Origin: Pelobacter seleniigenes DSM 18267
GTDB lineage: Bacteria; Desulfobacterota; Desulfuromonadia; Desulfuromonadales; Geopsychrobacteraceae
Assembly (NCBI RefSeq): GCF_000711225.1
Contig: NZ_JOMG01000002.1
Span: forward strand, 384,501-448,500
DNA length: 64,000 nucleotides
Direction: 5' to 3'
Under the pieces are notes generated by a model that was not told the DNA's origin, made no database searches, and was given only the letters and a program-made list of their open reading frames with translations. The position numbers were made by a program, and so were the translations under genes. Below, piece by piece: positions 1 to 64,000 of the stretch; position 1 is the first letter of the stretch, and every line of letters starts with the position of its first letter.

Positions 1-906
1 GACGCTGTTCAGATTATCGAAGTGGCACCCCGCGACGGTTTTCAGGCGGTCAAGCAAATCATTCCGACGGAAACCAAGATCAAAACCATCACGGATCTTT
101 ACGCCACCGGCTTTAAGCGCATGGAAATCGGTGCTTTTGTCAGCCCCAAGGCCATTCCGCAGATGGCTGACATCCGCGATATCATCCCGGCAATTCCGCC
201 GGAGACCTTAGCCGGGGCAGCGGTTCTGATACCCAACACCAAAGGTGCGGAGTTGGCTTTGCAGGCCGGGATAACCAATCTGGTCTACGTTATCTCGGTT
301 TCCGAAAGCCATAATCAGCACAATGTGCGCCGCAGCACCGATGAATCCTTTGCGGATTTTGCCAACCTGCTGACCAGTATTGATCGCACCAAGGTCCGGC
401 TGCGGCTCGACCTTGCCACCAGTTTCGATTGCCCCTTTGAAGGGAGAACCGAGCAGTACAAAGTTATCGCCGCAGCCAAAAGAGCCAAGAAGCTCGCTGC
501 TGATATCGAAATAGGTATTTGCGATACAACGGGCAGGGCCACCCCCGATCACGTTTTTCAACTCTTTTCAGCATTGCGTGAGCAGGTCGACCAGGACCCG
601 GCCAGTTGGGCTTTTCACGGCCACGACACCTTCGGGATGGGGGTGGCAAATGCCGTCCACGCCTACTATGCCGGGATCAGAACCATTGAAACCGCGGCCG
701 CCGGACTCGGCGGGTGCCCTTTTGCTCCAGGTGCCAAGGGGAATACCGCAACCGAAGATCTTGTTTATACTTTTCACAAGATGGGCATCGCTACCGGAAT
801 TGACCTTGCTGCTCTGCTTGCCACCAGCGACGAGATTTACGCCATCGATCCCCCTTCCGCAGGCGGAAGAATCAGAACGCTTCCCAGAGAGCATGTTTTC
901 GCCTGA
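1..906 (+). CDS. mvaB: Hydroxymethylglutaryl-CoA lyase, 5' end missing
   Basis: Probably cleaves (S)-3-hydroxy-3-methylglutaryl-CoA to acetyl-CoA and acetoacetate, the last step of leucine and ketone-body breakdown. The frame is open from base 1 (DAVQIIEVAPRDGFQ...), so the true start lies outside the window; the GTG at 22 is internal. The family's N-terminal motif EVxPRDGxQ is seen at once, followed by a metal-site stretch FHGHDTFGMG around residue 205 and the signature GLGGCPFAPGAKGN, which carries the catalytic cysteine. The TIM-barrel length fits a protein missing only a few residues. A hairpin follows the stop, so it probably ends its own transcript. Related DRE-TIM aldolases (citramalate or isopropylmalate synthases) lack the GLGGCPxA motif, so this assignment is firm at family level. 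Confidence 0.88.
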   Translation, partial: DAVQIIEVAPRDGFQAVKQIIPTETKIKTITDLYATGFKRMEIGAFVSPKAIPQMADIRDIIPAIPPETLAGAAVLIPNTKGAELALQAGITNLVYVISVSESHNQHNVRRSTDESFADFANLLTSIDRTKVRLRLDLATSFDCPFEGRTEQYKVIAAAKRAKKLAADIEIGICDTTGRATPDHVFQLFSALREQVDQDPASWAFHGHDTFGMGVANAVHAYYAGIRTIETAAAGLGGCPFAPGAKGNTATEDLVYTFHKMGIATGIDLAALLATSDEIYAIDPPSAGGRIRTLPREHVFA

Positions 907-920
907 CCGCAACGCCAGCC

Positions 921-964
921 CGCCTGCCGCCGAGAAGTTCAATCAGCGGCAGGCGATTTCTTCT
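921..964 (+). terminator. Hairpin terminator after the HMG-CoA lyase gene
   Basis: A 10-bp stem, CGCCTGCCGC (921-930) with GCGGCAGGCG (946-955), is followed by the T-rich tract atttcttctg. It lies 15 bases past the stop codon. The T-run is interrupted, so efficiency is uncertain. Confidence 0.5.
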
Positions 965-1170
965 GCGCTGAATCGAGCATCAGAGCGGGCCGAAGAAACC
1001 GAACGCAACCAGCACCTGCAGAACCAAGACAGAGGCATGCCATCAACTGCCTTGAACAGGGGCGGTCACAGCTTCCTTCGCAGCAAATATTATTTTTCAA
1101 TCGGCTGTAAAAATGCGCTAACATGACTTTGAAACTTCGTCATTTTATGCTTTCCAAATGTGAGGTTCCC

Positions 1171-3849
1171 ATGCCAGAAATCCCCCCCCACCACCTCGAT
1201 GAGGATGAGCTGCAGGATTGGCTTGATGCCTTCGACGCTCTGCATCGGGAAAAAGGTGACGCCGCCATCCACGACATCATGCGCACCTTGCAGGGGCACG
1301 CTCTCAACAAAGGGGTCCAGCTGAACGAAGCCACCCTGAACACCTCGTACGTCAACAGCATCCACTGGAGCCGCCAGCCTCCCTACCCCGGCGACCTTGA
1401 AATCGAAAAAAAGATCGAGAATATCAACCGCTGGAATGCCATGGCCATGGTGCTGCAGGCCAACGATTCCGGCGCCGGGGTCGGTGGGCATATTGCCACC
1501 TACGCCTCGGCCGCGACACAGATGGAAGTCGGTTTCAATCACTTTTTTCGCGCTCCCGCTGAAAACTACGGTGGCGATCTGGTGATTGTCCAGCCCCATG
1601 CCGCTCCCGGCGTTTATGCCCGGGCGTTTCTGGAAGGGACGCTGTCGGAGCAGCAACTCAAAAATTTCCGCCGCGAGTTACAACCGGAAGGTGGTCTGTC
1701 TTCCTATCCGCATCCGCGCAATATGCCTGAGTTCTGGCAGGCACCGTGCAGTTCCATGGGGCTTGGTACGCCGACCGCCATTTATCAGGCGCGCTTTATG
1801 AAATACCTGGAAAACCGTGGTCTCAAACCAGCCAATGGCGGACGGGTCTGGTGTTTTGTCGGAGATGGTGAAACCGATGAGCCCGAGGTCAGGGGAACCA
1901 TTAACATGGCAGCCCGGGAAGGCCTCGACAACCTGGTCCTGATCGTCAACTGCAACCTGCAGCGGCTCGACGGCCCGGTGCGGGGCAACGGCAAGATCAT
2001 CCAGGAACTGGAACGCAGCTTCCGCGGCGCCGACTGGAATGTCATCAAGGTGATCTGGGGCGGGGGATGGGACACCCTGCTGGACCAGGATGTCACCGGC
2101 GCATTGCATCGGCGCATGGAAGAGGCTCTTGACGGCGATTACCAGATGTACAGCGTCTCAAGCGGGGACCTGCAACGCGAACATTGGGTCGAAAACAATC
2201 CGGTGTTGCGGCAAATGATGTCATCACTGACCGATGATGAACTGCGGGCCATCAAGCGTGGCGGCCAGGATCCCAAAAAGATTTTCGCTGCCTATGAGCT
2301 GGCCTGCCGGAGTGAACAGAAGCCCACGGTCATCCTGATTAAAACCGTCAAGGGCGACGGTCTTGGCGAAGCGGCTCAGGGACGCAATACCAGTCATCAG
2401 AAAAAACAATTCAGCTCCGCCGAACGGCGTGATTGCGGCATGCGCTGGGGGATCCCCTTAAGCATGGAACAGATGGATCGGGCCGAGTTTTATCGACCGG
2501 ACGACAACAGTCCGGAAATGCGCTATCTACAAAGCAAACGTGCCGCCCTCGGCGGGAATCTGCCGCGCCGGCGGGTCAACTATCCGCCGTTTACCACGCC
2601 GGACCTGGACATCTTCAAAGAATTCCTGGCTGGCAGTGGCCAGCGTGAAGTCAGTTCAACGATGGCTTTTGTCCGCATGTTGTCCCGGCTCCTCAAAGAA
2701 AAAACCATAGGCCGTTACATCGTCCCCATTGTTCCCGACGAAGCCAGAACCTTCGGCATGGATGCGCTGTTTCGCGAGGTTGGTATCTATTCCTCGGTCG
2801 GACAACGCTACCAGCCGGTCGATGCCGGCAGTCTGGTCCCCTATCGCGAAGCCAGGGATGGCCAGATCTTTCAAGAGGGCATCTGCGAAACCGGAGCCAT
2901 GGCCTCTTTCCTGGCGGCCGGGACCGCATATGCGGTTCATGGCATTCCGACGATTCCTTTTTACGTGTTTTATTCCATGTTCGGCTTTCAGCGGGTCGGG
3001 GATATGATCTGGGCCTGCGGCGATATGCTCTGCCGTGGCTTCCTCTGTGGAGGCACCGCCGGCAGGACAACCTTAAATGGGGAAGGATTGCAGCATCAGG
3101 ACGGACAGAGTCATATCCTGGCCAGTACCATGACCAACCTGAAATGCTATGATCCGGCCTTTGCCTATGAACTGGCCATCATCATCCGCGACGGCATCGA
3201 GCGAATGTATGAACGGCAGGAAAACATCTTCTATTATCTGACCCTGTATAACGAGACCTATCCCATGCCGGCACGACCTGCGCAGGAGCAGCTGGAAGAA
3301 GGCGTTATCCGGGGAATCTACTGTTTCCAGCCGGCCAGTCCCGACACACCCCGGCAACGCAGCATCCATCTACTCGCCGCCGGGGTGATGATGAAACAGG
3401 CCTTACAGGCGGCGACCCTGCTGGAGGAACTCGGTTATCAGGCCGCTATCTGGAGCGTCACCAGCTTTACCGAGCTTTATCGGGATGCCGTCGCCTGCGA
3501 AAGAGCCAATCGCTTCCATCCTGAAGCCCCCTTGCGCCAACCCTACCTTGAGCAGCTGTTTCAGGATAAAAATGCTGTTTTCGTTGCGGTCAGCGACTAT
3601 CTCAAGGCCTTGCCCAACAGCATCAGACCTTGGCTGCCCGGCCCCCTGACCAGCCTCGGCACCGATGGCTACGGGCTCAGCGAAACCCGCGCGGCGCTGC
3701 GCGATTTTTTTGAAGTCAGCGCGGAGCATATCGCTTACGCAGCCCTGGAGGCTCTCCACCGCCAGGGTGATATCAGCAGGGATAAACTGCTCCAGTTCCG
3801 TCAAGCCCTCAATATCGAAGCGGATCGTCCCGATCCTGCGGCCCGTTGA
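1171..3849 (+). CDS. aceE: Pyruvate dehydrogenase E1 component, homodimeric type
   Basis: Thiamine-diphosphate enzyme that decarboxylates pyruvate and passes the acetyl group to a lipoyl arm of E2. I chose ATG 1171 (892 residues, close to the roughly 887 of E. coli AceE) because GAGG stands at the right distance; the upstream ATGs at 1123 and 1147 have no ribosome site. The N-terminal half carries the TPP/Mg motif GDGETDEPE...NCNLQRLDGPVRGNG, nearly identical to enterobacterial AceE, and the stretch GLGTPTAIYQARFMKYLENR is also typical. The start of the E2 gene lies 11 bases after the stop, so the two are co-transcribed. No E3 (lpd) gene is present here. A GntR/FCD regulator gene faces the pair and may control it, as PdhR does in enterics; that link is inferred. 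Confidence 0.95.
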   Translation: MPEIPPHHLDEDELQDWLDAFDALHREKGDAAIHDIMRTLQGHALNKGVQLNEATLNTSYVNSIHWSRQPPYPGDLEIEKKIENINRWNAMAMVLQANDSGAGVGGHIATYASAATQMEVGFNHFFRAPAENYGGDLVIVQPHAAPGVYARAFLEGTLSEQQLKNFRRELQPEGGLSSYPHPRNMPEFWQAPCSSMGLGTPTAIYQARFMKYLENRGLKPANGGRVWCFVGDGETDEPEVRGTINMAAREGLDNLVLIVNCNLQRLDGPVRGNGKIIQELERSFRGADWNVIKVIWGGGWDTLLDQDVTGALHRRMEEALDGDYQMYSVSSGDLQREHWVENNPVLRQMMSSLTDDELRAIKRGGQDPKKIFAAYELACRSEQKPTVILIKTVKGDGLGEAAQGRNTSHQKKQFSSAERRDCGMRWGIPLSMEQMDRAEFYRPDDNSPEMRYLQSKRAALGGNLPRRRVNYPPFTTPDLDIFKEFLAGSGQREVSSTMAFVRMLSRLLKEKTIGRYIVPIVPDEARTFGMDALFREVGIYSSVGQRYQPVDAGSLVPYREARDGQIFQEGICETGAMASFLAAGTAYAVHGIPTIPFYVFYSMFGFQRVGDMIWACGDMLCRGFLCGGTAGRTTLNGEGLQHQDGQSHILASTMTNLKCYDPAFAYELAIIIRDGIERMYERQENIFYYLTLYNETYPMPARPAQEQLEEGVIRGIYCFQPASPDTPRQRSIHLLAAGVMMKQALQAATLLEELGYQAAIWSVTSFTELYRDAVACERANRFHPEAPLRQPYLEQLFQDKNAVFVAVSDYLKALPNSIRPWLPGPLTSLGTDGYGLSETRAALRDFFEVSAEHIAYAALEALHRQGDISRDKLLQFRQALNIEADRPDPAAR

Positions 3850-3860
3850 AGGAGGTCTCC

Positions 3861-4787
3861 GTGTCAGCGTCTTCTCCCACACCTCCGCAACCGCAAGGAA
3901 CCCGCCGCGCTGGCGAGGTGTACGCCGGGCCTTCCGCATTCCGGCTGGCCAGGGAACTCGGCGTGGCCATCGAGCGGGTCCCGGCCTCAGCCCCTTCCGG
4001 ACGGGTTTCCTGCAGTGATATCAAACTTTTTGTCAAACAGGGCCGCCAGCTCACAACCACCTTTCAAGCCCCGCCGCCAAGCCGCCTGGAAGGAATGGGA
4101 AGCGTGGTCCGCCGGGAACCGCTCAGCGGCATTGCCGCGACCACGGCCGCCAATATGGCGCGCATCTGGGAACGGATTCCCCATGCTTGGTTGCAAGTGA
4201 AGGTCGACATCAGCGATCTGGAAAAGCTGCGGAAAAGCTGGAATGACAGTGCTCAAGAAAAACTCAGCCTGAGCGCGTTCCTGATCGGCGCCTTGGCGGA
4301 AACCCTGAAAAAATTCCCCAAGTTCAACGCCTGTTACGATGAAGCCGCGGGCGAGCTGATCTATCAGGGCGAGATCAACATTGGTCTGGCCGTCGATACC
4401 CCGCGCGGGTTGCTGGTCCCGGTGATCCGCCGGGCCGACCGCCTCTCCATCGGCAAAATTGCCGCACAGATCAACGAATTTGCCCATGCCGGCAAAAGCA
4501 ACCGGCTGCGCCCGGAACACTTGCGCGGCGGGGGAATGACCTTGAGCAGCCTGGGCAGCATGAACATCGACAGTCTGTTTCCACTGGTCAACTGGCCGGA
4601 AGTGGCGATTCTCGGCGCCGGGGCCGCACGGATCGAACCGGTTTGGGATGGCCAGGAGTTCGCCCCCCGCAGCACTCTCAACCTGGTGCTGGGGTTCGAT
4701 CACCGGGTCATTAACGGCGCCGACGGGGCTCGCTTCCTGAATCAGCTGCAACAGGTCCTGGTCAATCCCATCCTGTTGATCCGCTAG
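3861..4787 (+). CDS. Short pyruvate dehydrogenase E2 acetyltransferase lacking a lipoyl domain
   Basis: E2-type acyltransferase of 308 residues. GTG 3861 with GGAGG five bases upstream is the clear start. Residues about 1-20 are a Pro/Ala-rich linker. About 20-60 form a peripheral subunit-binding domain (AGPSAFRLARELGV...SGRVSCSDIKLFV). The rest is the catalytic core with MTLSSLGSM and the active-site motif FDHRVINGADGARFL. The catalytic His is present; the Asp of the common HxxxDG motif is Asn, as I recall for some E2p enzymes such as that of Azotobacter. No lipoyl domain (DK[AV] motif) is encoded, although E2 normally has one to three. The complex must therefore take its lipoyl arm from another protein, or this is a structural paralogue. 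It forms an operon with aceE. Confidence 0.88.
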   Translation: MSASSPTPPQPQGTRRAGEVYAGPSAFRLARELGVAIERVPASAPSGRVSCSDIKLFVKQGRQLTTTFQAPPPSRLEGMGSVVRREPLSGIAATTAANMARIWERIPHAWLQVKVDISDLEKLRKSWNDSAQEKLSLSAFLIGALAETLKKFPKFNACYDEAAGELIYQGEINIGLAVDTPRGLLVPVIRRADRLSIGKIAAQINEFAHAGKSNRLRPEHLRGGGMTLSSLGSMNIDSLFPLVNWPEVAILGAGAARIEPVWDGQEFAPRSTLNLVLGFDHRVINGADGARFLNQLQQVLVNPILLIR

Positions 4788-4844
4788 CCGACTTGACGAT
4801 GACAGCCTGTGGTTGGTTAAAGAGAAAGACGCAGGAGGGACGAA

Positions 4845-5573
4845 TTACTGGTTCTGCTGGGAGAGTTTTTCAAACTCTTTAAAATCCCGGCCCGCATAGG
4901 AAATCATTTCCTGCATCTCGATCATAGCCTGCTCGCTGTTGCGGTCGGCAATCGCTCTGAACAACTTGCCATGAACCGCAAGGGATTTTTTGGCGGCATC
5001 GAACTCCATGTAGCGTCTAAACACCGAACCGAGAATGCTTTCGATGACCGGCCGGAGCGAACTGACCACCAATTCGTTGCCGCAGGCTTCCAGGATGGAC
5101 AAGTGAAAACGGATATCCGCCTCAATCTGTTCATCCAGATTGGTGGCTTTTTCCATGTCCTTGAATGCGGCTTCCACCGCTTTGATCTCTTCATCGGAAG
5201 CCCGCTCCGCCGCAAAACTCGCCGCCATCGGTTCGATCATGCTGCGCAGTTCAACCAAATCCTTGATCAAACCCATTTCCAGCTCCGACTCAATGCGCCA
5301 TTTCAGCAAAACCGAATCGGTCAGAACCCATCGGGAAGGATCGCAAATCCGGGTGCCGATTCTGGGCCGCACCTCGACCAGTCCCTTGGCATCCATAAAG
5401 CGGATGGCCTCGCGAATCACCGTACGGCTGACATCGAATTGCCGACATAGTTCGTCTTCGTTGGGGAGCAGCGAAAGAGGTTCCAGCTCGCGGCGAAGAA
5501 TTTGCAAACTGAGGGAACGCGCCACTTGCTCATGGAGGCGGGTTCGGGTAACCGGGCTTGAGCTGTTCGCCAT
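4845..5573 (-). CDS. GntR-family regulator with FCD domain
   Basis: Transcription factor of the FadR/PdhR/DgoR branch, 242 residues. The N-terminal winged helix spans about 10-80 (LPNEDELCRQFDVSRTVIREAI). The C-terminal all-helical FCD sensor domain spans about 95-225, with the metal/ligand residues D-x3-H (ADIRFHLSIL) and later His (SLAVHGKLF). The start at 5573 has AGGAGT seven bases upstream. The gene converges on aceE-E2, so regulation of pyruvate dehydrogenase by pyruvate or another small acid is plausible. FCD ligands cannot be read from sequence, and the target could instead be an unlinked sugar-acid operon. Confidence 0.85.
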   Translation of the reverse strand: MANSSSPVTRTRLHEQVARSLSLQILRRELEPLSLLPNEDELCRQFDVSRTVIREAIRFMDAKGLVEVRPRIGTRICDPSRWVLTDSVLLKWRIESELEMGLIKDLVELRSMIEPMAASFAAERASDEEIKAVEAAFKDMEKATNLDEQIEADIRFHLSILEACGNELVVSSLRPVIESILGSVFRRYMEFDAAKKSLAVHGKLFRAIADRNSEQAMIEMQEMISYAGRDFKEFEKLSQQNQ

Positions 5574-5648
5574 AAGAGAGACTCCTGTCTTCTGGTTATA
5601 ACTGCTTCGCGAGGGGAGAAGGCGAGTCCTCCCTCACAGTATCGATTT

Positions 5649-5668
5649 AATCATTTCATAATATGATT
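5649..5668. promoter_or_regulatory. Possible operator dyad upstream of the GntR gene
   Basis: AATCAT (5649-5654) and ATGATT (5663-5668) form an inverted repeat about 76 bp before the regulator's start codon, in an AT-rich stretch. It could be an autoregulatory site. It does not match the usual FadR-type half site closely, so this is a weak call. Confidence 0.25.
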
Positions 5669-5862
5669 ATTTCTAATAAAAGATCAATAAAGACTTGCCC
5701 CGGTTACCGACGGCGAACACCACCGTTCCCCTGCCCTGCGCAAGGTTCTGCAAAAACCTTGATTCTTGCCGGTTTTTTCCACAATCCTTCCATATTTCGG
5801 TTCTATTCTGTCCTCAATCCGGGTAATACCACCACTCAATTCATACGATAGGAGATAACAGC

Positions 5863-6402
5863 ATGAAAAACAGCCTATTGCTCAGCACCCTCATATTTTT
5901 ACTGATCGCTGCCAATGTCAGCGCATTTCAGGGGCCGCCCCCGGCAATGTTTTCCGGCTGCGGCTGCCAGATCAACGGCATGACAACCGATCAACCGGCG
6001 CCGCCGCTACCGCAGGACGATTCTTTCATCAAGCTGAATCTGTCCACCGAGCAGCAGCAACAGATCCTCCAGATCAAGGCCGCAGCGGAAGAGAGCAGCC
6101 GGCAATTGATTGCAAACCTGGACCAGCAGCATAAAAAACTGCAGGCAATGGAACAAACCCGGTCATTCAATGAAGAGGACTTTCGGGTTGCCGCTGCCGC
6201 AGCGGCAAAAACCGAAACAGAGCTCCTGGTCCTGAAAGCCAAAACCCGCTTTCAGCTCCAGGCTGTGCTGACCAGCGAACAGCAGGCGACCCTGGTTTTG
6301 CTGCTTAATAGCCGACCGCAGCAACCGTTGCCCATGCCCGGTCAACCCGGCTGCCGGAACGTCAACTGGCCTGCCGGTCCAAGGCCCATGCCGGTTTTTT
6401 AA
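5863..6402 (+). CDS. Periplasmic Spy/CpxP-like protein
   Basis: Secreted helical protein of 179 residues with a clear signal peptide (MKNSLLLSTLIFLLIAANVSAFQ, cleavage near residue 22). Residues about 50-145 are predicted alpha-helical and Gln/Glu/Lys-rich, with two LTxEQ-type motifs (LSTEQQQQI and LTSEQQATL) as in the Spy/CpxP/ZraP family. Such proteins bind misfolded envelope proteins or metals. A Cys pair (CGCQ) follows the signal, and the C-terminus is Pro/Gly-rich with another Cys. AGGAG stands ahead of ATG 5863. It appears monocistronic and faces the cyclotransferase gene. Confidence 0.65.
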   Translation: MKNSLLLSTLIFLLIAANVSAFQGPPPAMFSGCGCQINGMTTDQPAPPLPQDDSFIKLNLSTEQQQQILQIKAAAEESSRQLIANLDQQHKKLQAMEQTRSFNEEDFRVAAAAAAKTETELLVLKAKTRFQLQAVLTSEQQATLVLLLNSRPQQPLPMPGQPGCRNVNWPAGPRPMPVF

Positions 6403-6479
6403 ATATTGTTGAATTGAACTCTACAACACCCGGCGGAAGGAGAAGAGGCCAAGCCGTGACGGAGCATTGTCCAGATCGC

Positions 6480-7007
6480 TCAGTCAGAGAGCGCTGCTCC
6501 CCCACCCACCGGACAGGAAAGATAAATACTCAACTCTTTGCGGGTTCGCTCCGGATCCGGGTCCGGCACCGCAGCCACTGCCTCAATCGAGGCAACATAG
6601 TCAGCTGGCAGACCGGCCTCCCGGGCACCGCAAAGAACGTGTTTTTTATACCAGTCGTAGGGGCTCAGTTCCGGCTGCTGTTCCGTGGCAACATAGAGAT
6701 AAGCCCGGATCTCATCCCCATCCGGAGTGTGAAGCGCCACACTCCGTTCAAGATAGTCAATCCCCAGCCCTTCGTAACGATCCAGAATCGGTTTATCCAG
6801 CGCAGAGATGCGATAGACCACCCCGAACACAGCATCGTCCTCCCGCCCGGTCTGGATGACGTCACACTTGCCGGAATGATCGCAGCCCGGCTTGGAAAAG
6901 GTCAGGCGAAACCCGTGCAGACGGGCGGTGGTGACAAATTCAGCAGCCGGGATGCGCGCCTTGATTCTTGGCACGGACATATTTGATCCATAAGCAAAAT
7001 AAAGCAT
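6480..7007 (-). CDS. Gamma-glutamylcyclotransferase-like protein
   Basis: GGCT/AIG2 superfamily protein, 175 residues. It begins with the diagnostic MLYFAYGSNMS, whose YGSN loop binds the gamma-glutamyl group. The likely general acid is the Glu in LDRYEGLGIDY, at about residue 80. The expected reaction is release of 5-oxoproline from a gamma-glutamyl amine or dipeptide. The extra C-terminal part (DWYKKHVLCGAREAGLPADYVASI) is shared with bacterial members of about this length. The exact substrate is unknown. The acetyltransferase gene upstream lies on the same strand 71 bases away. Confidence 0.82.
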   Translation of the reverse strand: MLYFAYGSNMSVPRIKARIPAAEFVTTARLHGFRLTFSKPGCDHSGKCDVIQTGREDDAVFGVVYRISALDKPILDRYEGLGIDYLERSVALHTPDGDEIRAYLYVATEQQPELSPYDWYKKHVLCGAREAGLPADYVASIEAVAAVPDPDPERTRKELSIYLSCPVGGGAALSD

Positions 7008-7078
7008 ACAAAGATCCTGTTCAGGTAAAAACTCTCCAAAAACCGCTGTTCACTGCGATTCCCCGCACCACCACCGGG

Positions 7079-7600
7079 TCAACCATCGACCGGATGTTCG
7101 GGGGTCGCCAGGAGCAACTGGTAAAAGGCGAGGTCACACCAGCGCTCAAACTTGAAACCGGCGTGACGGATGGTTCCGGCATGAAAAAAGCCGAGTTTTT
7201 CGTGCAGCGCAATGCTCCCCTGGTTGGTCACATCGACAGCCGCGATCATCACATGATACTGCTGCCGGACCGCCCGGGCAATCAACTCATCCATCAGCAT
7301 CCGGCCGATCCGTCGTCCACGATGGTCCTTGTGGACATAGACCGAATGCTCAACGGTGTATTTATAGGCCGCCCAGGGGCGGAAAGGACCATAGCTGGCG
7401 AAACCGAGCAGTTCTCCATGCTCATCGACAGCGCCGATCACCGGGAAATTCCCCGCCTGCTTATCCCTGAACCAGTTGTCCATAAATTCCATGGTCCGCG
7501 GTTGATAAGCATAAAGAGCGGTCGAATTGGCAATGGCTTCGTTAAAGATCGCCAGAATCGCCGCAGCCTCAGTCTGATATTGACAGTCGATCAGTTCCAT
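7079..7600 (-). CDS. GNAT N-acetyltransferase, phosphinothricin-acetyltransferase type
   Basis: Acetyl-CoA-dependent N-acetyltransferase of 173 residues. ATG 7600 has AGAAGG eight bases upstream; the longer frame would start with an unsupported TTG. The fold is complete: IFNEAIANSTALYAYQPRT is typical of the PAT/MnaT group, the acetyl-CoA loop is HRGRRIGRMLMDELI (Q/RxxGxG/A), and VDVTNQGSIALHEKLGFFHAG follows. Family members acetylate phosphinothricin, methionine sulfoximine or related amino acids, mostly as detoxification. The substrate here is unproved. Confidence 0.85.
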   Translation of the reverse strand: MELIDCQYQTEAAAILAIFNEAIANSTALYAYQPRTMEFMDNWFRDKQAGNFPVIGAVDEHGELLGFASYGPFRPWAAYKYTVEHSVYVHKDHRGRRIGRMLMDELIARAVRQQYHVMIAAVDVTNQGSIALHEKLGFFHAGTIRHAGFKFERWCDLAFYQLLLATPEHPVDG

Positions 7601-7747
7601 AAACAAATCCTTCTTCTATTGCCCAGTTGAAAGTCGAGTTGGCTGAGGATTATAGCCCAGCCTTGTCCAGAAATAAAAATTTAACTCTTGTTTCATTTCG
7701 TTAACTCTTGTAAATTTATAAAAACTCCTAATAAAAATAAATCAGCT

Positions 7748-9730
7748 ATGAATGAAGCCGCCGCCCTGCTCCTTGTCGAGCAGCAGACCAAACCAGATGA
7801 GCGCCTGTCGGAACTCATTCGCGAGTTGGCCGGAACGTTTCAGCTGGACGCCTATCTGTGTCGGCAACGTTTGGTCGGCCAGGGGCTGGCCCACCTGACC
7901 AGCGGTAAACCCGAATTCCTGGCCAAAATTTCTCCACTGCTCAATTCCGTACAGGTGCCACACTGGATTGTCAACCCCGCAACCCCGCGCTTTTCGCCGC
8001 AGCGGCTGCGCAGCCTGACCGTCAGCCAGGACCAGGTGGTCTTTCATTGCGACAAAACGACCGTGACCATTCCCAATGGCAGTGAGCTGCTGGCGGTGTT
8101 CGCAGACCTGTCAGGCCAGCTTGCCAAGCAGAGCATCAAGCAGTTGCTCTCCAGTCATGCGTATCGGGGGCTCGACAACATTGCTCATCTCAGTGAGCAA
8201 AAACGCTTCAAGACCATCCTTCAGGGGCAACCGGTGCTCGATCTCTACCTGCTTGACCGGCAACGATCCATCAGCGCCGGGATCAGGATCTTGCCCGGCA
8301 AGTTTGACCCCAAAGGGCTTGGCGAGCTGGCCACCTTGAGCAGCCGGCAGAACCTGCAGCGCATTCTGCAACTGATGCGGGAACGCGCAGGGGAGTTCCA
8401 TCTGTTCAGCGAATTCGGCCTGGCCAACCTGCCCGGCTGCCGCCTGGTCACGGAGAATCCGGAACACCCGGACAACCTGCGCAAAAACCTGCTCAGCCTG
8501 ACCCGTTATGGCTGGCTGATGGGGGATCTGTTGCACAGCCAAACCGCACCACCCCAGCCTGCCGACGAGGCCAGCGCAGCCATGGCCGCAACCGCGACGG
8601 TGCTGTCTCCTCCATTGGCTGCAGCACTCGGGGAGTTGGGCCAGGCCACCCCGCTGGACCAGGTGTTGCGTGAGCAGCAGGCTGAAGCGCAGCAGACCGC
8701 GCACCCGGCGGCGGCAGCCGAACCGGACGGAGCGCTGCTCCCGCCCCCCCCGGCAACCCGGTCGACCGGTTTTTTACAGCACCCGGTCGCCTGGCTGGCG
8801 CCCCTTGCTCCGGTCATATTCGTCACCGTGCTGGGATTCGGCACCAAGCTCTTCGGCCCCTTTCAGGGGCTGTTCCAACAGGCCGTCCAGTCCGGGGCCC
8901 TGGCCCTGGTCGGAGCAGGCCTGGCCGGCTGGTACGGTTTTCTCTGTCTGCGGCTGAAACGACGGGTGGAAAACACCCCGACCAGCCGGATTCGCTCTTT
9001 GGCCATGGGCATGGTCGAAGTCAAGGGCAAGGCCATCCGCAGCTATGCCCTGGTCTCACCGATGACCCAGCTGCCCTGCGTTTTTTATCGGCTGACCAAG
9101 TACAAGCGGAGCAGCAACAATGAATGGCGGCTCAGTCATGTCACCAGCAGCGGTGGAGTCCCGTTTCTGCTTGATGACGGCACCGGCCGGGTGGAGATCG
9201 ATCCCGCCGGCTGTCGGGTCAACGCCAGGACCCGCACCGAAGGCAGCGATGGCGTGGGCGGTCTGATCGGCTTCAGCAGTGACAGCGATGAAAAATGGGT
9301 TGAAGACGTTATTGTTGAAGGCTCCCTGCTCTATGTGCTCGGCTTTGCCGCCCTGAAACCTCGCCAGGGACCGACCCTGGCGGAAAAGAAAGTGGCGGCC
9401 CTGCGCAAATTGAAACAGGACCCGGCCAGCCTGAGCAAATATGACCGGAACGGGGACGGGCGCATCGACCAGGACGAATGGGACGCGGCCCGCAGCGCCG
9501 TTGAGGAGGATGTCCTGCGCACCGAACTGGACCTTAACCGCAAACGCAGAAAACAGGAGGAACAGATCATGATCAAAAAAAGACCCGGCTATCCCCTGAT
9601 TATCAGCGAGACCCACTCGGAACAACAATTGACCGGCCGCTACCTGCTCTACAGCATCCCGCTCTTTATCCTCGCAGGACTGGCGGCCGGATTGGCATTT
9701 TACCAATTATTTAATTATCTGCACGGATAA
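7748..9730 (+). CDS. Membrane protein with GIDE-like domain and EF-hand
   Basis: Protein of 660 residues from ATG 7748; the frame is open from a TTG at 7688, but residues before the ATG look non-coding. Residues 1-330 are an unrecognised cytoplasmic-looking region rich in Leu and Gln. Two hydrophobic segments lie near 340-400. They are followed by a GIDE-type domain (GMVEVKGKAIRSYALVSPMTQLPCVFYR... FLLDDGTGRVEIDP). A single EF-hand loop, DRNGDGRIDQDEW, lies near 566, and a last membrane helix near 640. GIDE domains occur in the mitochondrial ligase MUL1 and in bacterial membrane proteins, where no RING is attached; none is seen here. The lemA gene starts 30 bases on, a pairing common in bacteria. 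Function is unknown. Confidence 0.7.
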   Translation: MNEAAALLLVEQQTKPDERLSELIRELAGTFQLDAYLCRQRLVGQGLAHLTSGKPEFLAKISPLLNSVQVPHWIVNPATPRFSPQRLRSLTVSQDQVVFHCDKTTVTIPNGSELLAVFADLSGQLAKQSIKQLLSSHAYRGLDNIAHLSEQKRFKTILQGQPVLDLYLLDRQRSISAGIRILPGKFDPKGLGELATLSSRQNLQRILQLMRERAGEFHLFSEFGLANLPGCRLVTENPEHPDNLRKNLLSLTRYGWLMGDLLHSQTAPPQPADEASAAMAATATVLSPPLAAALGELGQATPLDQVLREQQAEAQQTAHPAAAAEPDGALLPPPPATRSTGFLQHPVAWLAPLAPVIFVTVLGFGTKLFGPFQGLFQQAVQSGALALVGAGLAGWYGFLCLRLKRRVENTPTSRIRSLAMGMVEVKGKAIRSYALVSPMTQLPCVFYRLTKYKRSSNNEWRLSHVTSSGGVPFLLDDGTGRVEIDPAGCRVNARTRTEGSDGVGGLIGFSSDSDEKWVEDVIVEGSLLYVLGFAALKPRQGPTLAEKKVAALRKLKQDPASLSKYDRNGDGRIDQDEWDAARSAVEEDVLRTELDLNRKRRKQEEQIMIKKRPGYPLIISETHSEQQLTGRYLLYSIPLFILAGLAAGLAFYQLFNYLHG

Positions 9731-9760
9731 CCACACAACTCGGCGCGAAGGAGAACACCT

Positions 9761-10330
9761 ATGGCGGGCTGGATAACTCTGGGAATTTTACTCTTGCTAC
9801 TGCTATGCTGCGGAATCTACACTGTCATCATCTATAACGGCTTTGTCGCCCTGAAAAACAATATCAATCAGGACTGGAGCAATATCGATGTGCTGCTGAA
9901 GCAGCGCTTTGACGAGTTGCCAAAGCTGATCAAGGTCTGCGAAGGCTACATGCAGCACGAACAGAAAACCCTCGAGGCGGTGATCAAAGCACGCTCGCAG
10001 GTCAACGCGGCACGAACCGACAACCAGAAAATGCAGGCCCAGGGGATGCTGACCGAAACCCTCAAGTCGCTGTTCATGGTGGTCGAACGCTACCCCGACC
10101 TGAAGGCCGATGCCGGTTTTCGGCAGTTGAGCAACCGCATCTCGGAGATCGAAGATCAGATTGCGGACCGGCGCGAACTCTTCAATGCGTCGGTGACCAT
10201 TTACAACACCAGGCTCGAGCAGTTTCCGGACCTGATCATTGCCCGGCTGTTCAATTTTTCCGGCCGCTCATTGTGGACTATCGATCCCGCTCATCGCCAG
10301 GATGTCGAAGTCAGTTTTCAGCATGCCTGA
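9761..10330 (+). CDS. lemA: LemA family protein
   Basis: Membrane-anchored helical protein, 189 residues: an N-terminal transmembrane segment (about 4-26), then the LemA core with YNGFVALKNNINQDWSNIDVLLKQRFDELPKLI and a second conserved block around YPDLKADAGFRQLSNRISEIEDQI. GAAGGAG precedes ATG 9761. LemA proteins are of uncertain function and are often encoded beside GIDE or TPM-domain membrane proteins, as here. Confidence 0.93.
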   Translation: MAGWITLGILLLLLLCCGIYTVIIYNGFVALKNNINQDWSNIDVLLKQRFDELPKLIKVCEGYMQHEQKTLEAVIKARSQVNAARTDNQKMQAQGMLTETLKSLFMVVERYPDLKADAGFRQLSNRISEIEDQIADRRELFNASVTIYNTRLEQFPDLIIARLFNFSGRSLWTIDPAHRQDVEVSFQHA

Positions 10331-10432
10331 AAAAATCATTAAAAAGAGACTCGCGGATAGCCGATAAGCAATTAATCCATTCGATTCTTCAACACCGGAA
10401 CCACAACGACACCAAACGAGGACCCGGGGCTC

Positions 10433-10972
10433 ATGGCGCTGAACTATTACCGACTGCTCGGCATCCCGCCGGACGCTGATCAGAACCGTATCAAGTCTGT
10501 TTACCGCAGTCTGGCCAAACGTTTTCATCCCGATGCAAATCACGGTTCGGAAGCGGCGGCAGAGCTGTTTCGCCAGGTCAACCAGGCTTATAAAATCCTC
10601 TCCAACAGCGAGACCCGGGCCGCCTATGACCGTAAACTCGCCCAAGAGGAAGCCGCCCAGGAAAAACAGCGCCCCGGCAGTACCAGGAACGCCAAGCTCG
10701 ACCCGCAGCAGAAGTTTAATCGGTTCCTGAATTCCCTGCTCGACGCCTTGATCGGCCCGGACGAGCCGCCGCCGCGACCGGTGCAGTCCCAACCGCGCAC
10801 CCCGCCGCAAAAAAGTCACCAACCCGGCAAGCCTGCCTTTAATTTTTATTACCATCAGGCCATGGAGCAGAATGCCTCCCCCTATATCCGCGGCAGCGAC
10901 GGAGTCTATCGCAAGGCGGAACCAAAGCGCCCGACAGCTCCCCCGGATCCGGTCAAAAGAAGAACAATTTAG
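10433..10972 (+). CDS. J-domain (DnaJ-like) protein
   Basis: The N-terminal J domain spans about residues 3-68 (NYYRLLGIPPDADQNRIKSVYRSLAKRFHPDA) with an intact HPD motif, so it should stimulate a DnaK-type ATPase. No Gly/Phe region, zinc fingers or DnaJ C-terminal domain follow. Instead there is a charged, Gln/Pro-rich, probably disordered region with one hydrophobic patch (FNRFLNSLLDALIG), so this is a class III J protein with a specialised client. It lies 102 bases after lemA on the same strand and may be co-transcribed. Confidence 0.85.
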   Translation: MALNYYRLLGIPPDADQNRIKSVYRSLAKRFHPDANHGSEAAAELFRQVNQAYKILSNSETRAAYDRKLAQEEAAQEKQRPGSTRNAKLDPQQKFNRFLNSLLDALIGPDEPPPRPVQSQPRTPPQKSHQPGKPAFNFYYHQAMEQNASPYIRGSDGVYRKAEPKRPTAPPDPVKRRTI

Positions 10973-11151
10973 CTGCTCGGCGCATTGCCCGACCGAAGCA
11001 CCCAACCCGTCCCTCTTCAGTCGCCCGATCCGTTCCCCCCCAGGTCACTCCTGTTGTGCCATTGTCCGCCCGCCTAAATTACCGGTTTGCTCTTTACAGG
11101 GGAAAACGGCTATGATTTCCTATCGATAAATTCAGCGCCGGGGAGACCACC

Positions 11152-11340
11152 ATGAGCGAGGACATTACGCAACTCAAGATGTGCGAACTGCGAGCCAAAG
11201 GTTTTATGGAAGAGATCGACCGCCGCTCGGCCAAGCCGACTGTCGTCTGCGGCAAATGCGGAGCCAAGGCCGACCGCCCGGAGCACCTGCACAATCCCCG
11301 GCCGTTGAGCAACAAAAAACTGGACAGTTACTGGGGTTGA
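11152..11340 (+). CDS. Small protein with one CxxC knuckle
   Basis: Sixty-two residues with GGGGAG before ATG 11152. It has a helical N-terminus (SEDITQLKMCELRAKGFMEEIDRR), a single CGKCGAKA motif and a His-containing tail (RPEHLHNPRPL). One CxxC plus nearby His could bind zinc. The stop lies two bases before the thioesterase ATG, so the genes are translationally coupled and this should be a real gene. I do not recognise the family. Confidence 0.6.
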   Translation: MSEDITQLKMCELRAKGFMEEIDRRSAKPTVVCGKCGAKADRPEHLHNPRPLSNKKLDSYWG

Positions 11341-11342
11341 GC

Positions 11343-11756
11343 ATGGAAAAAGTCCTCGATTTCTTCTCCGCCAACGACCACTTTGCCAGCCATTGCGGTA
11401 TCGAACTGTTGGAAGCACAGCCCGGTCGCGCCAAGGCCCGCATGGCGATTCAACCGTTTCATCTCAACGGAGCGGGTACGGTGCACGGCGGCGCGATTTT
11501 TACCCTGGCCGATTTTGTCTTTGCCGTTGCGTCCAACAGCAGCGGCCAACTGGCCCTGGCCATCGACACCCATATATCCTTCATCAAGGCGGCCCGGGGC
11601 GGAACCCTCTATGGAGAGGCCAGCGAGCTCTCGGTCAATCGCCGCCTGGGGCAGTATCAGGTTCGCATCACCGACCAGGACCAACAATTGGTGGCCCAGT
11701 TTCAGGGGACGGCCTATCGCAAACAGGAAACGCTGCCGGCCTGGCCGGACGACTGA
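11343..11756 (+). CDS. PaaI-type hotdog thioesterase
   Basis: Hotdog-fold acyl-CoA thioesterase, 137 residues from ATG 11343. The motif LNGAGTVHGGAIFTLADFVFA (residues about 40-60) is the signature of the PaaI/YbgC-related 4HBT family: HGG precedes the acidic residue (Asp of LAD) that acts in hydrolysis. PaaI enzymes hydrolyse stalled phenylacetyl-CoA intermediates, but without a paa cluster the substrate here is open. Coupled to the small CxxC protein upstream. Confidence 0.85.
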   Translation: MEKVLDFFSANDHFASHCGIELLEAQPGRAKARMAIQPFHLNGAGTVHGGAIFTLADFVFAVASNSSGQLALAIDTHISFIKAARGGTLYGEASELSVNRRLGQYQVRITDQDQQLVAQFQGTAYRKQETLPAWPDD

Positions 11757-11885
11757 AAATTTTGCTTCTACCAAGGCCTGCCCCCTTGACGGCACATCCT
11801 GAATGTGTGTAAAAATCCGTTCTTTAACACTCGGTTAAGGCGGTCGTTTCCGCCACCATCAACTTTCACAAAGGACAATCAGCAT

Positions 11886-12449
11886 ATGATCAATGCAAGC
11901 GATCTGCGCCGCGGTATCATTTTTCAGCAGGATGCTGCTCCCTGCCTCGTTCTGGATGTCAGCTTTCAGTCACCGACGGCGCGCGGTGGCAATACGCTGG
12001 TCAAAACAAAATTCCGCAACCTGCTCACCGGTCAGGTCCTCAACAGCTCTTTCAAATCCAGCGACCGCCTGGATGAAGCCGATTATGCCCGGCGGAAAGG
12101 GCAATTTTTGTATGCCGATGGTGAGCATGGCGTGTTCATGGATCAGGAAAGCTATGAACAGTATGAAATCGGCGGTGATTTGTACGAAGACATCAAGGGT
12201 TATCTGCTCGACGGCTGCGATGTCTCGCTGGGGGTCTTCAATGAGCAGGTCGTCACCCTGGAAATGCCCCAGGTGGTTGAGCTGACCGTGACGGAAACCG
12301 CGCCGGCCATCAAAAACGCCACGGCCACCGCCCAAACCAAGGAAGCCATCCTGGAAACCGGCATTGCGGTTCAGGTGCCCGGCTACCTGGAAGCAGGAGA
12401 AAAAATCAAGGTCGACACCCGTGAGTGCCGCTTTGTTTCACGCGCCTGA
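11886..12449 (+). CDS. efpL: Elongation factor P-like protein EfpL/YeiP
   Basis: EF-P paralogue of 187 residues from ATG 11886 (AAAGGA upstream). It carries the YeiP hallmark loop SFQSPTARGGNTLVKTKF, almost the same as IQSPTARGAATL in E. coli YeiP. Arg thus sits at the tip in place of the modifiable Lys of classical EF-P. The three beta-barrel domains are complete (VETAPxIKxAxASAxxK near 140 and VPGYLEAGEKIKVDTRE near 170). It acts on ribosomes stalled at proline-containing and other difficult motifs; EfpL does not need lysine modification. No epmA/epmB genes are nearby. Confidence 0.93.
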   Translation: MINASDLRRGIIFQQDAAPCLVLDVSFQSPTARGGNTLVKTKFRNLLTGQVLNSSFKSSDRLDEADYARRKGQFLYADGEHGVFMDQESYEQYEIGGDLYEDIKGYLLDGCDVSLGVFNEQVVTLEMPQVVELTVTETAPAIKNATATAQTKEAILETGIAVQVPGYLEAGEKIKVDTRECRFVSRA

Positions 12450-12502
12450 ATTTGACGGCTTCGCTTAAACCGGGTAACAGTTGCTTCAGGTAGGCGTTTT
12501 CA

Positions 12503-12560
12503 GCGCTGCCCGACAGTCCGCCACAGGCTTGGCTTGAACAAAGCAGAACGTCGGCAGCGC
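12503..12560. repeat. Hairpin repeat downstream of efpL
   Basis: Arms GCGCTGCCCGAC (12503-12514) and GTCGGCAGCGC (12550-12560) enclose a loop that contains cacaggcttggct and agcagaac. The centre of the MITE-like element at 31787-31947 has the same arrangement (CGCTGTC, cgcaggcctggcc, ggcagaacgt, GACAGCG). The two may be relatives. Confidence 0.45.
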
Positions 12561-12607
12561 TCAAAATCAATGATAAAATTGATCAATACGAATCTTCCGC
12601 AAAGTCG

Positions 12608-12632
12608 GCTCCCCCTTTCTTAAAGGGGGAGC
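12608..12632. terminator. Strong hairpin, possible terminator of efpL
   Basis: GCTCCCCCTTT and AAAGGGGGAGC form a perfect 11-bp stem with a 3-base loop, followed on the + strand by ttctgt. It lies 160 bases beyond efpL, so it may end that transcript or be a dispersed palindrome. Confidence 0.4.
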
Positions 12633-12728
12633 TTCTGTAGCGGGAGATCGGTGCTCATCTGGATGATAAATGCCTGACTCGTTGATATTGCGAAGTCGGG
12701 AAAATCGTACTTATCCCGGAATGGTGGT

Positions 12729-12897
12729 CGTTTAAGCACCCTTGCAGTAAACTCAGGACTGTCCCCATGGTCATCGGGGGCTGTCCCAAGAGTTTGCGAG
12801 CCATGAAACTGGAGGGGTCCGCACCGCAAAGACCTGGGATAGCGCCCGTACGGGGACAGTCCCGGTTTTGCTGCCATCTACTCTTAAACGAGCGCCA
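12729..12897. repeat. Dispersed palindromic repeat R1, copy A
   Basis: About 169 bp with imperfect inverted ends: CGTTTAAG at 12729 and CTTAAACG ending at 12890. The ends continue as GCAGTAAACTCAGGACTGTCC on the left and, read in reverse, GCAGCAAAACCGGGACTGTCC on the right. Inside are further GGGCTGTCCC-type units and the shared block AGTTTGCGAGCCATGAAACT. Four more copies lie at 18.97-20.96 kb. Confidence 0.85.
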
Positions 12898-13036
12898 TTC
12901 TATTTATCCCGACCTTACTTTAAAATATTTCAGGATGGACTTTTTCAACAATCTGTTAAGCTTTGTTTTAAATACCGACCGAATCATTTCCTTTTTCACT
13001 GGTAGCCGTGGTTTAACTGGAAAAAAAGGAGGTTTC

Positions 13037-13222
13037 ATGCTGAGAATGGCCGTATTCGGAGTGTTGCAGACCCTTTTTTTCGCCTTTATCCTGAAGAACT
13101 ATCTCCATCTATCGTGGCCAGGAACATTTATGACCCTGCTAACGATATTTCTCCTGCTGTTCTCCCGTGTCTGGTACCTTGTCAAAGGCCAAAAAAAGCA
13201 GCATCAGCCCCAAGAACATTAA
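13037..13222 (+). CDS. Small membrane protein, 61 residues
   Basis: The start ATG 13037 is set by AGGAGG six bases upstream; the frame is open further up but without a better site. Two hydrophobic helices are evident (AVFGVLQTLFFAFIL and FMTLLTIFLLLFSRVWYLV) with a short loop NYLHLSWPG and a basic, Gln-rich tail (KGQKKQHQPQEH). I do not recognise the family. It lies between repeat R1-A and hipBA, with no clear partner. Confidence 0.55.
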   Translation: MLRMAVFGVLQTLFFAFILKNYLHLSWPGTFMTLLTIFLLLFSRVWYLVKGQKKQHQPQEH

Positions 13223-13549
13223 CTGCCAGACACTGCATCGCCAATTTTCATAACGGGAGCCTGGCGGATCGCTGGCAATACTCTCTGTACCTTCAGAAGC
13301 GGGCCACAGTCAGCTGTACAGAGCACAGCCGCTGTCGGCACAATTTTCCCCACCCAGGGGCACTTTGGTTCCTTTTCAATCGACCTCAAAACCAACTCAT
13401 CTCTATTCGCAATATTTGACGGTATACAAGAAATTTTCATAACAAATCGCCATGAACGACGAATTAAAATAATATTTATATTTTTACTTATCGCACTCTA
13501 TGTCGAATTAAGATAAAATAACCGCATATATCAACAAAGGTGACGAAAA
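13223..13549. promoter_or_regulatory. Gene-free stretch holding the hipBA promoter region
   Basis: No gene seen. The last 100 bases are very AT-rich. Near 13458 and 13502 stand two direct repeats, GACGAATTAAAATAAT and GTCGAATTAAGATAAA, and a TTATC...GATAA dyad (13488-13515) lies just before hipB. These are candidate HipB operators, since HipB proteins bind TATCC/GGATA-like dyads in their own promoters. No footprint can be inferred from sequence. Confidence 0.35.
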
Positions 13550-13891
13550 ATGACAATCGATAAACTCACGACTGACAAGGCCGTTTTATCGACCCTGGGA
13601 AAGCGCCTGGCTCGGCACCGCATTGCACAAAACTTCACCCAGGAAAGCCTGGCGAACGAGGCCGGCATATCGAAGCGCACGCTGGAACGCCTGGAGGCCG
13701 GGCAATCCAGCCAACTTCTGACCGTCGTTCGCGTGCTGCGCGCCCTGGATATGCTAAACCTGCTTGAGGCGGCAATTCCTGAAGCGATGCCCCGCCCGGC
13801 CGAACTGCTGAAGATCGGCAAAGAGCGGCAGCGGGCTTCGTCAAAAAGAAAAGAGAGTGCCGAAGAGCCTTGGCAGTGGGGGGATGAATAA
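13550..13891 (+). CDS. hipB: HipB-type antitoxin, Cro/C1 HTH protein
   Basis: XRE-family DNA-binding protein, 113 residues. The HTH lies at about 17-70 (LGKRLARHRIAQNFTQESLANEAGISKRTLERLEAG), followed by a Pro/Lys/Arg-rich, probably flexible tail. It overlaps hipA by one base (TAATG at 13888-13892 region), the usual antitoxin-first arrangement. It should repress its own promoter and neutralise the HipA kinase. AAAGGTGACG precedes ATG 13550. Confidence 0.88.
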   Translation: MTIDKLTTDKAVLSTLGKRLARHRIAQNFTQESLANEAGISKRTLERLEAGQSSQLLTVVRVLRALDMLNLLEAAIPEAMPRPAELLKIGKERQRASSKRKESAEEPWQWGDE

Positions 13892-15198
13892 TGGCGACAG
13901 TTGCCGAGGTGAAACTGTGGGGCAGGACCATCGGGGCGGTTGCCATTGAGGACAATACATCCACAGCCCTGTTCGAGTATGACGAAAAATTCGCCCGGAG
14001 TGGCATCGAGGTCGCTCCCCTGACCATGCCGCTTGCGCAACGCGTCTATTCTTTCCCCGAGTTGCGCCAAGAGACCTTTCACGGATTGCCGGGGCTTCTG
14101 GCTGATTCATTGCCGGATCGGTTCGGCAACGCCCTGATCAATGCCTGGCTGGCCACACAGGGGCGTAAGCCCGACTCTTTCAATGCCGTCGAGCGCCTCT
14201 GTTATACCGGCAGCAGAGGCATGGGAGCGCTGGAATATGCCCCGGCCATAGGATTTCGCCAACGCAAGTCAAACCCCATCGAAATAAGCCAGCTCGTGGA
14301 ACTGGCTTCCGAGATTTTGACGCACCGCAATAACTTTGCAGCGGTTTTCGGTGACGACAGCGCCAAGGAAGAAGCCTTGCGCGATATCCTGCGCGTTGGC
14401 ACCTCGGCCGGTGGCGCTCGCGCCAAGGCCGTCATCGCCTGGAACCCGCAAAGCGGAGAGGTCCGTTCCGGCCAGGTCAAAACCGCTCCGGGCTTCGAAC
14501 CCTGGCTCCTGAAATTCGACGGCGTCTCCGGCAATAAGGATAAAGAGAGGGAGGATCCAAAAGGATACGGCGCTATCGAGTATGCCTATCACAAAATGGC
14601 CACGGCTGCCGGGATTGAAATGAGCGAATGCCGCCTTCTGGAAGAAAACGGCCGCCGCCACTTCATGACCCGCCGCTTCGATCGCCAGGCAGACGGCAGC
14701 AAACTGCACATGCAGTCACTGGGAGCAATGGCCCACTTCGATTACAATCTGGCAGGAGCCTATTCATACGAGCAGGCGCTGATGACGTTACGACAGCTCG
14801 GCCTGCCCATGAGTGCCATCGAACAGCAATTCCGCCGCATGGCCTTCAACATCATCGCCCGCAACCAGGACGACCACGTTAAGAATATTGCCTTCCTGAT
14901 GGACAAGAAAGGCCAATGGTCCCTCTCCCCGGCTTTCGATGTCACCTACAGCTATCACCCGGACGGCAACTGGACCAGCTCACATCAGATGACGCTCAAC
15001 CAAAAACGCGACAGCTTCAATATGGACGACTTCAAGACCTGCGCCGCAACAGTGTCTATGAAAAAAGGCCGCGCAGAGGCGATCTGCCAGGAAGTGACCA
15101 ATGTTGTCCGGCGCTGGAACGACTACGCCGAAGAGGCCCACGTCGCCCCGCACTGGCGCGATGAGATTTCACGTAATCTGCGGATTTCGTTGGTGTAG
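13891..15198 (+). CDS. hipA: HipA-type Ser/Thr kinase toxin
   Basis: Kinase of 435 residues with an N-terminal subdomain ending in YCYTGSRGMGALEY-like sequence. The loop VGTSAGGARAKA at about 169-180 is equivalent to the regulatory P-loop whose Ser is autophosphorylated in E. coli. The catalytic segment ARNQDDHVKN lies at about 323-332, and SPAFDVTYSY at about 346-355 holds the metal-binding Asp. All key residues are present, so it should be active. E. coli HipA phosphorylates glutamyl-tRNA synthetase, and other HipA types use other targets. The gene is intact and about 5-8 residues shorter or longer than typical members. Surrounding repeats and unknown genes point to an accessory region. Confidence 0.92.
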   Translation: MATVAEVKLWGRTIGAVAIEDNTSTALFEYDEKFARSGIEVAPLTMPLAQRVYSFPELRQETFHGLPGLLADSLPDRFGNALINAWLATQGRKPDSFNAVERLCYTGSRGMGALEYAPAIGFRQRKSNPIEISQLVELASEILTHRNNFAAVFGDDSAKEEALRDILRVGTSAGGARAKAVIAWNPQSGEVRSGQVKTAPGFEPWLLKFDGVSGNKDKEREDPKGYGAIEYAYHKMATAAGIEMSECRLLEENGRRHFMTRRFDRQADGSKLHMQSLGAMAHFDYNLAGAYSYEQALMTLRQLGLPMSAIEQQFRRMAFNIIARNQDDHVKNIAFLMDKKGQWSLSPAFDVTYSYHPDGNWTSSHQMTLNQKRDSFNMDDFKTCAATVSMKKGRAEAICQEVTNVVRRWNDYAEEAHVAPHWRDEISRNLRISLV

Positions 15199-16071
15199 GT
15201 GTGCGTTTTAAAACTTACGAGATTTTAGACGGATTTTATGGTCCAGACTGCCCGATTTACCCTAAGGTGAAGTAAGATCCCGATGCAGCATAATTTACGA
15301 GAACTCTCCGCGCCACAATTGGTAGCCGAAGCGTTCAATGTGCTGGAAATGGTGACGGTGAGAATTGAGAGCTGAAAAAACAATCAATAGCTTACGAAAT
15401 TCAATGGTTAAGATATAATAGTTCGGCTTGCTATAGAGGGATACGAATTTGCTTACGTGAAAATTCTGACGTTCCATCCTTTATAACTTCTCAGCGTTAA
15501 CTTGTTTTGGACAAAAACAGTGCCTGTGAATTTCCGCCTATTTAATGAATGGCGGTAGAGCCATAAGGCTAGCAAGGTGGAATAAAGCTGTGGAGCGAAA
15601 ATCGCCAGGCGGATTTTTAGTCGATAAACCAAGGAGGAAACCTATCCTGATCTGGAAGGGATTTGGTGATTTGCCCGTTGTGTTTTTCATATTGACTGGT
15701 CTGTCTTTCACGCCCGGGTAAAATGGCGGCATGTAGAATGAAACCCTGGCTTATATTCTCATGGTGACAAGTTTTGCTAGGCGCTCTTAGGTTGGTGCCT
15801 ATACGTCCGACAAGCACCGTGATTGATAAAGAAACGGGCGAAGAATTTATCCTGCGCAACTTCCATTCGCTTTTCTTCACCCTACTCCACTACTGTGGGC
15901 CAATGCTTCTGATTCTGGGAACCGTATTACGTTTCAAGGGGGGGGGTGACATGCGCGTACAACGGTGATAATGGCTCTGAAGTAACATTTCGTGTTGGGC
16001 AATTAGCTCCACGCTGGTGTTTCTTCCAATAGCAACAATATCGAAAAAAATTTACTGGGGAGAAAGAATTT
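15199..16071. other. Low-GC gap with no convincing intact gene
   Basis: About 870 bases between hipA and the zinc-ribbon gene. One frame on the + strand (15774-15968) reads like real protein: VPIRPTSTVIDKETGEEF, then a hydrophobic segment (LLHYCGPMLLILGTVLRF). It has no ribosome site or good start and may be the remnant of a membrane-protein gene. The reading frame MQHNLRELSAPQ at 15283-15375 is too short to support. Nothing else was recognised. Confidence 0.4.
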
Positions 16072-16488
16072 GTGGCAAGTCACGTGAACCGCGAATGTCC
16101 TTATTGCCGGCATCTGATTGAACACCATATCCCCCTATTTGACTACGCTCTGTTCATCGGCCCGGAACGTTTGATCTGTCCGCAATGTGGCAAAGCGTCA
16201 CTGACTGGCCGACGCTATTGGGCCGATCTGTCCGCAGTGTGGAAGTTCCTGGTGGTGAGAGGACTACTGATATCAATTCTGATGTACGGCGTGATGTTTT
16301 TCTTGCTTCTTGCGGCTGGTGTCGTTTTTGTGGTCGACAAACTGCTGGATCTGCCTGTGACGAATGAGTTCGCATCCTTGGTGCTCCTGCCGATCTCCTT
16401 GATACTGTCCGCTGGTTATCATGGGCTTCGGTTGAAAAAACTGGCAACTCCACAGCCAGAACACCGTAATGTAGCCGCGCAAAAATAA
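16072..16488 (+). CDS. Zinc-ribbon membrane protein of unknown function
   Basis: Protein of 138 residues starting at GTG 16072 with GGGGAG about nine bases upstream. Two CxxC pairs (CPYCRHL near 9 and CPQCGKAS near 37) form a probable zinc ribbon on the cytoplasmic side. Two membrane helices follow (about 60-88, then 98-120). It lies 12 bases before the ankyrin gene, so the two form an operon. I do not recognise the family. The stretch has lower GC than its surroundings. Confidence 0.6.
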   Translation: MASHVNRECPYCRHLIEHHIPLFDYALFIGPERLICPQCGKASLTGRRYWADLSAVWKFLVVRGLLISILMYGVMFFLLLAAGVVFVVDKLLDLPVTNEFASLVLLPISLILSAGYHGLRLKKLATPQPEHRNVAAQK

Positions 16489-16500
16489 GGGGGGTTAAAG

Positions 16501-17505
16501 GTGCCTTTTCTTACGTGTCCTTTACTGAAAGCCGCTTCCGCCGGGGATGTCGAAACTCTCATCACCTTGATTGAGCAAGGATCTGATGTCAACGTGCAGG
16601 ACGAAAACGGCTGGAGCCCGCTCCATGCCACTATGCTGGGAATGCATTTCGGCAGCGGTCGCAATTATCCTGATCAGGTAACCTGTGCCCGGTTGTTGCT
16701 GGAAGCCGGAGCCGACCCGGCACTGAAGGTGTTTGGCAAATGTGATGTCATGAATCTTGCCGTGACCAACCGAGTTGCGGCGCTGGTAGCGATGCTCAAA
16801 GAACGCGGTATGAAGATTCTGCCCAGTTGCTCTTTGTTGGAGTTTATTGAAGGCTGGCCAAGAGAATGGGATCGACGTATCGTCGAGGAATGCAGAGAAG
16901 TTTTGCAGATGATGCTGCAGGAAAGTCCCGATATCAACGAGAAAACCGAGGATGACCGCTCGCTGACAGCGTTGCATATTGCCTGTAGTCGGGGGCACCA
17001 TGCGGCCATTAATGATTTGCTGGCTGCTGGTGCCGATCCCAATATCTGCGATAATGATGGTGATTCACCACTGGCCTATCTGGCGAACTTCGCCTGGCGT
17101 TCACGGACCGATTGCCTGGAGTCCATCAGGGCTTTGATTCGTTGTGGTGCTGATCTGAATCTCTGTGGAAACGGGGGGCATTCTGAAACAGCTTTGAGTT
17201 GGTTGGTCAAATACGGTGGCAATCGCTTATATGTAATCACTTTATTGCTGGAGTCCGGCGCAGACCCCAATCGTGCCAACAGTAAAGGCGAAACCCCCTT
17301 GATGTTCGCGGCCCAAAGTGACCGGGCGGACGTGCTCCAGACGTTAATGATGTTTGGGGCGGATTCTGAACTGCGCGATGAGCAAGGGATGACTGCGTTG
17401 GCTCACGCCCGCAATAATAACCGTCAGCAGGCAGTTGAGGTTCTGGAGAAAAATATTGGGGCATCCCGGAGCGTAATAAAGGTTGAGGTGTTTTCTTTGC
17501 GTTGA
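16501..17505 (+). CDS. Ankyrin-repeat protein
   Basis: Protein of 334 residues from GTG 16501 (GGGGGG upstream) made almost wholly of ankyrin repeats. Clear units are EQGSDVNVQDENGWSPLH near 25, LLEAGADPALK near 70, TALHIACSRGHHAAINDLLA near 155, GADPNICDNDGDSPLAYLA near 178, GADLNLCGNGGHSETALSW near 215, GADPNRANSKGETPLMFAA near 250 and GADSELRDEQGMTALAHAR near 285. There is no signal peptide, so it is probably cytoplasmic and binds a partner protein. It shares an operon with the zinc-ribbon membrane protein. The partner and role are unknown; some bacterial ankyrin proteins act as immunity or regulatory proteins. Confidence 0.88.
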   Translation: MPFLTCPLLKAASAGDVETLITLIEQGSDVNVQDENGWSPLHATMLGMHFGSGRNYPDQVTCARLLLEAGADPALKVFGKCDVMNLAVTNRVAALVAMLKERGMKILPSCSLLEFIEGWPREWDRRIVEECREVLQMMLQESPDINEKTEDDRSLTALHIACSRGHHAAINDLLAAGADPNICDNDGDSPLAYLANFAWRSRTDCLESIRALIRCGADLNLCGNGGHSETALSWLVKYGGNRLYVITLLLESGADPNRANSKGETPLMFAAQSDRADVLQTLMMFGADSELRDEQGMTALAHARNNNRQQAVEVLEKNIGASRSVIKVEVFSLR

Positions 17506-17525
17506 TTTTAGACCGGGCAGCATTC

Positions 17526-17939
17526 TTAACAAGAAAAACCATTGCTTCCTTTTACGCCCCCTGCGCGACGTATTCTTAATACATAACCCACCAGTGACAA
17601 TAAGAGTATCAGCCAGACAATACTGAGACGCCTGGCCGCCACCGTCCATTGCCAGTCGCCGCGCTCCTTTTCAAGAAAATACCAAGTGTTGATTTTGATA
17701 CCTTCAACGGCGAGTGGATGACCGGAAATCAGGTTCTTTTCGAACCCATCTGTGTCGACAACACAGTCCACCCCAGTTGAAGTTTTGCCCCATAGATGAA
17801 AATTTCGTCGCCATTCTGGGTGGGTATTGTTGCTGCCCCAACGACTGCCGCCTGTGGTTGTGACGCTGACTGGAATCTCTTCTAGAAGTTCAAAGTTGTG
17901 GGTAATTGTGACGAGCCCGTATTCGCGAATGGACGTCAT
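17526..17939 (-). CDS. Tail-anchored hypothetical protein
   Basis: Protein of 137 residues with no family I can name. Residues 1-105 look like a soluble beta-rich domain (VSVTTTGGSRWGSNN, VDCVVDTDGFEKNLISGHPL, INTWYFLEKERGDW). One C-terminal membrane helix at about 108-126 (LSIVWLILLLSLVGYVL) is followed by RIRR, so the bulk may face outward. There is no signal peptide or strong ribosome site, so the start is uncertain and the protein may be the 3' part of a longer decayed gene. It converges on the ankyrin gene. Confidence 0.4.
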   Translation of the reverse strand: MTSIREYGLVTITHNFELLEEIPVSVTTTGGSRWGSNNTHPEWRRNFHLWGKTSTGVDCVVDTDGFEKNLISGHPLAVEGIKINTWYFLEKERGDWQWTVAARRLSIVWLILLLSLVGYVLRIRRAGGVKGSNGFSC

Positions 17940-18148
17940 AAAATATTGCTGGCAATTTATCCCTTGTCAAAGAACAGTGGGCGGCCTTACCATAAAAGGG
18001 TTGTTCCCGATGGGTCTGTTTTCAACAAACGAACCGGGGTTACCTGAAATAATGTGAAGCCGGTGAGCAAATTATCTTTGTCGATTGCGCCTGCCGCTTT
18101 AAATCACAATCCGGAAAACGTAAGTGTCCTTTCTGCACCAGGATAAAA

Positions 18149-18745
18149 ATGCTTGAGATTGAAGACATCAAAACTCGCCTGGCCAGTTATCAGCCTCGTT
18201 TATCCAATATGGACGCGGAGCGTCAGGCAGCGGTGGCAATGATTCTCCGCCATGGCGAAAAGGGAACAGAAGTTCTGTTTATTCAGCGGGCGGAGCACGA
18301 GAAAGACCCGTGGTCTGGAGATCTCGGTTTTCCCGGTGGCCGCATTGAAGCAGATGACCCGTCTCCGCGCGCGGCTGCGGAGCGGGAAACCTGGGAAGAG
18401 ATCGGTTATACGCTGACCGACGCCAATTACCTTGGTCGTTGCGATGACATGGCCGGGGCCTTTCTTTCGGTCCGGATTTCCTGTTTCGTGTACACGATTT
18501 CGGAAGAAGCGGTTTTTCGCATCAACGGAGAGGTGGTCAAATATTTCTGGATTCCCCTGGCCACGCTGCTCGACCCGCAACGCAACAGGCATATGCACTT
18601 TTTTCATCGCGGATCTGACCGCCAGCATCCCGTGGTTCATCTCAACGAATGGAGTTCCCGCCCATTGTGGGGGATCACCTACCGGCTGGTGGACAATTTT
18701 TTCAACCTCTTTGATCTCTCCTTTACCTATCCGGAAAAGCTCTAA
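18149..18745 (+). CDS. Nudix hydrolase, CoA-pyrophosphatase type
   Basis: Protein of 198 residues, ATG 18149 with AGGA upstream. The Nudix box lies at about residues 66-90 (GFPGGRIEADDPS...AAERETWEEIGY), with the spacing between GG and RExxEE typical of NudL/CoA-diphosphatases and an Asp where MutT has the first Glu. The preceding AVAMILRHGEKGTEVLFIQRAEHEKDPWSGDLGFP also matches that group. Expected reaction: CoA or acyl-CoA to 3',5'-ADP and (acyl)phosphopantetheine. The substrate is inferred from family likeness only. Confidence 0.8.
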   Translation: MLEIEDIKTRLASYQPRLSNMDAERQAAVAMILRHGEKGTEVLFIQRAEHEKDPWSGDLGFPGGRIEADDPSPRAAAERETWEEIGYTLTDANYLGRCDDMAGAFLSVRISCFVYTISEEAVFRINGEVVKYFWIPLATLLDPQRNRHMHFFHRGSDRQHPVVHLNEWSSRPLWGITYRLVDNFFNLFDLSFTYPEKL

Positions 18746-18812
18746 AGCACGCCCGGCGTGCCGCCCTTGACTTCGGTCAGCTCCTCCCCGCACAATTTTG
18801 AGTATACTTAAG

Positions 18813-18964
18813 TTGATGAAAAAGTCCGTCCTGGGACTTTTTCATGCCCGGCGGGGAAAATGCGATTTCCCCCACCTTACAAAATCAATGACCTCAAAAC
18901 CTGCATTGATTTTGGTCGCCCATCCATGGGCTCAAAACAAGAAGTTGATGAAAAAGTCCGTCCT
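18813..18964. repeat. Hairpin-rich repeat R2, copy 1
   Basis: It begins and ends with the same 22-bp word, starting GTTGATGAAAAAGTCCGTCC (18813 and 18943). In between are AAAGTCC...GGACTTT, GGGGAAAATGCGATTTCCCC, TCAATGA...TCATTGA-like and GCCCATCCATGGGC palindromes. The second end word runs directly into R1 copy B, as if R1 had inserted there. A diverged second copy lies at 27385-27531. Confidence 0.65.
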
Positions 18965-19118
18965 GCAGCAAAACCGGGACTGTCCCCGCATGGGGGCTGT
19001 CCCAGGTCTTTGCGGTGCTAACCGCCACAGTTTCGAGGCTCGCAAACTCTTGGGACAGCCCCCGATACCCTGGGGACAGTCCCGAGTTTACTGCTAAGTT
19101 GCTTAAACGAGCGCCATT
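18965..19118. repeat. Dispersed palindromic repeat R1, copy B (inverted)
   Basis: Opposite orientation to copy A: it starts GCAGCAAAACCGGGACTGTC and ends with the CTTAAACGAGCGCCATTC edge. The central block (AGTTTCGAGGCTCGCAAACT) is the reverse of that in A. It abuts copy C with no spacer. Confidence 0.85.
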
Positions 19119-19240
19119 CGGGACTGTCCCCGCATGGGGCTGTCCCAGGTCTTTGCGGTGCTAACCGTGTCAGTTTCATGGCTCGCAAACTCTTGGGACA
19201 GCCCCCGATACCCCTGGGGACAGTCCCGAGTTTACTGCAA
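19119..19240. repeat. Dispersed palindromic repeat R1, copy C (inverted, shortened)
   Basis: Tandem with copy B. It starts at the GGGACTGTCCCC unit without the outer GCAGCAAAACC end and stops at GAGTTTACTGCAA, so both edges are trimmed. The internal sequence matches copy B closely. Confidence 0.8.
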
Positions 19241-19293
19241 GCGCCTCCGGAATCCCCCCATATTCCGGTTTGCTCTGCAGAGAGAGGAAAGAG

Positions 19294-20211
19294 ATGAGGC
19301 CTTGTCATATCCTGCTCACCGCTCTATTCATCCCCCTGTTGTTGTCCCCCACGACGGCCGCTGCCCATCCGCACCTGCTGGCTACAGCCAGCGGTACTGA
19401 GATCAGCTATCAGCAGTTGCTGACCGAGCTGAGCGCGGTCCAGGTGGTCTTTATCGGCGAGCTGCATGATCATGCCGGGCATCACCGCATGCAGTACGAA
19501 ATCATCCGCAGCCTTGAGCAGCAGCAACAGCCGCTGGCCATCGGTTTGGAGATGATCCAGATTGATGACCAGCCAACCCTTGACGCCTGGGTCGCCGGCA
19601 ATCTTGAGGAAACCGATCTGGTTGCGATGTTCAATCGCAATTGGAGCATGTGGCCGCTGTACCGGGATATTTTTGTCCTCGCCCGGGAACGGCGGATTCC
19701 CCTGCTCGCTTTGAACATCTCCCGTGACATCATCCGCCAGGTGGCCAAAAACGGCTTTGCCTCCCTCCCCCCGACCAGGCTGGAAGGGTTGGAAGGGGTG
19801 ACCTGCACGGTCGACCCCGCCTACGAACAGTTCATCCGCCGGGCCTTGGGCGAGCATGGCCACAATCCGACCAGCTTCCGTTATTTCTGTGAAGCGCAGC
19901 TGCTCTGGGATACGGCCATGGCCAAGCATCTCAACGATTTCCTCACGCGCCAGCCGGACTACCGGGTCGTTGTGCTGGCCGGCAGCGGGCATTCCTGGAA
20001 ATACGGTATCCCGCACCAGCTGACCAAGCTCGCCCCGCGAACGTTCCGGGTTCTGTTACCGGAAGTTCCCGGGCGGATCGACCGCACCCGGGCCAGTGTG
20101 GCAGACACCGATTTTCTCTGGCTGGATGTCGGCCCGCAGTCCTGGACGCTCAGTCCTTCACAACGCCCTCAGGCCGGGGAGCAAAAAAGCAGCGCAGCCG
20201 CGGCTGAATAA
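19294..20211 (+). CDS. ChaN family haem-binding protein
   Basis: Protein of 305 residues starting at ATG 19294 (GAGGAAA upstream) with an N-terminal signal peptide ending near TTAAAHP; no lipobox cysteine, unlike some ChaN proteins. The ChaN/DUF399 core shows VVFIGELHDHAGHHRMQ near 52 (the ExHD motif), LAIGLEMIQIDDQPTLDAW near 85, NWSMWPLYRDIFVLARERRIPLLALNISR near 115-145 and VVVLAGSGHSWKYGIP near 230. Campylobacter ChaN binds haem and is iron-regulated. Iron or haem handling in the periplasm is therefore likely but unproved. Its 5' side is packed with R1/R2 repeats. Confidence 0.85.
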   Translation: MRPCHILLTALFIPLLLSPTTAAAHPHLLATASGTEISYQQLLTELSAVQVVFIGELHDHAGHHRMQYEIIRSLEQQQQPLAIGLEMIQIDDQPTLDAWVAGNLEETDLVAMFNRNWSMWPLYRDIFVLARERRIPLLALNISRDIIRQVAKNGFASLPPTRLEGLEGVTCTVDPAYEQFIRRALGEHGHNPTSFRYFCEAQLLWDTAMAKHLNDFLTRQPDYRVVVLAGSGHSWKYGIPHQLTKLAPRTFRVLLPEVPGRIDRTRASVADTDFLWLDVGPQSWTLSPSQRPQAGEQKSSAAAAE

Positions 20212-20267
20212 ACCACTATGCTCTGAATATGCATAGGTTTTGACGGGACTGAAAGTCCTTAAAATAG

Positions 20268-20310
20268 CCCCCTCTTCCCTCGTGGGAGAGGGTTGGGGTG
20301 AGGGGGAAAC
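20268..20310. repeat. Short palindrome of the CCCTCTCCC...GGGAGAGGG type
   Basis: ccctcttccctcgtgggagaggg followed by ttggggtgaggggg. This resembles a very widespread short dispersed sequence seen in many proteobacterial genomes. It lies between chaN and R1 copy D and could also act as a terminator of chaN. Confidence 0.5.
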
Positions 20311-20326
20311 AGGCCAGATTGGTGCT

Positions 20327-20460
20327 AGTTTAAGCAACGTTGCAGTAAACTCGGGACTGTCCCAAGAGTTTGCGAGCCATGAAACTGTCGCGGTTAACAC
20401 CGCAAGGACCTGGGACAGTCCCGGTTTTGCTGCCAGCGACTCTTAAACGAGCGCCGTTCG
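20327..20460. repeat. Dispersed palindromic repeat R1, copy D
   Basis: Same orientation as copy A, about 134 bp. It starts AGTTTAAGCAACGTTGCAG and ends CTTAAACGAGCGCCGTTCG. One internal GTCCCC/GGGGAC pair seen in A and E is missing, so it is a shortened form. Confidence 0.85.
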
Positions 20461-20587
20461 GAACAGGGGAGTATTTCCACCCCCATCCTGACCTTCCCCC
20501 ATCAAGGAGGAAGGAATCAATTCATAGTTCATAGTTTTGAGCTAGCACGTTGGAACAATAAACCGCTTACCCACGGAGTGAACCATC

Positions 20588-20746
20588 ATGGATTTATTAC
20601 GGATTTTGATTGCCATTCTTCTGCCGCCGCTGGGCGTTTTCCTGCAGGTCGGCTTTGCCGGCGCCTTCTGGCTGAACATCCTGTTGACCCTGCTCGGCTA
20701 TATCCCCGGAATCGTTCACGCCGTCTGGGTGATTGCCAAGCGCTAG
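20588..20746 (+). CDS. PMP3/YqaE-type small membrane protein
   Basis: Fifty-two residues, starting ATG 20588 with GGAG nine bases upstream and stopping TAG 20744. The sequence has the full PMP3 (UPF0057) pattern: MDLLRILIAILLPPLGVFLQ, then two membrane helices, then NILLTLLGYIPGIVHAVWVI. Relatives affect membrane potential and salt or cold tolerance. It lies isolated between two R1 copies. Confidence 0.88.
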   Translation: MDLLRILIAILLPPLGVFLQVGFAGAFWLNILLTLLGYIPGIVHAVWVIAKR

Positions 20747-20802
20747 TTGATTTCATTCTCCTATCCCTGTATGGTTGGCCGCTGGCTGCGACATAAGGGG
20801 AC

Positions 20803-20957
20803 GCTCGTTTATGCAACGTTGCAGTAAACTCGGGACTGTCCCAAGAGTTTGCGAGCCATGAAACTGTAGCGCTTAGCACCGCAAAGACCTGGGACAGCCC
20901 CCATTCGGGGACAGTCCCGGTTTTGCTGCCATCGACTCTTAAACGAGCGCCATTCGG
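20803..20957. repeat. Dispersed palindromic repeat R1, copy E
   Basis: Same orientation as A. It has a full left end GCTCGTTTATGCAACGTTGC and right end GACTCTTAAACGAGCGCCAT. The outer bases GCTCGTTTA and TAAACGAGC form the terminal inverted repeat most clearly in this copy. Confidence 0.87.
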
Positions 20958-21048
20958 GGTTGTCACCGTCCCAACTCTATGGACGTATCGGTACGGGCGG
21001 GCATTGTGTCAGCAACAGCACACCACAAAGTTTTAACCGGGGAGAAAC

Positions 21049-21513
21049 ATGATGAGAATATGGGTCGATGCCGATGCATGCCCGGCAGTGATCAAGGAGA
21101 TTTTATTTCGGGCCGCGCAAAGAACCGGCCTGCGGCTGACCCTGGTCGCCAATCACCGGCTCCGGGTACCACCGGCCGGCAATATCGATTTTCTTCTGGT
21201 TCCCGCCGGCTTTGATGTTGCGGACAATGAAATCATCCGCCAGCTGAGCCAGGGAGACCTGGTGATTACCGCCGATATCCCGTTGGCCGCTGAAGTGATC
21301 GACAACGGCGGCCAGGCGCTGAACCCACGCGGCGAACTCTATAACGAGGACACGATTCGGGAGCGCCTGAACATGCGGGATTTCCTGGACACTTTACGTG
21401 GGGTGGGCATTGAAACCGGTGGCCCGTCCGCCCTCACCAACAGCGACCGCAAAGCTTTCGCCGGACAACTGGACAAACTGCTCAGCCGCTACCAGCAGCA
21501 CCAGAACTCCTGA
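21049..21513 (+). CDS. YaiI/YqxD family protein (UPF0178)
   Basis: DUF188 protein of 153-154 residues; ATG 21049 or 21052 both fit the GGGGAG upstream. Typical blocks are [16 protein letters not shown] at the start, [12 protein letters not shown] near 64, [16 protein letters not shown] near 76 and [13 protein letters not shown] near 98. It is related to PIN-like nuclease folds with conserved Asp residues. Function is not established. Confidence 0.92.
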
Positions 21514-21534
21514 CAGATGCCGAGGGCATCAGGC

Positions 21535-24252
21535 TCAGCGCAAAAGCCGGGCAACAGCGGCGGAGAGGTCAACCAGGGTATAGGGTTTCTGAATGAAAGA
21601 GGCCGCCCCGCCGGCCAGAATCTCTTCCACCCGCGTATCATGACGAAACCCGGAAGACAGCAGAACCTTGACCGCCGGGTCGATCTGTTTGAGGGCGGCA
21701 AAGGCTTCCTTACCAGACATCACCGGCATCATCAGGTCGAGAAGAATCAGGTCGATCTCGCGCTGCCGGTGCTGAAAGAGTGCAACGCCGGCAGCGCCGT
21801 TCTCGGCCAGCAGGACCTGATAGCCGCATTCCAGAAGGAAGTCCCGGGCGGTGCTGCGCACCAGTTCTTCGTCGTCAATCACCAGGATGGTGCCTTCGCC
21901 CCGGGCAATAAGCTCTTCAGCCGGAGTCTCGCTGGCACCGATAAGACCCTCATGAACCGGCAGGAACACCGCCACTTCGGTCCCCACCCACGGTTGCGAG
22001 GAGACTTCGATAAACCCCTTATGCTGGCTGACAATATTGTAAACCATGGCCAGTCCAAGACCGGAGCCACTCCCCTTGGCCTTGGTGGTAAAAAAGGGCA
22101 CGAAAATCCGTTCCAGGTCGGCGGGCTTGATTCCGACACCGCTGTCGCTGACCGTAATGCACCAGTAGTCACCGGCCTTCACCTCCGGTTTCCCCACGAC
22201 TGCCGAGCGGGTTAACCCAATGCGCAGAACGCCGCCCCAGCGCTCCTCCTGCGGCCGCATCAGCGTCATGGCATGGGCGGCATTGATGCTCAGGTTCAAA
22301 AAGACCTGCTCCAGGCTGCCGGCATCGGCAAAAACCGGAACACTCCGGTCCAGCAATGCCTCGATCCGGATCGATTTATCGAAGGAATTTCTGGCAATCA
22401 GCACAACCTGCTCAAGCACAGTGCGCAGATCCAGAGGAACAAACTCAAAATCGTATTTGCGCGACAAGGTCAACAGCTGATCCACTACATCCTTGGCCCG
22501 CAAGGTGGCTTTTGAAATCATGTCCAGATGTTTGAAAACGACCTCCTCCGACAGCTCCTCCCCTTTCTTCCGTTTCATCTCCAACAGGGTTAAACTGCCC
22601 AGAATTCCAGCCAGAGCATTATTAAAATCATGGGCGATCCCGCCGGCCAGAGTCCCGATGGATTCCATCTTCTGGGCCTGCTGCAGATCCAGCTCGGCAC
22701 GCCGCCGCTCGCTGACATTACGCCCTTCGGCAATCAGGTAAATCGTCTCCCCGTTTTCGTCCAGCACCGGCTTTACGGAAACATCCAGCCAAAACTCGCG
22801 GGGTCCCGGAATATGCAATTCCAGGTGGGAAACCTGGCCGCTTTGCGCCGCACGACAGAGCGCCTCAATTTTGCCCGGTAGCCCTAGTTCACCGGGCCAC
22901 CAGTCGATCTCCCAAACCGTCTTTCCGAGCACTTCCGTGGGGCTGAAATTATGGAAAGACAGGGCGGTCCGGTTGATTTTCAGGATTCGCCCGGCCGGAT
23001 CGAGCAGCAAAATAAACTGAAAGGAGTTGTCAAAAAGAGTATGAAAAATCTGCTCGCTGGCCCGCAACGCCTGTTCGCTGTTCTTGCGCTCGGCGATCTC
23101 CGAACTCAGCGCCAGATGGTGTTCGTTCAATTTATCAATAAACTGATTCAGATATCCGGCCAGGGCGCCGACCTCATCATCACCGAATCGCCCGGCAATG
23201 GCCGCCACCTCGGTCGGCTGCTGGGTCTTGAAATGGGCCATCAGCAGTTGCAGTGGCCTGGTAATCAGGGTGCTCAAGCCATAACTGGCCACCAGGTTGA
23301 ACAAAACATACAGGCCGAACAGCACCGCAAAAGAGCTACGAATCCCGGCCAGGGGCTGATAGATCTCATCCAGGTAAGCGGTACTACCGACAAACCATTG
23401 GTAATCCTCTATCGGGGTAATGATGGCCAGTTTGTCACGCGCTTTGTCCTCCCCCGGATTTTTCCACTGGTAATAGATGGAGCCGCTGCTCTGGTCAATA
23501 ATCTGTTTGATCGCATAGATAAACTCCGGATCCAGCTCTGCGTCATACAGGTTTCCCTGCAGTTTGGGATGAAAAATAATCGTGCCGTCTTTGGCGATGA
23601 TAAACGGGTAGCCGTCCGCTCCGAAATGGATTCCGGCCAGGGCCCTGTTGATGTTGTCAAGATCGATCAGATGATCGAATTCATCCTTGTAAGCCGAGAC
23701 CGAGATGATCCAGTCCCAAGCCGGAAAATAGGCCATATAGAGGGCTTTTTCCCGTGCTTTAGGCTCCCCCGGATTGTTCCAGAGGTACTCCAGGTAGCCG
23801 GATTTCAGCCGTATCTGTTCTTGGATAAAAGGGTAAGAGGAGACATCGGCCCCTTGCACGGTTTTGTCCCGATGCTCGGTCACAATCCCCTGACTGTTGA
23901 TGCAGTAAATATAGCCGGTGCTGCCGATATCCTGCCGCAGCAGTAACTCTGCCGCCAGGTCCTTGGCCTGCTGTTCGCTGTAGCGCCCCTGCTGGTAGTC
24001 CGCATAAACCGCGCTGACCATGGACAGTTGGGTCTCGGCAATGGAATGAAGATGGTTTTCAATGGAAGAACGGGCCACAGTCTGCACCAGGGTGTTGATC
24101 AGGTCGGTGCTGTTACGAAGTTCCCTCTTGATGGTTTCCTGGATTTCCTTTTCCGCTGTTGAATAAATGACCCAGAAGCTGGTGGACAGGGCAAGCAGCG
24201 CCAGCAGGGAAAAAGAAACGAAAAACTTATTGCGGATAGAAAAATATGCCAT
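21535..24252 (-). CDS. Hybrid sensor histidine kinase (Cache-PAS-HisKA-HATPase-REC)
   Basis: Membrane receptor of 905 residues from ATG 24252. Order: membrane helix (about 7-27), a double Cache-type periplasmic sensor (about 30-290, with [17 protein letters not shown] and [16 protein letters not shown]), a second helix (about 295-317), a HAMP-like linker, a PAS domain (about 395-510), HisKA with the phospho-acceptor in [16 protein letters not shown], and HATPase with [16 protein letters not shown] and [14 protein letters not shown]-terminal receiver follows, with [14 protein letters not shown] (phospho-Asp) and K in IQKPY. There is no output domain, so a separate Hpt or response regulator must complete the relay. 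Cache ligands are often carboxylates or amino acids; this one is unknown. Confidence 0.93.
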
Positions 24253-24444
24253 CACCAATATTCAACCGGAAAAGTCCAGATAACCCAACGCCGCCTCCGC
24301 TGAACAGACATGTCACGCTCAGCCGGACGGAAGAAATAAGCCAGAGCAACCCTGAATGGGCCACCGGAATCGGCAACAGGAATGTCGGCTGTTGATCTTG
24401 CAAAGCAGTAAAAAAACTTCACGTTCGAGGCAGGTAACGGCTGC

Positions 24445-25248
24445 TCAGCCTGCGCAGGGTGCCTCCGCCGTGCCCAATACACCGTCCGCCATGGCGATAT
24501 GGTCGATACTGCGCCAGTCGAAGCCAAGCAGGGCAGCGCCTTCGGCGTCCACTGCCACCGGATCGAAGCCGGCGACGAGCTTTCCGACCGGCGGATTGCA
24601 GGTTGCGCCACCCAGATGGTAATCAGCCAGACCGACCCGGGCATCGATAATATTGAGATCAGGGCGGCGATAGCGATTCAACTCGAAAATCGACTCGTGC
24701 ATATGGGCATGGAAGACGGACTTTTTCCAGTGTCCGCCCTGCTGATAATAGGCCGGTGGTGCGCAGCCGAGCATATTCTTCATGGCCAGGGTCACCTCGG
24801 CCAGGGAGTGAGCTTTGAGCATGGCCAGGGAGATGACGAAACTATCAAAAAGGATTTCCGGCAGTTGCATGCTGGGGAACACCCGGCAATCCGAGCGCAC
24901 CAGCTTTTTGACCGGGGCATGATTCAGGTCGAGGAGTTGCACCCCCTTGGCCTGGGCCATTTGTTCATAGCCAAGCTTACGAAACGCCTGCGGGGTCTCC
25001 AGTCCTGGCGCGCCGACCCCCTCGGCGACAACGATCGTGGCGTCCGACCAGGTTCGGATCACATCGATCAGCGCGGCGACCAGTTCCACCGGGACCGTCA
25101 CCGGCGGCGGAGAATCATTGATCAGATTCGGCTTGATCAGTATCTGCCGTTGCCGGGCCAGAACCTCCGGCGCTTCGATAGCTTCAAGGAGATCTTTCAA
25201 ACGATTGGTTTCAGGGTAGCGGGCAGAAACGGAGTGCTTTGCTTTCAT
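24445..25248 (-). CDS. DUF362 family protein
   Basis: Protein of 267 residues: ILIKPNLINDSPPPVTVPVELVAALIDVIR near 35-65, then SLAMLKAHSLAEVTLAMKNMLG near 140, and VAGFDPVAVDAEGAALLGFDW near 225, all typical of DUF362. No ferredoxin-type CxxCxxC cluster is fused, although some relatives carry one. The function of the domain is not known, and proposals include electron transfer or cofactor chemistry. It lies 192 bases upstream of the sensor kinase gene on the same strand. Confidence 0.82.
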   Translation of the reverse strand: MKAKHSVSARYPETNRLKDLLEAIEAPEVLARQRQILIKPNLINDSPPPVTVPVELVAALIDVIRTWSDATIVVAEGVGAPGLETPQAFRKLGYEQMAQAKGVQLLDLNHAPVKKLVRSDCRVFPSMQLPEILFDSFVISLAMLKAHSLAEVTLAMKNMLGCAPPAYYQQGGHWKKSVFHAHMHESIFELNRYRRPDLNIIDARVGLADYHLGGATCNPPVGKLVAGFDPVAVDAEGAALLGFDWRSIDHIAMADGVLGTAEAPCAG

Positions 25249-25334
25249 CCAGTCGACCTTTGCTGGTAAAATTTTAGGGCATCCTAACTTAATTCTCGAA
25301 AAATGGAAAGATTCCCATTGGCAAAAACAACAAC

Positions 25335-25358
25335 AGCGAACCCTGTTCAGGGTTCGCT
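25335..25358 (-). terminator. Rho-independent terminator of the choice-of-anchor-I gene
   Basis: Perfect 11-bp stem AGCGAACCCTG/CAGGGTTCGCT. On the minus strand it is followed by gttgttgtttttgcc. It lies 50 bases after the stop of the lipoprotein gene. Confidence 0.85.
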
Positions 25359-25407
25359 GTGTCGGCTTGCTTCGTGGTGGAAAAATTCCGTTATTTTTTC
25401 ATGAAAA

Positions 25408-27219
25408 CTATTTCTGGAGCAGGGTTATGTTGATCTGATAGACCGCTACCGTACCGCTGACCTCATTGGCCACCAGCACCAGCGGTTTGCCGTTGGGGCT
25501 ATCTGCCGCCGACACAAAAGTCAGCCCTTCCGGACCGAGGTCGCCGGCTTCGGCCACAGCAGCGGCAACCGTCGAGGCATCGGTCAGATCACCAATCCCT
25601 TTGATGTCATAACTCAGGTCGCGGTTGTTGGTGTACATGACATATTCCGGAGCATAAGGGTTGGACACGTCATAAACCATGACTCCCCCCATCCGTTCCA
25701 GGCCGATGAAGGCATAGGTATGGCCGTTAATCGTTCCGACGGTTACGCCTTCCGGTTCCGGTCCCTTGTTGTCACTGCGGTCGTCGCCGGTGTTTTCAGC
25801 ATTATCGTTATTGAAGTCGGCACCATACAGCTGCGCGGTCAGCCGCTCAAAAGCGCTGCCCGAATCAAACACCTGCAGGCCGGTTTCCGGGTCCCAGATG
25901 GAGAAGGAACGGGCCCCGTAGGCGTAGAGCTTTTCAAAGTCGGTACCGCCGTTCATTGCCCTGGTGGTGAAGTAGGAGAATTTCAAACGCCGCAATTGAT
26001 TGTCTTCGCCAAAGCCGCCATTGGTCGTCAGTCCGCTGTCCAGGGTGACATTGTCCGCATCATAGTAATCTTTGGCCGAAAACTCATCGACGCAGATCCC
26101 ATCATCCGCAAAAAAGAAATACCCGGCCGCTTCGCAGCTGGCCTGATCGCTGATTCCGTTCAGCCAGTCCTCGCGGGAATCCCCCTCGTTGGCGGTGATC
26201 AGGTAAGTCTTGCCGTCATGGCTGAAGCTGCTAATGGAATCGGGCATGTACATACCCATGACCGGCCAATTGCGGATATTGACGCCGTCTTTCTGGCTGA
26301 CATCCAGTTCATTGCCCGGGATGGAATGGTCCTTGAAACCGAGGCCGATGATTTTATCGATGCTGCCGCTGGCAAGATTAATCACGGCAATGGCATTGTT
26401 TTCCTGCAAGGTGACATAGGCTGTGCGGCTGTCGGCGCTGACGGTAATATATTCAGGCTCCAGACTCTGCGCTACCGTGGCTTTATTGTCCACGGTGGTC
26501 GCGCTGTAGCCGTCGAGAACCATTTTGGTCGTGGGCAGTTCAGCATAACGCGCTGCACCGACGTTGAAATCGCTGAAGCCGACTGTGACCAGGGAATAAT
26601 CAGCCACACTGATCACGGCCACGCTCCCTTCCGGGTCAACGCTGTAGCCTTCGTTCGGTTCCCCTTCGCAAGCCGCAACCACCTTGGCGCCGTCCGGGGT
26701 GAAGGTCACCATATCGGGCAAAGCTCCGACCTGGACGGAATGAACATAAGCCAGGGTTGAGACATTCACAAAAACCACCCAGCCCGGATCGGTTTTGGGA
26801 GCTGCTTCAACCGCGACCGCAGCAAGATTCCCGCTGACACTGACGCTGTTGACGGCCCCGACCAGATCGGTACTCGCCACCACCCCGTCAGCCACCAGCA
26901 TCGCGCGAAGATCGATGGTCTGGTCAAGCACCGGTGCGGTCAGATCGGCCGCATTAAAGACATCCAGGTTGCCGCTCTCGGCATTGACGGAAAAAATCCG
27001 TTGCGACCCGGCATCAAAGGCCACAATTTCTGCGGCGCTGGCATCAAATCCCTGCGATTCGGTACTGGCCAGGCGTTGCAGCGTTATCACCTGCCCGGCA
27101 CCATCGGCGCCATCGGCCCCCTTGGCACCGTCATCCCCATCATCTGCGCAACCGGCCGCAAGCAGCAGCAGGCCGCTGAGCAACACCCCCAGATATAAAC
27201 GTAGCTGTTTCTTTTGCAT
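25408..27219 (-). CDS. Choice-of-anchor-I lipoprotein, beta-propeller
   Basis: Exported protein of 603 residues; ATG 27219 has GGAGGAG seven bases upstream. The signal peptide ends in a lipobox (LLLAAGC, Cys about 25), so it is a lipoprotein. A collagen-like Gly/Asp/Ala linker (DGAKGADGADGAG) follows. The remainder matches choice-of-anchor-I/alkaline phosphatase-like proteins: YVTLQENNAIAVINL, YMPDSISSF, YLITANEGDSREDW, KGPEPEGVTVGTINGHTYAFIGLER and SYDIKGIGDLTDAST are typical. These are secreted beta-propellers often encoded near phosphate- or metal-related genes. Enzymatic activity is not demonstrated. It is flanked on both sides by strong terminators, so it is monocistronic. Confidence 0.85.
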   Translation of the reverse strand: MQKKQLRLYLGVLLSGLLLLAAGCADDGDDGAKGADGADGAGQVITLQRLASTESQGFDASAAEIVAFDAGSQRIFSVNAESGNLDVFNAADLTAPVLDQTIDLRAMLVADGVVASTDLVGAVNSVSVSGNLAAVAVEAAPKTDPGWVVFVNVSTLAYVHSVQVGALPDMVTFTPDGAKVVAACEGEPNEGYSVDPEGSVAVISVADYSLVTVGFSDFNVGAARYAELPTTKMVLDGYSATTVDNKATVAQSLEPEYITVSADSRTAYVTLQENNAIAVINLASGSIDKIIGLGFKDHSIPGNELDVSQKDGVNIRNWPVMGMYMPDSISSFSHDGKTYLITANEGDSREDWLNGISDQASCEAAGYFFFADDGICVDEFSAKDYYDADNVTLDSGLTTNGGFGEDNQLRRLKFSYFTTRAMNGGTDFEKLYAYGARSFSIWDPETGLQVFDSGSAFERLTAQLYGADFNNDNAENTGDDRSDNKGPEPEGVTVGTINGHTYAFIGLERMGGVMVYDVSNPYAPEYVMYTNNRDLSYDIKGIGDLTDASTVAAAVAEAGDLGPEGLTFVSAADSPNGKPLVLVANEVSGTVAVYQINITLLQK

Positions 27220-27343
27220 TGAACTCCTCCATAAAAAGTTAGGCAAGAAGTGAGGATTCAATAAATTCAATGTTTGAACAGGATGAGCTTTATGTGAAAT
27301 TGCCGTTAAACAGCATTGCTGCAGAAAATAGTGGGCAGGGGTA

Positions 27344-27376
27344 AAAAAAAGCCGCCGGCAGTAACAGCCGGCGACT
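27344..27376 (-). terminator. Rho-independent terminator after the NfnAB gene
   Basis: GCCGCCGGC...GCCGGCG stem around agtaaca; on the minus strand it is followed by a run of eight T. It lies beyond repeat R2 copy 2, about 165 bases past the nfn stop. Confidence 0.75.
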
Positions 27377-27384
27377 TTAGCAGA

Positions 27385-27531
27385 TTATTGAAAAGCCCAC
27401 CTCGGGACTTTTTCAAGCACAGCAGGGGAAATGCGGTCTTCCCTGCCTTACAAAATCAATAAGTTAGAGAGTCTCTTATTGATTTTAATCGCTCCTCCAT
27501 GAGCGCAGCAGGCTGTTTTTAACAGCCTGCC
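27385..27531. repeat. Hairpin-rich repeat R2, copy 2
   Basis: A diverged copy of 18813-18964 with the same order of blocks: GGGACTTTTTCA, GGGGAAATGCGGTCTTCCC, TTACAAAATCAATAA...TTATTGATTTT and CCTCCATGAGC. It ends in a perfect palindrome, GCAGGCTGTT-TTT-AACAGCCTGC. Confidence 0.6.
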
Positions 27532-27540
27532 AGGACCGGG

Positions 27541-29796
27541 TCAGGATGCCTGTTGCTGCTCGGCACCGGCCAGATAGCTGTGGATGGCGTTCGCTGCGTT
27601 CTTGCCGTCACCCATGGCCAGAATGACGGTGGCGCCACCGCGGACAATATCCCCACCGGCAAACACCCCCGGCAGCGAAGTCATCTGGTTGTCGTCAACC
27701 TCGATGTTCCCCCACTTGTTCAGTTTGAGATCCGGACAGGTCGAGGTCAGCAACGGGTTGGCCATGGTGCCGATGGACATGATGACGATATCGGCTTCGA
27801 TTTCGCTCTCCCCGCCTTCCACCGGAACCGGCCGACGCCGTCCCGAAGCATCCGGCTCACCCAGCTGCATCTGCTGCATTTTAACGCTCTTGACCCAGCC
27901 GTCTTCACCGCCGCCGATGGCCAACGGCGCAACCAGGAACATGAACTCGATCCCTTCCTCTTCGGCATGGGCGATCTCTTCCACCCGGGCCGGCATCTCT
28001 TCTTTGGTCCGCCGGTAGGCCAGGATCACCCGCCCCTCGCCCATCCGCTTGGCGGTCCGGGCCGCATCCATGGCCGTATTGCCGCCGCCGAAGACGACAG
28101 TGGTCGGCCCCTTGGCGATCTGGGTGGTGCTGCCGCGTTTATAGGCGCTCATCAGGTTGACCCGGGTCAGGTATTCGTTGGACGAATACACGCCTTTCAG
28201 GTTTTCCCCGGGGATGTTGAGGAAGATCGGCAGACCGGCACCGTTGGCAATGAAGCAGGCATCGAACTCGGCCATGATCTCCGGGATGGTGATGGTCTGA
28301 CCGACGATGACATTGTATTCAAACTTGACGCCGAGGGCGCTCAGGTTGGCGACTTCCTGATCGACGATCGCCTTGGGCAGCCGGAACTCGGGAATCCCGT
28401 AACGGAGCACCCCGCCACTGGTGTGGAGGGCTTCGAAAACCGTCACCTCGTGCCCTTTGCGAGCCAGCTCACCGGCGGCGGTCAGCCCGCCGGGGCCGCA
28501 ACCGATCACCGCAACCTTTTTGCCGCTCGGTTTGACATCCGGCAGTTTCATCTCCAGGTTTTCGCTAGCCCAATCCGCGACAAAGCGCTCCAACCAGCCG
28601 ATGGCCACGGGCTCGCCGTTTTTCCCACGGACGCAGACCCCTTCGCACTGGACTTCCTGCGGGCAAACCCGTCCGGTCGTGGCCGGCAGGGCATTATCCT
28701 CACGCAGGATGGCCGCCGCTTCGGCAAAGCGCCCTTCCGCAACCCGGGCGATGAAATCGGGAATCCGCACCGCTACCGGGCAACCGCCGACACAGGGGCG
28801 GGTTTTGCAGAGCAGGCAGCGTTTGGCCTCCTGAATCGCGGCCTGCTCGGACAGCCCCAGGTTGACCTCGGAAAAGTTGGTGGCGCGAACCGTGGCATCC
28901 TGCTCGGGCATGCTGGTGCGCGCAATGGCCATCCGCTCTTTCGGCGTCAGGGCATTTTCCTTGCTGCTGTCATTGGTCATGCGGCAATGATAACGGTCGT
29001 GCTGATCGTTGGCATAGTGCTGCTGGCGGGCGGACAGCTCTTTGAAATCGACCAGATGTCCGTCGAACTCGGGGCCGTCGACACAGGCGAACTTGACTTC
29101 ATTGTTGACCGTGACCCGGCAACCGCCGCACATCCCGGTGCCGTCAACCATAATCGGGTTGAGGCTGACAATGGTTTTGACCCCGTAGGGTTCGGTCTGT
29201 TTGCAGATCGCGGCCATCATCGGCACCGGGCCGATGGCAAAGATGGCGTCCGGCTTGCGGGCGGGATCGTCAAGAATTTCGGCCAGCGGTGCGGTGACAA
29301 ACCCTTTGGTGCCCAGGGAGCCGTCTTCGGTGGTCACCAGCAGCTCTTTGGAAAAGGAAGCCAGCTCTTCACGCAGGATCACCAGCGCCTCGGAACGGCC
29401 GCCGATAATGGTGGTCACCTCATTGCCGGCCGCGGCCAGGGCCTTGGCCAGGGGAAACAGCACCGCGGTTCCAACCCCGCCGCCGACGCAGACCACCTTG
29501 CCGAAGTTTTCGATTTCGGTGGCTTTGCCCAACGGGCCGGCCACGTCGCGGATGAACTCGCCGACCTGGCGACCGACGATCTTCTTGGTCGCATCGCCGA
29601 TGGCCTGGACGATAATGGTAATGGTTCCGGCATCCTTGTTTTCATCGGCAATGGTCAATGGAATCCGCTCGTCCCCTTCATCACAACGAATGATCACGAA
29701 CTGGCCCGGTTTGCGGGCCTTGGCAATGCGCGGTGCTTCAATCACGAGACGATGAACCTGCGGAGCCAATACTTCATTCTCTAATACGCGATACAT
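27541..29796 (-). CDS. Fused NfnA-NfnB: ferredoxin-dependent transhydrogenase
   Basis: One polypeptide of 751 residues joining the two Nfn subunits. Residues 1-280 are the FNR-like FAD/NAD domain with a [2Fe-2S] motif CGGCRVTVNNEVKFAC near 225. Residues 290-751 are the glutamate-synthase-small-subunit-like part: CLLCKTRPCVGGCPV and CPQEVQCEGVC for [4Fe-4S] clusters, VIGCGPGGLTAAGELAR for FAD, VVFGGGNTAMDAART for NADPH, and GVFAGGDIVRGGATVILAMGDG. Nfn couples NADPH, NAD+ and ferredoxin by electron bifurcation. There is no glutamate-synthase large subunit here, so the common GltA label would mislead. Separate NfnA and NfnB are usual; fused forms are known. GGAAGGAA precedes ATG 29796. Confidence 0.88.
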   Translation of the reverse strand: MYRVLENEVLAPQVHRLVIEAPRIAKARKPGQFVIIRCDEGDERIPLTIADENKDAGTITIIVQAIGDATKKIVGRQVGEFIRDVAGPLGKATEIENFGKVVCVGGGVGTAVLFPLAKALAAAGNEVTTIIGGRSEALVILREELASFSKELLVTTEDGSLGTKGFVTAPLAEILDDPARKPDAIFAIGPVPMMAAICKQTEPYGVKTIVSLNPIMVDGTGMCGGCRVTVNNEVKFACVDGPEFDGHLVDFKELSARQQHYANDQHDRYHCRMTNDSSKENALTPKERMAIARTSMPEQDATVRATNFSEVNLGLSEQAAIQEAKRCLLCKTRPCVGGCPVAVRIPDFIARVAEGRFAEAAAILREDNALPATTGRVCPQEVQCEGVCVRGKNGEPVAIGWLERFVADWASENLEMKLPDVKPSGKKVAVIGCGPGGLTAAGELARKGHEVTVFEALHTSGGVLRYGIPEFRLPKAIVDQEVANLSALGVKFEYNVIVGQTITIPEIMAEFDACFIANGAGLPIFLNIPGENLKGVYSSNEYLTRVNLMSAYKRGSTTQIAKGPTTVVFGGGNTAMDAARTAKRMGEGRVILAYRRTKEEMPARVEEIAHAEEEGIEFMFLVAPLAIGGGEDGWVKSVKMQQMQLGEPDASGRRRPVPVEGGESEIEADIVIMSIGTMANPLLTSTCPDLKLNKWGNIEVDDNQMTSLPGVFAGGDIVRGGATVILAMGDGKNAANAIHSYLAGAEQQQAS

Positions 29797-30268
29797 AGTT
29801 CCTTCCTCTTGTTTGCCGTTGAGGGCAAATCTGCGGTTGAAATAAGGTGGCAGCCACGGACCTGTGTTGTTCAGAGACGCCGACCTGACGAATAAATTCC
29901 CCAGTAGATTGAATAAAAAAGAAACTGCACAAGGTGTGAAAAAAGGAATCCGCTCTTGGGAAAACTTGCCCGAATCGCTATCATCTCAAACATGGAAAGA
30001 GCTGTTTTCCCGGAGCGCCAGATCTGCCCGGGGCAGTGCCCGAGCCATGGCGCATCCATACCAGAATGCTGCTCTCACCAGCGCGGGTTCTCACCTCCCA
30101 CCCTGGCAAGCCCGCGCAGGTGCGGGACAGGCCGGTAGCAACTCTTCTCTCTCAATGGAACACAACCCGTCCGGTCCGGCAGGGCCGGTCCAAACGGGTA
30201 TCATAGCCGCAATCAATAAGCTTCGCGGGCCTTGCGGCAAGGCCCGCGGATTCAAGACAAGATCTCTT
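29797..30268. other. Gap between nfn and ackA with two hairpins
   Basis: No gene seen in about 470 bases. A hairpin ACCCGT...ACGGGT with GC-rich inner stem lies at 30165-30199. The rest is unremarkable, and the nfn promoter must lie in the upper part. Confidence 0.5.
30224..30248 (-). terminator. Hairpin after ackA
   Basis: CGCGGGCCTTG and CAAGGCCCGCG form a perfect 11-bp stem with a 3-base loop, 20 bases beyond the ackA stop. The minus-strand tail (aagcttattgatt) is only partly T-rich. Confidence 0.6.
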
Positions 30269-31534
30269 TTACCCCAGTTTGAAACTGCTGTCAGCAAAAG
30301 AATATTTGAAGTTCATATGATCGGTGTAAGTTCCTTCCAGAATCGCCACCACGTCTTCAATGAACACCAGCTCTTCGTTGGTCGGAATGACAAACACTTT
30401 GACCTTCGACTCCGGCGTGCTGATCAGGGTTTCCCGTTTGCGGGTTCTGGTGCTGCGGTTGAGCTCTTTGTCGATGATGATGCCCATGGGCTCCAGACCT
30501 TCAAGAGCCCCTTCGCGGGTTTCCGCACCCATTTCGCCAACCCCGGCGGTAAAGACAATGGCATCAAGACGACCGACTGCGGCCCAGTAGCTGCCGATGT
30601 ATTTTTTCAGCCGGTAGCACTCGACGTTGTGCGCCAGTTCACAGCGTTTGTCACCAGCCTTGACACCATCGCTGACATCGCGACGATCGGTGTATTTGCC
30701 GGTGATACCGAGGATCCCCGATTTCTTGTTGAGAACGTTATCGATCTCCTTGGCGCTCAGTCCTTCACGCTGCTGGATAAAGGACGGAATGGCCGGATCG
30801 ATATCCCCGCAACGGGTCCCCATCACTGCACCTTCCAGCGGGGTCAGGCCCATGGAGGTATCGATGCAGACACCGCCTTTGATCGCGGCATGGGAGGCAC
30901 CGTTGCCGATGTGCATGGTGATCAGGTTGCAATCCTTGGGCTCTTTGCCGAGGAGCACGGCAGCGCGCTTGGAGACATACAGATGGCTGGTGCCGTGGAA
31001 GCCGTAGCGACGGACCCCGTGTTTTTCGTACCATTCATGCGGAACCGGATAGGTGTAGGACTGTTCCGGCATGGTCTGATGGAAAGCGGTGTCGAAAATA
31101 GCGATATGGGGGACATCGGGCAGCACTGTTTTGGCGGCTTCGACCCCGGAGATATTCGGCGGATTGTGCAGCGGAGCCAGGTGCGAGAACTCCTTGATGG
31201 CGGCCAGCACTTCATCGTCGATCTTGACCGAGCGGGTGAATTTCTCCCCGCCGTGGACGATCCGGTGGCCAACGGCGGAAATCTGCGCCATATCCTTGAC
31301 CACGCCCTGATCTGCGCTGGTCAGGGTTTTGATGATCAGCTGTACCGCAACCGTGTGGTCCGGGCATTCGTATTCTTCCCGATAGGTTTCCCGGCCCGGA
31401 ACCTCATGAATAATGTAGGAATCGCCGATGGTGACCCGTTCCACCATCCCCTGGGCGATCACTGCTTTCCGGTCCCAGCTGTAGAGCTGGTACTTGACAG
31501 ACGAGCTGCCGCAATTCAATGCAAGAATGTCCAT
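30269..31534 (-). CDS. ackA: Acetate kinase
   Basis: Enzyme of 421 residues that interconverts acetyl phosphate + ADP and acetate + ATP. Diagnostic segments: LALNCGSSSVKYQLY at the N-terminus (phosphate loop), HRIVHGGEKF, AIFDTAFHQTMP, RYGFHGTSHLYVS, MHIGNGAS and FTAGVGEMGAETRE. All catalytic residues (Asn7, Arg and His in these blocks, Glu near the C-terminus) are present. GGAG precedes ATG 31534. No pta gene lies in the window. It sits downstream of the fatty-acid operon on the same strand but is separated by 1.17 kb of repeats. In fermentation or syntrophy it would give ATP from acetyl-CoA. Confidence 0.96.
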   Translation of the reverse strand: MDILALNCGSSSVKYQLYSWDRKAVIAQGMVERVTIGDSYIIHEVPGRETYREEYECPDHTVAVQLIIKTLTSADQGVVKDMAQISAVGHRIVHGGEKFTRSVKIDDEVLAAIKEFSHLAPLHNPPNISGVEAAKTVLPDVPHIAIFDTAFHQTMPEQSYTYPVPHEWYEKHGVRRYGFHGTSHLYVSKRAAVLLGKEPKDCNLITMHIGNGASHAAIKGGVCIDTSMGLTPLEGAVMGTRCGDIDPAIPSFIQQREGLSAKEIDNVLNKKSGILGITGKYTDRRDVSDGVKAGDKRCELAHNVECYRLKKYIGSYWAAVGRLDAIVFTAGVGEMGAETREGALEGLEPMGIIIDKELNRSTRTRKRETLISTPESKVKVFVIPTNEELVFIEDVVAILEGTYTDHMNFKYSFADSSFKLG

Positions 31535-31786
31535 GAAAAACTCTCCTTTGGTGATGTAAATACTGTTTCATTCAAGGGTTGATAAAGTCTATAAGCCGTT
31601 CCACCCAGTCACAGGGGACGACCAAAAGTCACGTTCAGGCCGCAAAACCGTTCCAAAAATAAGCAGTATAGCCCCGGATCGTCGCCAGGCCATAGAAAAA
31701 ACAACCAAGCCGGCGCGTTTCTTGGTGAAGAAAGCGGCCCACCTGTTGACTTATCCGGAAATCCTGACAAGCGTCATTGCATGAAG

Positions 31787-31947
31787 AGTGTCCTGTTCGG
31801 TTAGTTGTTTGGATAAATTCTGAGTCATTTTTTCCGCTGTCAAGGCGTGCCGCCGCAGGCCTGGCCGAAGCCAAGCCGAGAAGGCAGAACGTAGACAGCG
31901 GTAAAAAGGGCCAGAATTGGACTATAAAACTAACCGCACAGGACACT
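31787..31947. repeat. MITE-like element with long terminal inverted repeats
   Basis: About 161 bp and nearly a single imperfect palindrome. The outer ends AGTGTCCTGTTCGGTTAGTT and, reversed from the right, AGTGTCCTGTGCGGTTAGTT differ at one base in twenty. The arms continue with about 70 percent identity to CCGCTGTC/GACAGCGG, leaving a central loop of about 50 bases. No open reading frame of note. No clear target duplication was seen at its edges. Confidence 0.75.
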
Positions 31948-32055
31948 AGGTCTTAACATCGCAATTGAGGTTAATGTGACCGCAGGATAACAGGTTGGAG
32001 CAACGGAATCCAATGGCGGGACCGGCTTGAATTGGCCAGCCGGTTCTAATTGGTT

Positions 32056-32232
32056 TTCATCCGGAAACGGTTTTTTTCCGCTGTAGCAGCGTCAATCTGC
32101 AGGCTTACTTGTGCGGCGTAACGGTGTACGCCTCCGCGCAATTCCTTGATTTCCTTGCTACAACCGAAAACTTCTCGTTTCCAATCTGAAAACCTAATTT
32201 TTGCCATTCAGAGTTTCCGGATGACAACTAAT
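32056..32232. repeat. Dispersed repeat R3, copy 1 (inverted)
   Basis: About 177 bp. The ends are inverted: TTCATCCGGAAACGG on the left and GAGTTTCCGGATGACAACTA on the right. Internal blocks are GCGGCGTAACGGTGTACGCC and TCTCGTTTCCAATCTGAAAA. Same sequence as copies at 32523 and 49953, opposite orientation. Confidence 0.8.
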
Positions 32233-32365
32233 TGAGGAACAACTGGTCGCTTTCCAACATTCACTGTCCAGCCAGGTAACAGGCCGAAACGGATGATAGC
32301 CAGAACACTCAGCTGTTGGCAAATAATATTTTCTTTTTATTTGTTCGGCAGAAACCGGAAAAACT

Positions 32366-32518
32366 CGGCCACGCCCCACATAAAAGGACGTGGCCGGCAA
32401 TTGACCACCCGACCGGCCGAAAAACGGCAGCCGGGCTTTGCAGGAGACCGAAGACCTGGTCCGGTCCGCGGCCGGAGGGGGAAGGTCCGCAGCCGCAGGC
32501 GTTTCGGCCTCCTGCAAA
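32366..32518. other. Two strong hairpins between R3 copies
   Basis: CGGCCACG (32366-32373) pairs with CGTGGCCG (32389-32396). TTTGCAGGAGACCGAA (32437-32452) pairs with TTTCGGCCTCCTGCAAA (32502-32518) around a GC-rich centre that itself can fold. No protein is supported. This could be a structured RNA, a terminator of the thiolase operon, or a further mobile palindrome. Confidence 0.4.
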
Positions 32519-32522
32519 ATAG

Positions 32523-32699
32523 TTAGTTGGCATCCGGAAACTCCGGTGGGGCACTGTAACGTTTCTGATCTGGAAACCAGAATTTTTTCGCAAGGTCAAG
32601 GAAATCAAGCATTTGTGCGGAGGTGTAGTGCTTTACGCCGCACAATCAAATGCGTAGATTGACGCCGAGATTGCGGAAAAGGGCGGTTTCCGGACAGAA
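32523..32699. repeat. Dispersed repeat R3, copy 2
   Basis: Direct orientation: TTAGTTGGCATCCGGAAACT at the left, GTTTCTGATCTGGAAACCAG inside, GCGGAGGTGTAGTGCTTTAC in the middle and GGCGGTTTCCGGA at the right. It ends 6 bases from the thiolase stop codon, so it lies in the operon's 3' untranslated region. Confidence 0.8.
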
Positions 32700-32704
32700 A
32701 CGAG

Positions 32705-33880
32705 TTAGAGTTTCTCGAAAACCGCAGCCACAGCCTCGCCGCCGCCGATACAGAGAGTGGCCAGACCGTAGCGTTTGTTCTGCACGGCCAGTTCCCGCAG
32801 CAAGGTATTGACCAGGCGACCGCCGCTGCTGCCAACCGGGTGACCGATGGCCACCGCACCGCCGTTGACGTTCACCTTGTCCGGGTTGATGCCGAGTTGC
32901 TTGATGGCCATCAGCGGCACGCAGGAGAACGCTTCGTTGATCTCGAACAGATCGATATCCTCCTGGTTCAGTCCGGCCTTGGCAATCGCCTTGCTGATCG
33001 CCTCGACCGGCGCTTCGCCGAAATCATCGGGGTGGATGCTGTTGCTGGCATAGGCCACCAGCCGCGCCTTGACCTTCAGGTTGTATTTGTCCACCGCTTC
33101 CTTGCTGGCGAGCAAGGTCACCGAGGCACCGTCATTGATGGACGAGGCGTTTCCGGCGGTAATGGTGCCATCCTTTTTGAAAGCGGTCCGCAGGGTCGGC
33201 AACTTGTCGATGTTGCCGTTGAAAGGATCTTCATCGGTATCGACAACGATATCGCCTTTGCGGGTTTTCACGGTCACCGGTACTATTTCTGCGGCAAAAA
33301 TACCTTCACTCACCGCTTTTTGACTCAACTGATAGGAACGAGCCGCAAAAGTGTCCTGATCTTCCCGGGAGATGCCGTACTTCTCCGCGCTGCCTTCGGT
33401 CAATTCGCCCATATGCCGGCCGGAGTAGGGATCGGTCAAGCCATCATGGACCATCAGGTCGATCATTTTGGCATCCCCCATTCGGCAGCCGCTGCGGGCC
33501 TTCGGCATGGCATAGGGCGCCATGGACATGTTCTCCATCCCGCCGGTCAGGACCAGTTCGGAATCCCCGAGCATTATCGACTGGGCGCCGAGCATCAGGG
33601 ATTTAAGCCCGCTGCCGCAGACCTTGTTGATGGTCATGGCATGGACCGCATCGGCGATGCCGCCCAGTCGCATGGCCTGCCGGGCCGGAGCCTGACCGGC
33701 TCCGCCCTGCAGCACCTGGCCAAGAATCACTTCATCGATCTCGGTCCCGTCCAGGCCGGTCTTTTTGAGGATTTCCCGGATCACGGTCGCGGCCAGTTCC
33801 GGTGCCGGCACCGTGCTGAGGCTGCCGCTGAAGGCCCCGAACGGAGTTCTTAAACTTTCGACAATATAGACATCACGCAT
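32705..33880 (-). CDS. Acetyl-CoA acetyltransferase (thiolase)
   Basis: Thiolase of 391 residues that splits acetoacetyl-CoA into two acetyl-CoA, or the reverse. The catalytic Cys is in TINKVCGSGLKSLML near 88, the His in GGAVAIGHPVGSSGGR near 350, and the second Cys in TLCIGGGEAVAAVFE near 380. The usual GHPIGASGAR and CIGGGMG are slightly altered, but the catalytic residues remain. It is the last gene of the operon, 53 bases after etfA. GGAGAG precedes ATG 33880. The position after Hbd and Etf argues for short-chain degradation. Confidence 0.95.
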   Translation of the reverse strand: MRDVYIVESLRTPFGAFSGSLSTVPAPELAATVIREILKKTGLDGTEIDEVILGQVLQGGAGQAPARQAMRLGGIADAVHAMTINKVCGSGLKSLMLGAQSIMLGDSELVLTGGMENMSMAPYAMPKARSGCRMGDAKMIDLMVHDGLTDPYSGRHMGELTEGSAEKYGISREDQDTFAARSYQLSQKAVSEGIFAAEIVPVTVKTRKGDIVVDTDEDPFNGNIDKLPTLRTAFKKDGTITAGNASSINDGASVTLLASKEAVDKYNLKVKARLVAYASNSIHPDDFGEAPVEAISKAIAKAGLNQEDIDLFEINEAFSCVPLMAIKQLGINPDKVNVNGGAVAIGHPVGSSGGRLVNTLLRELAVQNKRYGLATLCIGGGEAVAAVFEKL

Positions 33881-33933
33881 GGTTGATCTCTCCTGTTTCT
33901 GAAAGGGTGATCCGCTGCCGCACGGGCACCGGA

Positions 33934-34953
33934 TCAGTTCCCGCTTCTGTCGTTATTGTGAGCTGCGCTGACTTCATCGACCAGCAGCGGTACTATTTTG
34001 TGCAGGTCTCCGACGATTCCCAGGTCGGCGACATCGAAGACCGGCGCACCCGGATCTTTGTTGATGGCGATAATGAACTCGGATTCCTCCATGCCGGCCA
34101 CATGCTGAATGGCCCCGGAGATCCCGCAGGCGAAATAGACATCCGGACGGACCGTCTTGCCGGTCTGGCCGACCTGGCGGTCATGGGTCATCCAACCGGC
34201 ATCAACCGCCGCCCGTGATGAGGAGACCGTACCGTGCAGCTGTTTGGCCAGCGCTTCCAGACCGCCGTAGTTGTCCTTGCCGCCAACCCCGCGACCGCCG
34301 GACACCAGGATATCGGCGTCCTCGATATTGATTTTCTGCTTCTCCTCGCGGACCGCTTCGAGCACCTCGACATTCAGCTCGTTGGGGACCAGCTGATAGT
34401 CCAGCGCGATCACTTCGCCGCTGCGGGAAGTATTGCGCGGCAGCACCTTCATGACGCCCGGCCGCACCGTCGACATCTGCGGGCGATGTTCGGTACAGAT
34501 GATGGTGGCCATGATGTTGCCGCCGAAGGCCGGCCGGGTCATCCAGAGATGATTCCCTTCGCCGATTTCCAGCTTGGTGCAGTCGGCGGTCAGGCCGGTT
34601 TCCAGGCGGGCGGAAACCCGCGGCCCCAGATCCCGGCCGATGGCGGTTGCGCCGACCAGCACGATCTCCGGCTTGTAAACCTGAATGGCCGCGGTCATGG
34701 CCTGGGCATAGGGTTCAGTGGTATAGATTTTCAGCGCTTCGTCTTCCAGGTAGACGACCTTGTCCGCGCCGCAGTGGATCATCTCCTGGCAATGCTGGCT
34801 GATGTTCTGCCCCAGCAGCAATGCGGTCACCTCGACCCCCAGCTCGTCGGCCAGTTCGCGACCCTTGCCGAGCAACTCCAGGGAGACTTTCTGGATCACG
34901 CTTTCACGCTGTTCGATAAAAACCAGGATTCCTTTATAATCAGATAGGTTCAT
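33934..34953 (-). CDS. etfA: Electron transfer flavoprotein alpha subunit
   Basis: Protein of 339 residues. It carries the ETF-alpha FAD domain: VSGGRGVGGKDNYGGLEALA near 215, then GAAVDAGWMTHDRQVGQTGKTV-like sequence near 245 and YFACGISGAIQHVAGMEESEFIIAINKDPGAPVF near 275, all standard. It forms the heterodimer with EtfB encoded 15 bases upstream, taking electrons from the acyl-CoA dehydrogenase. I did not resolve whether this pair is bifurcating; no EtfAB:quinone oxidoreductase gene is in the window. Confidence 0.96.
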   Translation of the reverse strand: MNLSDYKGILVFIEQRESVIQKVSLELLGKGRELADELGVEVTALLLGQNISQHCQEMIHCGADKVVYLEDEALKIYTTEPYAQAMTAAIQVYKPEIVLVGATAIGRDLGPRVSARLETGLTADCTKLEIGEGNHLWMTRPAFGGNIMATIICTEHRPQMSTVRPGVMKVLPRNTSRSGEVIALDYQLVPNELNVEVLEAVREEKQKINIEDADILVSGGRGVGGKDNYGGLEALAKQLHGTVSSSRAAVDAGWMTHDRQVGQTGKTVRPDVYFACGISGAIQHVAGMEESEFIIAINKDPGAPVFDVADLGIVGDLHKIVPLLVDEVSAAHNNDRSGN

Positions 34954-34968
34954 GCCCTGCTTCTCCTG

Positions 34969-35757
34969 CTATAAGATAAATTTTTCTTTCAGTTTATCCA
35001 CGATCAGCTGTACCGCCTCTTTGGGAGTGACGTTGTCGTAGTACAGACCCTTTTCCTTGGCGCTCTTGGTGAACGACTTCTTGACTTTGGTCGGGGAGCC
35101 ATCCAGGCCAAGCCGGGCCGGATCGATCTCGATATGCTCCAGGTTCCAGACTTCGACCTCCTTTTCCCGGTAGGCATCGAAAATCTTTCCAACCGACATG
35201 TAGCGCGGGATGTTCATTTCTGACAGGGTCGTAATCAGGCAGGGCATTTTGATCCGCAGCCGATGGTAACCGTCTTCAAAGGACCGCTTGACGAGCAGGT
35301 GCTGATCGTCCTCTTTCTCCAGCTCATAGACATAGGAGACCTGGGGCAGATGCAGGTGTTCGGCGATCTGCGGACCAACCTGGGCGGTATCGCCGTCGAT
35401 GGCCTGGCGTCCGGCGATGATCAGATCGGCATCGAGCTTGCGCAAAGCGGCCGCCAGGGTGTGAGAGGTGGCCAGAGTATCGGAGCCGGCGAATTTCCGG
35501 TCAGTCAGCAGGATCGCCCGGTCGACCCCCATGGCAAAGGATTCCCGCAGGGCGACATCCGCCTGCGGCGGGCCCATGGTCAGCACCGTCACCTCGGCGC
35601 CGACCTGCTCTTTCAGCACCAGGGCGGCTTCCAGGCCGCGTTTGTCGTCCGGATTGATGATACTGGGGATCCCGGTTCTGATCAGGGTCCCTTTTTCCGG
35701 ATCCAGTTTGACTTCGGTGGTATCCGGAACCTGCTTTATACAAACAACGATTTTCAT
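34969..35757 (-). CDS. etfB: Electron transfer flavoprotein beta subunit
   Basis: Protein of 262 residues beginning MKIVVCIKQVPDTTEVKLDPEKG, the ETF-beta hallmark. It continues with NPDDKRGLEAALVLKEQ and the nucleotide-site region LIIAGRQAIDGDTAQVGPQIAEHL near 125. The C-terminal arm (KKSFTKSAKEKG...) is present for docking to EtfA. It lies 34 bases after bcd and 15 bases before etfA. Confidence 0.96.
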   Translation of the reverse strand: MKIVVCIKQVPDTTEVKLDPEKGTLIRTGIPSIINPDDKRGLEAALVLKEQVGAEVTVLTMGPPQADVALRESFAMGVDRAILLTDRKFAGSDTLATSHTLAAALRKLDADLIIAGRQAIDGDTAQVGPQIAEHLHLPQVSYVYELEKEDDQHLLVKRSFEDGYHRLRIKMPCLITTLSEMNIPRYMSVGKIFDAYREKEVEVWNLEHIEIDPARLGLDGSPTKVKKSFTKSAKEKGLYYDNVTPKEAVQLIVDKLKEKFIL

Positions 35758-35791
35758 AACAATAACCTCGTCTTAAACTGATAAATAGGCG

Positions 35792-36928
35792 TCACAGAAC
35801 AGTCGCGGAGATGACCATTTTCTGCACTTCGCTGGTCCCTTCGTAGATCTCGGTGATCTTGGCATCCCGCATCATTCTTTCGACCGGATACTCCCGGATA
35901 TAACCGTAACCGCCATGCAGTTGGACTGCTTTGGTGGTGATCTCCATAGCGACCTCGGCTGCAAACAGCTTGGCACGGGCGGCGTCGGCGCTGTAGGGCA
36001 GCTTGAGATCTTTGCGGTTGGCAGCCTTGTAAATCAGCAGCCGGGCAGCTTCCAGTTTGGTGTTCATGTCCGCCAGCTCGAACTGGGTGTTCTGAAATTT
36101 GCTCAACGGCCGGCCGAACTGCTTGCGTTCCTTGACATAGGCCACGGTTTCATCAAAAGCGCCCTGGGCGATTCCCAGCGCCTGGGAGGCGATACCGACC
36201 CGGCCGCCGTCGAGGGTTTTCATGGCCAGGCCAAACCCTTTACCGAGCTTACCGAGCAGGTTCTCTTTGGGCACCCGGCAATCCTCGAAAATCAGTTCGC
36301 AGGTTGACGAGGCGCGGATCCCCAGTTTTTTCTCTTTTTTGCCGACGGAGAACCCGGGGAAACCCTTCTCCACAATAAAGGCGGAGATGCCGCGGGTGCC
36401 CTGACTTTTGTCGGTCATGGCCATGACCACGTAGATATCGGCATAACCGGCATTGGTGATAAAAATCTTGTTGCCGTTAAGGACATAGCTGTCGCCGTCG
36501 AGCACTGCGGTGGTCTGCTGGGCACCGGCATCGGTCCCGGCGTTCGGCTCGGTCAGCCCGAAAGCACCCAGTTTTTCCCCTTTCGCCAGGGGGATCAGGT
36601 ACTTCTGCTTCTGCTCTTCGGTACCGAACTCGTAGATCGGCGCCGCACAGAGGGAGGTATGGGCCGAGACGATGACCGAGGTCGAACCGCAGACCCGGCC
36701 GAGTTCCTCCACGGCCATGGCATAGGCCAGGTTATCGCCCCCCTGACCGCCGTACTCTTTGGGGATGGGAATCCCCAGAAAGCCGTAGCGGGCCAGCTTG
36801 GACACGGTTTCGACGGGAAACCGCTCCTCTTCGTCGATTTCCGCCGCCAGCGGTTTGACCTCTTTTTCGGAGAAATCGCGATACATGGTTCTGAGCATTT
36901 CGTATTCGTTTTCCAGATTGAAATCCAT
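35792..36928 (-). CDS. Short-chain acyl-CoA dehydrogenase (butyryl-CoA type)
   Basis: FAD enzyme of 378 residues that interconverts butyryl-CoA and crotonyl-CoA, exchanging electrons with EtfAB. ATG 36928 with GGAG upstream is chosen over the longer frame. Motifs: AFGLTEPNAGTDAGAQQT near 125 and IFITNAGYADIYVV near 155 (flavin site), KKEKKLGIRASSTCELIFEDCRVP near 205, QLHGGYGYIREYPVERMMRDAKITEIYEGTSEVQ near 335-370 with the catalytic Glu in YEGTSE. This is the arrangement of short-chain ACADs. A 91-base gap before it contains a GTTGCAA-gcggg-TTGCAAC hairpin (36961-36979). Confidence 0.94.
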   Translation of the reverse strand: MDFNLENEYEMLRTMYRDFSEKEVKPLAAEIDEEERFPVETVSKLARYGFLGIPIPKEYGGQGGDNLAYAMAVEELGRVCGSTSVIVSAHTSLCAAPIYEFGTEEQKQKYLIPLAKGEKLGAFGLTEPNAGTDAGAQQTTAVLDGDSYVLNGNKIFITNAGYADIYVVMAMTDKSQGTRGISAFIVEKGFPGFSVGKKEKKLGIRASSTCELIFEDCRVPKENLLGKLGKGFGLAMKTLDGGRVGIASQALGIAQGAFDETVAYVKERKQFGRPLSKFQNTQFELADMNTKLEAARLLIYKAANRKDLKLPYSADAARAKLFAAEVAMEITTKAVQLHGGYGYIREYPVERMMRDAKITEIYEGTSEVQKMVISATVL

Positions 36929-37019
36929 ACTGAGCATCTCCAGTGTTCTGCAAAAAACTCGTTGCAAGCGGGTTGCAACGCGATTGTTACGGTCCGGCAC
37001 GAGCGGTTAGCGGCAACCC

Positions 37020-37907
37020 TTATCCGGCCGGGGTATAGTCGAAAAAGCCGCGTCCGGTTTTCCGGCCCAGCAGTCCGCCGCGCACCATCTTGCGCAACAA
37101 CGGGTGGGGACGGTATTTGGAATCGGCGTACTCTTCGTACAGCACTTCCATAATTGCCAGGTTGACATCGTTGCCGATCAGGTCGGCCAGGGCCAAAGGC
37201 CCGATGGGATGGTTGGCGCCCAGGGTCATGGCCAGATCAATATCCTCTGCGCTGGCCACTCCGTCGGCCAGAATCCCGACCGCTTCGTTGATCATCGGGA
37301 TAAGAATCCGGTTGACCACAAAGCCGGGGGCTTCCTTGACTTCCACCGCGGTTTTGCCGAGCAGCTCGGACAGGGCCAGGATCTTGGCACAGGTCTCTTC
37401 GGACGTGGCGATACCGGTGATCACTTCAACCAGCTTCATCACCGGCACAGGATTGAAAAAGTGCATGCCGATCACTTTGTCGGCCCGCTCGGTGTTGATG
37501 GCGACCTCGGTGATCGACAGGGACGAGGTATTGGTAGCGAGGATCGCGGACGGTTTGCAAACCTTGTCGAGTTCGGCAAAGATGGTCTTCTTGATGGCCA
37601 TGTTCTCCACCGCGGCTTCGACAACCAGGTCACAGTCAGCCAGATCCGTGACCTCTGTGGTGCCGCTCAGGCGGGCCACGATCGCGACTTTGTCCTGTTC
37701 GCTGATTTTCTCCTTCTTGACGCTCCGGGCCAGATTCTTGTCGATGTTGGCCAGGCCGCGTTGATAAAGCTCTTCCTTGACTTCCTTGATCAGCACGGTA
37801 AACCCGTTCTCGGCAAAAACCTGGGCGATTCCTGCGCCCATGGTCCCGGCGCCGATCACGGCGATTTTCATATTTTTAATTGCATCCTTAGAAACTTCAG
37901 CGCTCAT
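37020..37907 (-). CDS. 3-hydroxybutyryl-CoA dehydrogenase
   Basis: NAD(P)-dependent enzyme of 295 residues that oxidises (S)-3-hydroxybutyryl-CoA to acetoacetyl-CoA. The dinucleotide fold [21 protein letters not shown] starts near residue 15. The catalytic His lies in [21 protein letters not shown] near 150. The Glu and Asn of the dyad follow, and the C-terminal domain [20 protein letters not shown] is complete. AGGAGG precedes ATG 37907. Crotonase is encoded 18 bases upstream. Confidence 0.95.
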
Positions 37908-37925
37908 GATGCTCCTCCTTAATGA

Positions 37926-38720
37926 TTATGATTTGCCTGCAACCGTGGCAGTAAAAACCGCCGGCCGTTTTTCCCGGAACGCCGTCATCCCTTCCCGTTG
38001 GTCGGGACCGGCAAAACAGAGCGCGAACAGGTCGTTTTCCAGCTCTATTCCGGCTTCGATAGCCAGGTCGGCACCGCGCCCGATGGCGGTCTTGGCCAGC
38101 GCAACCGCGGCCGGGCTCTGGGCGGCGATCTGTGCAGCCAGTTCAAGAGCCGCCGGAAGCAGCTCCTCCGGTTCATAAAGCTGATTGACCAGGCCGATGG
38201 CGGCGGCCTCGGCGGCCGGGATGATTTTTCCGGAATAGATCAGTTCCTTGGCTTTGGCGATCCCCACCAACCGTGCCAGCCGCTGGGTCCCGCTAAAACC
38301 GGGGATGATGCCGAGGCCGACTTCGGGCTGGCCGAATTTGGCTTTCTGGGAAGCCAACCGGATATCCGCGGCCATGGCCAGCTCGCACCCCCCGCCCAGG
38401 GCGAAACCGTTAACCGCGGCGATGACCGGTTTATCCAGCAGCTCCAGGGCCCGGAACACGCGCGCTCCAAAAGCGGAGAAAGCACGGGCCTGGATGGGGT
38501 CAAGAGTTGCCATTTCCGCGATATCGGCACCGGCGACGAACGCCTTGCCCGCGCCGGTCAAGACCAGCACGCGAACCGCTGCATCGTCAGCCACCCTGGC
38601 CACGGCCTCGTCCAACTGCCGAAGAACGGCAGTGTTCAGGGCATTCAACGCCTGCGGCCGGTTGATGGTCAAAACCGCGGTGGTCCCTTCGCGGCGCTCT
38701 TCGATCAATTGCGTCTCCAT
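37926..38720 (-). CDS. Enoyl-CoA hydratase (crotonase)
   Basis: Crotonase-fold enzyme of 264 residues from ATG 38720, hydrating crotonyl-CoA to (S)-3-hydroxybutyryl-CoA. Oxyanion-hole segments are AFVAGADIAEMATLD near 65 and NGFALGGGCELAMAADIRLAS near 108. Both catalytic glutamates are found, one in GGCELAM and one in FGQPEVGLGIIPGFSGTQRLARLVG near 132-155. It lies 10 bases after maoC, so it belongs to the operon. Confidence 0.93.
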   Translation of the reverse strand: METQLIEERREGTTAVLTINRPQALNALNTAVLRQLDEAVARVADDAAVRVLVLTGAGKAFVAGADIAEMATLDPIQARAFSAFGARVFRALELLDKPVIAAVNGFALGGGCELAMAADIRLASQKAKFGQPEVGLGIIPGFSGTQRLARLVGIAKAKELIYSGKIIPAAEAAAIGLVNQLYEPEELLPAALELAAQIAAQSPAAVALAKTAIGRGADLAIEAGIELENDLFALCFAGPDQREGMTAFREKRPAVFTATVAGKS

Positions 38721-38730
38721 AGCGCACCCG

Positions 38731-39147
38731 CTACTTCGGCGGCATGACCGTGGCCATGCCTTCAATCACCACGGTCCCGTCCTGGTTGGTGCAGGTGGTT
38801 TTCAGCTTGAGGATATTTTTCTCATCGCGCTTCTCAACCACTTCGACCTCAGCCTTGATCGTGTCACCGAATTTCACCGGGGCGGTAAACTTCAGCTCCT
38901 GCCCCAGGTAAATGGTGCCAGGACCGGGCAGCTGGACACCCAGCACCGCCGAAATCAGTCCGGACACCAGCATGCCGTGGGCAATCCGCCCTTTGAAACG
39001 GCTTTCAGCGGCCACGACCTCGTTGATGTGGGCGGGATTGTTGTCGCCGGTAATGCCGGCATACAGGTAAACATCGGTCTCGGTGATGGTTTTCTGGAAA
39101 CTTGCCTGATCGCCAAGGCTGATCTCGGCAATGGTCAATCCTTTCAT
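38731..39147 (-). CDS. MaoC-like (R)-enoyl-CoA hydratase
   Basis: Single-hotdog hydratase of 138 residues. The hydratase-2 motif is intact in YLYAGITGDNNPAHINEVVAAES near 28-50 (Asp and His catalytic). It is followed by RIAHGMLVSGLISAVLG and YLGQELKFTAPVKFGDTI. Members give the (R)-3-hydroxyacyl-CoA, the opposite stereoisomer to crotonase. The two together let the cell handle (R)-3-hydroxybutyrate or epimerise the intermediate. The operon position supports this; the substrate itself is inferred. Confidence 0.9.
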   Translation of the reverse strand: MKGLTIAEISLGDQASFQKTITETDVYLYAGITGDNNPAHINEVVAAESRFKGRIAHGMLVSGLISAVLGVQLPGPGTIYLGQELKFTAPVKFGDTIKAEVEVVEKRDEKNILKLKTTCTNQDGTVVIEGMATVMPPK

Positions 39148-39210
39148 GCTATCCTCCTCAAGTGCCCGGCCGCAGCACGTGCGTCGACCGGGCGGTTCAT
39201 AAAAAAACGG

Positions 39211-40767
39211 TTAAGCTTTTGCCAGCCCCATTGGCTCTGGGCGGAAAATCCGTGCGTCCATCAACTTCAGGTCAGCGGAGATGATCGGCGTGAACTCCAT
39301 CTGCTGCAGAACGTCCCTTTCCAGATCAACACCCGGAGCAATTTCGATCAGCTCCAGGCCGGCGCGAGTCAGCTTAAAAACCGCCCGCTCGGTGATGTAC
39401 ATGACATCCTGGGCAATATCGTTGGCGTAATCGCCGCTGAAGGTGATCTGCTCGACATTGTCGATGAACTTTTTCACCGACCCCTCTTCGAGAATGCGCA
39501 GCGTGCCGTCGGCGGCCTCGATCTTGAGCCCCCGGGCGGTAAAGGCGCCGCAGTAAATGACCTGCTTCGAGGTCTGGGTGATGTTGATGAAACCACCGCA
39601 GCCGGCCACCTTGGGGCCAAACTTGGAGACGTTGATATTCCCCTTGCGGTCACACTGCGCCAGCCCCAAAAAGGCCAGGTCCAGGCCGCCGCCGTCGTAG
39701 AAATCGAACTGATAGGGCTGGTCCAGCACCATGGCCGGGTTGGCCGAAGCGCCGAAACTCAGACCGTTGGCGGGCACCCCGCCGACCGGGCCGGCCTCGA
39801 CGGTCAGGACCATCTCGCTACCGATCCCTTCTTCATTGGCGACCACGGCGATGACTTCCGGCACGCCGATGCCAAGGTTGACCGCGACGTTCGGACGCAG
39901 CTCCAAGGCCGCCCGACGACCGATGATCTTTCTTTCGGTCAGGGCCTCCTCAGAGGCACCTTTGAGCACCGCCCGTTTGCTGCCGCAGTAGGACGCGTTG
40001 TAATCGACGCCAAAGGATTGCATGTGATATTTGAGGGAGCTCACCACCACCACGGCATCGACATAGATCCCCGGGATCTTCACAAAGCGCGGGTCCAGGG
40101 AGCCATTCTGAACAATCCCTTTGACCTGGACGATGACCTTGCCGCCGGAGTTTCTGGTCGCCTGGGCGATGGACAGGGATTCCAGGGTGACCGCCTCATC
40201 TTCAAAGGAGATATTGCCGCTTTCATCGGCATAGGAGCCGCGTAACAGGGCGATGTCCGGCTTGAAGTGCCGGTAGCGGAGATATTCGGCTCCGTCAAAC
40301 TCGACCAGTTCAACCATATCTTCAGTGGTCCGCTGGTTGATCTTTCCACCTTCCAGGCGCGGGTCGATAAAGGTCTTCAGGCCGATATGGGTGATAGTCC
40401 CCGGCTTTTTCGCGGCGATATCCCGGAACATGTGGGAGATCACCCCCTGCGGCAGGTTATAGGCCTCGATCTCATTGGCGATGGCCAGCTTGCCCAGTTT
40501 CGGGGCCAGCCCCCAGTGGCCGCCGATGACCCGCTTGACCAGGCCGCTGTGGGCAAAATGGTTCAGCCCTTTGTCTTGACCATCCCCCTGCCCGGCGGCA
40601 TAAACCAGGGTCAGGTCGCGGGGGCTCTGCTCCGCCAGGAACTTTTCCTCCAGGACCATTTCAATCTCTTCGGGAACCCCGAGGCCGACAAATCCGCCGG
40701 TTGCCACGACCGCGCCATCTTCGATGTAATCGACGGCTTCTCTTGCTGTTAAAATCTTGACTGCCAT
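39211..40767 (-). CDS. Acyl-CoA:acetate CoA-transferase, fused alpha/beta type
   Basis: Family I CoA-transferase of 518 residues with both halves in one chain, like propionate CoA-transferase Pct and E. coli YdiF. ATG 40767 has GGAG seven bases upstream. The first half carries [19 protein letters not shown] and [19 protein letters not shown]. The second half carries [19 protein letters not shown], then the catalytic Glu in [22 protein letters not shown] near 345. Likely activates butyrate or a hydroxy acid with acetyl-CoA, which needs no ATP. It is 16 bases after the gntP gene. Confidence 0.92.
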
Positions 40768-40783
40768 ATCTCTTCTCCAAGCC

Positions 40784-42139
40784 TCAGACCACGCCCATGG
40801 TTGCCAGGACAATTGCCACGGCTGTGGCGATCAACGGAATTGCCATGGTGCAAACCGCGATATCCATATAGGATTCTTTATGAGTCAGCCGGGTCACGGC
40901 CAACAGGGTGATGACTGCACCACAGTGCGGGAAGGTATCCAGACCGCCGGCGGCCATAATCATGATGCGGTGGATAACGCCTGGGTCGATACCGTTAGCG
41001 ACCGCCATTTTCAAGAAGTCGGAGCCCAGTGCTTCCACAGCCAGAGCGGTACCACCGGAGGCCGAACCGATAATCCCGGCCAGGGCGGTGGTGGAAACGG
41101 CCACTGAGATCAGCGGTGGACCGGGGATGCTGATGATGGCCGCCTTGATGCCGCCGAATACGGCCAGGGATTTGATAACGCCACCGTAACCGACCTCAGA
41201 CGCGGTGTTGAAAATCGGCAGCAGGCCGCCGACCGCACCGTCGAAGACTTCCTTGTTGGGCTGGGCGATGGCTTTCTGAAAAATCACCAGCAGCAGGATA
41301 ATGGCAGCGGACAGGGCAACCACCACGGACCAGATCCCGCTGACCCCGCCGTAAGGAGCGTAGTACTTGATGGCGGCCTCGGTTTTAAAGATCCCGTTGG
41401 TCAAAACAAAGTTGATGATAAACACCAGCACGATGGGGGCCATGGACAGCCAGACATTCGGCATGTAACCTTCGGTGGAAAGCCCTTCATCGGGATGATC
41501 GCCGTAGCCTTCGCCGCCGGCCATAGCTTTGGCCGAGCGATAGTTCAGCCACATGATCGAGCCAACACACATTATCAGGGCGCCAACAATACCGAGGATT
41601 GGGGCGGCATAGATATCAGTATGGAAAGCCGGAATCGGGATGGTGTTGATATATTGCGGAGTACCGGGAATCGCGGTCATGGCGAAAGTAAAAGCACCGG
41701 CAGCGATGGCACCGGGGAGGAATCTTTTCGGGATATCCGCTTCCCGGAACAGGGTTGCGCCGATGGGGTAGACGGCAAACACCACGACAAACAGGGAGAC
41801 CCCGCCGTACACCAGCAGCCCGGTGGAGATGATCACCGCGGCGATCGCCCGTTTCTTCCCGAACTTGGAGGAAATGTAATGGGCGACAGAGCGGGCGCAA
41901 CCGCTGGCACCCATCAGCTTTCCAAAAATCGCGCCGGTCAGGAAGACCGGAAAGTACGCCTTGATATAGCTCGCTGCAGCGGGCATGAACTTATTGGTCC
42001 AGGCCACCAGCATCGGGAAATCCCCGGTCACCAACACTGTGCACATGGCCAGCAGCGGTGCCAGCACCAGGACCGTAACCCCCCGGTACGCAAAGTACAT
42101 CAACAAAATCAACGACAAAACTACGGCAACAGCATCCAT
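40784..42139 (-). CDS. GntP-family carboxylate permease
   Basis: Integral membrane protein of 451 residues with about 12 membrane helices, ion-transporter/GntP type. Typical segments are [21 protein letters not shown] near 70, [20 protein letters not shown] near 150 and [20 protein letters not shown]-like sequence ([18 protein letters not shown]) near 405. Members carry gluconate, lactate or 3-hydroxybutyrate with protons. In this operon uptake of butyrate or hydroxybutyrate is the best guess. Confidence 0.9.
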
Positions 42140-42162
42140 AAATTAAAACCTCCAGTTTGATT

Positions 42163-42636
42163 TCAGAGTCCCAACAGGACCCGGGTGGCAGCGAAAACAA
42201 GGGCGAATTCAATACAGATCAAAAAGGCCGGCATAAACCTTGTTTTCTTCTCTATTAACCTCGAGTTTCTGGTGTTAATAAAAAAACCAGGTTCTTCATT
42301 TTTAAAAAGAAAAAACATCTTAAGAACCAATTGAAAACAAAATGCAATGACTGCTAAAAGCTCGATACTGGCTATCGTAAAATAGGTACTGTTATTTTGA
42401 TTCAAGAAGATTAGCGATAAGGAAAAACTTGAGAATATCAGTAATGAAATTAATTCTTTTTTATAACTCCTTATTTCAGCTTTAAAGATATCAATAATAA
42501 TGGCATACAGAACAAACAGAGGAAGGACTGTCCAACCGAATTTCAAATTGTAGAAATATATATTTTGAATAAGCAATATTACTCCCACCCCATGAAAAGC
42601 AAACTTCATTGTTCCTTCATTTAAAGTCATCATCAT
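42163..42636 (-). CDS. AT-rich membrane protein, first gene of the fatty-acid operon
   Basis: Protein of 157 residues with four or five hydrophobic helices (GVILLIQNIYFYNL, VLPLFVLYAIIIDIF, LISLLIFSSFSLSLIFL, SIELLAVIAFCFQLVLKMFF and FLICIEFALVFAATRV). No family recognised. AGGAG stands before ATG 42636, and the sigma-54 promoter lies only 35 bases upstream, so this is the operon's first cistron. Base composition is far more AT-rich than the following genes, which suggests separate origin. It could be a small subunit for the adjacent permease; that is a guess. Confidence 0.65.
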   Translation of the reverse strand: MMMTLNEGTMKFAFHGVGVILLIQNIYFYNLKFGWTVLPLFVLYAIIIDIFKAEIRSYKKELISLLIFSSFSLSLIFLNQNNSTYFTIASIELLAVIAFCFQLVLKMFFLFKNEEPGFFINTRNSRLIEKKTRFMPAFLICIEFALVFAATRVLLGL

Positions 42637-42669
42637 TGAGAACTCCTTTCTTCTCCTTTTTCCACATAG

Positions 42670-42685
42670 AGCAATTCATGTGCCA
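42670..42685 (-). promoter_or_regulatory. Sigma-54 promoter of the fatty-acid operon
   Basis: Read leftward the sequence is TGGCACATGAATTGCT. This matches the sigma-54 consensus TGGCAC-N5-TTGCT exactly at the -24 (GG) and -12 (GC) elements. Transcription would start near 42659, leaving a short leader with the AGGAG site of the first gene. The divergent sigma-54 activator gene upstream supports it. Confidence 0.9.
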
Positions 42686-42866
42686 TATGGGATTTTTTCT
42701 TGAAATTAGCAGTCAAATGCTGTTATGACGGTATTCGTCGCGCGCATTTCCCGCGCTGGAGAAACCTGACGGCCTTGCAGCAATTGTCTTTTTTGTGGAC
42801 ACTATAAAGATCCGTCTTGCCCCCTTTGCCGTTAGAACCTGAGCTTGACGGCTACTGTACTCAAAA

Positions 42867-42878
42867 TAGACATGTCTA
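42867..42878. promoter_or_regulatory. Candidate upstream activator site
   Basis: TAGACATGTCTA is a perfect 12-bp palindrome about 200 bp upstream of the sigma-54 promoter and 200 bp before the divergent activator gene. Its spacing suits an enhancer-type site. It stands alone as a perfect dyad in this gap, so it is only a candidate. Confidence 0.4.
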
Positions 42879-43078
42879 CTTTTCAGACACTACTTTTCCC
42901 CAAGGCGTGCCAGCAGAGATATAAGGTCTCGTTTATGCTCATAAAATCCTTACAATTGAGGATAAAGAATCAGCCTGCGGACAAACGCATAGAATGTTGT
43001 TTTCCGGTGAAGCAACCCGTTGCCACGCCGGAGAACATGCAGAAGAGGTGAGCCCGAGAGCTTGCCGAGGGACAGCAT

Positions 43079-44464
43079 ATGACTTCGAAAAGAAATGAAG
43101 ACAGCCTGCTGAATCATTCGGAAATTTTGGAGACCCTGCTCGATTCACTTGACGAAATGGTCGTCATCATCGACCACAACGGCCGGGTTGTCATGATGAG
43201 CGAGTCCTACCGGGAATTCCTGCAGGTCAAGGACTATGCCGGCAAACATGTCACCGAGGTGATCCAAAACACCCGCATGCACCATGTTCTGGATACCCGG
43301 ACCAGTGAAATAGGCGATATTCAGGAGATCAACGGCAACCATATGGTGGCGAGCAGGATTCCGATTCTGGACCGGGACAACAAGTTGCTGGGGGTGGTCG
43401 GCAAGGTTATTTTCAAGGACGCCAAGGAGCTCTACTCACTGGCACAGAAGGTTTCCCGGCTGGAAAGCGAAGTCGACTACTACAAAAACGTGCTCAGCAA
43501 AGAACTGAGCAACAACTATTTTTTCAACCAGATCAGCGGCAATTCGGACCTTAGCCGCAACGTCAAGCAGCTGGCCATGCATGCCTCACGCACCGACTCC
43601 AATGTCCTGATCGTTGGCGAAAGCGGCACCGGCAAGGAGCTTTATGCCCATGCCATCCACAAGGCCAGCAAACGTGGGAACAATCCCTTTATCAGGGTCA
43701 ACTGCGCGGCCATTCCCGGCGAGCTGCTGGAATCCGAGCTGTTCGGTTATGAAGCCGGCGCTTTTTCCGGCGCGCGCAAAGAGGGGAAGAAAGGCAAGTT
43801 CGAACTGGCCAACGGCGGCTCCCTGCTCCTCGACGAGATCGGCGAGATGCCGTTGAATATGCAGGCGAAGCTGCTCCGGGTGCTGCAGGAACAGGAACTG
43901 AACCGGCTGGGCGGGGAAAAGACCATCAAGCTCGATGTCAGGATCATCACCTCGACCAACATCAATCTGCTTGAGGCGATGGAAGCGAAGACCTTCCGCG
44001 AAGACCTCTACTACCGCCTCGATGTCGTCAAGATCAGCCTGCCGCCGCTGCGTGACCGGCTCTGTGAAATCCGCACCATTGCCAACGACCTGCTGATGAA
44101 ACTCTCCAGCAAGATGGGGTTGTATGTCGAAAAAATCGACAACGAGGTCTTTGACGCCTTCATGCATTACAGCTGGCCCGGCAATGTGCGCGAACTGGAA
44201 AACGTCATTGAGCGGGCGATCAACCTGCTTGACAGCGAAACTGTCATCCAGAAAAAACATCTCCCGCCCCGGCTGCACAGTCAGGGGAGCACCCCGGCCC
44301 TGATCGGCACGGATAAAAAGCTGCCGGCGCTGATCAAGGACATCGAGAAACAGGCGATTCAGGAAAAGCTTGCCGAAACCAAGTTCAACAAAAATCTGAC
44401 CGCCAGACTGCTCGGGATCAGCCGTGCCAACCTTTACAAAAAGATGAAGGAGTACCAGCTCTGA
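43079..44464 (+). CDS. Sigma-54-dependent activator, PAS-AAA-Fis
   Basis: Enhancer-binding protein of 461 residues; GAGGG precedes ATG 43079. A PAS sensor (about 15-110: [22 protein letters not shown]) is followed by a coiled linker. The AAA+ domain has Walker A GESGTGKE at 180-187, the sigma-54 loop GAFSGA at 227-232 (usually GAFTGA), Walker [10 protein letters not shown] near 249-257 and the R-finger region [22 protein letters not shown] Fis-type HTH ([20 protein letters not shown]) ends the protein. It is divergent from the fatty-acid operon and almost certainly controls its -24/-12 promoter. The PAS domain may sense the acid or its CoA ester. Confidence 0.93.
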
Positions 44465-44475
44465 CTGATTGGTGC

Positions 44476-44497
44476 AAAGGTCCGTCCCGGGACTTTT
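44476..44497. terminator. Hairpin between the convergent activator and hydrolase genes
   Basis: AAAGGTCC and GGGACTTTT pair around gtccc. The sequence resembles the start of repeat R2 (AAAGTCCGTCCTGGGACTTT). With genes converging on it, it could end both transcripts. Confidence 0.5.
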
Positions 44498-44510
44498 ACC
44501 AACCCGGCGA

Positions 44511-45263
44511 TCATTTGAGCCGGGCCAGGAACGCGTTCAGGGCGGCGAAATAGGCCGGGGCGTTGACCGCCATGATATCGTTGTGCCCGCCATGGGGGAA
44601 GATCTCGATCTCTTTCTGCCCACCGGCCCAGGCATAGAGGCGCTGGCCATGGCTGACCTCGACCAGTTCGTCGTGCCGGGTGTGTAAAACCAGCACCGGC
44701 CCCAGGTATTGCGCCAACTTCCGCTGGTGATCCAGCCGCTCGGCAACGACCTGGCGCAGCTGCGCTTCACTCACCCCGAGTTCCTCCGGGCGCAGACGCA
44801 GCAGCAGCCGTTCCAGGACATCGGCGATGCCGCTTTCCAGAATCAGCCCCGCGGCGCCGGGGAAGGTCGCAGCCGCCTCGATGGCAAAGATCGAGCCGAC
44901 ACTGCGGCCGAAAAAGACCAACTGCTCCGCCGGCTGCCCAAGGGCCCGACCGATCACCCCGACATCGGCCAGCATCCGCCCGAGCTGGGGACGCCCGGTC
45001 GACGCTCCGTAGCCACGGTATTCCGCCAGCAGCACATTCATCCCCACCTGCCCGACCCGGTGCACAAAGCTGCCGCGCCAGTCCGCAACGATCTCACCGT
45101 TACCATGAAAATGCACCAGGGTCTTTGCCGCCGGATCGACCTCATGATAGCTGCAGGCCAGCCGGGCGTCGCCGCAATCGATCCAGAACGGGTCGGGAAA
45201 ATCTCCGTCAAGAGGGTAAAAATACCGCCCGCTGATGACCGGATGATCCAGTAAATCCGTCAT
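44511..45263 (-). CDS. Alpha/beta hydrolase
   Basis: Serine hydrolase of 250 residues. An oxyanion motif HFHGNGE near 52 is followed by AEYRGYGASTGRPQL near 78, the nucleophile elbow GRSVGS near 118 (Ser catalytic), the acid in HTRHDELV near 195 and His in GGHNDI near 228. No signal peptide, so cytoplasmic. Similar ABHD13/17-like bacterial hydrolases have unknown substrates. It lies 75 bases after ilvB on the same strand and could share its transcript. Confidence 0.82.
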   Translation of the reverse strand: MTDLLDHPVISGRYFYPLDGDFPDPFWIDCGDARLACSYHEVDPAAKTLVHFHGNGEIVADWRGSFVHRVGQVGMNVLLAEYRGYGASTGRPQLGRMLADVGVIGRALGQPAEQLVFFGRSVGSIFAIEAAATFPGAAGLILESGIADVLERLLLRLRPEELGVSEAQLRQVVAERLDHQRKLAQYLGPVLVLHTRHDELVEVSHGQRLYAWAGGQKEIEIFPHGGHNDIMAVNAPAYFAALNAFLARLK

Positions 45264-45338
45264 GCTCTTTCTCCTTGGCAGGCTGTTTTATAAAGCTGAC
45301 AGTTCGCGCCTGCTCATCAGTATAGCAGGCCGCATTGC

Positions 45339-47021
45339 TCAATCCCCGGCGTTACCGGCATTGAAGATCATCGCCGTGGTTTCCTTGCCTGGCGGCACCA
45401 TGGGGAAAGCAAAGGTATCCGGATGGATGGCAACATCCAGCACCACCGGCCCCGGATAATCCACGGCCCAGCGCAACGCTTCCCGGAATTCGCCGAGACT
45501 GCCGACCTTTTTCCCGGCCACGCCGAAGCCCTTGGCAACCATACAGAAATCAACCTTGGCCTCAAGGTCGGTGGACGCATAGCGCGAGCCAAGGAACAGG
45601 TTCTGGAATTGCCGCACCATGCCAAGCTTGCCGTTATTGATGATGATGCACTTGACCGGGATGCCGTACTGGGCGCAGGTGGCCAGTTCCTGACAGTTCA
45701 TCTGAAACGCCCCGTCCCCGTTGATGGCGAAGACCGGCCGTTCGACATTGCCGATAGCCGCACCCAGCGCCGCGGGCAACGCATAGCCCATGGTACCGAG
45801 TCCGCCGCTGGTAATATACTGACGCGGCTGGGAAAAAGGGAAGTAGTTGGCCGTCCACATCTGCGACAGGCCGACATCCGAAGCCACCACCGGGTTGTCA
45901 CCGGCCACTTCATGCAAGGCCTCCATCACTTCGTGAGGCATGATGTGCTCGCGTTGGTCGCGCGGCAGCGGGCCCTGTTCCTTGAACACGGCGATTTCGG
46001 TCAGCCAGGCCGAGCGATCGCGCGGCTCAACCAGCTCCAGCAGTTGCTGCAACGCCTCCCCCGCATCGCAGACGATGGGCAGCCCCTCCTGCACCACCTT
46101 GTGGATACTGGCCGGATCGATATCAAAATGAATGATCTTGGCATTGGGCGCAAAAGCCTCCACCTTGCCCGTCACCCGGTCGTCAAACCGGGCACCGATG
46201 GCGATCAGGCAATCGCACTGATTGACCGCCATATTGGCGTACCAGGCGCCGTACATCCCGAGCATGCCGACGGCCAGGGGTGACTGCGGGTCCATCAGAC
46301 CGACCCCCATCAGCGTATGGGTCACCGGGATCTGCCCCTTTTCCGCCACCGCCCGCAACAACGCCGAGGAGTTCGACTGAACCACCCCGCCACCGGCATA
46401 GATCAGCGGCCGCTTGGCTTTGTTGATCATTGCCGCAGCCCGCCCCAGCTGCTTGAAATTGAGCTGGGGACTGTCCTGATAACCACGCCGGGTCACCTGC
46501 TCCGGGATGCCGTCATTGCTCACCGCCGCAATCACATCGCTGGGCAGGTCGACCACCACCGGGCCGGGTCGCCGGGTCCGGGCGATATAGAAGGCTTCGC
46601 GGATGATTCTGGCCAGATCCTTGATATCGGTGACCACATAGTTATGCTTGCTGATCGGCCGGGTGATCCCGGCAATATCCGCTTCCTGGAAAGCATCGTT
46701 GCCGATATCCAGCGTGGTCACCTGGCCGGTCAGCGCGACCATGGGGACCGAATCCATGTAGGCGGTGGCGATCCCGGTCACCAGGTTGGTTGCCCCGGGT
46801 CCGGAGGTGCTCAGGCAGACCCCGACCTTGCCGGTGGTGCGGGCATAGCCATCCGCCGCGTGCGCCGCGGCCTGCTCATGACGAACCAGGATATGGCGGA
46901 TATCCGGATCATCCAGCAGTGCGTCATGCAACAGCAGGGTGCGCGCACCGGGATAGCCGAAAATCGTATCAACCCCCTCACGTTTCAAACATTCCACCAG
47001 GATCTGAGCCCCATTCTGCAT
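45339..47021 (-). CDS. ilvB: Acetolactate synthase large subunit
   Basis: TPP enzyme of 560 residues that condenses pyruvate to acetolactate, or with 2-oxobutyrate, the first step of branched-chain amino acid synthesis. It starts MQNGAQILVECLKREGVDTIFGYPGA, with the catalytic Glu in VRHEQAAAHAADGYARTTGKVGVC. FAD-binding region VRGVPY-like blocks follow, and the TPP motif is GDGAFQMNCQELATCAQYGIPVKCIIINN near 430. This is the biosynthetic, not the fermentative, type. No ilvN small-subunit gene follows, which is unusual. Expression is probably controlled by the upstream Val/Leu leader and attenuator. Confidence 0.94.
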   Translation of the reverse strand: MQNGAQILVECLKREGVDTIFGYPGARTLLLHDALLDDPDIRHILVRHEQAAAHAADGYARTTGKVGVCLSTSGPGATNLVTGIATAYMDSVPMVALTGQVTTLDIGNDAFQEADIAGITRPISKHNYVVTDIKDLARIIREAFYIARTRRPGPVVVDLPSDVIAAVSNDGIPEQVTRRGYQDSPQLNFKQLGRAAAMINKAKRPLIYAGGGVVQSNSSALLRAVAEKGQIPVTHTLMGVGLMDPQSPLAVGMLGMYGAWYANMAVNQCDCLIAIGARFDDRVTGKVEAFAPNAKIIHFDIDPASIHKVVQEGLPIVCDAGEALQQLLELVEPRDRSAWLTEIAVFKEQGPLPRDQREHIMPHEVMEALHEVAGDNPVVASDVGLSQMWTANYFPFSQPRQYITSGGLGTMGYALPAALGAAIGNVERPVFAINGDGAFQMNCQELATCAQYGIPVKCIIINNGKLGMVRQFQNLFLGSRYASTDLEAKVDFCMVAKGFGVAGKKVGSLGEFREALRWAVDYPGPVVLDVAIHPDTFAFPMVPPGKETTAMIFNAGNAGD

Positions 47022-47040
47022 CCGTGTTCTCCTTCAGAAA

Positions 47041-47083
47041 AAATAAAAAAAGACCGCATGGGCGATTGCGCCCAGCGGTCTTT
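47041..47083 (-). terminator. Attenuator of ilvB
   Basis: On the minus strand a stem AAAGACCGC...GCGGTCTTT, with inner TGGGCG/CGCCCA, is followed by a run of seven T. It lies only 25 bases upstream of ilvB and 80 bases after the leader peptide stop. An alternative stem GGGAGC...GCTCCC lies just before it (47098-47127). Confidence 0.88.
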
Positions 47084-47162
47084 GCTAAAACTGCAAAGGG
47101 AGCGCGGGGCGAATGACCCGTGCTCCCTCGATTCTGTGATAACCGAAGATAGCTCCGAGCCG

Positions 47163-47219
47163 TCAATTCATGACGACTACGACCAGTACTAGAACAACAT
47201 TCACTAAGCTGCGCAACAT
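47163..47219 (-). CDS. Val/Leu-rich leader peptide of the ilvB attenuator
   Basis: An 18-codon frame reading MLRSLVNVVLVLVVVVMN then TGA, with GGAGAG five bases upstream of the ATG. Eight of 18 codons are Val and four Leu, as in ivbL and ilv leader peptides. Ribosome stalling when valyl- or leucyl-tRNA is short would prevent the downstream terminator from forming. It is followed by that terminator and then ilvB, so the whole attenuator layout is present. Confidence 0.88.
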   Translation of the reverse strand: MLRSLVNVVLVLVVVVMN

Positions 47220-47242
47220 ATCTTCTCTCCTTGCCGAAGAAC

Positions 47243-47270
47243 TGTATAGGAAATAGCGAATAAATGTCAA
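47243..47270 (-). promoter_or_regulatory. Sigma-70 promoter of ilvB
   Basis: Leftward TTGACA (47265-47270), 16 bp spacer, TATACA (47243-47248). The start would fall near 47236, just ahead of the leader peptide's ribosome site. Confidence 0.7.
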
Positions 47271-47404
47271 CACTGTTTTATCCGTCGCCCACAGAGCAGC
47301 GAAGGCTTAGAATCCGAAAAACCTGGACGATAAACTCAATGGGAAAGCACAAGGACATAGCTCCCTTAGACCAATTCAACTACGAACCAGCAAAGAAAAA
47401 GCGG

Positions 47405-48550
47405 TCAGTCGATTTTGCAGGTCAACAGATATCCACGTTGCGCATGCCATCCGATAAATACGCAGACAGGCACTGCGGCCACAAGACACTGCCACTCTAT
47501 GGAAACGAATTGCAGCCCCCAGGAAAAACAGAGATAAGTGGCCAATAAAACGATCATGGTGACAACAAAACTGCGGTTATGCGGAGCAGGAATCAAAGGT
47601 GCACAAACAGCAAGCAATGGGACCAATATGGCTATCATTCCTCCACTCAGTAACAAGGCGGTATCTGCGGTCGAGGTTTCCTGCTTAATGCACAACGCCA
47701 TTCCCGCAGCGACAAAGGCCAGCCCCGCGTAGATAATGGCATGCCCGTAAATAGCCAGCTGTGCCGCTTTCAATTTTGCATTAACGACTAAGGTTTCCAG
47801 GGTCTCAAAGTACAACCACCAGATGCCGGCCATGAGGATGAAAGCTCCCGTCAGGGACATCAGAGAAGGCCATTGCCAGGGTCCTTTTCCCAGCCCGCTG
47901 ACAAGTCCGGTGACCGACTCTCCCAAGAGGATAATCGTCAACAGGCCCAGCCGTTCGGGAAGGTGATGCCGATGGACCGATATCTCGCTGAGGATTTTAC
48001 GTGCCAACGGTGGAGTCAGAAAATCAACCAGCAGCGCAGCACCCCAAAGCATATATTGGAGTGCGCCGCTAAAGGCCAGGGATAGCAGCCACAGAACCAC
48101 TCCTGCTGAAAACCCAAACAGAAATGGTATGGTCACCGGATGCAGGTGAGGGGCATGGCTGTGGACTCTCCAGTACATGAGCACCAGCAAGCTCCGAACC
48201 AGGGCATAATAGAGGGCAAAATAAAAAGCGCCGCCGCTGAAGACCCCTTCAATCGAGCCGGCCAGAAGAATCAGGAAAAATATCTGTGCCAGGGTCAGCA
48301 AGCGCTGTGGCGTATCGTCAGGATCAAAGCGGTTGGCAAAGAGAGTGTGGCCGGTCCAAGCCCACCAGACCGGGATGAAAAGAAAGATAAATTCAAACAC
48401 TGCCCAAACCGTCAAATGGTTTGCGGCATGATCGGCCAGGGAGTGGACAAGACGGGCTATGACAACGACGTAGATCAGGTCGTAGAAGAGTTCCAGCCAG
48501 GTCGCTTTGCGTCCCGATTCGTCTGTCCTGAGAGCCATTTGAGCAGGCAT
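47405..48550 (-). CDS. LtrA family membrane protein
   Basis: Low-temperature-requirement-A family protein of 381 residues with about 11 membrane helices. ATG 48550 has GGGAGG six bases upstream; the longer frame has no such site. The hallmark WLELFYDLIYVVVIARLVHSLAD stands near the N-terminus, and ERLGLLTIILLGESVTGLVSGL lies near 200. Function is unknown beyond a Listeria mutant phenotype. It lies 119 bases after the isochorismatase gene. Confidence 0.9.
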   Translation of the reverse strand: MPAQMALRTDESGRKATWLELFYDLIYVVVIARLVHSLADHAANHLTVWAVFEFIFLFIPVWWAWTGHTLFANRFDPDDTPQRLLTLAQIFFLILLAGSIEGVFSGGAFYFALYYALVRSLLVLMYWRVHSHAPHLHPVTIPFLFGFSAGVVLWLLSLAFSGALQYMLWGAALLVDFLTPPLARKILSEISVHRHHLPERLGLLTIILLGESVTGLVSGLGKGPWQWPSLMSLTGAFILMAGIWWLYFETLETLVVNAKLKAAQLAIYGHAIIYAGLAFVAAGMALCIKQETSTADTALLLSGGMIAILVPLLAVCAPLIPAPHNRSFVVTMIVLLATYLCFSWGLQFVSIEWQCLVAAVPVCVFIGWHAQRGYLLTCKID

Positions 48551-48612
48551 GGTTCCTCCCTGAAAGCCCGGGATATCCCAACAGGTGGTTGCAGAACTCT
48601 GCTTGGAGCCCA

Positions 48613-48661
48613 AAGGAACGACAGCCGGCAGACCTGCTGATATGCTCAGCTGCCGTTCCTT
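48613..48661 (-). terminator. Hairpin after the isochorismatase gene
   Basis: AAGGAACGACAGC and GCTGCCGTTCCTT form a 13-bp stem with one mismatch and a 23-base loop, 9 bases past the stop codon. It separates the gene from ltrA; only a short T-run follows. Confidence 0.5.
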
Positions 48662-48669
48662 GGGAACAG

Positions 48670-49347
48670 CTATTTGACGTGGTGCGGATTCTTGGCCGCC
48701 TGTGGGGCTTTATGGACCATGGTATAGGCATAATCGATGCCATCACCGTAAGCGCCGCCATGCTTGCGGAAGATATTCAGGACCGCATCGTAGTGCTCCT
48801 TGTTGGCCCAGTCGCGTTGGAACTCAAGCACCGTCGCGACGCTGGTCATCGGCACCGCCCCGGCTTGCACCGTCCGCCGCATTGCTGCGTCGTGGGCAAT
48901 GGCGGAAGTCGCTCCGCAGGCGTCCTCGACGATATAAACATTATAGCCTTCCGCCAGCATATTCAGAGTCGGCCAGGCAACACAGACTTCGGTCCAGAGG
49001 CCGGCAATAACGATATTTTTTTTCCCAGTCGCCTTGACCGCGGCACGAAACTTCTCATCGTCCCAGGAATTCATGCTGCTGCGTTCCACCGGCTGCTGGC
49101 CGGGGAAAACGTCCATCAGCTCCGGCCAGACGTACCCACTGAAAGATTCGGTTTCAACTGCGGTGAGAATGACCGGGACCTTATATTCCTTGGCCCCCTT
49201 GGCCAGCATCACCACATTATTGAGCAGCAACTGCCGGTCGATATTCGCCACTCCGAAAGTCATTTGTGGCTGATGATCGATAAAGACGACCGCGCAGTTA
49301 TCCGCTGTCAATAGTCCGCCATCAGTATGTGCAAGAATATTTGCCAT
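48670..49347 (-). CDS. Isochorismatase-family hydrolase, YcaC-like
   Basis: Cysteine hydrolase of 225 residues. The catalytic Asp is in VVFIDHQPQMTFGV near 24, the Lys in NIVIAG-preceding KATGKKN near 108, and the Cys in AGLWTEVCVAWPTLNM near 118. ERSSMNSWDDEKF near 88 is characteristic of the YcaC group. No isochorismate genes are near, so siderophore synthesis is unlikely. It sits in the MarR-pirin-FMN reductase cluster, which points to stress or detoxification. The physiological substrate is unknown. Confidence 0.88.
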   Translation of the reverse strand: MANILAHTDGGLLTADNCAVVFIDHQPQMTFGVANIDRQLLLNNVVMLAKGAKEYKVPVILTAVETESFSGYVWPELMDVFPGQQPVERSSMNSWDDEKFRAAVKATGKKNIVIAGLWTEVCVAWPTLNMLAEGYNVYIVEDACGATSAIAHDAAMRRTVQAGAVPMTSVATVLEFQRDWANKEHYDAVLNIFRKHGGAYGDGIDYAYTMVHKAPQAAKNPHHVK

Positions 49348-49380
49348 GATGTATCTCTCCTCTTCTTGCGGGTTCCCGCT

Positions 49381-49929
49381 TCAAGGACGCAACCGTTGCG
49401 TCCAGTCCTGCAATGCTGCCAGCTGCTGCACGATCAGTTCCTGGGCTTTCTCATCGATCAGATTGCCATCAGGATCAAAGCTGTTACCGAAGGCGCTGCA
49501 GAAGATCTCCGGTCTGTTCAACGGATGCAGATTAAGAAACACACACACCTGCCGCAAATGATACTGAGCCCGCCCAGATTTCATGCCGCCGCCGGAGCCC
49601 ATGATCGCCGCCGGCTTGCCGCTCAGCAGGTGATTGTCCGGCTCGCGCGAGGCCCAGTCCAGGGCGTTCTTCAGCGCCGGGGCCAGGGAATAATTGTATT
49701 CCGGGCAGGCGAACAGCAGGGCGTCGGCCTGTTCGAAATCGGCCAGCAGCGTCTGGACCGCCTGGGGCTTTTCCTGATAATCGGCATTGTAAAACGGCAC
49801 CTCGGCCAGCTCGGCGATTTTGATCTCCACCCCGGCCGGGGCATGCTGTTGAGCGTAGCGCAACAATCCCATATTGGTTGACTGACGTCGCAGACTGCCG
49901 CAGATACCGAGAATTTTCAGGCTTTTCAT
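49381..49929 (-). CDS. NADPH-dependent FMN reductase
   Basis: Flavodoxin-like FMN reductase of 182 residues, ATG 49929 with AGGAG upstream. Flavin-phosphate loop GICGSLRRQSTNMGLLRYA near 8 and the LLFACPEYNYSLAPALKNALDWASR block near 75 are diagnostic of the ChrR/YieF/AzoB group. Members reduce quinones, chromate or azo compounds. Isochorismatase is encoded 33 bases downstream. Confidence 0.92.
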   Translation of the reverse strand: MKSLKILGICGSLRRQSTNMGLLRYAQQHAPAGVEIKIAELAEVPFYNADYQEKPQAVQTLLADFEQADALLFACPEYNYSLAPALKNALDWASREPDNHLLSGKPAAIMGSGGGMKSGRAQYHLRQVCVFLNLHPLNRPEIFCSAFGNSFDPDGNLIDEKAQELIVQQLAALQDWTQRLRP

Positions 49930-49952
49930 GGTTGACTCCTTTTGCTTGCTGG

Positions 49953-50132
49953 GTAGCATCCGGAAACTCCGGATGCCAATGCATAAGTTTTCAGATTGGA
50001 AACGAGCAATTTTCCGTTGTGGCTAGGCCATCAAGGGCTTCTGCGGAGGCGTAGTTCTTTACGCCGCACAAATAAGCCCGCAGATTGCCACCGCCACGGC
50101 GAAAAAGGCCGTTCCCGGATGACAACTTGCTA
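49953..50132. repeat. Dispersed repeat R3, copy 3
   Basis: It has the same order as copy 2: GGTAGCATCCGGAAACTCCGG-type left end, TTTTCAGATTGGAAACGAGC, GCGGAGGCGTAGTTCTTTAC, CGCCGCACAAATAAGC, then GTTCCCGGATGACAACTTGC at the right. It separates the pirin and FMN reductase genes within the same-strand cluster. Confidence 0.82.
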
Positions 50133-50136
50133 AGCG

Positions 50137-50847
50137 TTATTTCATGGCCACTTCAATGCACAGCACTTCGGCTGCGCCGGCGGCATGGATTGGGACATCC
50201 CCGTCAGCAACCAGGCCGAACCCGTCCCGTGGTTCAAGGGCTTGTCCGGCGATGGTCAGCTGACCGCTGATCACAAAAAAGTACTGCCCCGTCCCCTGCT
50301 GATGGGGAGAATAGTGCAGCGAAGCACCGGCTTCCAGACTGGCCATGGATAACCAGGCGTCCTGATTGATCCAGATGGCAGCCGCTTCTTTCTCCGGGGA
50401 CACCAGGGTCTGAAAGCGGTTGCGGCGCTCGCTCCGCTCAAAACGCTGCTGTCCATAGCGGGGGGGGATATCTTGCTCTTTGGGCTTGATCCAGATCTGC
50501 AGAAAGTTGACCTCCTCGCTGGAGGACGCGTTATATTCCGAGTGAACCAGGCCCGCTCCCGCCGACATCACCTGGACGTCGCCGGCCATGATGACATGCT
50601 TGTTGCCCATGCTGTCCTGATGGCGCAAGGCCCCGACCAGGGGGATGGAAATGATCTCCATGTTCTGATGGGGGTGGGCATCGAACCCCACGCCCGGTTG
50701 TACGATGTCGTCGTTGATGACCCGTAACAGGCCGAAGCCCATCCGCTCCGGGTCGTGGTAATTGGCAAAACTGAAGGTATGTCTGCTGAGCAACCAGCCG
50801 TGGTCGGCCAGACCGCGCGAAGCGGCTTTATGTAATATCTGAGTCAT
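50137..50847 (-). CDS. Pirin, quercetinase-like bicupin
   Basis: Pirin/YhhW family protein, 236 residues from ATG 50847 (GAGG upstream). Metal-binding residues in the first cupin are VGFDAHPHQNMEIISIPL near 57-62 (two His) and AGAGLVHSEYNASS near 105 (His and Glu). The second cupin is degenerate. The N-terminus SRGLADHGWLLSRHTFSFANYHDPERMGFG is standard. Bacterial members can oxidise quercetin or act as redox-sensitive regulators. A MarR box lies 84-102 bases upstream, so it is probably under MarR control. Confidence 0.92.
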   Translation of the reverse strand: MTQILHKAASRGLADHGWLLSRHTFSFANYHDPERMGFGLLRVINDDIVQPGVGFDAHPHQNMEIISIPLVGALRHQDSMGNKHVIMAGDVQVMSAGAGLVHSEYNASSSEEVNFLQIWIKPKEQDIPPRYGQQRFERSERRNRFQTLVSPEKEAAAIWINQDAWLSMASLEAGASLHYSPHQQGTGQYFFVISGQLTIAGQALEPRDGFGLVADGDVPIHAAGAAEVLCIEVAMK

Positions 50848-50930
50848 GATCTTTTCCTCTGCTCCGGGAGCTACCGCTGCCGCCCTGCGGTGAACAGGGT
50901 TCGGCACGCACCGGGCACCCGCAAAAAATT

Positions 50931-50949
50931 ATTTATTTCGACATCGAAA
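50931..50949. promoter_or_regulatory. MarR-type operator upstream of pirin
   Basis: ATTTATTTCGACATCGAAA. Its core TTTCGA-CA-TCGAAA is an inverted repeat. The same 19 bases recur at 51418-51436 before marR. Confidence 0.75.
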
Positions 50950-50964
50950 GATCTAGTCAAAAGC

Positions 50965-51408
50965 TTACTCTCCGCGACCGAGTTTCTTCAACAAGCTGGC
51001 CAGTTCCGACTGTTCTTTATCCGACAACACCGCAAACTGACGCTCCACGGCTTCGGCATGCCGGGGAAACACCCTGGCGATCAGCTCCTCCCCCGCAGCG
51101 GTCAGGCTGACCGTGACCAGGCGCCGGTCATGGGGGGAACGATCGCGCTTGACCAGGGCCTTTTTTTCCAGACCATCGACCACCGTGGTGAGGTTGGCAT
51201 TGCTCTTGAGAATCCTCTGACAAAGCTCCCCCTGGGACAACGGGCCGAGGTGGAACAGGGCCTCCAACACGGCAAACTGGCTGTGGGTCAGATTGTCCTC
51301 CTGCAGATGGCGATGGATCTCCCGGGTCGCCCGGTTGGTGGCCCGCATCAATTTCACGTAAACATTCAGAGCACTGCGTTGCGCTTCGGTGAGGAACTGG
51401 TATTTCAT
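50965..51408 (-). CDS. MarR-family regulator
   Basis: Winged-helix repressor of 147 residues. LTHSQFAVLEALFHLGPLSQGELCQRILKSNANLTTVVDGLEKKALVKRDRSPHDRRLVTVSLT-type sequence spans the whole DNA-binding domain, including the wing DRRLV. One Cys (GELCQ) lies in the recognition area and could sense oxidants. GGAGG precedes ATG 51408. The 19-bp box overlaps its own promoter region and another lies before pirin, so it likely represses both. Confidence 0.9.
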   Translation of the reverse strand: MKYQFLTEAQRSALNVYVKLMRATNRATREIHRHLQEDNLTHSQFAVLEALFHLGPLSQGELCQRILKSNANLTTVVDGLEKKALVKRDRSPHDRRLVTVSLTAAGEELIARVFPRHAEAVERQFAVLSDKEQSELASLLKKLGRGE

Positions 51409-51417
51409 CCGGCCTCC

Positions 51418-51436
51418 ATTTATTTCGACATCGAAA
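51418..51436. promoter_or_regulatory. MarR-type operator upstream of marR
   Basis: ATTTATTTCGACATCGAAA, identical over 19 bases to the box at 50931-50949; here the dyad extends to ATTTCGA-CA-TCGAAAT. It ends 10 bases before the marR start codon, consistent with autorepression. Confidence 0.75.
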
Positions 51437-51509
51437 TATTGACTTTAAAATATCACCGATTAGGTAATATTTCAAGCCATGCCTGAATTATTTTCTCCAG
51501 AGCTGAATA

Positions 51510-52010
51510 TCAACGCGGCTCCGGCCCACTTTGCACAAAGCGGCCCAGGTCGGGATAGTCATGATAGACCCGCGCCGCCACCTCCGGCAGATCCTTGAGG
51601 AGCCGAAAATCGGCGAAATCGAACCCTGGCGCCACCGTGCAGCCGACCAGGCTGTAATCCCCTGCCGATTCGGCGGCCTGCCAGTTGCCGGCGCTGATCA
51701 GCTGCTTGTAATGGCCGCCCTCGGGATCGAGCCGATAGTCATGCAACCGGGAAAAATCGCCGGCCAGTTGGAGCAGGCGCAAGGGTGCACCTTCATAAAA
51801 ATTCCACAGTTCATCATGCATGACCCGGTGCCAAAGGCTGACCTGACCTGCGATGAGGAGAAAATAGATATCGGTGAATGCCGAGCGGACCGCGTTGACC
51901 CCGCTGGAATGGACCTGGTGTTGCGAACGATAGACCTCTTTGAAAAAGCCCCCTTCCGGGTGCGGCTGGAGATCGAGTTTGGCGATAAGTTGGGCAGCAC
52001 GTGGATGCAT
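51510..52010 (-). CDS. Cupin-5 family protein (DUF985)
   Basis: Protein of 166 residues: LDLQPHPEGGFFKEVYRS near 13-30, IYFLLIAGQVSLWHRVMHDELWNFYEGAPLRL near 48-78 and AESAGDYSLVGCTVAPGFDFADF near 112-135 are the cupin-5 signature. Relatives include sugar-epimerase-like and uncharacterised proteins. GGAAGGAGC precedes ATG 52010. It is divergent from the radical SAM gene. Function unknown. Confidence 0.87.
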   Translation of the reverse strand: MHPRAAQLIAKLDLQPHPEGGFFKEVYRSQHQVHSSGVNAVRSAFTDIYFLLIAGQVSLWHRVMHDELWNFYEGAPLRLLQLAGDFSRLHDYRLDPEGGHYKQLISAGNWQAAESAGDYSLVGCTVAPGFDFADFRLLKDLPEVAARVYHDYPDLGRFVQSGPEPR

Positions 52011-52078
52011 GGGCGAAAGCTCCTTCCCTTTCTGAGCGCTGGCAAGCTAAGATGCCCCATGGCGTCAGGAGTTTTTCA

Positions 52079-53098
52079 GTGAGCATAACAGACCCGCAGT
52101 TGATCTGCACCCACCCTTTCAGCTGGTTTGAAATCCACCGGCACGGCGATGTCTTCCTTTGTTGTCCGGCCTGGCTGAAACGCCCCATCGGCAACCTGTT
52201 GCAAACGCCCGTGGCCGACATCTGGAACAGCCCGGTGGCACAGGAGATCCGCAAAACCATCCATAACCGCAGCTTTCACAACTGCAGCAAGGTCCGCTGC
52301 CCGTTCCTGGCAGACTCCTTAAGTCCGGTCCAGCCCCTTGTCGCGGTCACCGAGCAAAGGATCAAACGCGCACTGGAAACGCGGGCCGCACACCTCGATT
52401 TTCCGCCGACCCGGCTCAATCTCTGTTTCGATCACAGCTGCAACCTGGCCTGCCCGAGCTGCCGCCCCGCCAGACAGGTCGCCACCGGGAGCGCCCGCGA
52501 CAAAGCGCGGCGGATCAGTGAAATCATTTGCGCCGAGCTGCTTCCCCGGGCCGAGGAAGTGACCATGAGCGGTTATGGCGACCCCTTTGCCAGCCCGGCC
52601 TACCTGGCGATCCTCCGCCAGCTCAATGCCAGCAGCGGGGAGATCCCCCAGCTCCGCCTGCACAGCAACGGCCAGCTTTGGACCCGCCAGCGCTGGGAGC
52701 AGCTGCCCCGTTTGCATGATCGGGTCAAGGAAGCGGAGATCTCCGTCGACGCCGCCAGCGCTGCGACCTATGCCGTCAACCGGCCGGGCGGTTCCTTTGA
52801 GATTTTGCTCAACAACCTCGCCTACCTGGCCGAGCAGCCCTTCCCCCTGACCTTGAGCATGGTGCTGCAGCAGAACAATTTCCAGGAGATCCCCCTGCTG
52901 ATCGAACTGGCCACCCGCCTCAAAGCCCGCGTCTACCTGAGCCGCCTGGTCAACTGGGGGACCTTTGCCAAAGCAGAGTTCACCCGTCGGGCCGTTCACC
53001 TGCCGACCCATCCCGAACATCAGCAACTCGTCACCCTGCTGCGGGAGTACCGGCACCGGCCGCAAATCAATCTTGGCAACCTGCTCCCGCTGCTCTAA
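52079..53098 (+). CDS. Radical SAM protein with Cys-rich N-terminal domain
   Basis: Protein of 339 residues. I place the start at GTG 52079, where AGGAG stands seven bases upstream and the divergent DUF985 gene is cleared. Residues 1-65 hold CTHPFSWFEIHRHGDVFLCC, then CSKVRCPF, resembling the SPASM-type cluster domain normally found at the C-terminus. The radical SAM cluster CNLACPSC follows near 120, then LSGYGDPF-like MSGYGDPFASPAYL and SVDAASAATYAVNR, which bind S-adenosylmethionine. No substrate peptide or partner is visible. It could act on a peptide or be a wobble-type or heme enzyme relative. Confidence 0.83.
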   Translation: MSITDPQLICTHPFSWFEIHRHGDVFLCCPAWLKRPIGNLLQTPVADIWNSPVAQEIRKTIHNRSFHNCSKVRCPFLADSLSPVQPLVAVTEQRIKRALETRAAHLDFPPTRLNLCFDHSCNLACPSCRPARQVATGSARDKARRISEIICAELLPRAEEVTMSGYGDPFASPAYLAILRQLNASSGEIPQLRLHSNGQLWTRQRWEQLPRLHDRVKEAEISVDAASAATYAVNRPGGSFEILLNNLAYLAEQPFPLTLSMVLQQNNFQEIPLLIELATRLKARVYLSRLVNWGTFAKAEFTRRAVHLPTHPEHQQLVTLLREYRHRPQINLGNLLPLL

Positions 53099-53216
53099 CC
53101 ATCCACCCTATTCCGGCCGGCCCCTTGAATCGCCACCGCCCGGGCATGGTATGATGACAGTCTCCGCTCCAGCGCCACGAACAATCACTTGCCACAAGGC
53201 AACAGGAGGCTATGTC

Positions 53217-54371
53217 ATGAGGTTCAGAACCGCATGCTCCCTGCTCGGCTGCCTGTTGGGTGCCGCGCTCATTATCAGCCTGCTCGGCGGGTTCAGTGCC
53301 AGCCCCGGCCCGGAACCTGGCCTGATCCACACGGAAAAACATGATCTGCGCAGCGTGCCCCTGGCCCGCGGCCTGGAACATCCCTGGGGCATGGCCTTTC
53401 TGCCGGAAGGCGGCATCCTGATCAGCGAACGCCCCGGCCGCTTGCGCATCTTCCAAAACAATCAGCTGTCCCAGCCCATTGCGGGCCTGCCGGAAATCGC
53501 CCGCCAGGGGCAAGGCGGGCTCCTTGATGTCGCCCTGCATCCTCAGTTCAGCAGCAATCGGCTGGTCTATTTTTCCTTTGCCGAACCCGGTTCCGGCGGG
53601 TTCGGTACAGCGGTCGGCCGCGCCCGGCTGGACGGCCAGCAACTGAACGATCTTGAAATTATTTTCCGCATGGAACCCAAATCAACAACCGGCCGCCATT
53701 TCGGCTCGCGGCTGGTCTTTGACCAGCAGGGTTATCTCTATATCACCCTTGGCGATCGCGGTGACCAACAGCGGGCTCAGCAACCGGACGACCATGCCGG
53801 TTCGGTCATCCGCCTGCACGCGGACGGACGAATCCCGGCGGACAATCCTTTTGTCGACCGGCCGGGCTGGAAAGGGGAAAAGTACGACCTGGGCCATCGC
53901 AACATGCAGGGCGCGGCCCTCCATCCGCAAACCGGCGAGCTGTGGACCCATGAGCATGGCCCGCAGGGTGGGGATGAAATCAACATCATCCGACCCGGCA
54001 GCAACTACGGCTGGCCGGTGATCACCTATGGCGTCAATTACGGGATCGGCACCAAAATCGGCGAAGGCACCCACAAACCCGGGCTGGTCCAGCCGATCCA
54101 CTACTGGGTGCCGTCCATTGCCCCGTCCGGAATGACTTTTTATCAAGGCGACAAATTCCCCCACTGGCAGGGCAATCTGCTGGTCGGCGCGCTCAAGGAT
54201 CAGCTGCTGGTCCGGCTGGAGCTGGACGGGGACAAGGTGGTTGCCGAAGAACGGTTCCTGCAGAATAAGCTGGGGCGGATTCGCGATGTCAGGGAAGGTC
54301 CGGACGGCTACATCTACCTGCTGACCGATGAAGCAGACGGCGGCCTCTACCGGCTCGAACCCGCGTCCTGA
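53217..54371 (+). CDS. PQQ-dependent sugar dehydrogenase (YliI-like)
   Basis: Exported six-bladed beta-propeller of 384 residues. ATG 53217 with AGGAGG eight bases upstream; a signal peptide ends near GGFSA. Motifs of the soluble aldose sugar dehydrogenase family: LEHPWGMAFLPEGGILISERPGRL near 45, GQGGLLDVALHP near 95, GRHFGSRLVFDQQGYLYITLGDRG near 155 (His and Arg at the PQQ site), HRNMQGAALHPQTGELWTHEHGPQGGDEIN near 225 and NYGWPVITYG near 262. It oxidises aldoses in the periplasm with PQQ. No pqq synthesis genes are visible, so cofactor may be taken from outside. Confidence 0.9.
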   Translation: MRFRTACSLLGCLLGAALIISLLGGFSASPGPEPGLIHTEKHDLRSVPLARGLEHPWGMAFLPEGGILISERPGRLRIFQNNQLSQPIAGLPEIARQGQGGLLDVALHPQFSSNRLVYFSFAEPGSGGFGTAVGRARLDGQQLNDLEIIFRMEPKSTTGRHFGSRLVFDQQGYLYITLGDRGDQQRAQQPDDHAGSVIRLHADGRIPADNPFVDRPGWKGEKYDLGHRNMQGAALHPQTGELWTHEHGPQGGDEINIIRPGSNYGWPVITYGVNYGIGTKIGEGTHKPGLVQPIHYWVPSIAPSGMTFYQGDKFPHWQGNLLVGALKDQLLVRLELDGDKVVAEERFLQNKLGRIRDVREGPDGYIYLLTDEADGGLYRLEPAS

Positions 54372-54393
54372 GTAACAGGTGGACAGTGCGGCC

Positions 54394-55824
54394 TCAAGAC
54401 CTCTTCAGGGAATGAAAAGCGGCCAGGGCTTTTTCGCGGGAGGTTTGCAGATTGACCACCGGTTGCGGATAATCCCGCCCAAGGCGGACTCCGGCTTCGG
54501 CCAGCACCTCGGTCGAGGCTTCCCAGGGGGCGTGCAGATAACGATCCGGCAACCGCCTGAGTTCGGGGATATAGCGCCTGACGTAGCGACCGTCGGGATC
54601 GAACTTTTTACCCTGGGTGACCGGGTTGAAGATGCGGAAATAAGGCACGGCATCCGCCCCGCTGCCCGCCACCCATTGCCAGCCGAAACTGTTGCTGGCC
54701 AGATCCGCATCGACCAAGCAGTCCCAGAACCATTCCTGCCCCATCCGCCAGTCGACCAGCTGGTTCTTCACCAAAAACGAGGCGGTGATCATCCGCGCCC
54801 GGTTATGCATGGTGCCGGTCTCCCACAACTCACGCATGCCGGCATCAACCAGGGGATAACCGGTCTCCCCCCATTTCCAGGCATCAAAGGCCATCGCATC
54901 CCGCTGCCAGGGAAAATCTTCGAACTTTGCGTTGAAACAGTGCTCGGGCAGCTGCGGAAAATAATAGAGCAGGTAATGGGAAAATTCGCGCCAGGCGAGT
55001 TCACTGAGGAAATGATCCAGATCCGCCTCGCAACCCGCCTCAAGACCGGCCCGCAAGGCTCCCTGCCAGACCTGGCGCGGGGAGATTTCGCCAAAATGCA
55101 GGTGCGGCGATAACCGCGAGACATGGTCATCCGCCAGATAGTCCCGCCCTTCCTTATAGCCCTGCAAACGATCGCGAAGAAAATCCTCCAAAGCCAGCCC
55201 GGCTTGCTGCTCGCCAACCGCCCAGCGCGCCGCCAGTTTATCATGCCAGGGCCGGACCGGCAGCGGCTCCAGGCGGGGACACAGCAACGCATCCAGGTTG
55301 CCACTGATAAATTCGGCCTGCGCCGGAGGAGGCAGCGGCTTGGGCGGGGGGACGGACAGACAGCCTTTGCGAAAATAAGGGGTGAACACCTGGTACGGGG
55401 TGCCGTCTTTTTTCAGGATCTCCCAGGGTTCCCAGAGTAACGAGGCGTTATAACTGTGAACCTTGATCCCCTGCTCGGTCAGTCGCTGTTTGAGCTTCTT
55501 GTCGCGGGAAATCCGCCAAGGTTCGTAACAGCGATTCCAGAACACCTCTCCAGCTCCACTCTGCCTGACCAACTCGGGCAGCAGCTGATCCGCAGCTCCA
55601 ACAAAGCAGCTCAGTGTGCCCCCCAAGCTGTCGTTCAGCCGCGCCAAAGCCTGCTCCAACCACCAACGGCTGGCAGCCCCCATCCGCCACTTGCCGGCAT
55701 TCTCGTCATCCAGAATATAAACCGGCAGCACAGCCCCAGCCCGCACCGCCGCCGTCAGGCCAGGGTTATCGGCCAGCCGCAGATCCTGTCTGAACCAGAA
55801 GATCACCGGAGCTTTGGGCATCAC
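54394..55824 (-). CDS. phr: CPD photolyase, class I
   Basis: Deoxyribodipyrimidine photolyase of 476 residues that repairs UV-induced cyclobutane dimers using light. The photolyase N-terminal domain starts APVIFWFRQDLRLADNPGLTAAV. The FAD-binding domain has SRLSPHLHFGEISPRQVW near 245, ELAWREFSHYLLYYFPQLP near 285, WKWGETGYPLVDAGMRELWETGTMHNRARMITASFL near 330 and QWVAGSGADAVPYFRIFNP near 395, all diagnostic. It is intact. Its 5' end and upstream region are duplicated at 57479-57735, on the far side of the nucleotidyltransferase module. Confidence 0.95.
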   Translation of the reverse strand: MMPKAPVIFWFRQDLRLADNPGLTAAVRAGAVLPVYILDDENAGKWRMGAASRWWLEQALARLNDSLGGTLSCFVGAADQLLPELVRQSGAGEVFWNRCYEPWRISRDKKLKQRLTEQGIKVHSYNASLLWEPWEILKKDGTPYQVFTPYFRKGCLSVPPPKPLPPPAQAEFISGNLDALLCPRLEPLPVRPWHDKLAARWAVGEQQAGLALEDFLRDRLQGYKEGRDYLADDHVSRLSPHLHFGEISPRQVWQGALRAGLEAGCEADLDHFLSELAWREFSHYLLYYFPQLPEHCFNAKFEDFPWQRDAMAFDAWKWGETGYPLVDAGMRELWETGTMHNRARMITASFLVKNQLVDWRMGQEWFWDCLVDADLASNSFGWQWVAGSGADAVPYFRIFNPVTQGKKFDPDGRYVRRYIPELRRLPDRYLHAPWEASTEVLAEAGVRLGRDYPQPVVNLQTSREKALAAFHSLKRS

Positions 55825-55966
55825 TTCTTTCCAGGCGGTAAGAGGTTAATTGAGAGTCGTGCTCTGTAATGGCAGCAGGTTAGTGGTGCATGTAAGCGCT
55901 GCAAACATGCTTTAATAATAACACTTTCAGATGAGACCTATGCATGCTGCGGTTATTTTTGAACAC
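55699..55966. repeat. Long direct repeat flanking the nucleotidyltransferase module, copy 1
   Basis: The first 125 or so bases of phr plus its upstream region. It is repeated at 57479-57735 with about 10 percent differences and one 9-base deletion. The block AAGAGGTTAATTGAGAGTCG and the block CTATGCATGCTGCGGTTATT occur in both. Confidence 0.9.
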
Positions 55967-56103
55967 TATAAATCCGACATAGATGTGTCCAGTGATGCGC
56001 GGGGTCACTCTGCCCTATTTATAGAGAAAACAAGAAATGACTTAAACGGGCATCATCTTTTGTGTTTGTTGGGAATCTCATTTTTCTGTCACTATGCTGC
56101 TCT

Positions 56104-56170
56104 TGACAAAAATTAGTTTTTGTACTATTCCATACAATATATTGCACTTATCAATACAAGGATTTGTATT
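56104..56170 (+). promoter_or_regulatory. Promoter and operator-like dyads of the nucleotidyltransferase module
   Basis: TTGACA at 56104 is a good -35 element. TTGTA-N8-TACAA (56120-56137) is followed by AATACAAGGATTTGTATT (56153-56170), in which the ribosome site AAGGA sits between the arms AATACAA and TTGTATT. The shared TTGTA/TACAA half sites suggest autoregulation, and the second dyad could also hide the ribosome site in an RNA hairpin. Confidence 0.5.
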
Positions 56171-56172
56171 TA

Positions 56173-56769
56173 ATGGCACAAAATGGATACAGACTTGACA
56201 AAAATGAACTCCTTGACAATTTAAAAGCGTGGAATCGTTTTCTGCGTCAAAAAGTTCACTTAATCGCTTGTGGCGGCACGGCCATGACCTTACTGGGCGT
56301 CAAAGCATCGACAAAAGATGTCGACTTCATGGTCCCCGAAATCAAAGAATACAACTACTTGACAAAACAATTACCTGCAATGGGGTACACGGAAACCAGC
56401 GGACATGGCTGGCAGCGAAAAGGTGAAGTCTTTCATTTTGACATATTCCGTGGAAACAACATCCACACAACCGGATTACTGGAATCACCCCTGAAATCCG
56501 GCCGGAACAAACTTCTGCATGAATTCTCACACCTTTATATCGGCATCCTCAATGACTATGACCTCATCTCCAGCAAACTAATGCGTGGAACCAGAGTTGA
56601 TTTTGATGACTGCATAATGTTGGCAAAATCCCATGAAGCAGAATTAGATCTGGAACGGCTTAGGAGACACTTCTGCGAAATGATCAGCTATGATGTCGCA
56701 GAGGAACGCTTAAGGCCAAACATAGACGACTTCCTAGAACGACTACGGGAGGATGAACCACATGACTGA
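56173..56769 (+). CDS. Nucleotidyltransferase-fold protein (toxin-like)
   Basis: Protein of 198 residues from ATG 56173. The polymerase-beta superfamily motif is seen as CGGTAMTLLGVKASTKDVDFMVP: Gly-Gly at 34-35 and Asp-x-Asp at 49-51. Then RKGEVFHFDIFRGN supplies the third acidic residue near 97. This resembles DUF6036/AbiEii-like nucleotidyltransferases. Such proteins can add nucleotides to tRNA or proteins, and many are toxins. The next gene overlaps it by 8 bases. The module has low GC and sits between two phr copies. Real activity is unproved. Confidence 0.75.
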   Translation: MAQNGYRLDKNELLDNLKAWNRFLRQKVHLIACGGTAMTLLGVKASTKDVDFMVPEIKEYNYLTKQLPAMGYTETSGHGWQRKGEVFHFDIFRGNNIHTTGLLESPLKSGRNKLLHEFSHLYIGILNDYDLISSKLMRGTRVDFDDCIMLAKSHEAELDLERLRRHFCEMISYDVAEERLRPNIDDFLERLREDEPHD

Positions 56770-57430
56770 CGATAAATTTTTCAAAAGTCTATCCAGGCTC
56801 GGATTCCCAATGTTCGAACCGAATGAAGAACTTGAGGTCAATGAAACCTTGGCTGAAGCAGTCAAAAGCAACGATACCCGGATATGGGAGGGATTTCCTG
56901 TCCTCTTGGCCAATGCAGGAGAAAGCTATCAATTTGCCTCGGACCAAGTTGAACAACGCCTTCCTAACAAGGAACTTAAACAACGGTACCACCAGCTGAT
57001 ATTGTTATCGGCAGCCGTCTACACCCATTATCACTTGTCTTTTTCATGGCTGAACAAGTTAAAAAAGTCGTTTTCCGACCAAGACAAAACCCTCGTCAAA
57101 TCCTTGCGGAAAGGTTTAGCCCACCGCCAGACAAATAGCTGGCCCGCTGACGTCGACCCTGAACGAGTCAGAGGCCTGTTCGAACTGTATTATGAGCAAA
57201 AAATCGAGAAAGATCGCAGGCGAAAAGACCGCTACGAAGAATTTTCTTTGGAATATGCTTTATCGCAGCTTTTCTCACCAAAACAAAAAGAACTGTTTAA
57301 AAAGAAATTGGAAGGAGATGCCCTAACCAAAACCGAACAGGAATACTACTCACGAACGGTCAAGAAGAAAGTGGTTGCACTTGCCAACTCGGAGTTGCAT
57401 AGCTTAGCCAGAAAATTACTTGAGCAGTAA
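56762..57430 (+). CDS. Unrecognised partner of the nucleotidyltransferase
   Basis: Protein of 222 residues from ATG 56762, which GGAGG precedes by nine bases; the frame-upstream ATG at 56753 is too close to it. Highly charged and probably all helical, with a Lys/Arg-rich C-terminal half. The C-terminal motif LFSPKQKELFKKKLEGDALTKTEQEYYSRTVKKKV looks like a recurring one (I recall similar LTKTExEYYSR stretches in archaeal and bacterial regulators). No HTH, HEPN RxxxxH or other catalytic motif was found. It overlaps the upstream gene, so it may be an antitoxin or effector partner. Function unknown. Confidence 0.65.
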   Translation: MTDDKFFKSLSRLGFPMFEPNEELEVNETLAEAVKSNDTRIWEGFPVLLANAGESYQFASDQVEQRLPNKELKQRYHQLILLSAAVYTHYHLSFSWLNKLKKSFSDQDKTLVKSLRKGLAHRQTNSWPADVDPERVRGLFELYYEQKIEKDRRRKDRYEEFSLEYALSQLFSPKQKELFKKKLEGDALTKTEQEYYSRTVKKKVVALANSELHSLARKLLEQ

Positions 57431-57478
57431 ACAGTAGCTTGTCACCTCTAAACAAACGAAAACACCCACACCCACTGT

Positions 57479-57735
57479 ATTCTCGTCATCAAGAAAAGAA
57501 CGACAGCACGGTCTCAGCCGCCGTCAAGCCGGGGTTATCGGCCAGCCGCAGATCCTGTCTGAACCAGAAGATCACCGGGGCTTTAGGCATGACTTCTTTC
57601 CGGGTGGTAAGAGGTTAATTGAGAGTCGTGCTCTGCAACGGTGGCAGGTCAGTAGCGCATGTGAGCGCTGCAAACATGCTGTAATAATAACACTTTCAGA
57701 TAAGGCCTATGCATGCTGCGGTTATTTTTGAACAC
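57479..57735 (-). pseudogene. 5' fragment of phr and its upstream region, direct repeat copy 2
   Basis: Leftward from 57590 it still reads MPKAPVIFWFRQDLRLADN then the frame leaves the photolyase sequence near 57479. It matches 55699-55966 with scattered changes. No promoter or downstream gene makes it functional, so it is a remnant and marks the right edge of the inserted module. Confidence 0.85.
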
Positions 57736-57799
57736 GATAGACAAGGCCAAAGAAACGTGGGTGCAGTTAGACTTCAACCGGTAACAAATTCTGATTGGA

Positions 57800-57833
57800 T
57801 CCTGGCAGGTCCGTTGTGCTGAACCTGCCAGGA
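57800..57833. terminator. Hairpin downstream of the molybdoenzyme operon
   Basis: TCCTGGCAGGT and ACCTGCCAGGA form a perfect 11-bp stem around a 12-base loop. It lies 36 bases past the stop of the last small gene of the leftward operon. No T-run follows in either direction, so it may be a terminator or a stabilising 3' hairpin. Confidence 0.45.
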
Positions 57834-57868
57834 ATGTATTTGCCCATCAAACTGATGGGATCGCTCTA

Positions 57869-58105
57869 TCAGCCGTGCCCGTCGTCATAAACGGAGTCGC
57901 CTTCGCCCTCATCTTCAGCGGTACTCCCCGGCTTATCTTCCTGCGATGCTGAGTTTTTTCTCTGTGGTTCCTTTTTTTTCAACGTCGCGGTGGCCGCAGG
58001 GTCAGCTGGAGTGAGAGACTCCTCTCCAGGCTGCCCCTTGGCCCGACACGTAACCGTATTTGCCAGCAGAATAAAAATGAGAACGCAGCACAGTTTTCTG
58101 ATCAT
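57869..58105 (-). CDS. Small exported protein at the end of the molybdoenzyme operon
   Basis: Seventy-eight residues: a clear signal peptide (MIRKLCCVLIFILLANTVTC) then a charged, disordered tail with Lys/Glu/Asp runs ending EGEGDSVYDDGHG. The C at the cleavage site resembles a weak lipobox. It starts five bases after the molybdoenzyme stop, so it is probably translated from the same mRNA. No family recognised. Confidence 0.5.
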   Translation of the reverse strand: MIRKLCCVLIFILLANTVTCRAKGQPGEESLTPADPAATATLKKKEPQRKNSASQEDKPGSTAEDEGEGDSVYDDGHG

Positions 58106-58110
58106 TTTAG

Positions 58111-61100
58111 CTAAACCCGGATCAATTTCACCTTGGTGTCGTAAAAACTGGCGCTGCCACCAATGGGATCACTCATACAGACATTCTGCAAAACCGGGTC
58201 AACCATGCAGGCTGCGTTCGCGCATAAACCTGCCTGACGCCTCTTGTCCCCAGAGGTCATCTTACCGTCAACATCGACATCGGCCGCACCATAGGCCCAG
58301 TGACCGTAACTCCAGCAGACGGAAACAACCCCCGGACGAATCCCTTCAATGGTTTTCAGACGGCCTTCCATAGGCACCGGTTTGTTATTCGGCACCGGCC
58401 AAACACCGTCAGGGTTGGTTGGAGACGCTACACGGACCCGATCACCATTTTTGAAGCCAAGCTTGGCGGCCGTATCCGCGTTAATCATAATGTAATTCTC
58501 AGGGAGAATCGAAGAAAGCCAATAGTTCCCAGGCAGGGTTCTCGATTGCCCGCCAAGAATCTCTTTGTAGGTACTCAGGTCCAGTTCATAGCCGTTTGAA
58601 CTTATCGGATTGCCAGCGGCATCCGTGACAGGTTCGTAAATCCCCAGCCCACTGAAGCGTTTTCCGGTCAGGGAATGACGCTGTGTCCCGACATTCTCGA
58701 CGTACAGATTGAAACGCTGCTTGGTCTGATGTTCGACAAAACCGTCATGCCCCATCTGCTTGGCCTCGTCAAAATCTTCGAAACGACCGCCACGATTCAA
58801 GAAATACACAACCTTTTTCCAGCTCTCAGTGCCCGCCGCTTTCTCCCAGCGCTCAGGTGAAAAAACAGTTTTTTCAAGATGCTTGCGGGCGTTCAGGAAC
58901 AACTGCATCTCTTCTTTGGAGGCATCGGGGAGATCATCATCCTTTTTGTCCCCCCATGAGAGGTTAGCGGCAAGTTTCAGGAAGAAATCTTCAGGACGAG
59001 TAAAGTCCAAGCCAGGCCCGAAAGCATCTTTGCCACATCCCGGCAAGCTAAGTTTTTCACCAATGGCCAGCATGACCGCTTCCATGGAGCAGTGCATCTT
59101 TTCACCATAGACTTCCACCAGTTCCGTCTGTGGCGTCACTGTAGGCTGACGGAATTTGGATGCTTTGGTCGGAGAATCAGGAGTTGTATGTGGTGACCCG
59201 AAGCGTTCCCAGATAGCCGTGTCCGGGAAAAGATAATCCGCATACATGGACGACTCACCGATCACGATGTCATCAGCGATAATCAACGGCAGCTTCTTGG
59301 TGTCGGCCAGGATCTTCAGCGCCGTATGACCTGCTGGTGTGGCAAATCCGGGCGTCCCTTTGTGCAGCCACAGGGCCTTGATCCCGTAGGGATACTGGTC
59401 GTCCGCTGAAGCGATGATTTCCTGATAAACGCTGCCGGTAAAGGGGAACCAGGGACGTTTTGCCGGGTATCGTTTGAACAAGGTCGATTTTTCGTAGCTG
59501 GAACCTTCCCGGGTAATTTTGTGGCCGAATGGGCTCAATTTGCCCGGATGAAGTTTCGTCAGGTCAAATGGGAAATGCAGCTTATCACCAAGTTCGTGCC
59601 AGTGGCCTCCACCAGCGTGCAGTCCGCCCTTGTGATCGATATTGCCGACCAGCATATTCAAGGTGATGATAGCCTGTCCATTGTAATAGCCGTTGGTGTG
59701 TTGAACCGGGCCGCGATAAAAGTCGATCGCCGCACGTTTGCCGTGGGCGGTAAACTCCTTGGCCAGTTCGGCAACCTCTCTAACAGAGCTTCCCGCCAGT
59801 TCCGACCAACTTTCGAGAGTTTGCGAAAACGCCAATTCTTTCAGCAGAGTAAAGCTGCTCTTGACCTTGTTTCCAGCAACGATCCCGTCAAACTCAAGAT
59901 CACCGTAAATTGCTTGTTTTTCATCAACCTTTGTTGGTACTCCGTTGACGGCGACAACAAAGGCATCCTCGTCACCAAGGCCCACCTCGGAGGCGCGCAG
60001 GTAAGTTTCCGGCCCTTCCGCATCGATTTTCACCAGAAAACTTGCCGTCGTCCAGGAGACCTCCTTCGACTCATGTGCGGCAGTTTCCGTTGCATTGACC
60101 AAAAACTGCTTGTCATAGCGTTTATTTTCAATAATCCAGCGGGTCATTCCAAGTGCCAGAGCCGCGTCACCACCCGGTTTGACTGGAACCCATTTCCAGG
60201 CTTTGGCTGCGGTTTTGTTGAGCATGGGATCGACAACAGCAATTTTCAGGCGACCATCAGCAATGCCATCGGTAATTTTACCGGTCATGATCGGCGGACC
60301 AACGTTGGCCTCAAAGGGGCTGGTGCCGAAATAAATATTGAACTCGGAATTCAGAGTGTCCGGTTTCATATGGGTTTTACCTCCACCCCATTTACCGTCT
60401 TTATATTTGTTTGACACTCCCCAGAACGCGATGTGATGGGACTGCTCACAAATAGTGGTGTGCTCGTAAAAGTTGACAGAACCAAAGCTGTTGCCTATGA
60501 ACCGCTTGCCCAACTCTTTGCGCCCGTGCTCAATCCGTCCGGCTTGGAAAACAAACTGGTTATTTTTCATGCCCAGGTCCGGGTGATCCGGGTCAATCAG
60601 GGAGTCAAGGTGTGCGGCATGCTTGGTTTTGAATTCCTGCACCGACATCTCGCCACCGGCCACCGACTTCCAGTCTTTGGCCATGGCGGACGAGGCAGCG
60701 GAATCCCGTTGGACGTAAATGTCTTTCAATCCCTCGACATGCCGATCTTCGCCGATGGAGGAGAACAGTTTTCCCCCTTCAACAATCTCTTTGATGGCCT
60801 GATCAAAGGGAATCACCTTCCATTTGTTTGCTCCACGGGGCCCGTTACGCTTCAGGACTTTGACGATCCGATAGGGGTCATAAAGGCTCTGGATGCCGGC
60901 TTGCCCCTTGGGACAGATTTTTCCATCGACCTTGGCGGCTTCAAACGGCGATGTTTTGTGGGGCAAGTGAGGCAGCATATTCTGGGGGGTATAGGGATTG
61001 CCATCGATCTTGACCAACAAACCTTCCTGAATTTTACACTTCAACGGGCAAGCTGTATGACATTGCAGGCAGACTGAGTAAATAATGGATTCCGCGCTGC

Positions 61101-61248
61101 CCAAGGGGTAGGTGTTGGTGTCAGCAACTGCAGCCAGAACCTTGTTGCACCAACCCAGTTTGTCTCCCAAAAAAGCGCCACCGCCGGCAATAACCGCTCC
61201 TTTCATGATCGAGCGCCTGGATATTTTTTTATCGAATAGTTCTTTCAT
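58111..61248 (-). CDS. Molybdopterin oxidoreductase, catalytic subunit (TtrA/SrdA/ArrA-like)
   Basis: Exported molybdoenzyme of 1045 residues. A twin-arginine signal ([19 protein letters not shown]) is at residues 10-28. The [4Fe-4S] cluster uses Cys60-x2-Cys63-x3-Cys67...Cys112 ([12 protein letters not shown] and KICPKGQAG). The likely molybdenum ligand is Cys267 in [17 protein letters not shown]. Later blocks bind the bis-MGD cofactor ([30 protein letters not shown] and SICVCW-like [14 protein letters not shown] near the end). The length (about 1020 in tetrathionate reductase TtrA) and gene order B-C-A, as in ttrBCA or srdBCA, suggest tetrathionate, selenate or a related oxyanion. The substrate cannot be read from sequence. 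Confidence 0.85.
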   Translation of the reverse strand: [1045 protein letters not shown]

Positions 61249-61291
61249 TCGTTTCTCCTCTGCAGATTTTATATGGCAATCGTGAATGAAG

Positions 61292-62341
61292 TTAGTTTTC
61301 TTGGGCTTGTTTCTTCGATTGCACAGTCCAGATCAACACCAACAATCCAGCAGCCACAAATCCGATCGTTACACCGATTTCCAGCAAGGATGGCACATAG
61401 TGGGTTGTCAGGCCGGGTCCACTGAATGCGGCTGGAAGCTCAGCAAACTGCGCCAAAGCGAAGGCGCTGGTCACAAATTCATATTTCGCAGCAAACAAAC
61501 CAACTATTGTTGACAACGCGGCAAACTTGATAAGGGAGGAGGAAAGTTTCTTTTGTGAGAGCATAAAAAGTGGCAACAAAACAGCCAACACAATGAATAT
61601 CCAGAACATGGGAGAGGCTAAAGCTCCACTGGCCGATGCACTCATTGCCGGGGTTGAGGAATACCATTCCACAGTAAACTTGCCGAGTTCCATAATATCA
61701 ACGATCAAAAGGTGCGCCAGCAGCATTGTGCGCACATACTCACGCTCACCTGCTCCCAGAAGAGCCAGTACGCAATAACCGAGTGCGACCGCAGTCGCAA
61801 AAAACAACGGGATCGTCATTGCCGAGTTCCAGACCGGATGGGCAATGACGGTGCCAAAGTGGAGGGCTTCAAAAATCGTGAAAAGCCCGGCAAAAAGAAG
61901 AGAAAGTCTGCCGAGCATGCGGGTATCGGTTCCTGCTTTATCTTTTTTGAGCAGCAAAAATGAAACGATCAGGAACAGGACATAGCTCCAGACTGCCCAT
62001 GGCAGGAAGGCCTTAAAATTGGGAGTAAAAAGAACCATGATCCCGCGAAACGGATGTCCCAGGTCCATCCCGATAATCGGGAGCGCCGTAATCAGGCTGA
62101 TAATTGCCAGCCACAGTGCTGGCCTTGCAGAGGCCTTGTAACCTTCACGACCGAAAGCATAGTACATGTTAGCCACCAGGGCCGACCCTGCCGACAAGGT
62201 AATCAGAAATCCATAGGAGGCAACCCAGAGTCCCCATGGCACATAACTTCCGTAACCGACTGAATTATCCCCCCAGATAACTATTTTGCCGATGGCGAGA
62301 GCGCCGCCTCCCAGAGCCAATAATGCTAAAACTATCTTCAT
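61292..62341 (-). CDS. NrfD/PsrC-type membrane quinol subunit
   Basis: Integral membrane protein of 349 residues with about nine helices. It opens with IWGDNSVGYGSYVPWGLWVASYGFLITLSAGSALVANMYYAFGREGYK, then DLGHPFRGIMVLFTPNF near 95, which is typical of NrfD family quinol oxidases. It should anchor the iron-sulfur and molybdenum subunits and draw electrons from menaquinol. It lies 14 bases after the Fe-S gene and 43 before the catalytic gene. Confidence 0.92.
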   Translation of the reverse strand: MKIVLALLALGGGALAIGKIVIWGDNSVGYGSYVPWGLWVASYGFLITLSAGSALVANMYYAFGREGYKASARPALWLAIISLITALPIIGMDLGHPFRGIMVLFTPNFKAFLPWAVWSYVLFLIVSFLLLKKDKAGTDTRMLGRLSLLFAGLFTIFEALHFGTVIAHPVWNSAMTIPLFFATAVALGYCVLALLGAGEREYVRTMLLAHLLIVDIMELGKFTVEWYSSTPAMSASASGALASPMFWIFIVLAVLLPLFMLSQKKLSSSLIKFAALSTIVGLFAAKYEFVTSAFALAQFAELPAAFSGPGLTTHYVPSLLEIGVTIGFVAAGLLVLIWTVQSKKQAQEN

Positions 62342-62355
62342 AACTACCCCCTTTA

Positions 62356-63072
62356 TCAGGCCAGATAATAGACTTTAGGATGAGTCCCCAGCTCACTCTT
62401 CAGGATCTCGACGCTTCTCCCCCGGAGCACACGGCTGACCAGCGCATCAGGGTTATTCAGATCTCCAAAGTAGGTAGCGCGTCCCAGGCAAGTGCTAACG
62501 CACAACGGCAGCAGGCCTTCCTCTATACGATTCGTGCAGAAATGGCATTTATGGGCGTTCCCCATCGGTGAAGCCCCTTTTTCTTTACGGTTCCAGCTTT
62601 TGTTGTATTCGTATGTCTCTGCTGCTTCATACTCTTGCCGCTGAGGCGTGTTGTCTGTGTAATATTTTCCGAGGTCGGTCGTTCGCGCGCCATAAGGACA
62701 ATTGACAATGCAGGAACGACAGCCGATGCATTTGTGGTAATCAATGGCAACAATCCCGTCTTGGCGTTTGAAGGTTGCATTTACCGGACATGGTTTGATG
62801 CAAGGAGGATTGTCGCATTGCATGCAGGGACGGGGGGTAAATTCACGGGTCACGTTAGGGAACTTGCCGATTTCCTCTTCCATGACAGGGCGGTAGACAA
62901 CCCCAGGTGGGAGTTTGTATTCCGCAACACAAGCAACTGTGCAGGCAAAGCATCCCGAACATTTTTTCTTGTCGATGACCATGCCCCATCTCCGCGCACT
63001 TCGTGGGCGCTTCAATGCTTTGGCCAAGTCATCCGACATTGTGACAACCGGGTCTTCCATCTTTGGATTCAT
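62356..63072 (-). CDS. Ferredoxin-type electron transfer subunit (TtrB/DmsB-like)
   Basis: Protein of 238 residues with four [4Fe-4S] clusters. The motifs are KKCSGCFACTVACVAEY near 37, RPCMQCDNPPCIKPCPVNATF near 80, YHKCIGCRSCIVNCPYGAR near 112 and HKCHFCTNRIEEGLLPLCVSTCLGRA near 172. No signal peptide, so it is exported bound to the Tat-dependent catalytic subunit. ATG 63072 has AGGAGG six bases upstream and is preferred over the longer frame. First gene after the sigma-54 promoter. Confidence 0.93.
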   Translation of the reverse strand: MNPKMEDPVVTMSDDLAKALKRPRSARRWGMVIDKKKCSGCFACTVACVAEYKLPPGVVYRPVMEEEIGKFPNVTREFTPRPCMQCDNPPCIKPCPVNATFKRQDGIVAIDYHKCIGCRSCIVNCPYGARTTDLGKYYTDNTPQRQEYEAAETYEYNKSWNRKEKGASPMGNAHKCHFCTNRIEEGLLPLCVSTCLGRATYFGDLNNPDALVSRVLRGRSVEILKSELGTHPKVYYLA

Positions 63073-63121
63073 CAAGTCCTCCTTTACGTAGGTTGGCGCA
63101 TATTGCTCTAGAGCGTCTAAG

Positions 63122-63137
63122 AGCAATAAGTTTGCCA
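63122..63137 (-). promoter_or_regulatory. Sigma-54 promoter of the molybdoenzyme operon
   Basis: Leftward the sequence is TGGCAAACTTATTGCT, matching TGGCAC-N5-TTGCT with one change. The start would lie near 63111, 30-odd bases before the ribosome site of the first gene. The adjacent activator gene and tandem dyads upstream support it. Confidence 0.85.
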
Positions 63138-63188
63138 AGCAGAAAAGACTTGAATCAGCGGAGGTTCGATATAGAAAAGCAGGGAGAC

Positions 63189-63229
63189 TGTATAGTTGCT
63201 ATACAATAACCTGTATGCTCGCTATACAG
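63189..63229. promoter_or_regulatory. Tandem dyads, probable activator binding sites
   Basis: TGTATAGTTGCTATACA (63189-63205) is a perfect dyad with 7-bp arms. CTGTATGCTCGCTATACAG (63211-63229) is a near copy. Their centres are 23 bp, about two turns, apart and about 65-95 bp upstream of the sigma-54 promoter, as expected for an enhancer-binding protein. Confidence 0.75.
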
Positions 63230-63265
63230 ATCGTTTGAGAGAAGGTGTGTGGGTGAGGCTGTGTT

Positions 63266-64000
63266 CTAACAGGAGTATAATTCCATTTTTTTTCTTAAGG
63301 TCACCCTGTTGATGCCAAGAAGTTTAGCTGCCTTGACCTGGTTTCCTCCGGAAAGGGCTAGAGCCTTTTTTATCAAGACACACTCAACCTTGGAAATGAC
63401 TTGATGAAATGGAGAATCGTCGCCTTCCAGGAACGATTCATCGATCAGGGCGCTGATAGAGTATCTTTCACTTTTTTCAACGGAAACCGAAATATCCAAC
63501 TGGCAATTGTCTGCTGTGACAGTGGCGGAACGGGCCAAAACAATTGCCCGGCGAAGAACATTCTGCAACTCACGAACATTGCCCGGCCAATAGTAGTCGT
63601 GAAGTTTGTTGAGTGCCTCAGGGGTAATGTCGGTGACTGGGGGAGTGATTGCCTGACCAAAGCGGGAGAGAAAATATTTTGCCAGCAAAGGGATATCTTC
63701 CCGCCGGTCACGCAACGCAGGGATGTGGATAGGAAAGACGTTCAGGCGGTGGTAAAGGTCTCGTCGAAATTCACCGTTATCCACCATTTCCAGTAAGTCG
63801 CGGTTCGTTGCAGCAATGACTCTGGCATTTGTATAGAGCGTAGCTTTTCCGCCCAAGCGCTCGAATGAGCCATCTTGAAGGACTCTCAATACTTTGGCCT
63901 GCATAGGTGCCGGCAAATCGCCTATTTCATCAAGAAAAATGGTTCCATCCTGACACTGCTCAAAGCGGCCGACACGCTGTTTGACTGCGCCGGTAAATGC
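63266..64000 (-). CDS. Sigma-54-dependent activator, N-terminal part outside the window
   Basis: C-terminal 244 residues of an enhancer-binding protein; the frame is open to base 64000. The last visible residues upstream are AFTGAVKQRVGRFEQ, the end of the GAFTGA loop, so the ATPase is cut inside. Walker B GTIFLDEIGDLPAPM follows, then the arginine region FRRDLYHRLNVFPIHIPALRDRREDIPLLAKYF, and a Fis HTH at the end (GGNQVKAAKLLGINRVTLRKKMELY). The sensor domain is not visible. It precedes the molybdoenzyme operon on the same strand, so it is the likely regulator of that operon's promoter. Confidence 0.93.
   Translation of the reverse strand, partial: AFTGAVKQRVGRFEQCQDGTIFLDEIGDLPAPMQAKVLRVLQDGSFERLGGKATLYTNARVIAATNRDLLEMVDNGEFRRDLYHRLNVFPIHIPALRDRREDIPLLAKYFLSRFGQAITPPVTDITPEALNKLHDYYWPGNVRELQNVLRRAIVLARSATVTADNCQLDISVSVEKSERYSISALIDESFLEGDDSPFHQVISKVECVLIKKALALSGGNQVKAAKLLGINRVTLRKKMELYSC

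Follow-up and report, generated by a model that had tools for sequence, protein, structure and literature searches.

In the IS4 family of insertion sequences, De Palmenaer et al. (2008) described for the subgroup IS4 a size of 1400-1650 bp and target duplications of 10-13 bp (PMC2266710). As regards palindromic repeats linked to transposases of the RAYT type, the sections of PMC2817692 that deal with them place REPs on either side of the RAYT gene and describe IS200/IS605 elements as having neither terminal inverted repeats nor larger target duplications. Tobes and Pareja, in turn, described IS elements that target REPs, one of them belonging to the IS4 family (in the part of PMC1525189 concerned with these elements).

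The window analysed here is a whole stretch of 64,000 nucleotides from Pelobacter seleniigenes DSM 18267 (contig NZ_JOMG01000002.1, positions 384,501 to 448,500), in which the earlier note had reported five copies of one palindromic repeat, here called R1, some in tandem and some inverted, that might be REP- or MITE-type elements moved in trans, possibly by a RAYT. It is very probable that R1 is a non-autonomous MITE of the IS4 group, IS4 family, which bears the ends of an autonomous IS4-type element of about 1555 bp. All five copies are present, between positions 12719 and 20955 of the window (Table 1); the ends quoted for them were found to be consistent, with the true ends lying about 10 bp further out, and copies 2 and 3 are indeed a tandem pair, inverted with respect to copies 1, 4 and 5. 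Copy 4 is bordered by a possible decayed duplication (20306-20316 and 20460-20470, 8/11), and at the flanks of copy 5 no target duplication was seen. Terminal-repeat matches with up to 3 mismatches number 6 in the window, versus a mean of 0.05 in shuffled windows. This local cluster is unusual: in simulations, five R1 copies in such a span anywhere had a P of 0.0004, and four copies, once those less than 400 bp apart had been merged, a P of 0.013, both values referring to a span picked after the cluster was seen.

Table 1. Coordinates in the window of the R1 copies, the duplications at copy 1 and the neighbouring repeat R2.
Feature	Position	Strand	Remarks
Left target-site duplication of R1 copy 1, TACTTATCCCG	12708..12718	.	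10/11 match to 12901-12911
R1 copy 1, full-length 182-bp MITE	12719..12900	+	Terminal repeats 12719-12736, 12883-12900
Right target-site duplication of R1 copy 1, TATTTATCCCG	12901..12911	.	
R2, dispersed repeat unrelated to R1, uninterrupted	18806..18960	+	Single-copy target 18861-18871 (TGCGATTTCCC)
R1 copy 2 (tandem pair)	18965..19119	-	Terminal repeat 19102-19119; other one lost
R1 copy 3	19120..19241	-	Both terminal repeats lost; starts with inner target motif GGGACTGTCCC (19120-19130)
R1 copy 4, 143 bp	20317..20459	+	Inner stems shortened
R1 copy 5, 160 bp	~20796..20955	+	Right terminal repeat (20938-20955) preserved; left end eroded

A genome-wide search, as had been suggested, revealed that R1 is dispersed across the genome and not confined to this locus. 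In the 5.09 Mb of the genome, its 21-base core AGTTTGCGAGCCATGAAACTG has 75 matches (39 + 36) with at most 3 mismatches, none being found with the reversed control, and the inner unit GGGACTGTCCC has 127, versus 3 for its reversed control. Thus, instead of a repeat limited to the locus and lacking consistent ends or empty sites, which would have spoken against a mobile element, copies were found throughout the genome, with consistent ends and with empty sites. From the 70 element places collected, the 58 measuring 140-200 bp were aligned, leading, among the rows listed, to a layout in which GAATGGCGCTMGTTTAAG is followed by two nested palindromic stems of GGGACTGTCCC / GGGGCTGTCCC and by a central block, after which the stems and the terminal repeat recur as a mirror image. 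A complete copy is 182 bp long and ends in 18-bp terminal inverted repeats (GAATGGCGCTMGTTTAAG). The terminal repeats stand at a fixed distance, 31 of the 51 copies with two ends being exactly 182 bp, with 18-bp ends; these 51, which also served for the study of target duplications, have both ends at no more than 4 mismatches and span 100-220 bp, two copies with one flank in common and two array members having been kept among them.

Folded as RNA, an intact copy forms a single long hairpin (z -11.7), while copy 1 of the window, folded as DNA, gave a z of -6.7. Rfam yielded three weak matches to microRNA families, far below their gathering scores, which were taken as chance resemblances of a hairpin. 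Joining the two flanks of each copy left a stop-to-stop frame of at least 180 codons in just one of the 49 sites (of the 51) with enough flank, and this frame was judged to be spurious, having an antisense look; at these 49 sites, and for frames of that length, no gene disruption by R1 was shown. Exact matches to the R1 terminal repeat were also observed in two viral contigs, one in each and with no facing partner, and are uninformative.

The flanks of R1 reveal target-site duplications of 11 bp. In the 51 two-ended copies, the direct identity of the flanks at length 11 was 0.742, versus a maximum of 0.447 in 500 permutations in which flanks were exchanged among copies; of the remaining lengths between 6 and 15, 12 alone rose above the permuted maximum, and only slightly (0.355 versus 0.345). 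Flanks are alike at 8/11 or better in 37 of the 51 copies, at 10/11 or better in 25 and at 11/11 in 8, and two further copies, with one flank in common, match at 12/12. The remaining 12 have no recognisable duplication, two of them being array members. GGGACWGTCCC, the consensus of these 11-bp duplications, is nearly identical to the inner units of R1.

Empty sites, whose search in relatives had also been proposed, were found. In genome G109 a 182-bp R1 copy lies between two GTTGGTTTCCC, and the same place is occupied by an element-free, single-target site in G103 (GTTGATTTCCC), G106 (GTTGATTTCCG) and G091 (GTTGATTTTCG). In the own genome of R1, the repeat R2 is broken by R1 at the identical point twice (C2:1471790 and C5:462743) and is present on one side only at two more R1 copies (C2:264032 and C2:1092096); the uninterrupted R2 copy of the window is a paralogous empty site for R1.

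The search for an autonomous partner among the PF01609 transposases of 12 MITE-bearing relatives led to a 490-aa ORF present in seven copies in G091, which in six of the seven (all six that were read) is bounded by perfect GAATGGCGCTAGTTTAAG ends at a distance of 1555 bp. A truncated relative, with the same end, occurs in G023, inferred to be Desulfuromusa sp. GH17; compared by eye, 27 of the first 28 bases of that end are equal to the left end of R1, the homology stops about 28 bp in and the R1 interior is not visibly IS-derived. Allowing up to 5 mismatches in the ends, 44 IS end pairs were found, 4 of which were removed by hand as spurious; from the resulting 40, 3 lacked a flank, leaving 37 with both flanks. 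Exact duplications of 11 bp were found in 17 of these, of 12 bp in 3 and of 10 bp in 1. In the other 16 no exact duplication between 9 and 13 bp was present, although the flanks of 4 agree at 9 or 10 of 11 positions. R1 and this element have, in sum, the same ends and duplications of the same kind.

Judging from its sequence, the 1555-bp element is an insertion sequence of the IS4 family, subgroup IS4. Its transposase is recognised by the IS4-family model NF033592 (215.8 bits, cut-off 115), the predicted catalytic residues D156, D232 and E349 agree with the D(60-110)D(100-150)E spacing of IS4, and the Y(2)R(3)E(6)K motif is present (YYKRWDVELFFRDIK); the Nterm_IS4 domain (PF13006) reaches 23.0 bits, with a cut-off of 25. 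The GAATGGCGCTAGTTTAAG ends fit, by eye, the subgroup pattern -AATR--------WTW---- given in Table 1 of PMC2266710. Relatives of this IS are located in at least 61 loci of named genomes, as collected with a few peptide patterns and not exhaustively; many belong to Desulfuromonadales and Desulfobulbaceae, others to Gammaproteobacteria, Nitrospirota and further groups, and they are mostly metagenome bins. RAYT genes lie beside IS copies at 2 of 40 loci, too few for a link.

It is therefore proposed, from the features read in these sequences, that R1 would be moved in trans by an IS4-type transposase. The DDE transposase of the IS4-type element (about 1555 bp, with one 490-aa ORF) would excise the MITE after recognising the 18-bp ends GAATGGCGCTMGTTTAAG that both have in common, and insertion with a stagger of 11 bp, or at times 12 bp, would generate the flanking duplications; the insertion sites would be palindromes near GGGACWGTCCC.

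Two other movers were weighed. The earlier note had been right in suspecting a MITE moved in trans, as the anatomy of R1 supports, and the own genome does contain five RAYT-like Y1 genes, together with two IS200-type copies; the two RAYT-like genes scored with the NCBIfam RAYT model gave 76.4 and 73.4 bits, for a cut-off of 80. If R1 were a REP/BIME-type element (REPIN), it would be moved by such a RAYT-like transposase via single-stranded DNA, which would be in keeping with its palindromic structure, its high copy number and its intergenic position as far as tested, and also with the fact that four of the five RAYT-like genes have one of three R1 copies less than 2 kb away (40 of 87 candidates scored), when about 0.06 R1 copies per gene would be expected, calculated by hand, at 75 copies per 5.09 Mb. 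However, R1 possesses 11-bp duplications, single-target empty sites and 18-bp ends in common with a DDE IS, and the RAYT/REP mechanism is disfavoured because it makes no target duplication of that kind. R1 begins with GAATGG, and the GT(A/G)G head of REPs is not present. Nor was a RAYT gene flanked by the repeat on both sides, which the note had suggested looking for, found among the five RAYT-like loci (L003-L007): within about 1.5 kb on each side, R1 is one-sided at L005 and L006 and absent at L003, L004 and L007. Four of the RAYT-like genes (C1:365253, 373025 and 375534, and C2:196858) share a different end motif on their upstream side, AAAAACTAGGGACACTGCCCC or a near variant. In the one case read in detail, the R1 copy at C1:375048 interrupts the palindrome downstream of one of these genes and is flanked by an 11/11 duplication (GGGAGTGTCCC); hence, the RAYT unit is there the target and not the mover. 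The proximity between R1 and RAYT-like genes is explained by target choice in this case, and we would guess the same for the others. On account of the duplications, the terminal repeats and the empty sites, RAYT was rejected as the mover of R1, and a REPIN nature of this repeat is extremely improbable.

It is also very unlikely that some other resident DDE transposase moves R1, for example that of an IS4-like element present three times, at C1:196326, C1:376010 and C2:2931061. Its transposase is a distant relative: compared with the 490-aa protein, the own genome gave only three weak matches (24-26% identity over 71-106 residues), all corresponding to this different element. R1 copies lie less than 2 kb from two of the three places (40 of 87 candidates scored). 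Nevertheless, two scanned copies of it (L167 and L169) have no R1-like end pair at up to 5 mismatches, and it is the IS4-subgroup element, unlike this one, that matches R1 end for end. DDE transposases of the own genome were sought as PF01609 proteins, with six matches, and the five loci scanned (L167 and L169-L172, L168 being left out) have no paired R1 ends; thus, these transposases were rejected as partners. Returning to the IS4-subgroup element as the source of the transposase, no autonomous copy of it was found in the genome of R1, so the R1 copies there are probably immobile at present. Since R1 bears the ends and duplications of an IS of which no copy was found here, it is apparently an orphaned IS4-type MITE.

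With up to five candidates scored per genome, an R1 match at E <= 0.001 was obtained in 55 of 147 genomes, its own included, and annotators of these bacteria will consequently meet R1 often. The IS or its fragments were detected in 28 of the 147 (E <= 1.2e-9). Co-occurrence of the two is weak: taking all MITE matches in the 147 genomes, both are present in 13 (Fisher p = 0.29), and when only strong MITE matches are considered, in 11 (p = 0.024). The presence of the MITE without the IS in many genomes is to be expected for long-lived relics, and equally so if another transposase is involved.

The target motif recurs inside the element. In the 44 R1 copies of at least 179 bp it was found, with up to 1 mismatch, four times in 37, three times in 6 and twice in 1, whereas 39 of the 40 IS copies have no match to it. 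As the R1 interior is a long imperfect hairpin with about four target motifs, existing copies can serve as targets for new ones. Among the 70 R1 places there are four arrays, with five junctions (window 19119/19120, C1:389675, C2:2002100, C2:2002228 and C2:2333073), and in all five a terminal repeat lies directly against an inner target motif (two) or one base off (three). A new R1 would thus insert into a resident copy at an inner target motif, and homologous recombination between the duplicated arms could then yield tandem arrays. The inner motifs offer in this way a concrete route from dispersed copies to arrays. A more tentative idea, which we regard as possible but rather doubtful, is that R1 is a self-targeting MITE in which selection has favoured an interior with landing sites for its transposase. 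If that were true, new copies would land in old ones and in other intergenic palindromes, among them a RAYT-linked one and R2, sparing genes, and self-targeting could account for both the persistence of R1 across an order and the growth of its arrays.

As a result, the REP/RAYT reading of this locus is replaced by a tested one, a MITE of the IS4 type, for which an autonomous partner is pointed out. This case also illustrates that REP-like palindromes and MITEs can become entangled when a transposase prefers such palindromes as targets.

With respect to the known systems, Chunjie was found in a host of the same bacterial order as that of R1, and its targets are said, in the abstract describing it, to be A+T-rich, unlike GGGACWGTCCC. 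Chunjie, from Geobacter uraniireducens, is likewise short, with terminal repeats, direct repeats and tens of copies, many of them partial, but its length is 235 bp, with copies ranging from 178 to 235 bp, versus the 182 bp of R1, a comparison made by description with the account in PMC10969869. Searches of open-licence full texts, without their supplements, including text searches with GGGACTGTCCC and the 18-bp end, found no description of R1. As far as these searches went, R1 represents a new family within a known kind of element, its built-in target motif being unusual.

Mobile cassettes are known in the IS231 group, the target of which, GGG(N)5CCC, is fitted by the R1 consensus. This group also resembles R1 in its 10-12-bp duplications, but its ends start with CAT (PMC2266710, in the part devoted to the group) and those of R1 and its IS with GAATG, for which reason the latter fit the subgroup IS4. 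The resemblance to that subgroup extends to the ends of the partner IS, its 1555 bp, the 11-12-bp duplications, the DDE spacing and the YREK fit (PMC2266710, part on the subgroup); R1 itself differs in having no transposase and in an interior that is not visibly IS-derived and holds target motifs. With the REP/RAYT/REPIN systems R1 shares its palindromic nature, intergenic location and high copy number, but in the sections of PMC2817692 on these systems the RAYT gene stands between REPs, the REPs are headed by GT(A/G)G, and the IS200/IS605 family produces no larger duplications; R1 differs in all three respects. Finally, ISRm22, which belongs to the IS4 family, was likewise found within intergenic repeats that are palindromic, although its duplications, as given in the part of PMC1525189 concerning it, are of 6 bp versus the 11 bp of R1, and R1 carries the target motif itself.

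R1, the 182-bp IS4-type MITE, has been found inserted twice at one fixed point within R2, an unrelated dispersed repeat that comprises GTTGATGAAAAAGTCCGTCCTGG and a hairpin, GGGGAAAATGCGATTTCCCC, and R2 matches lie near several R1 copies outside the window. Within the window, the R1 copies overlap none of the ankyrin-repeat, NUDIX, ChaN-like, Pmp3 and DUF188 genes that surround them, and the HTH regulator and the HipA-type gene that follows it constitute a HipBA-like pair.

Features of the window and RAYT-like loci of the same genome (G000; contigs C1 and C2)
Feature	Position	Remark
HTH regulator, then HipA-type gene	window 13550-15198	
Ankyrin-repeat gene	window 16501-17505	
NUDIX gene	window 18149-18745	
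R2	window 18806-18960	
ChaN-like haem-binding gene	window 19294-20211	
Pmp3 gene	window 20588-20746	
DUF188 gene	window 21049-21513	
R2	window 27391-27507	
RAYT-like L006	G000:C1:193769-197104	
RAYT-like L003, L004, L005	G000:C1:363753-377363	
RAYT-like L007	G000:C2:195358-198687	

Four of the RAYT-like loci (L003, L004, L005 and L007) have in common the upstream motif AAAAACTAGGGACACTGCCCC or a near-variant; three of these copies are open and much alike, and one carries two stop codons. In the L006 protein, C-terminal residues 238-327 align to the DnaA end, with a score of 46.7 bits that falls far short of the curated cut-off.

Among the related IS4-subgroup elements with R1-like ends, a RAYT-like gene adjoins 2 of 40 copies. 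Five of them (L249, L252, L263, L268 and L270) are flanked by targets such as GGGACAGACCA and TGGTCTGTCCC, which resemble REP motifs found near RAYT genes, and such elements may be widely hunting REPs.
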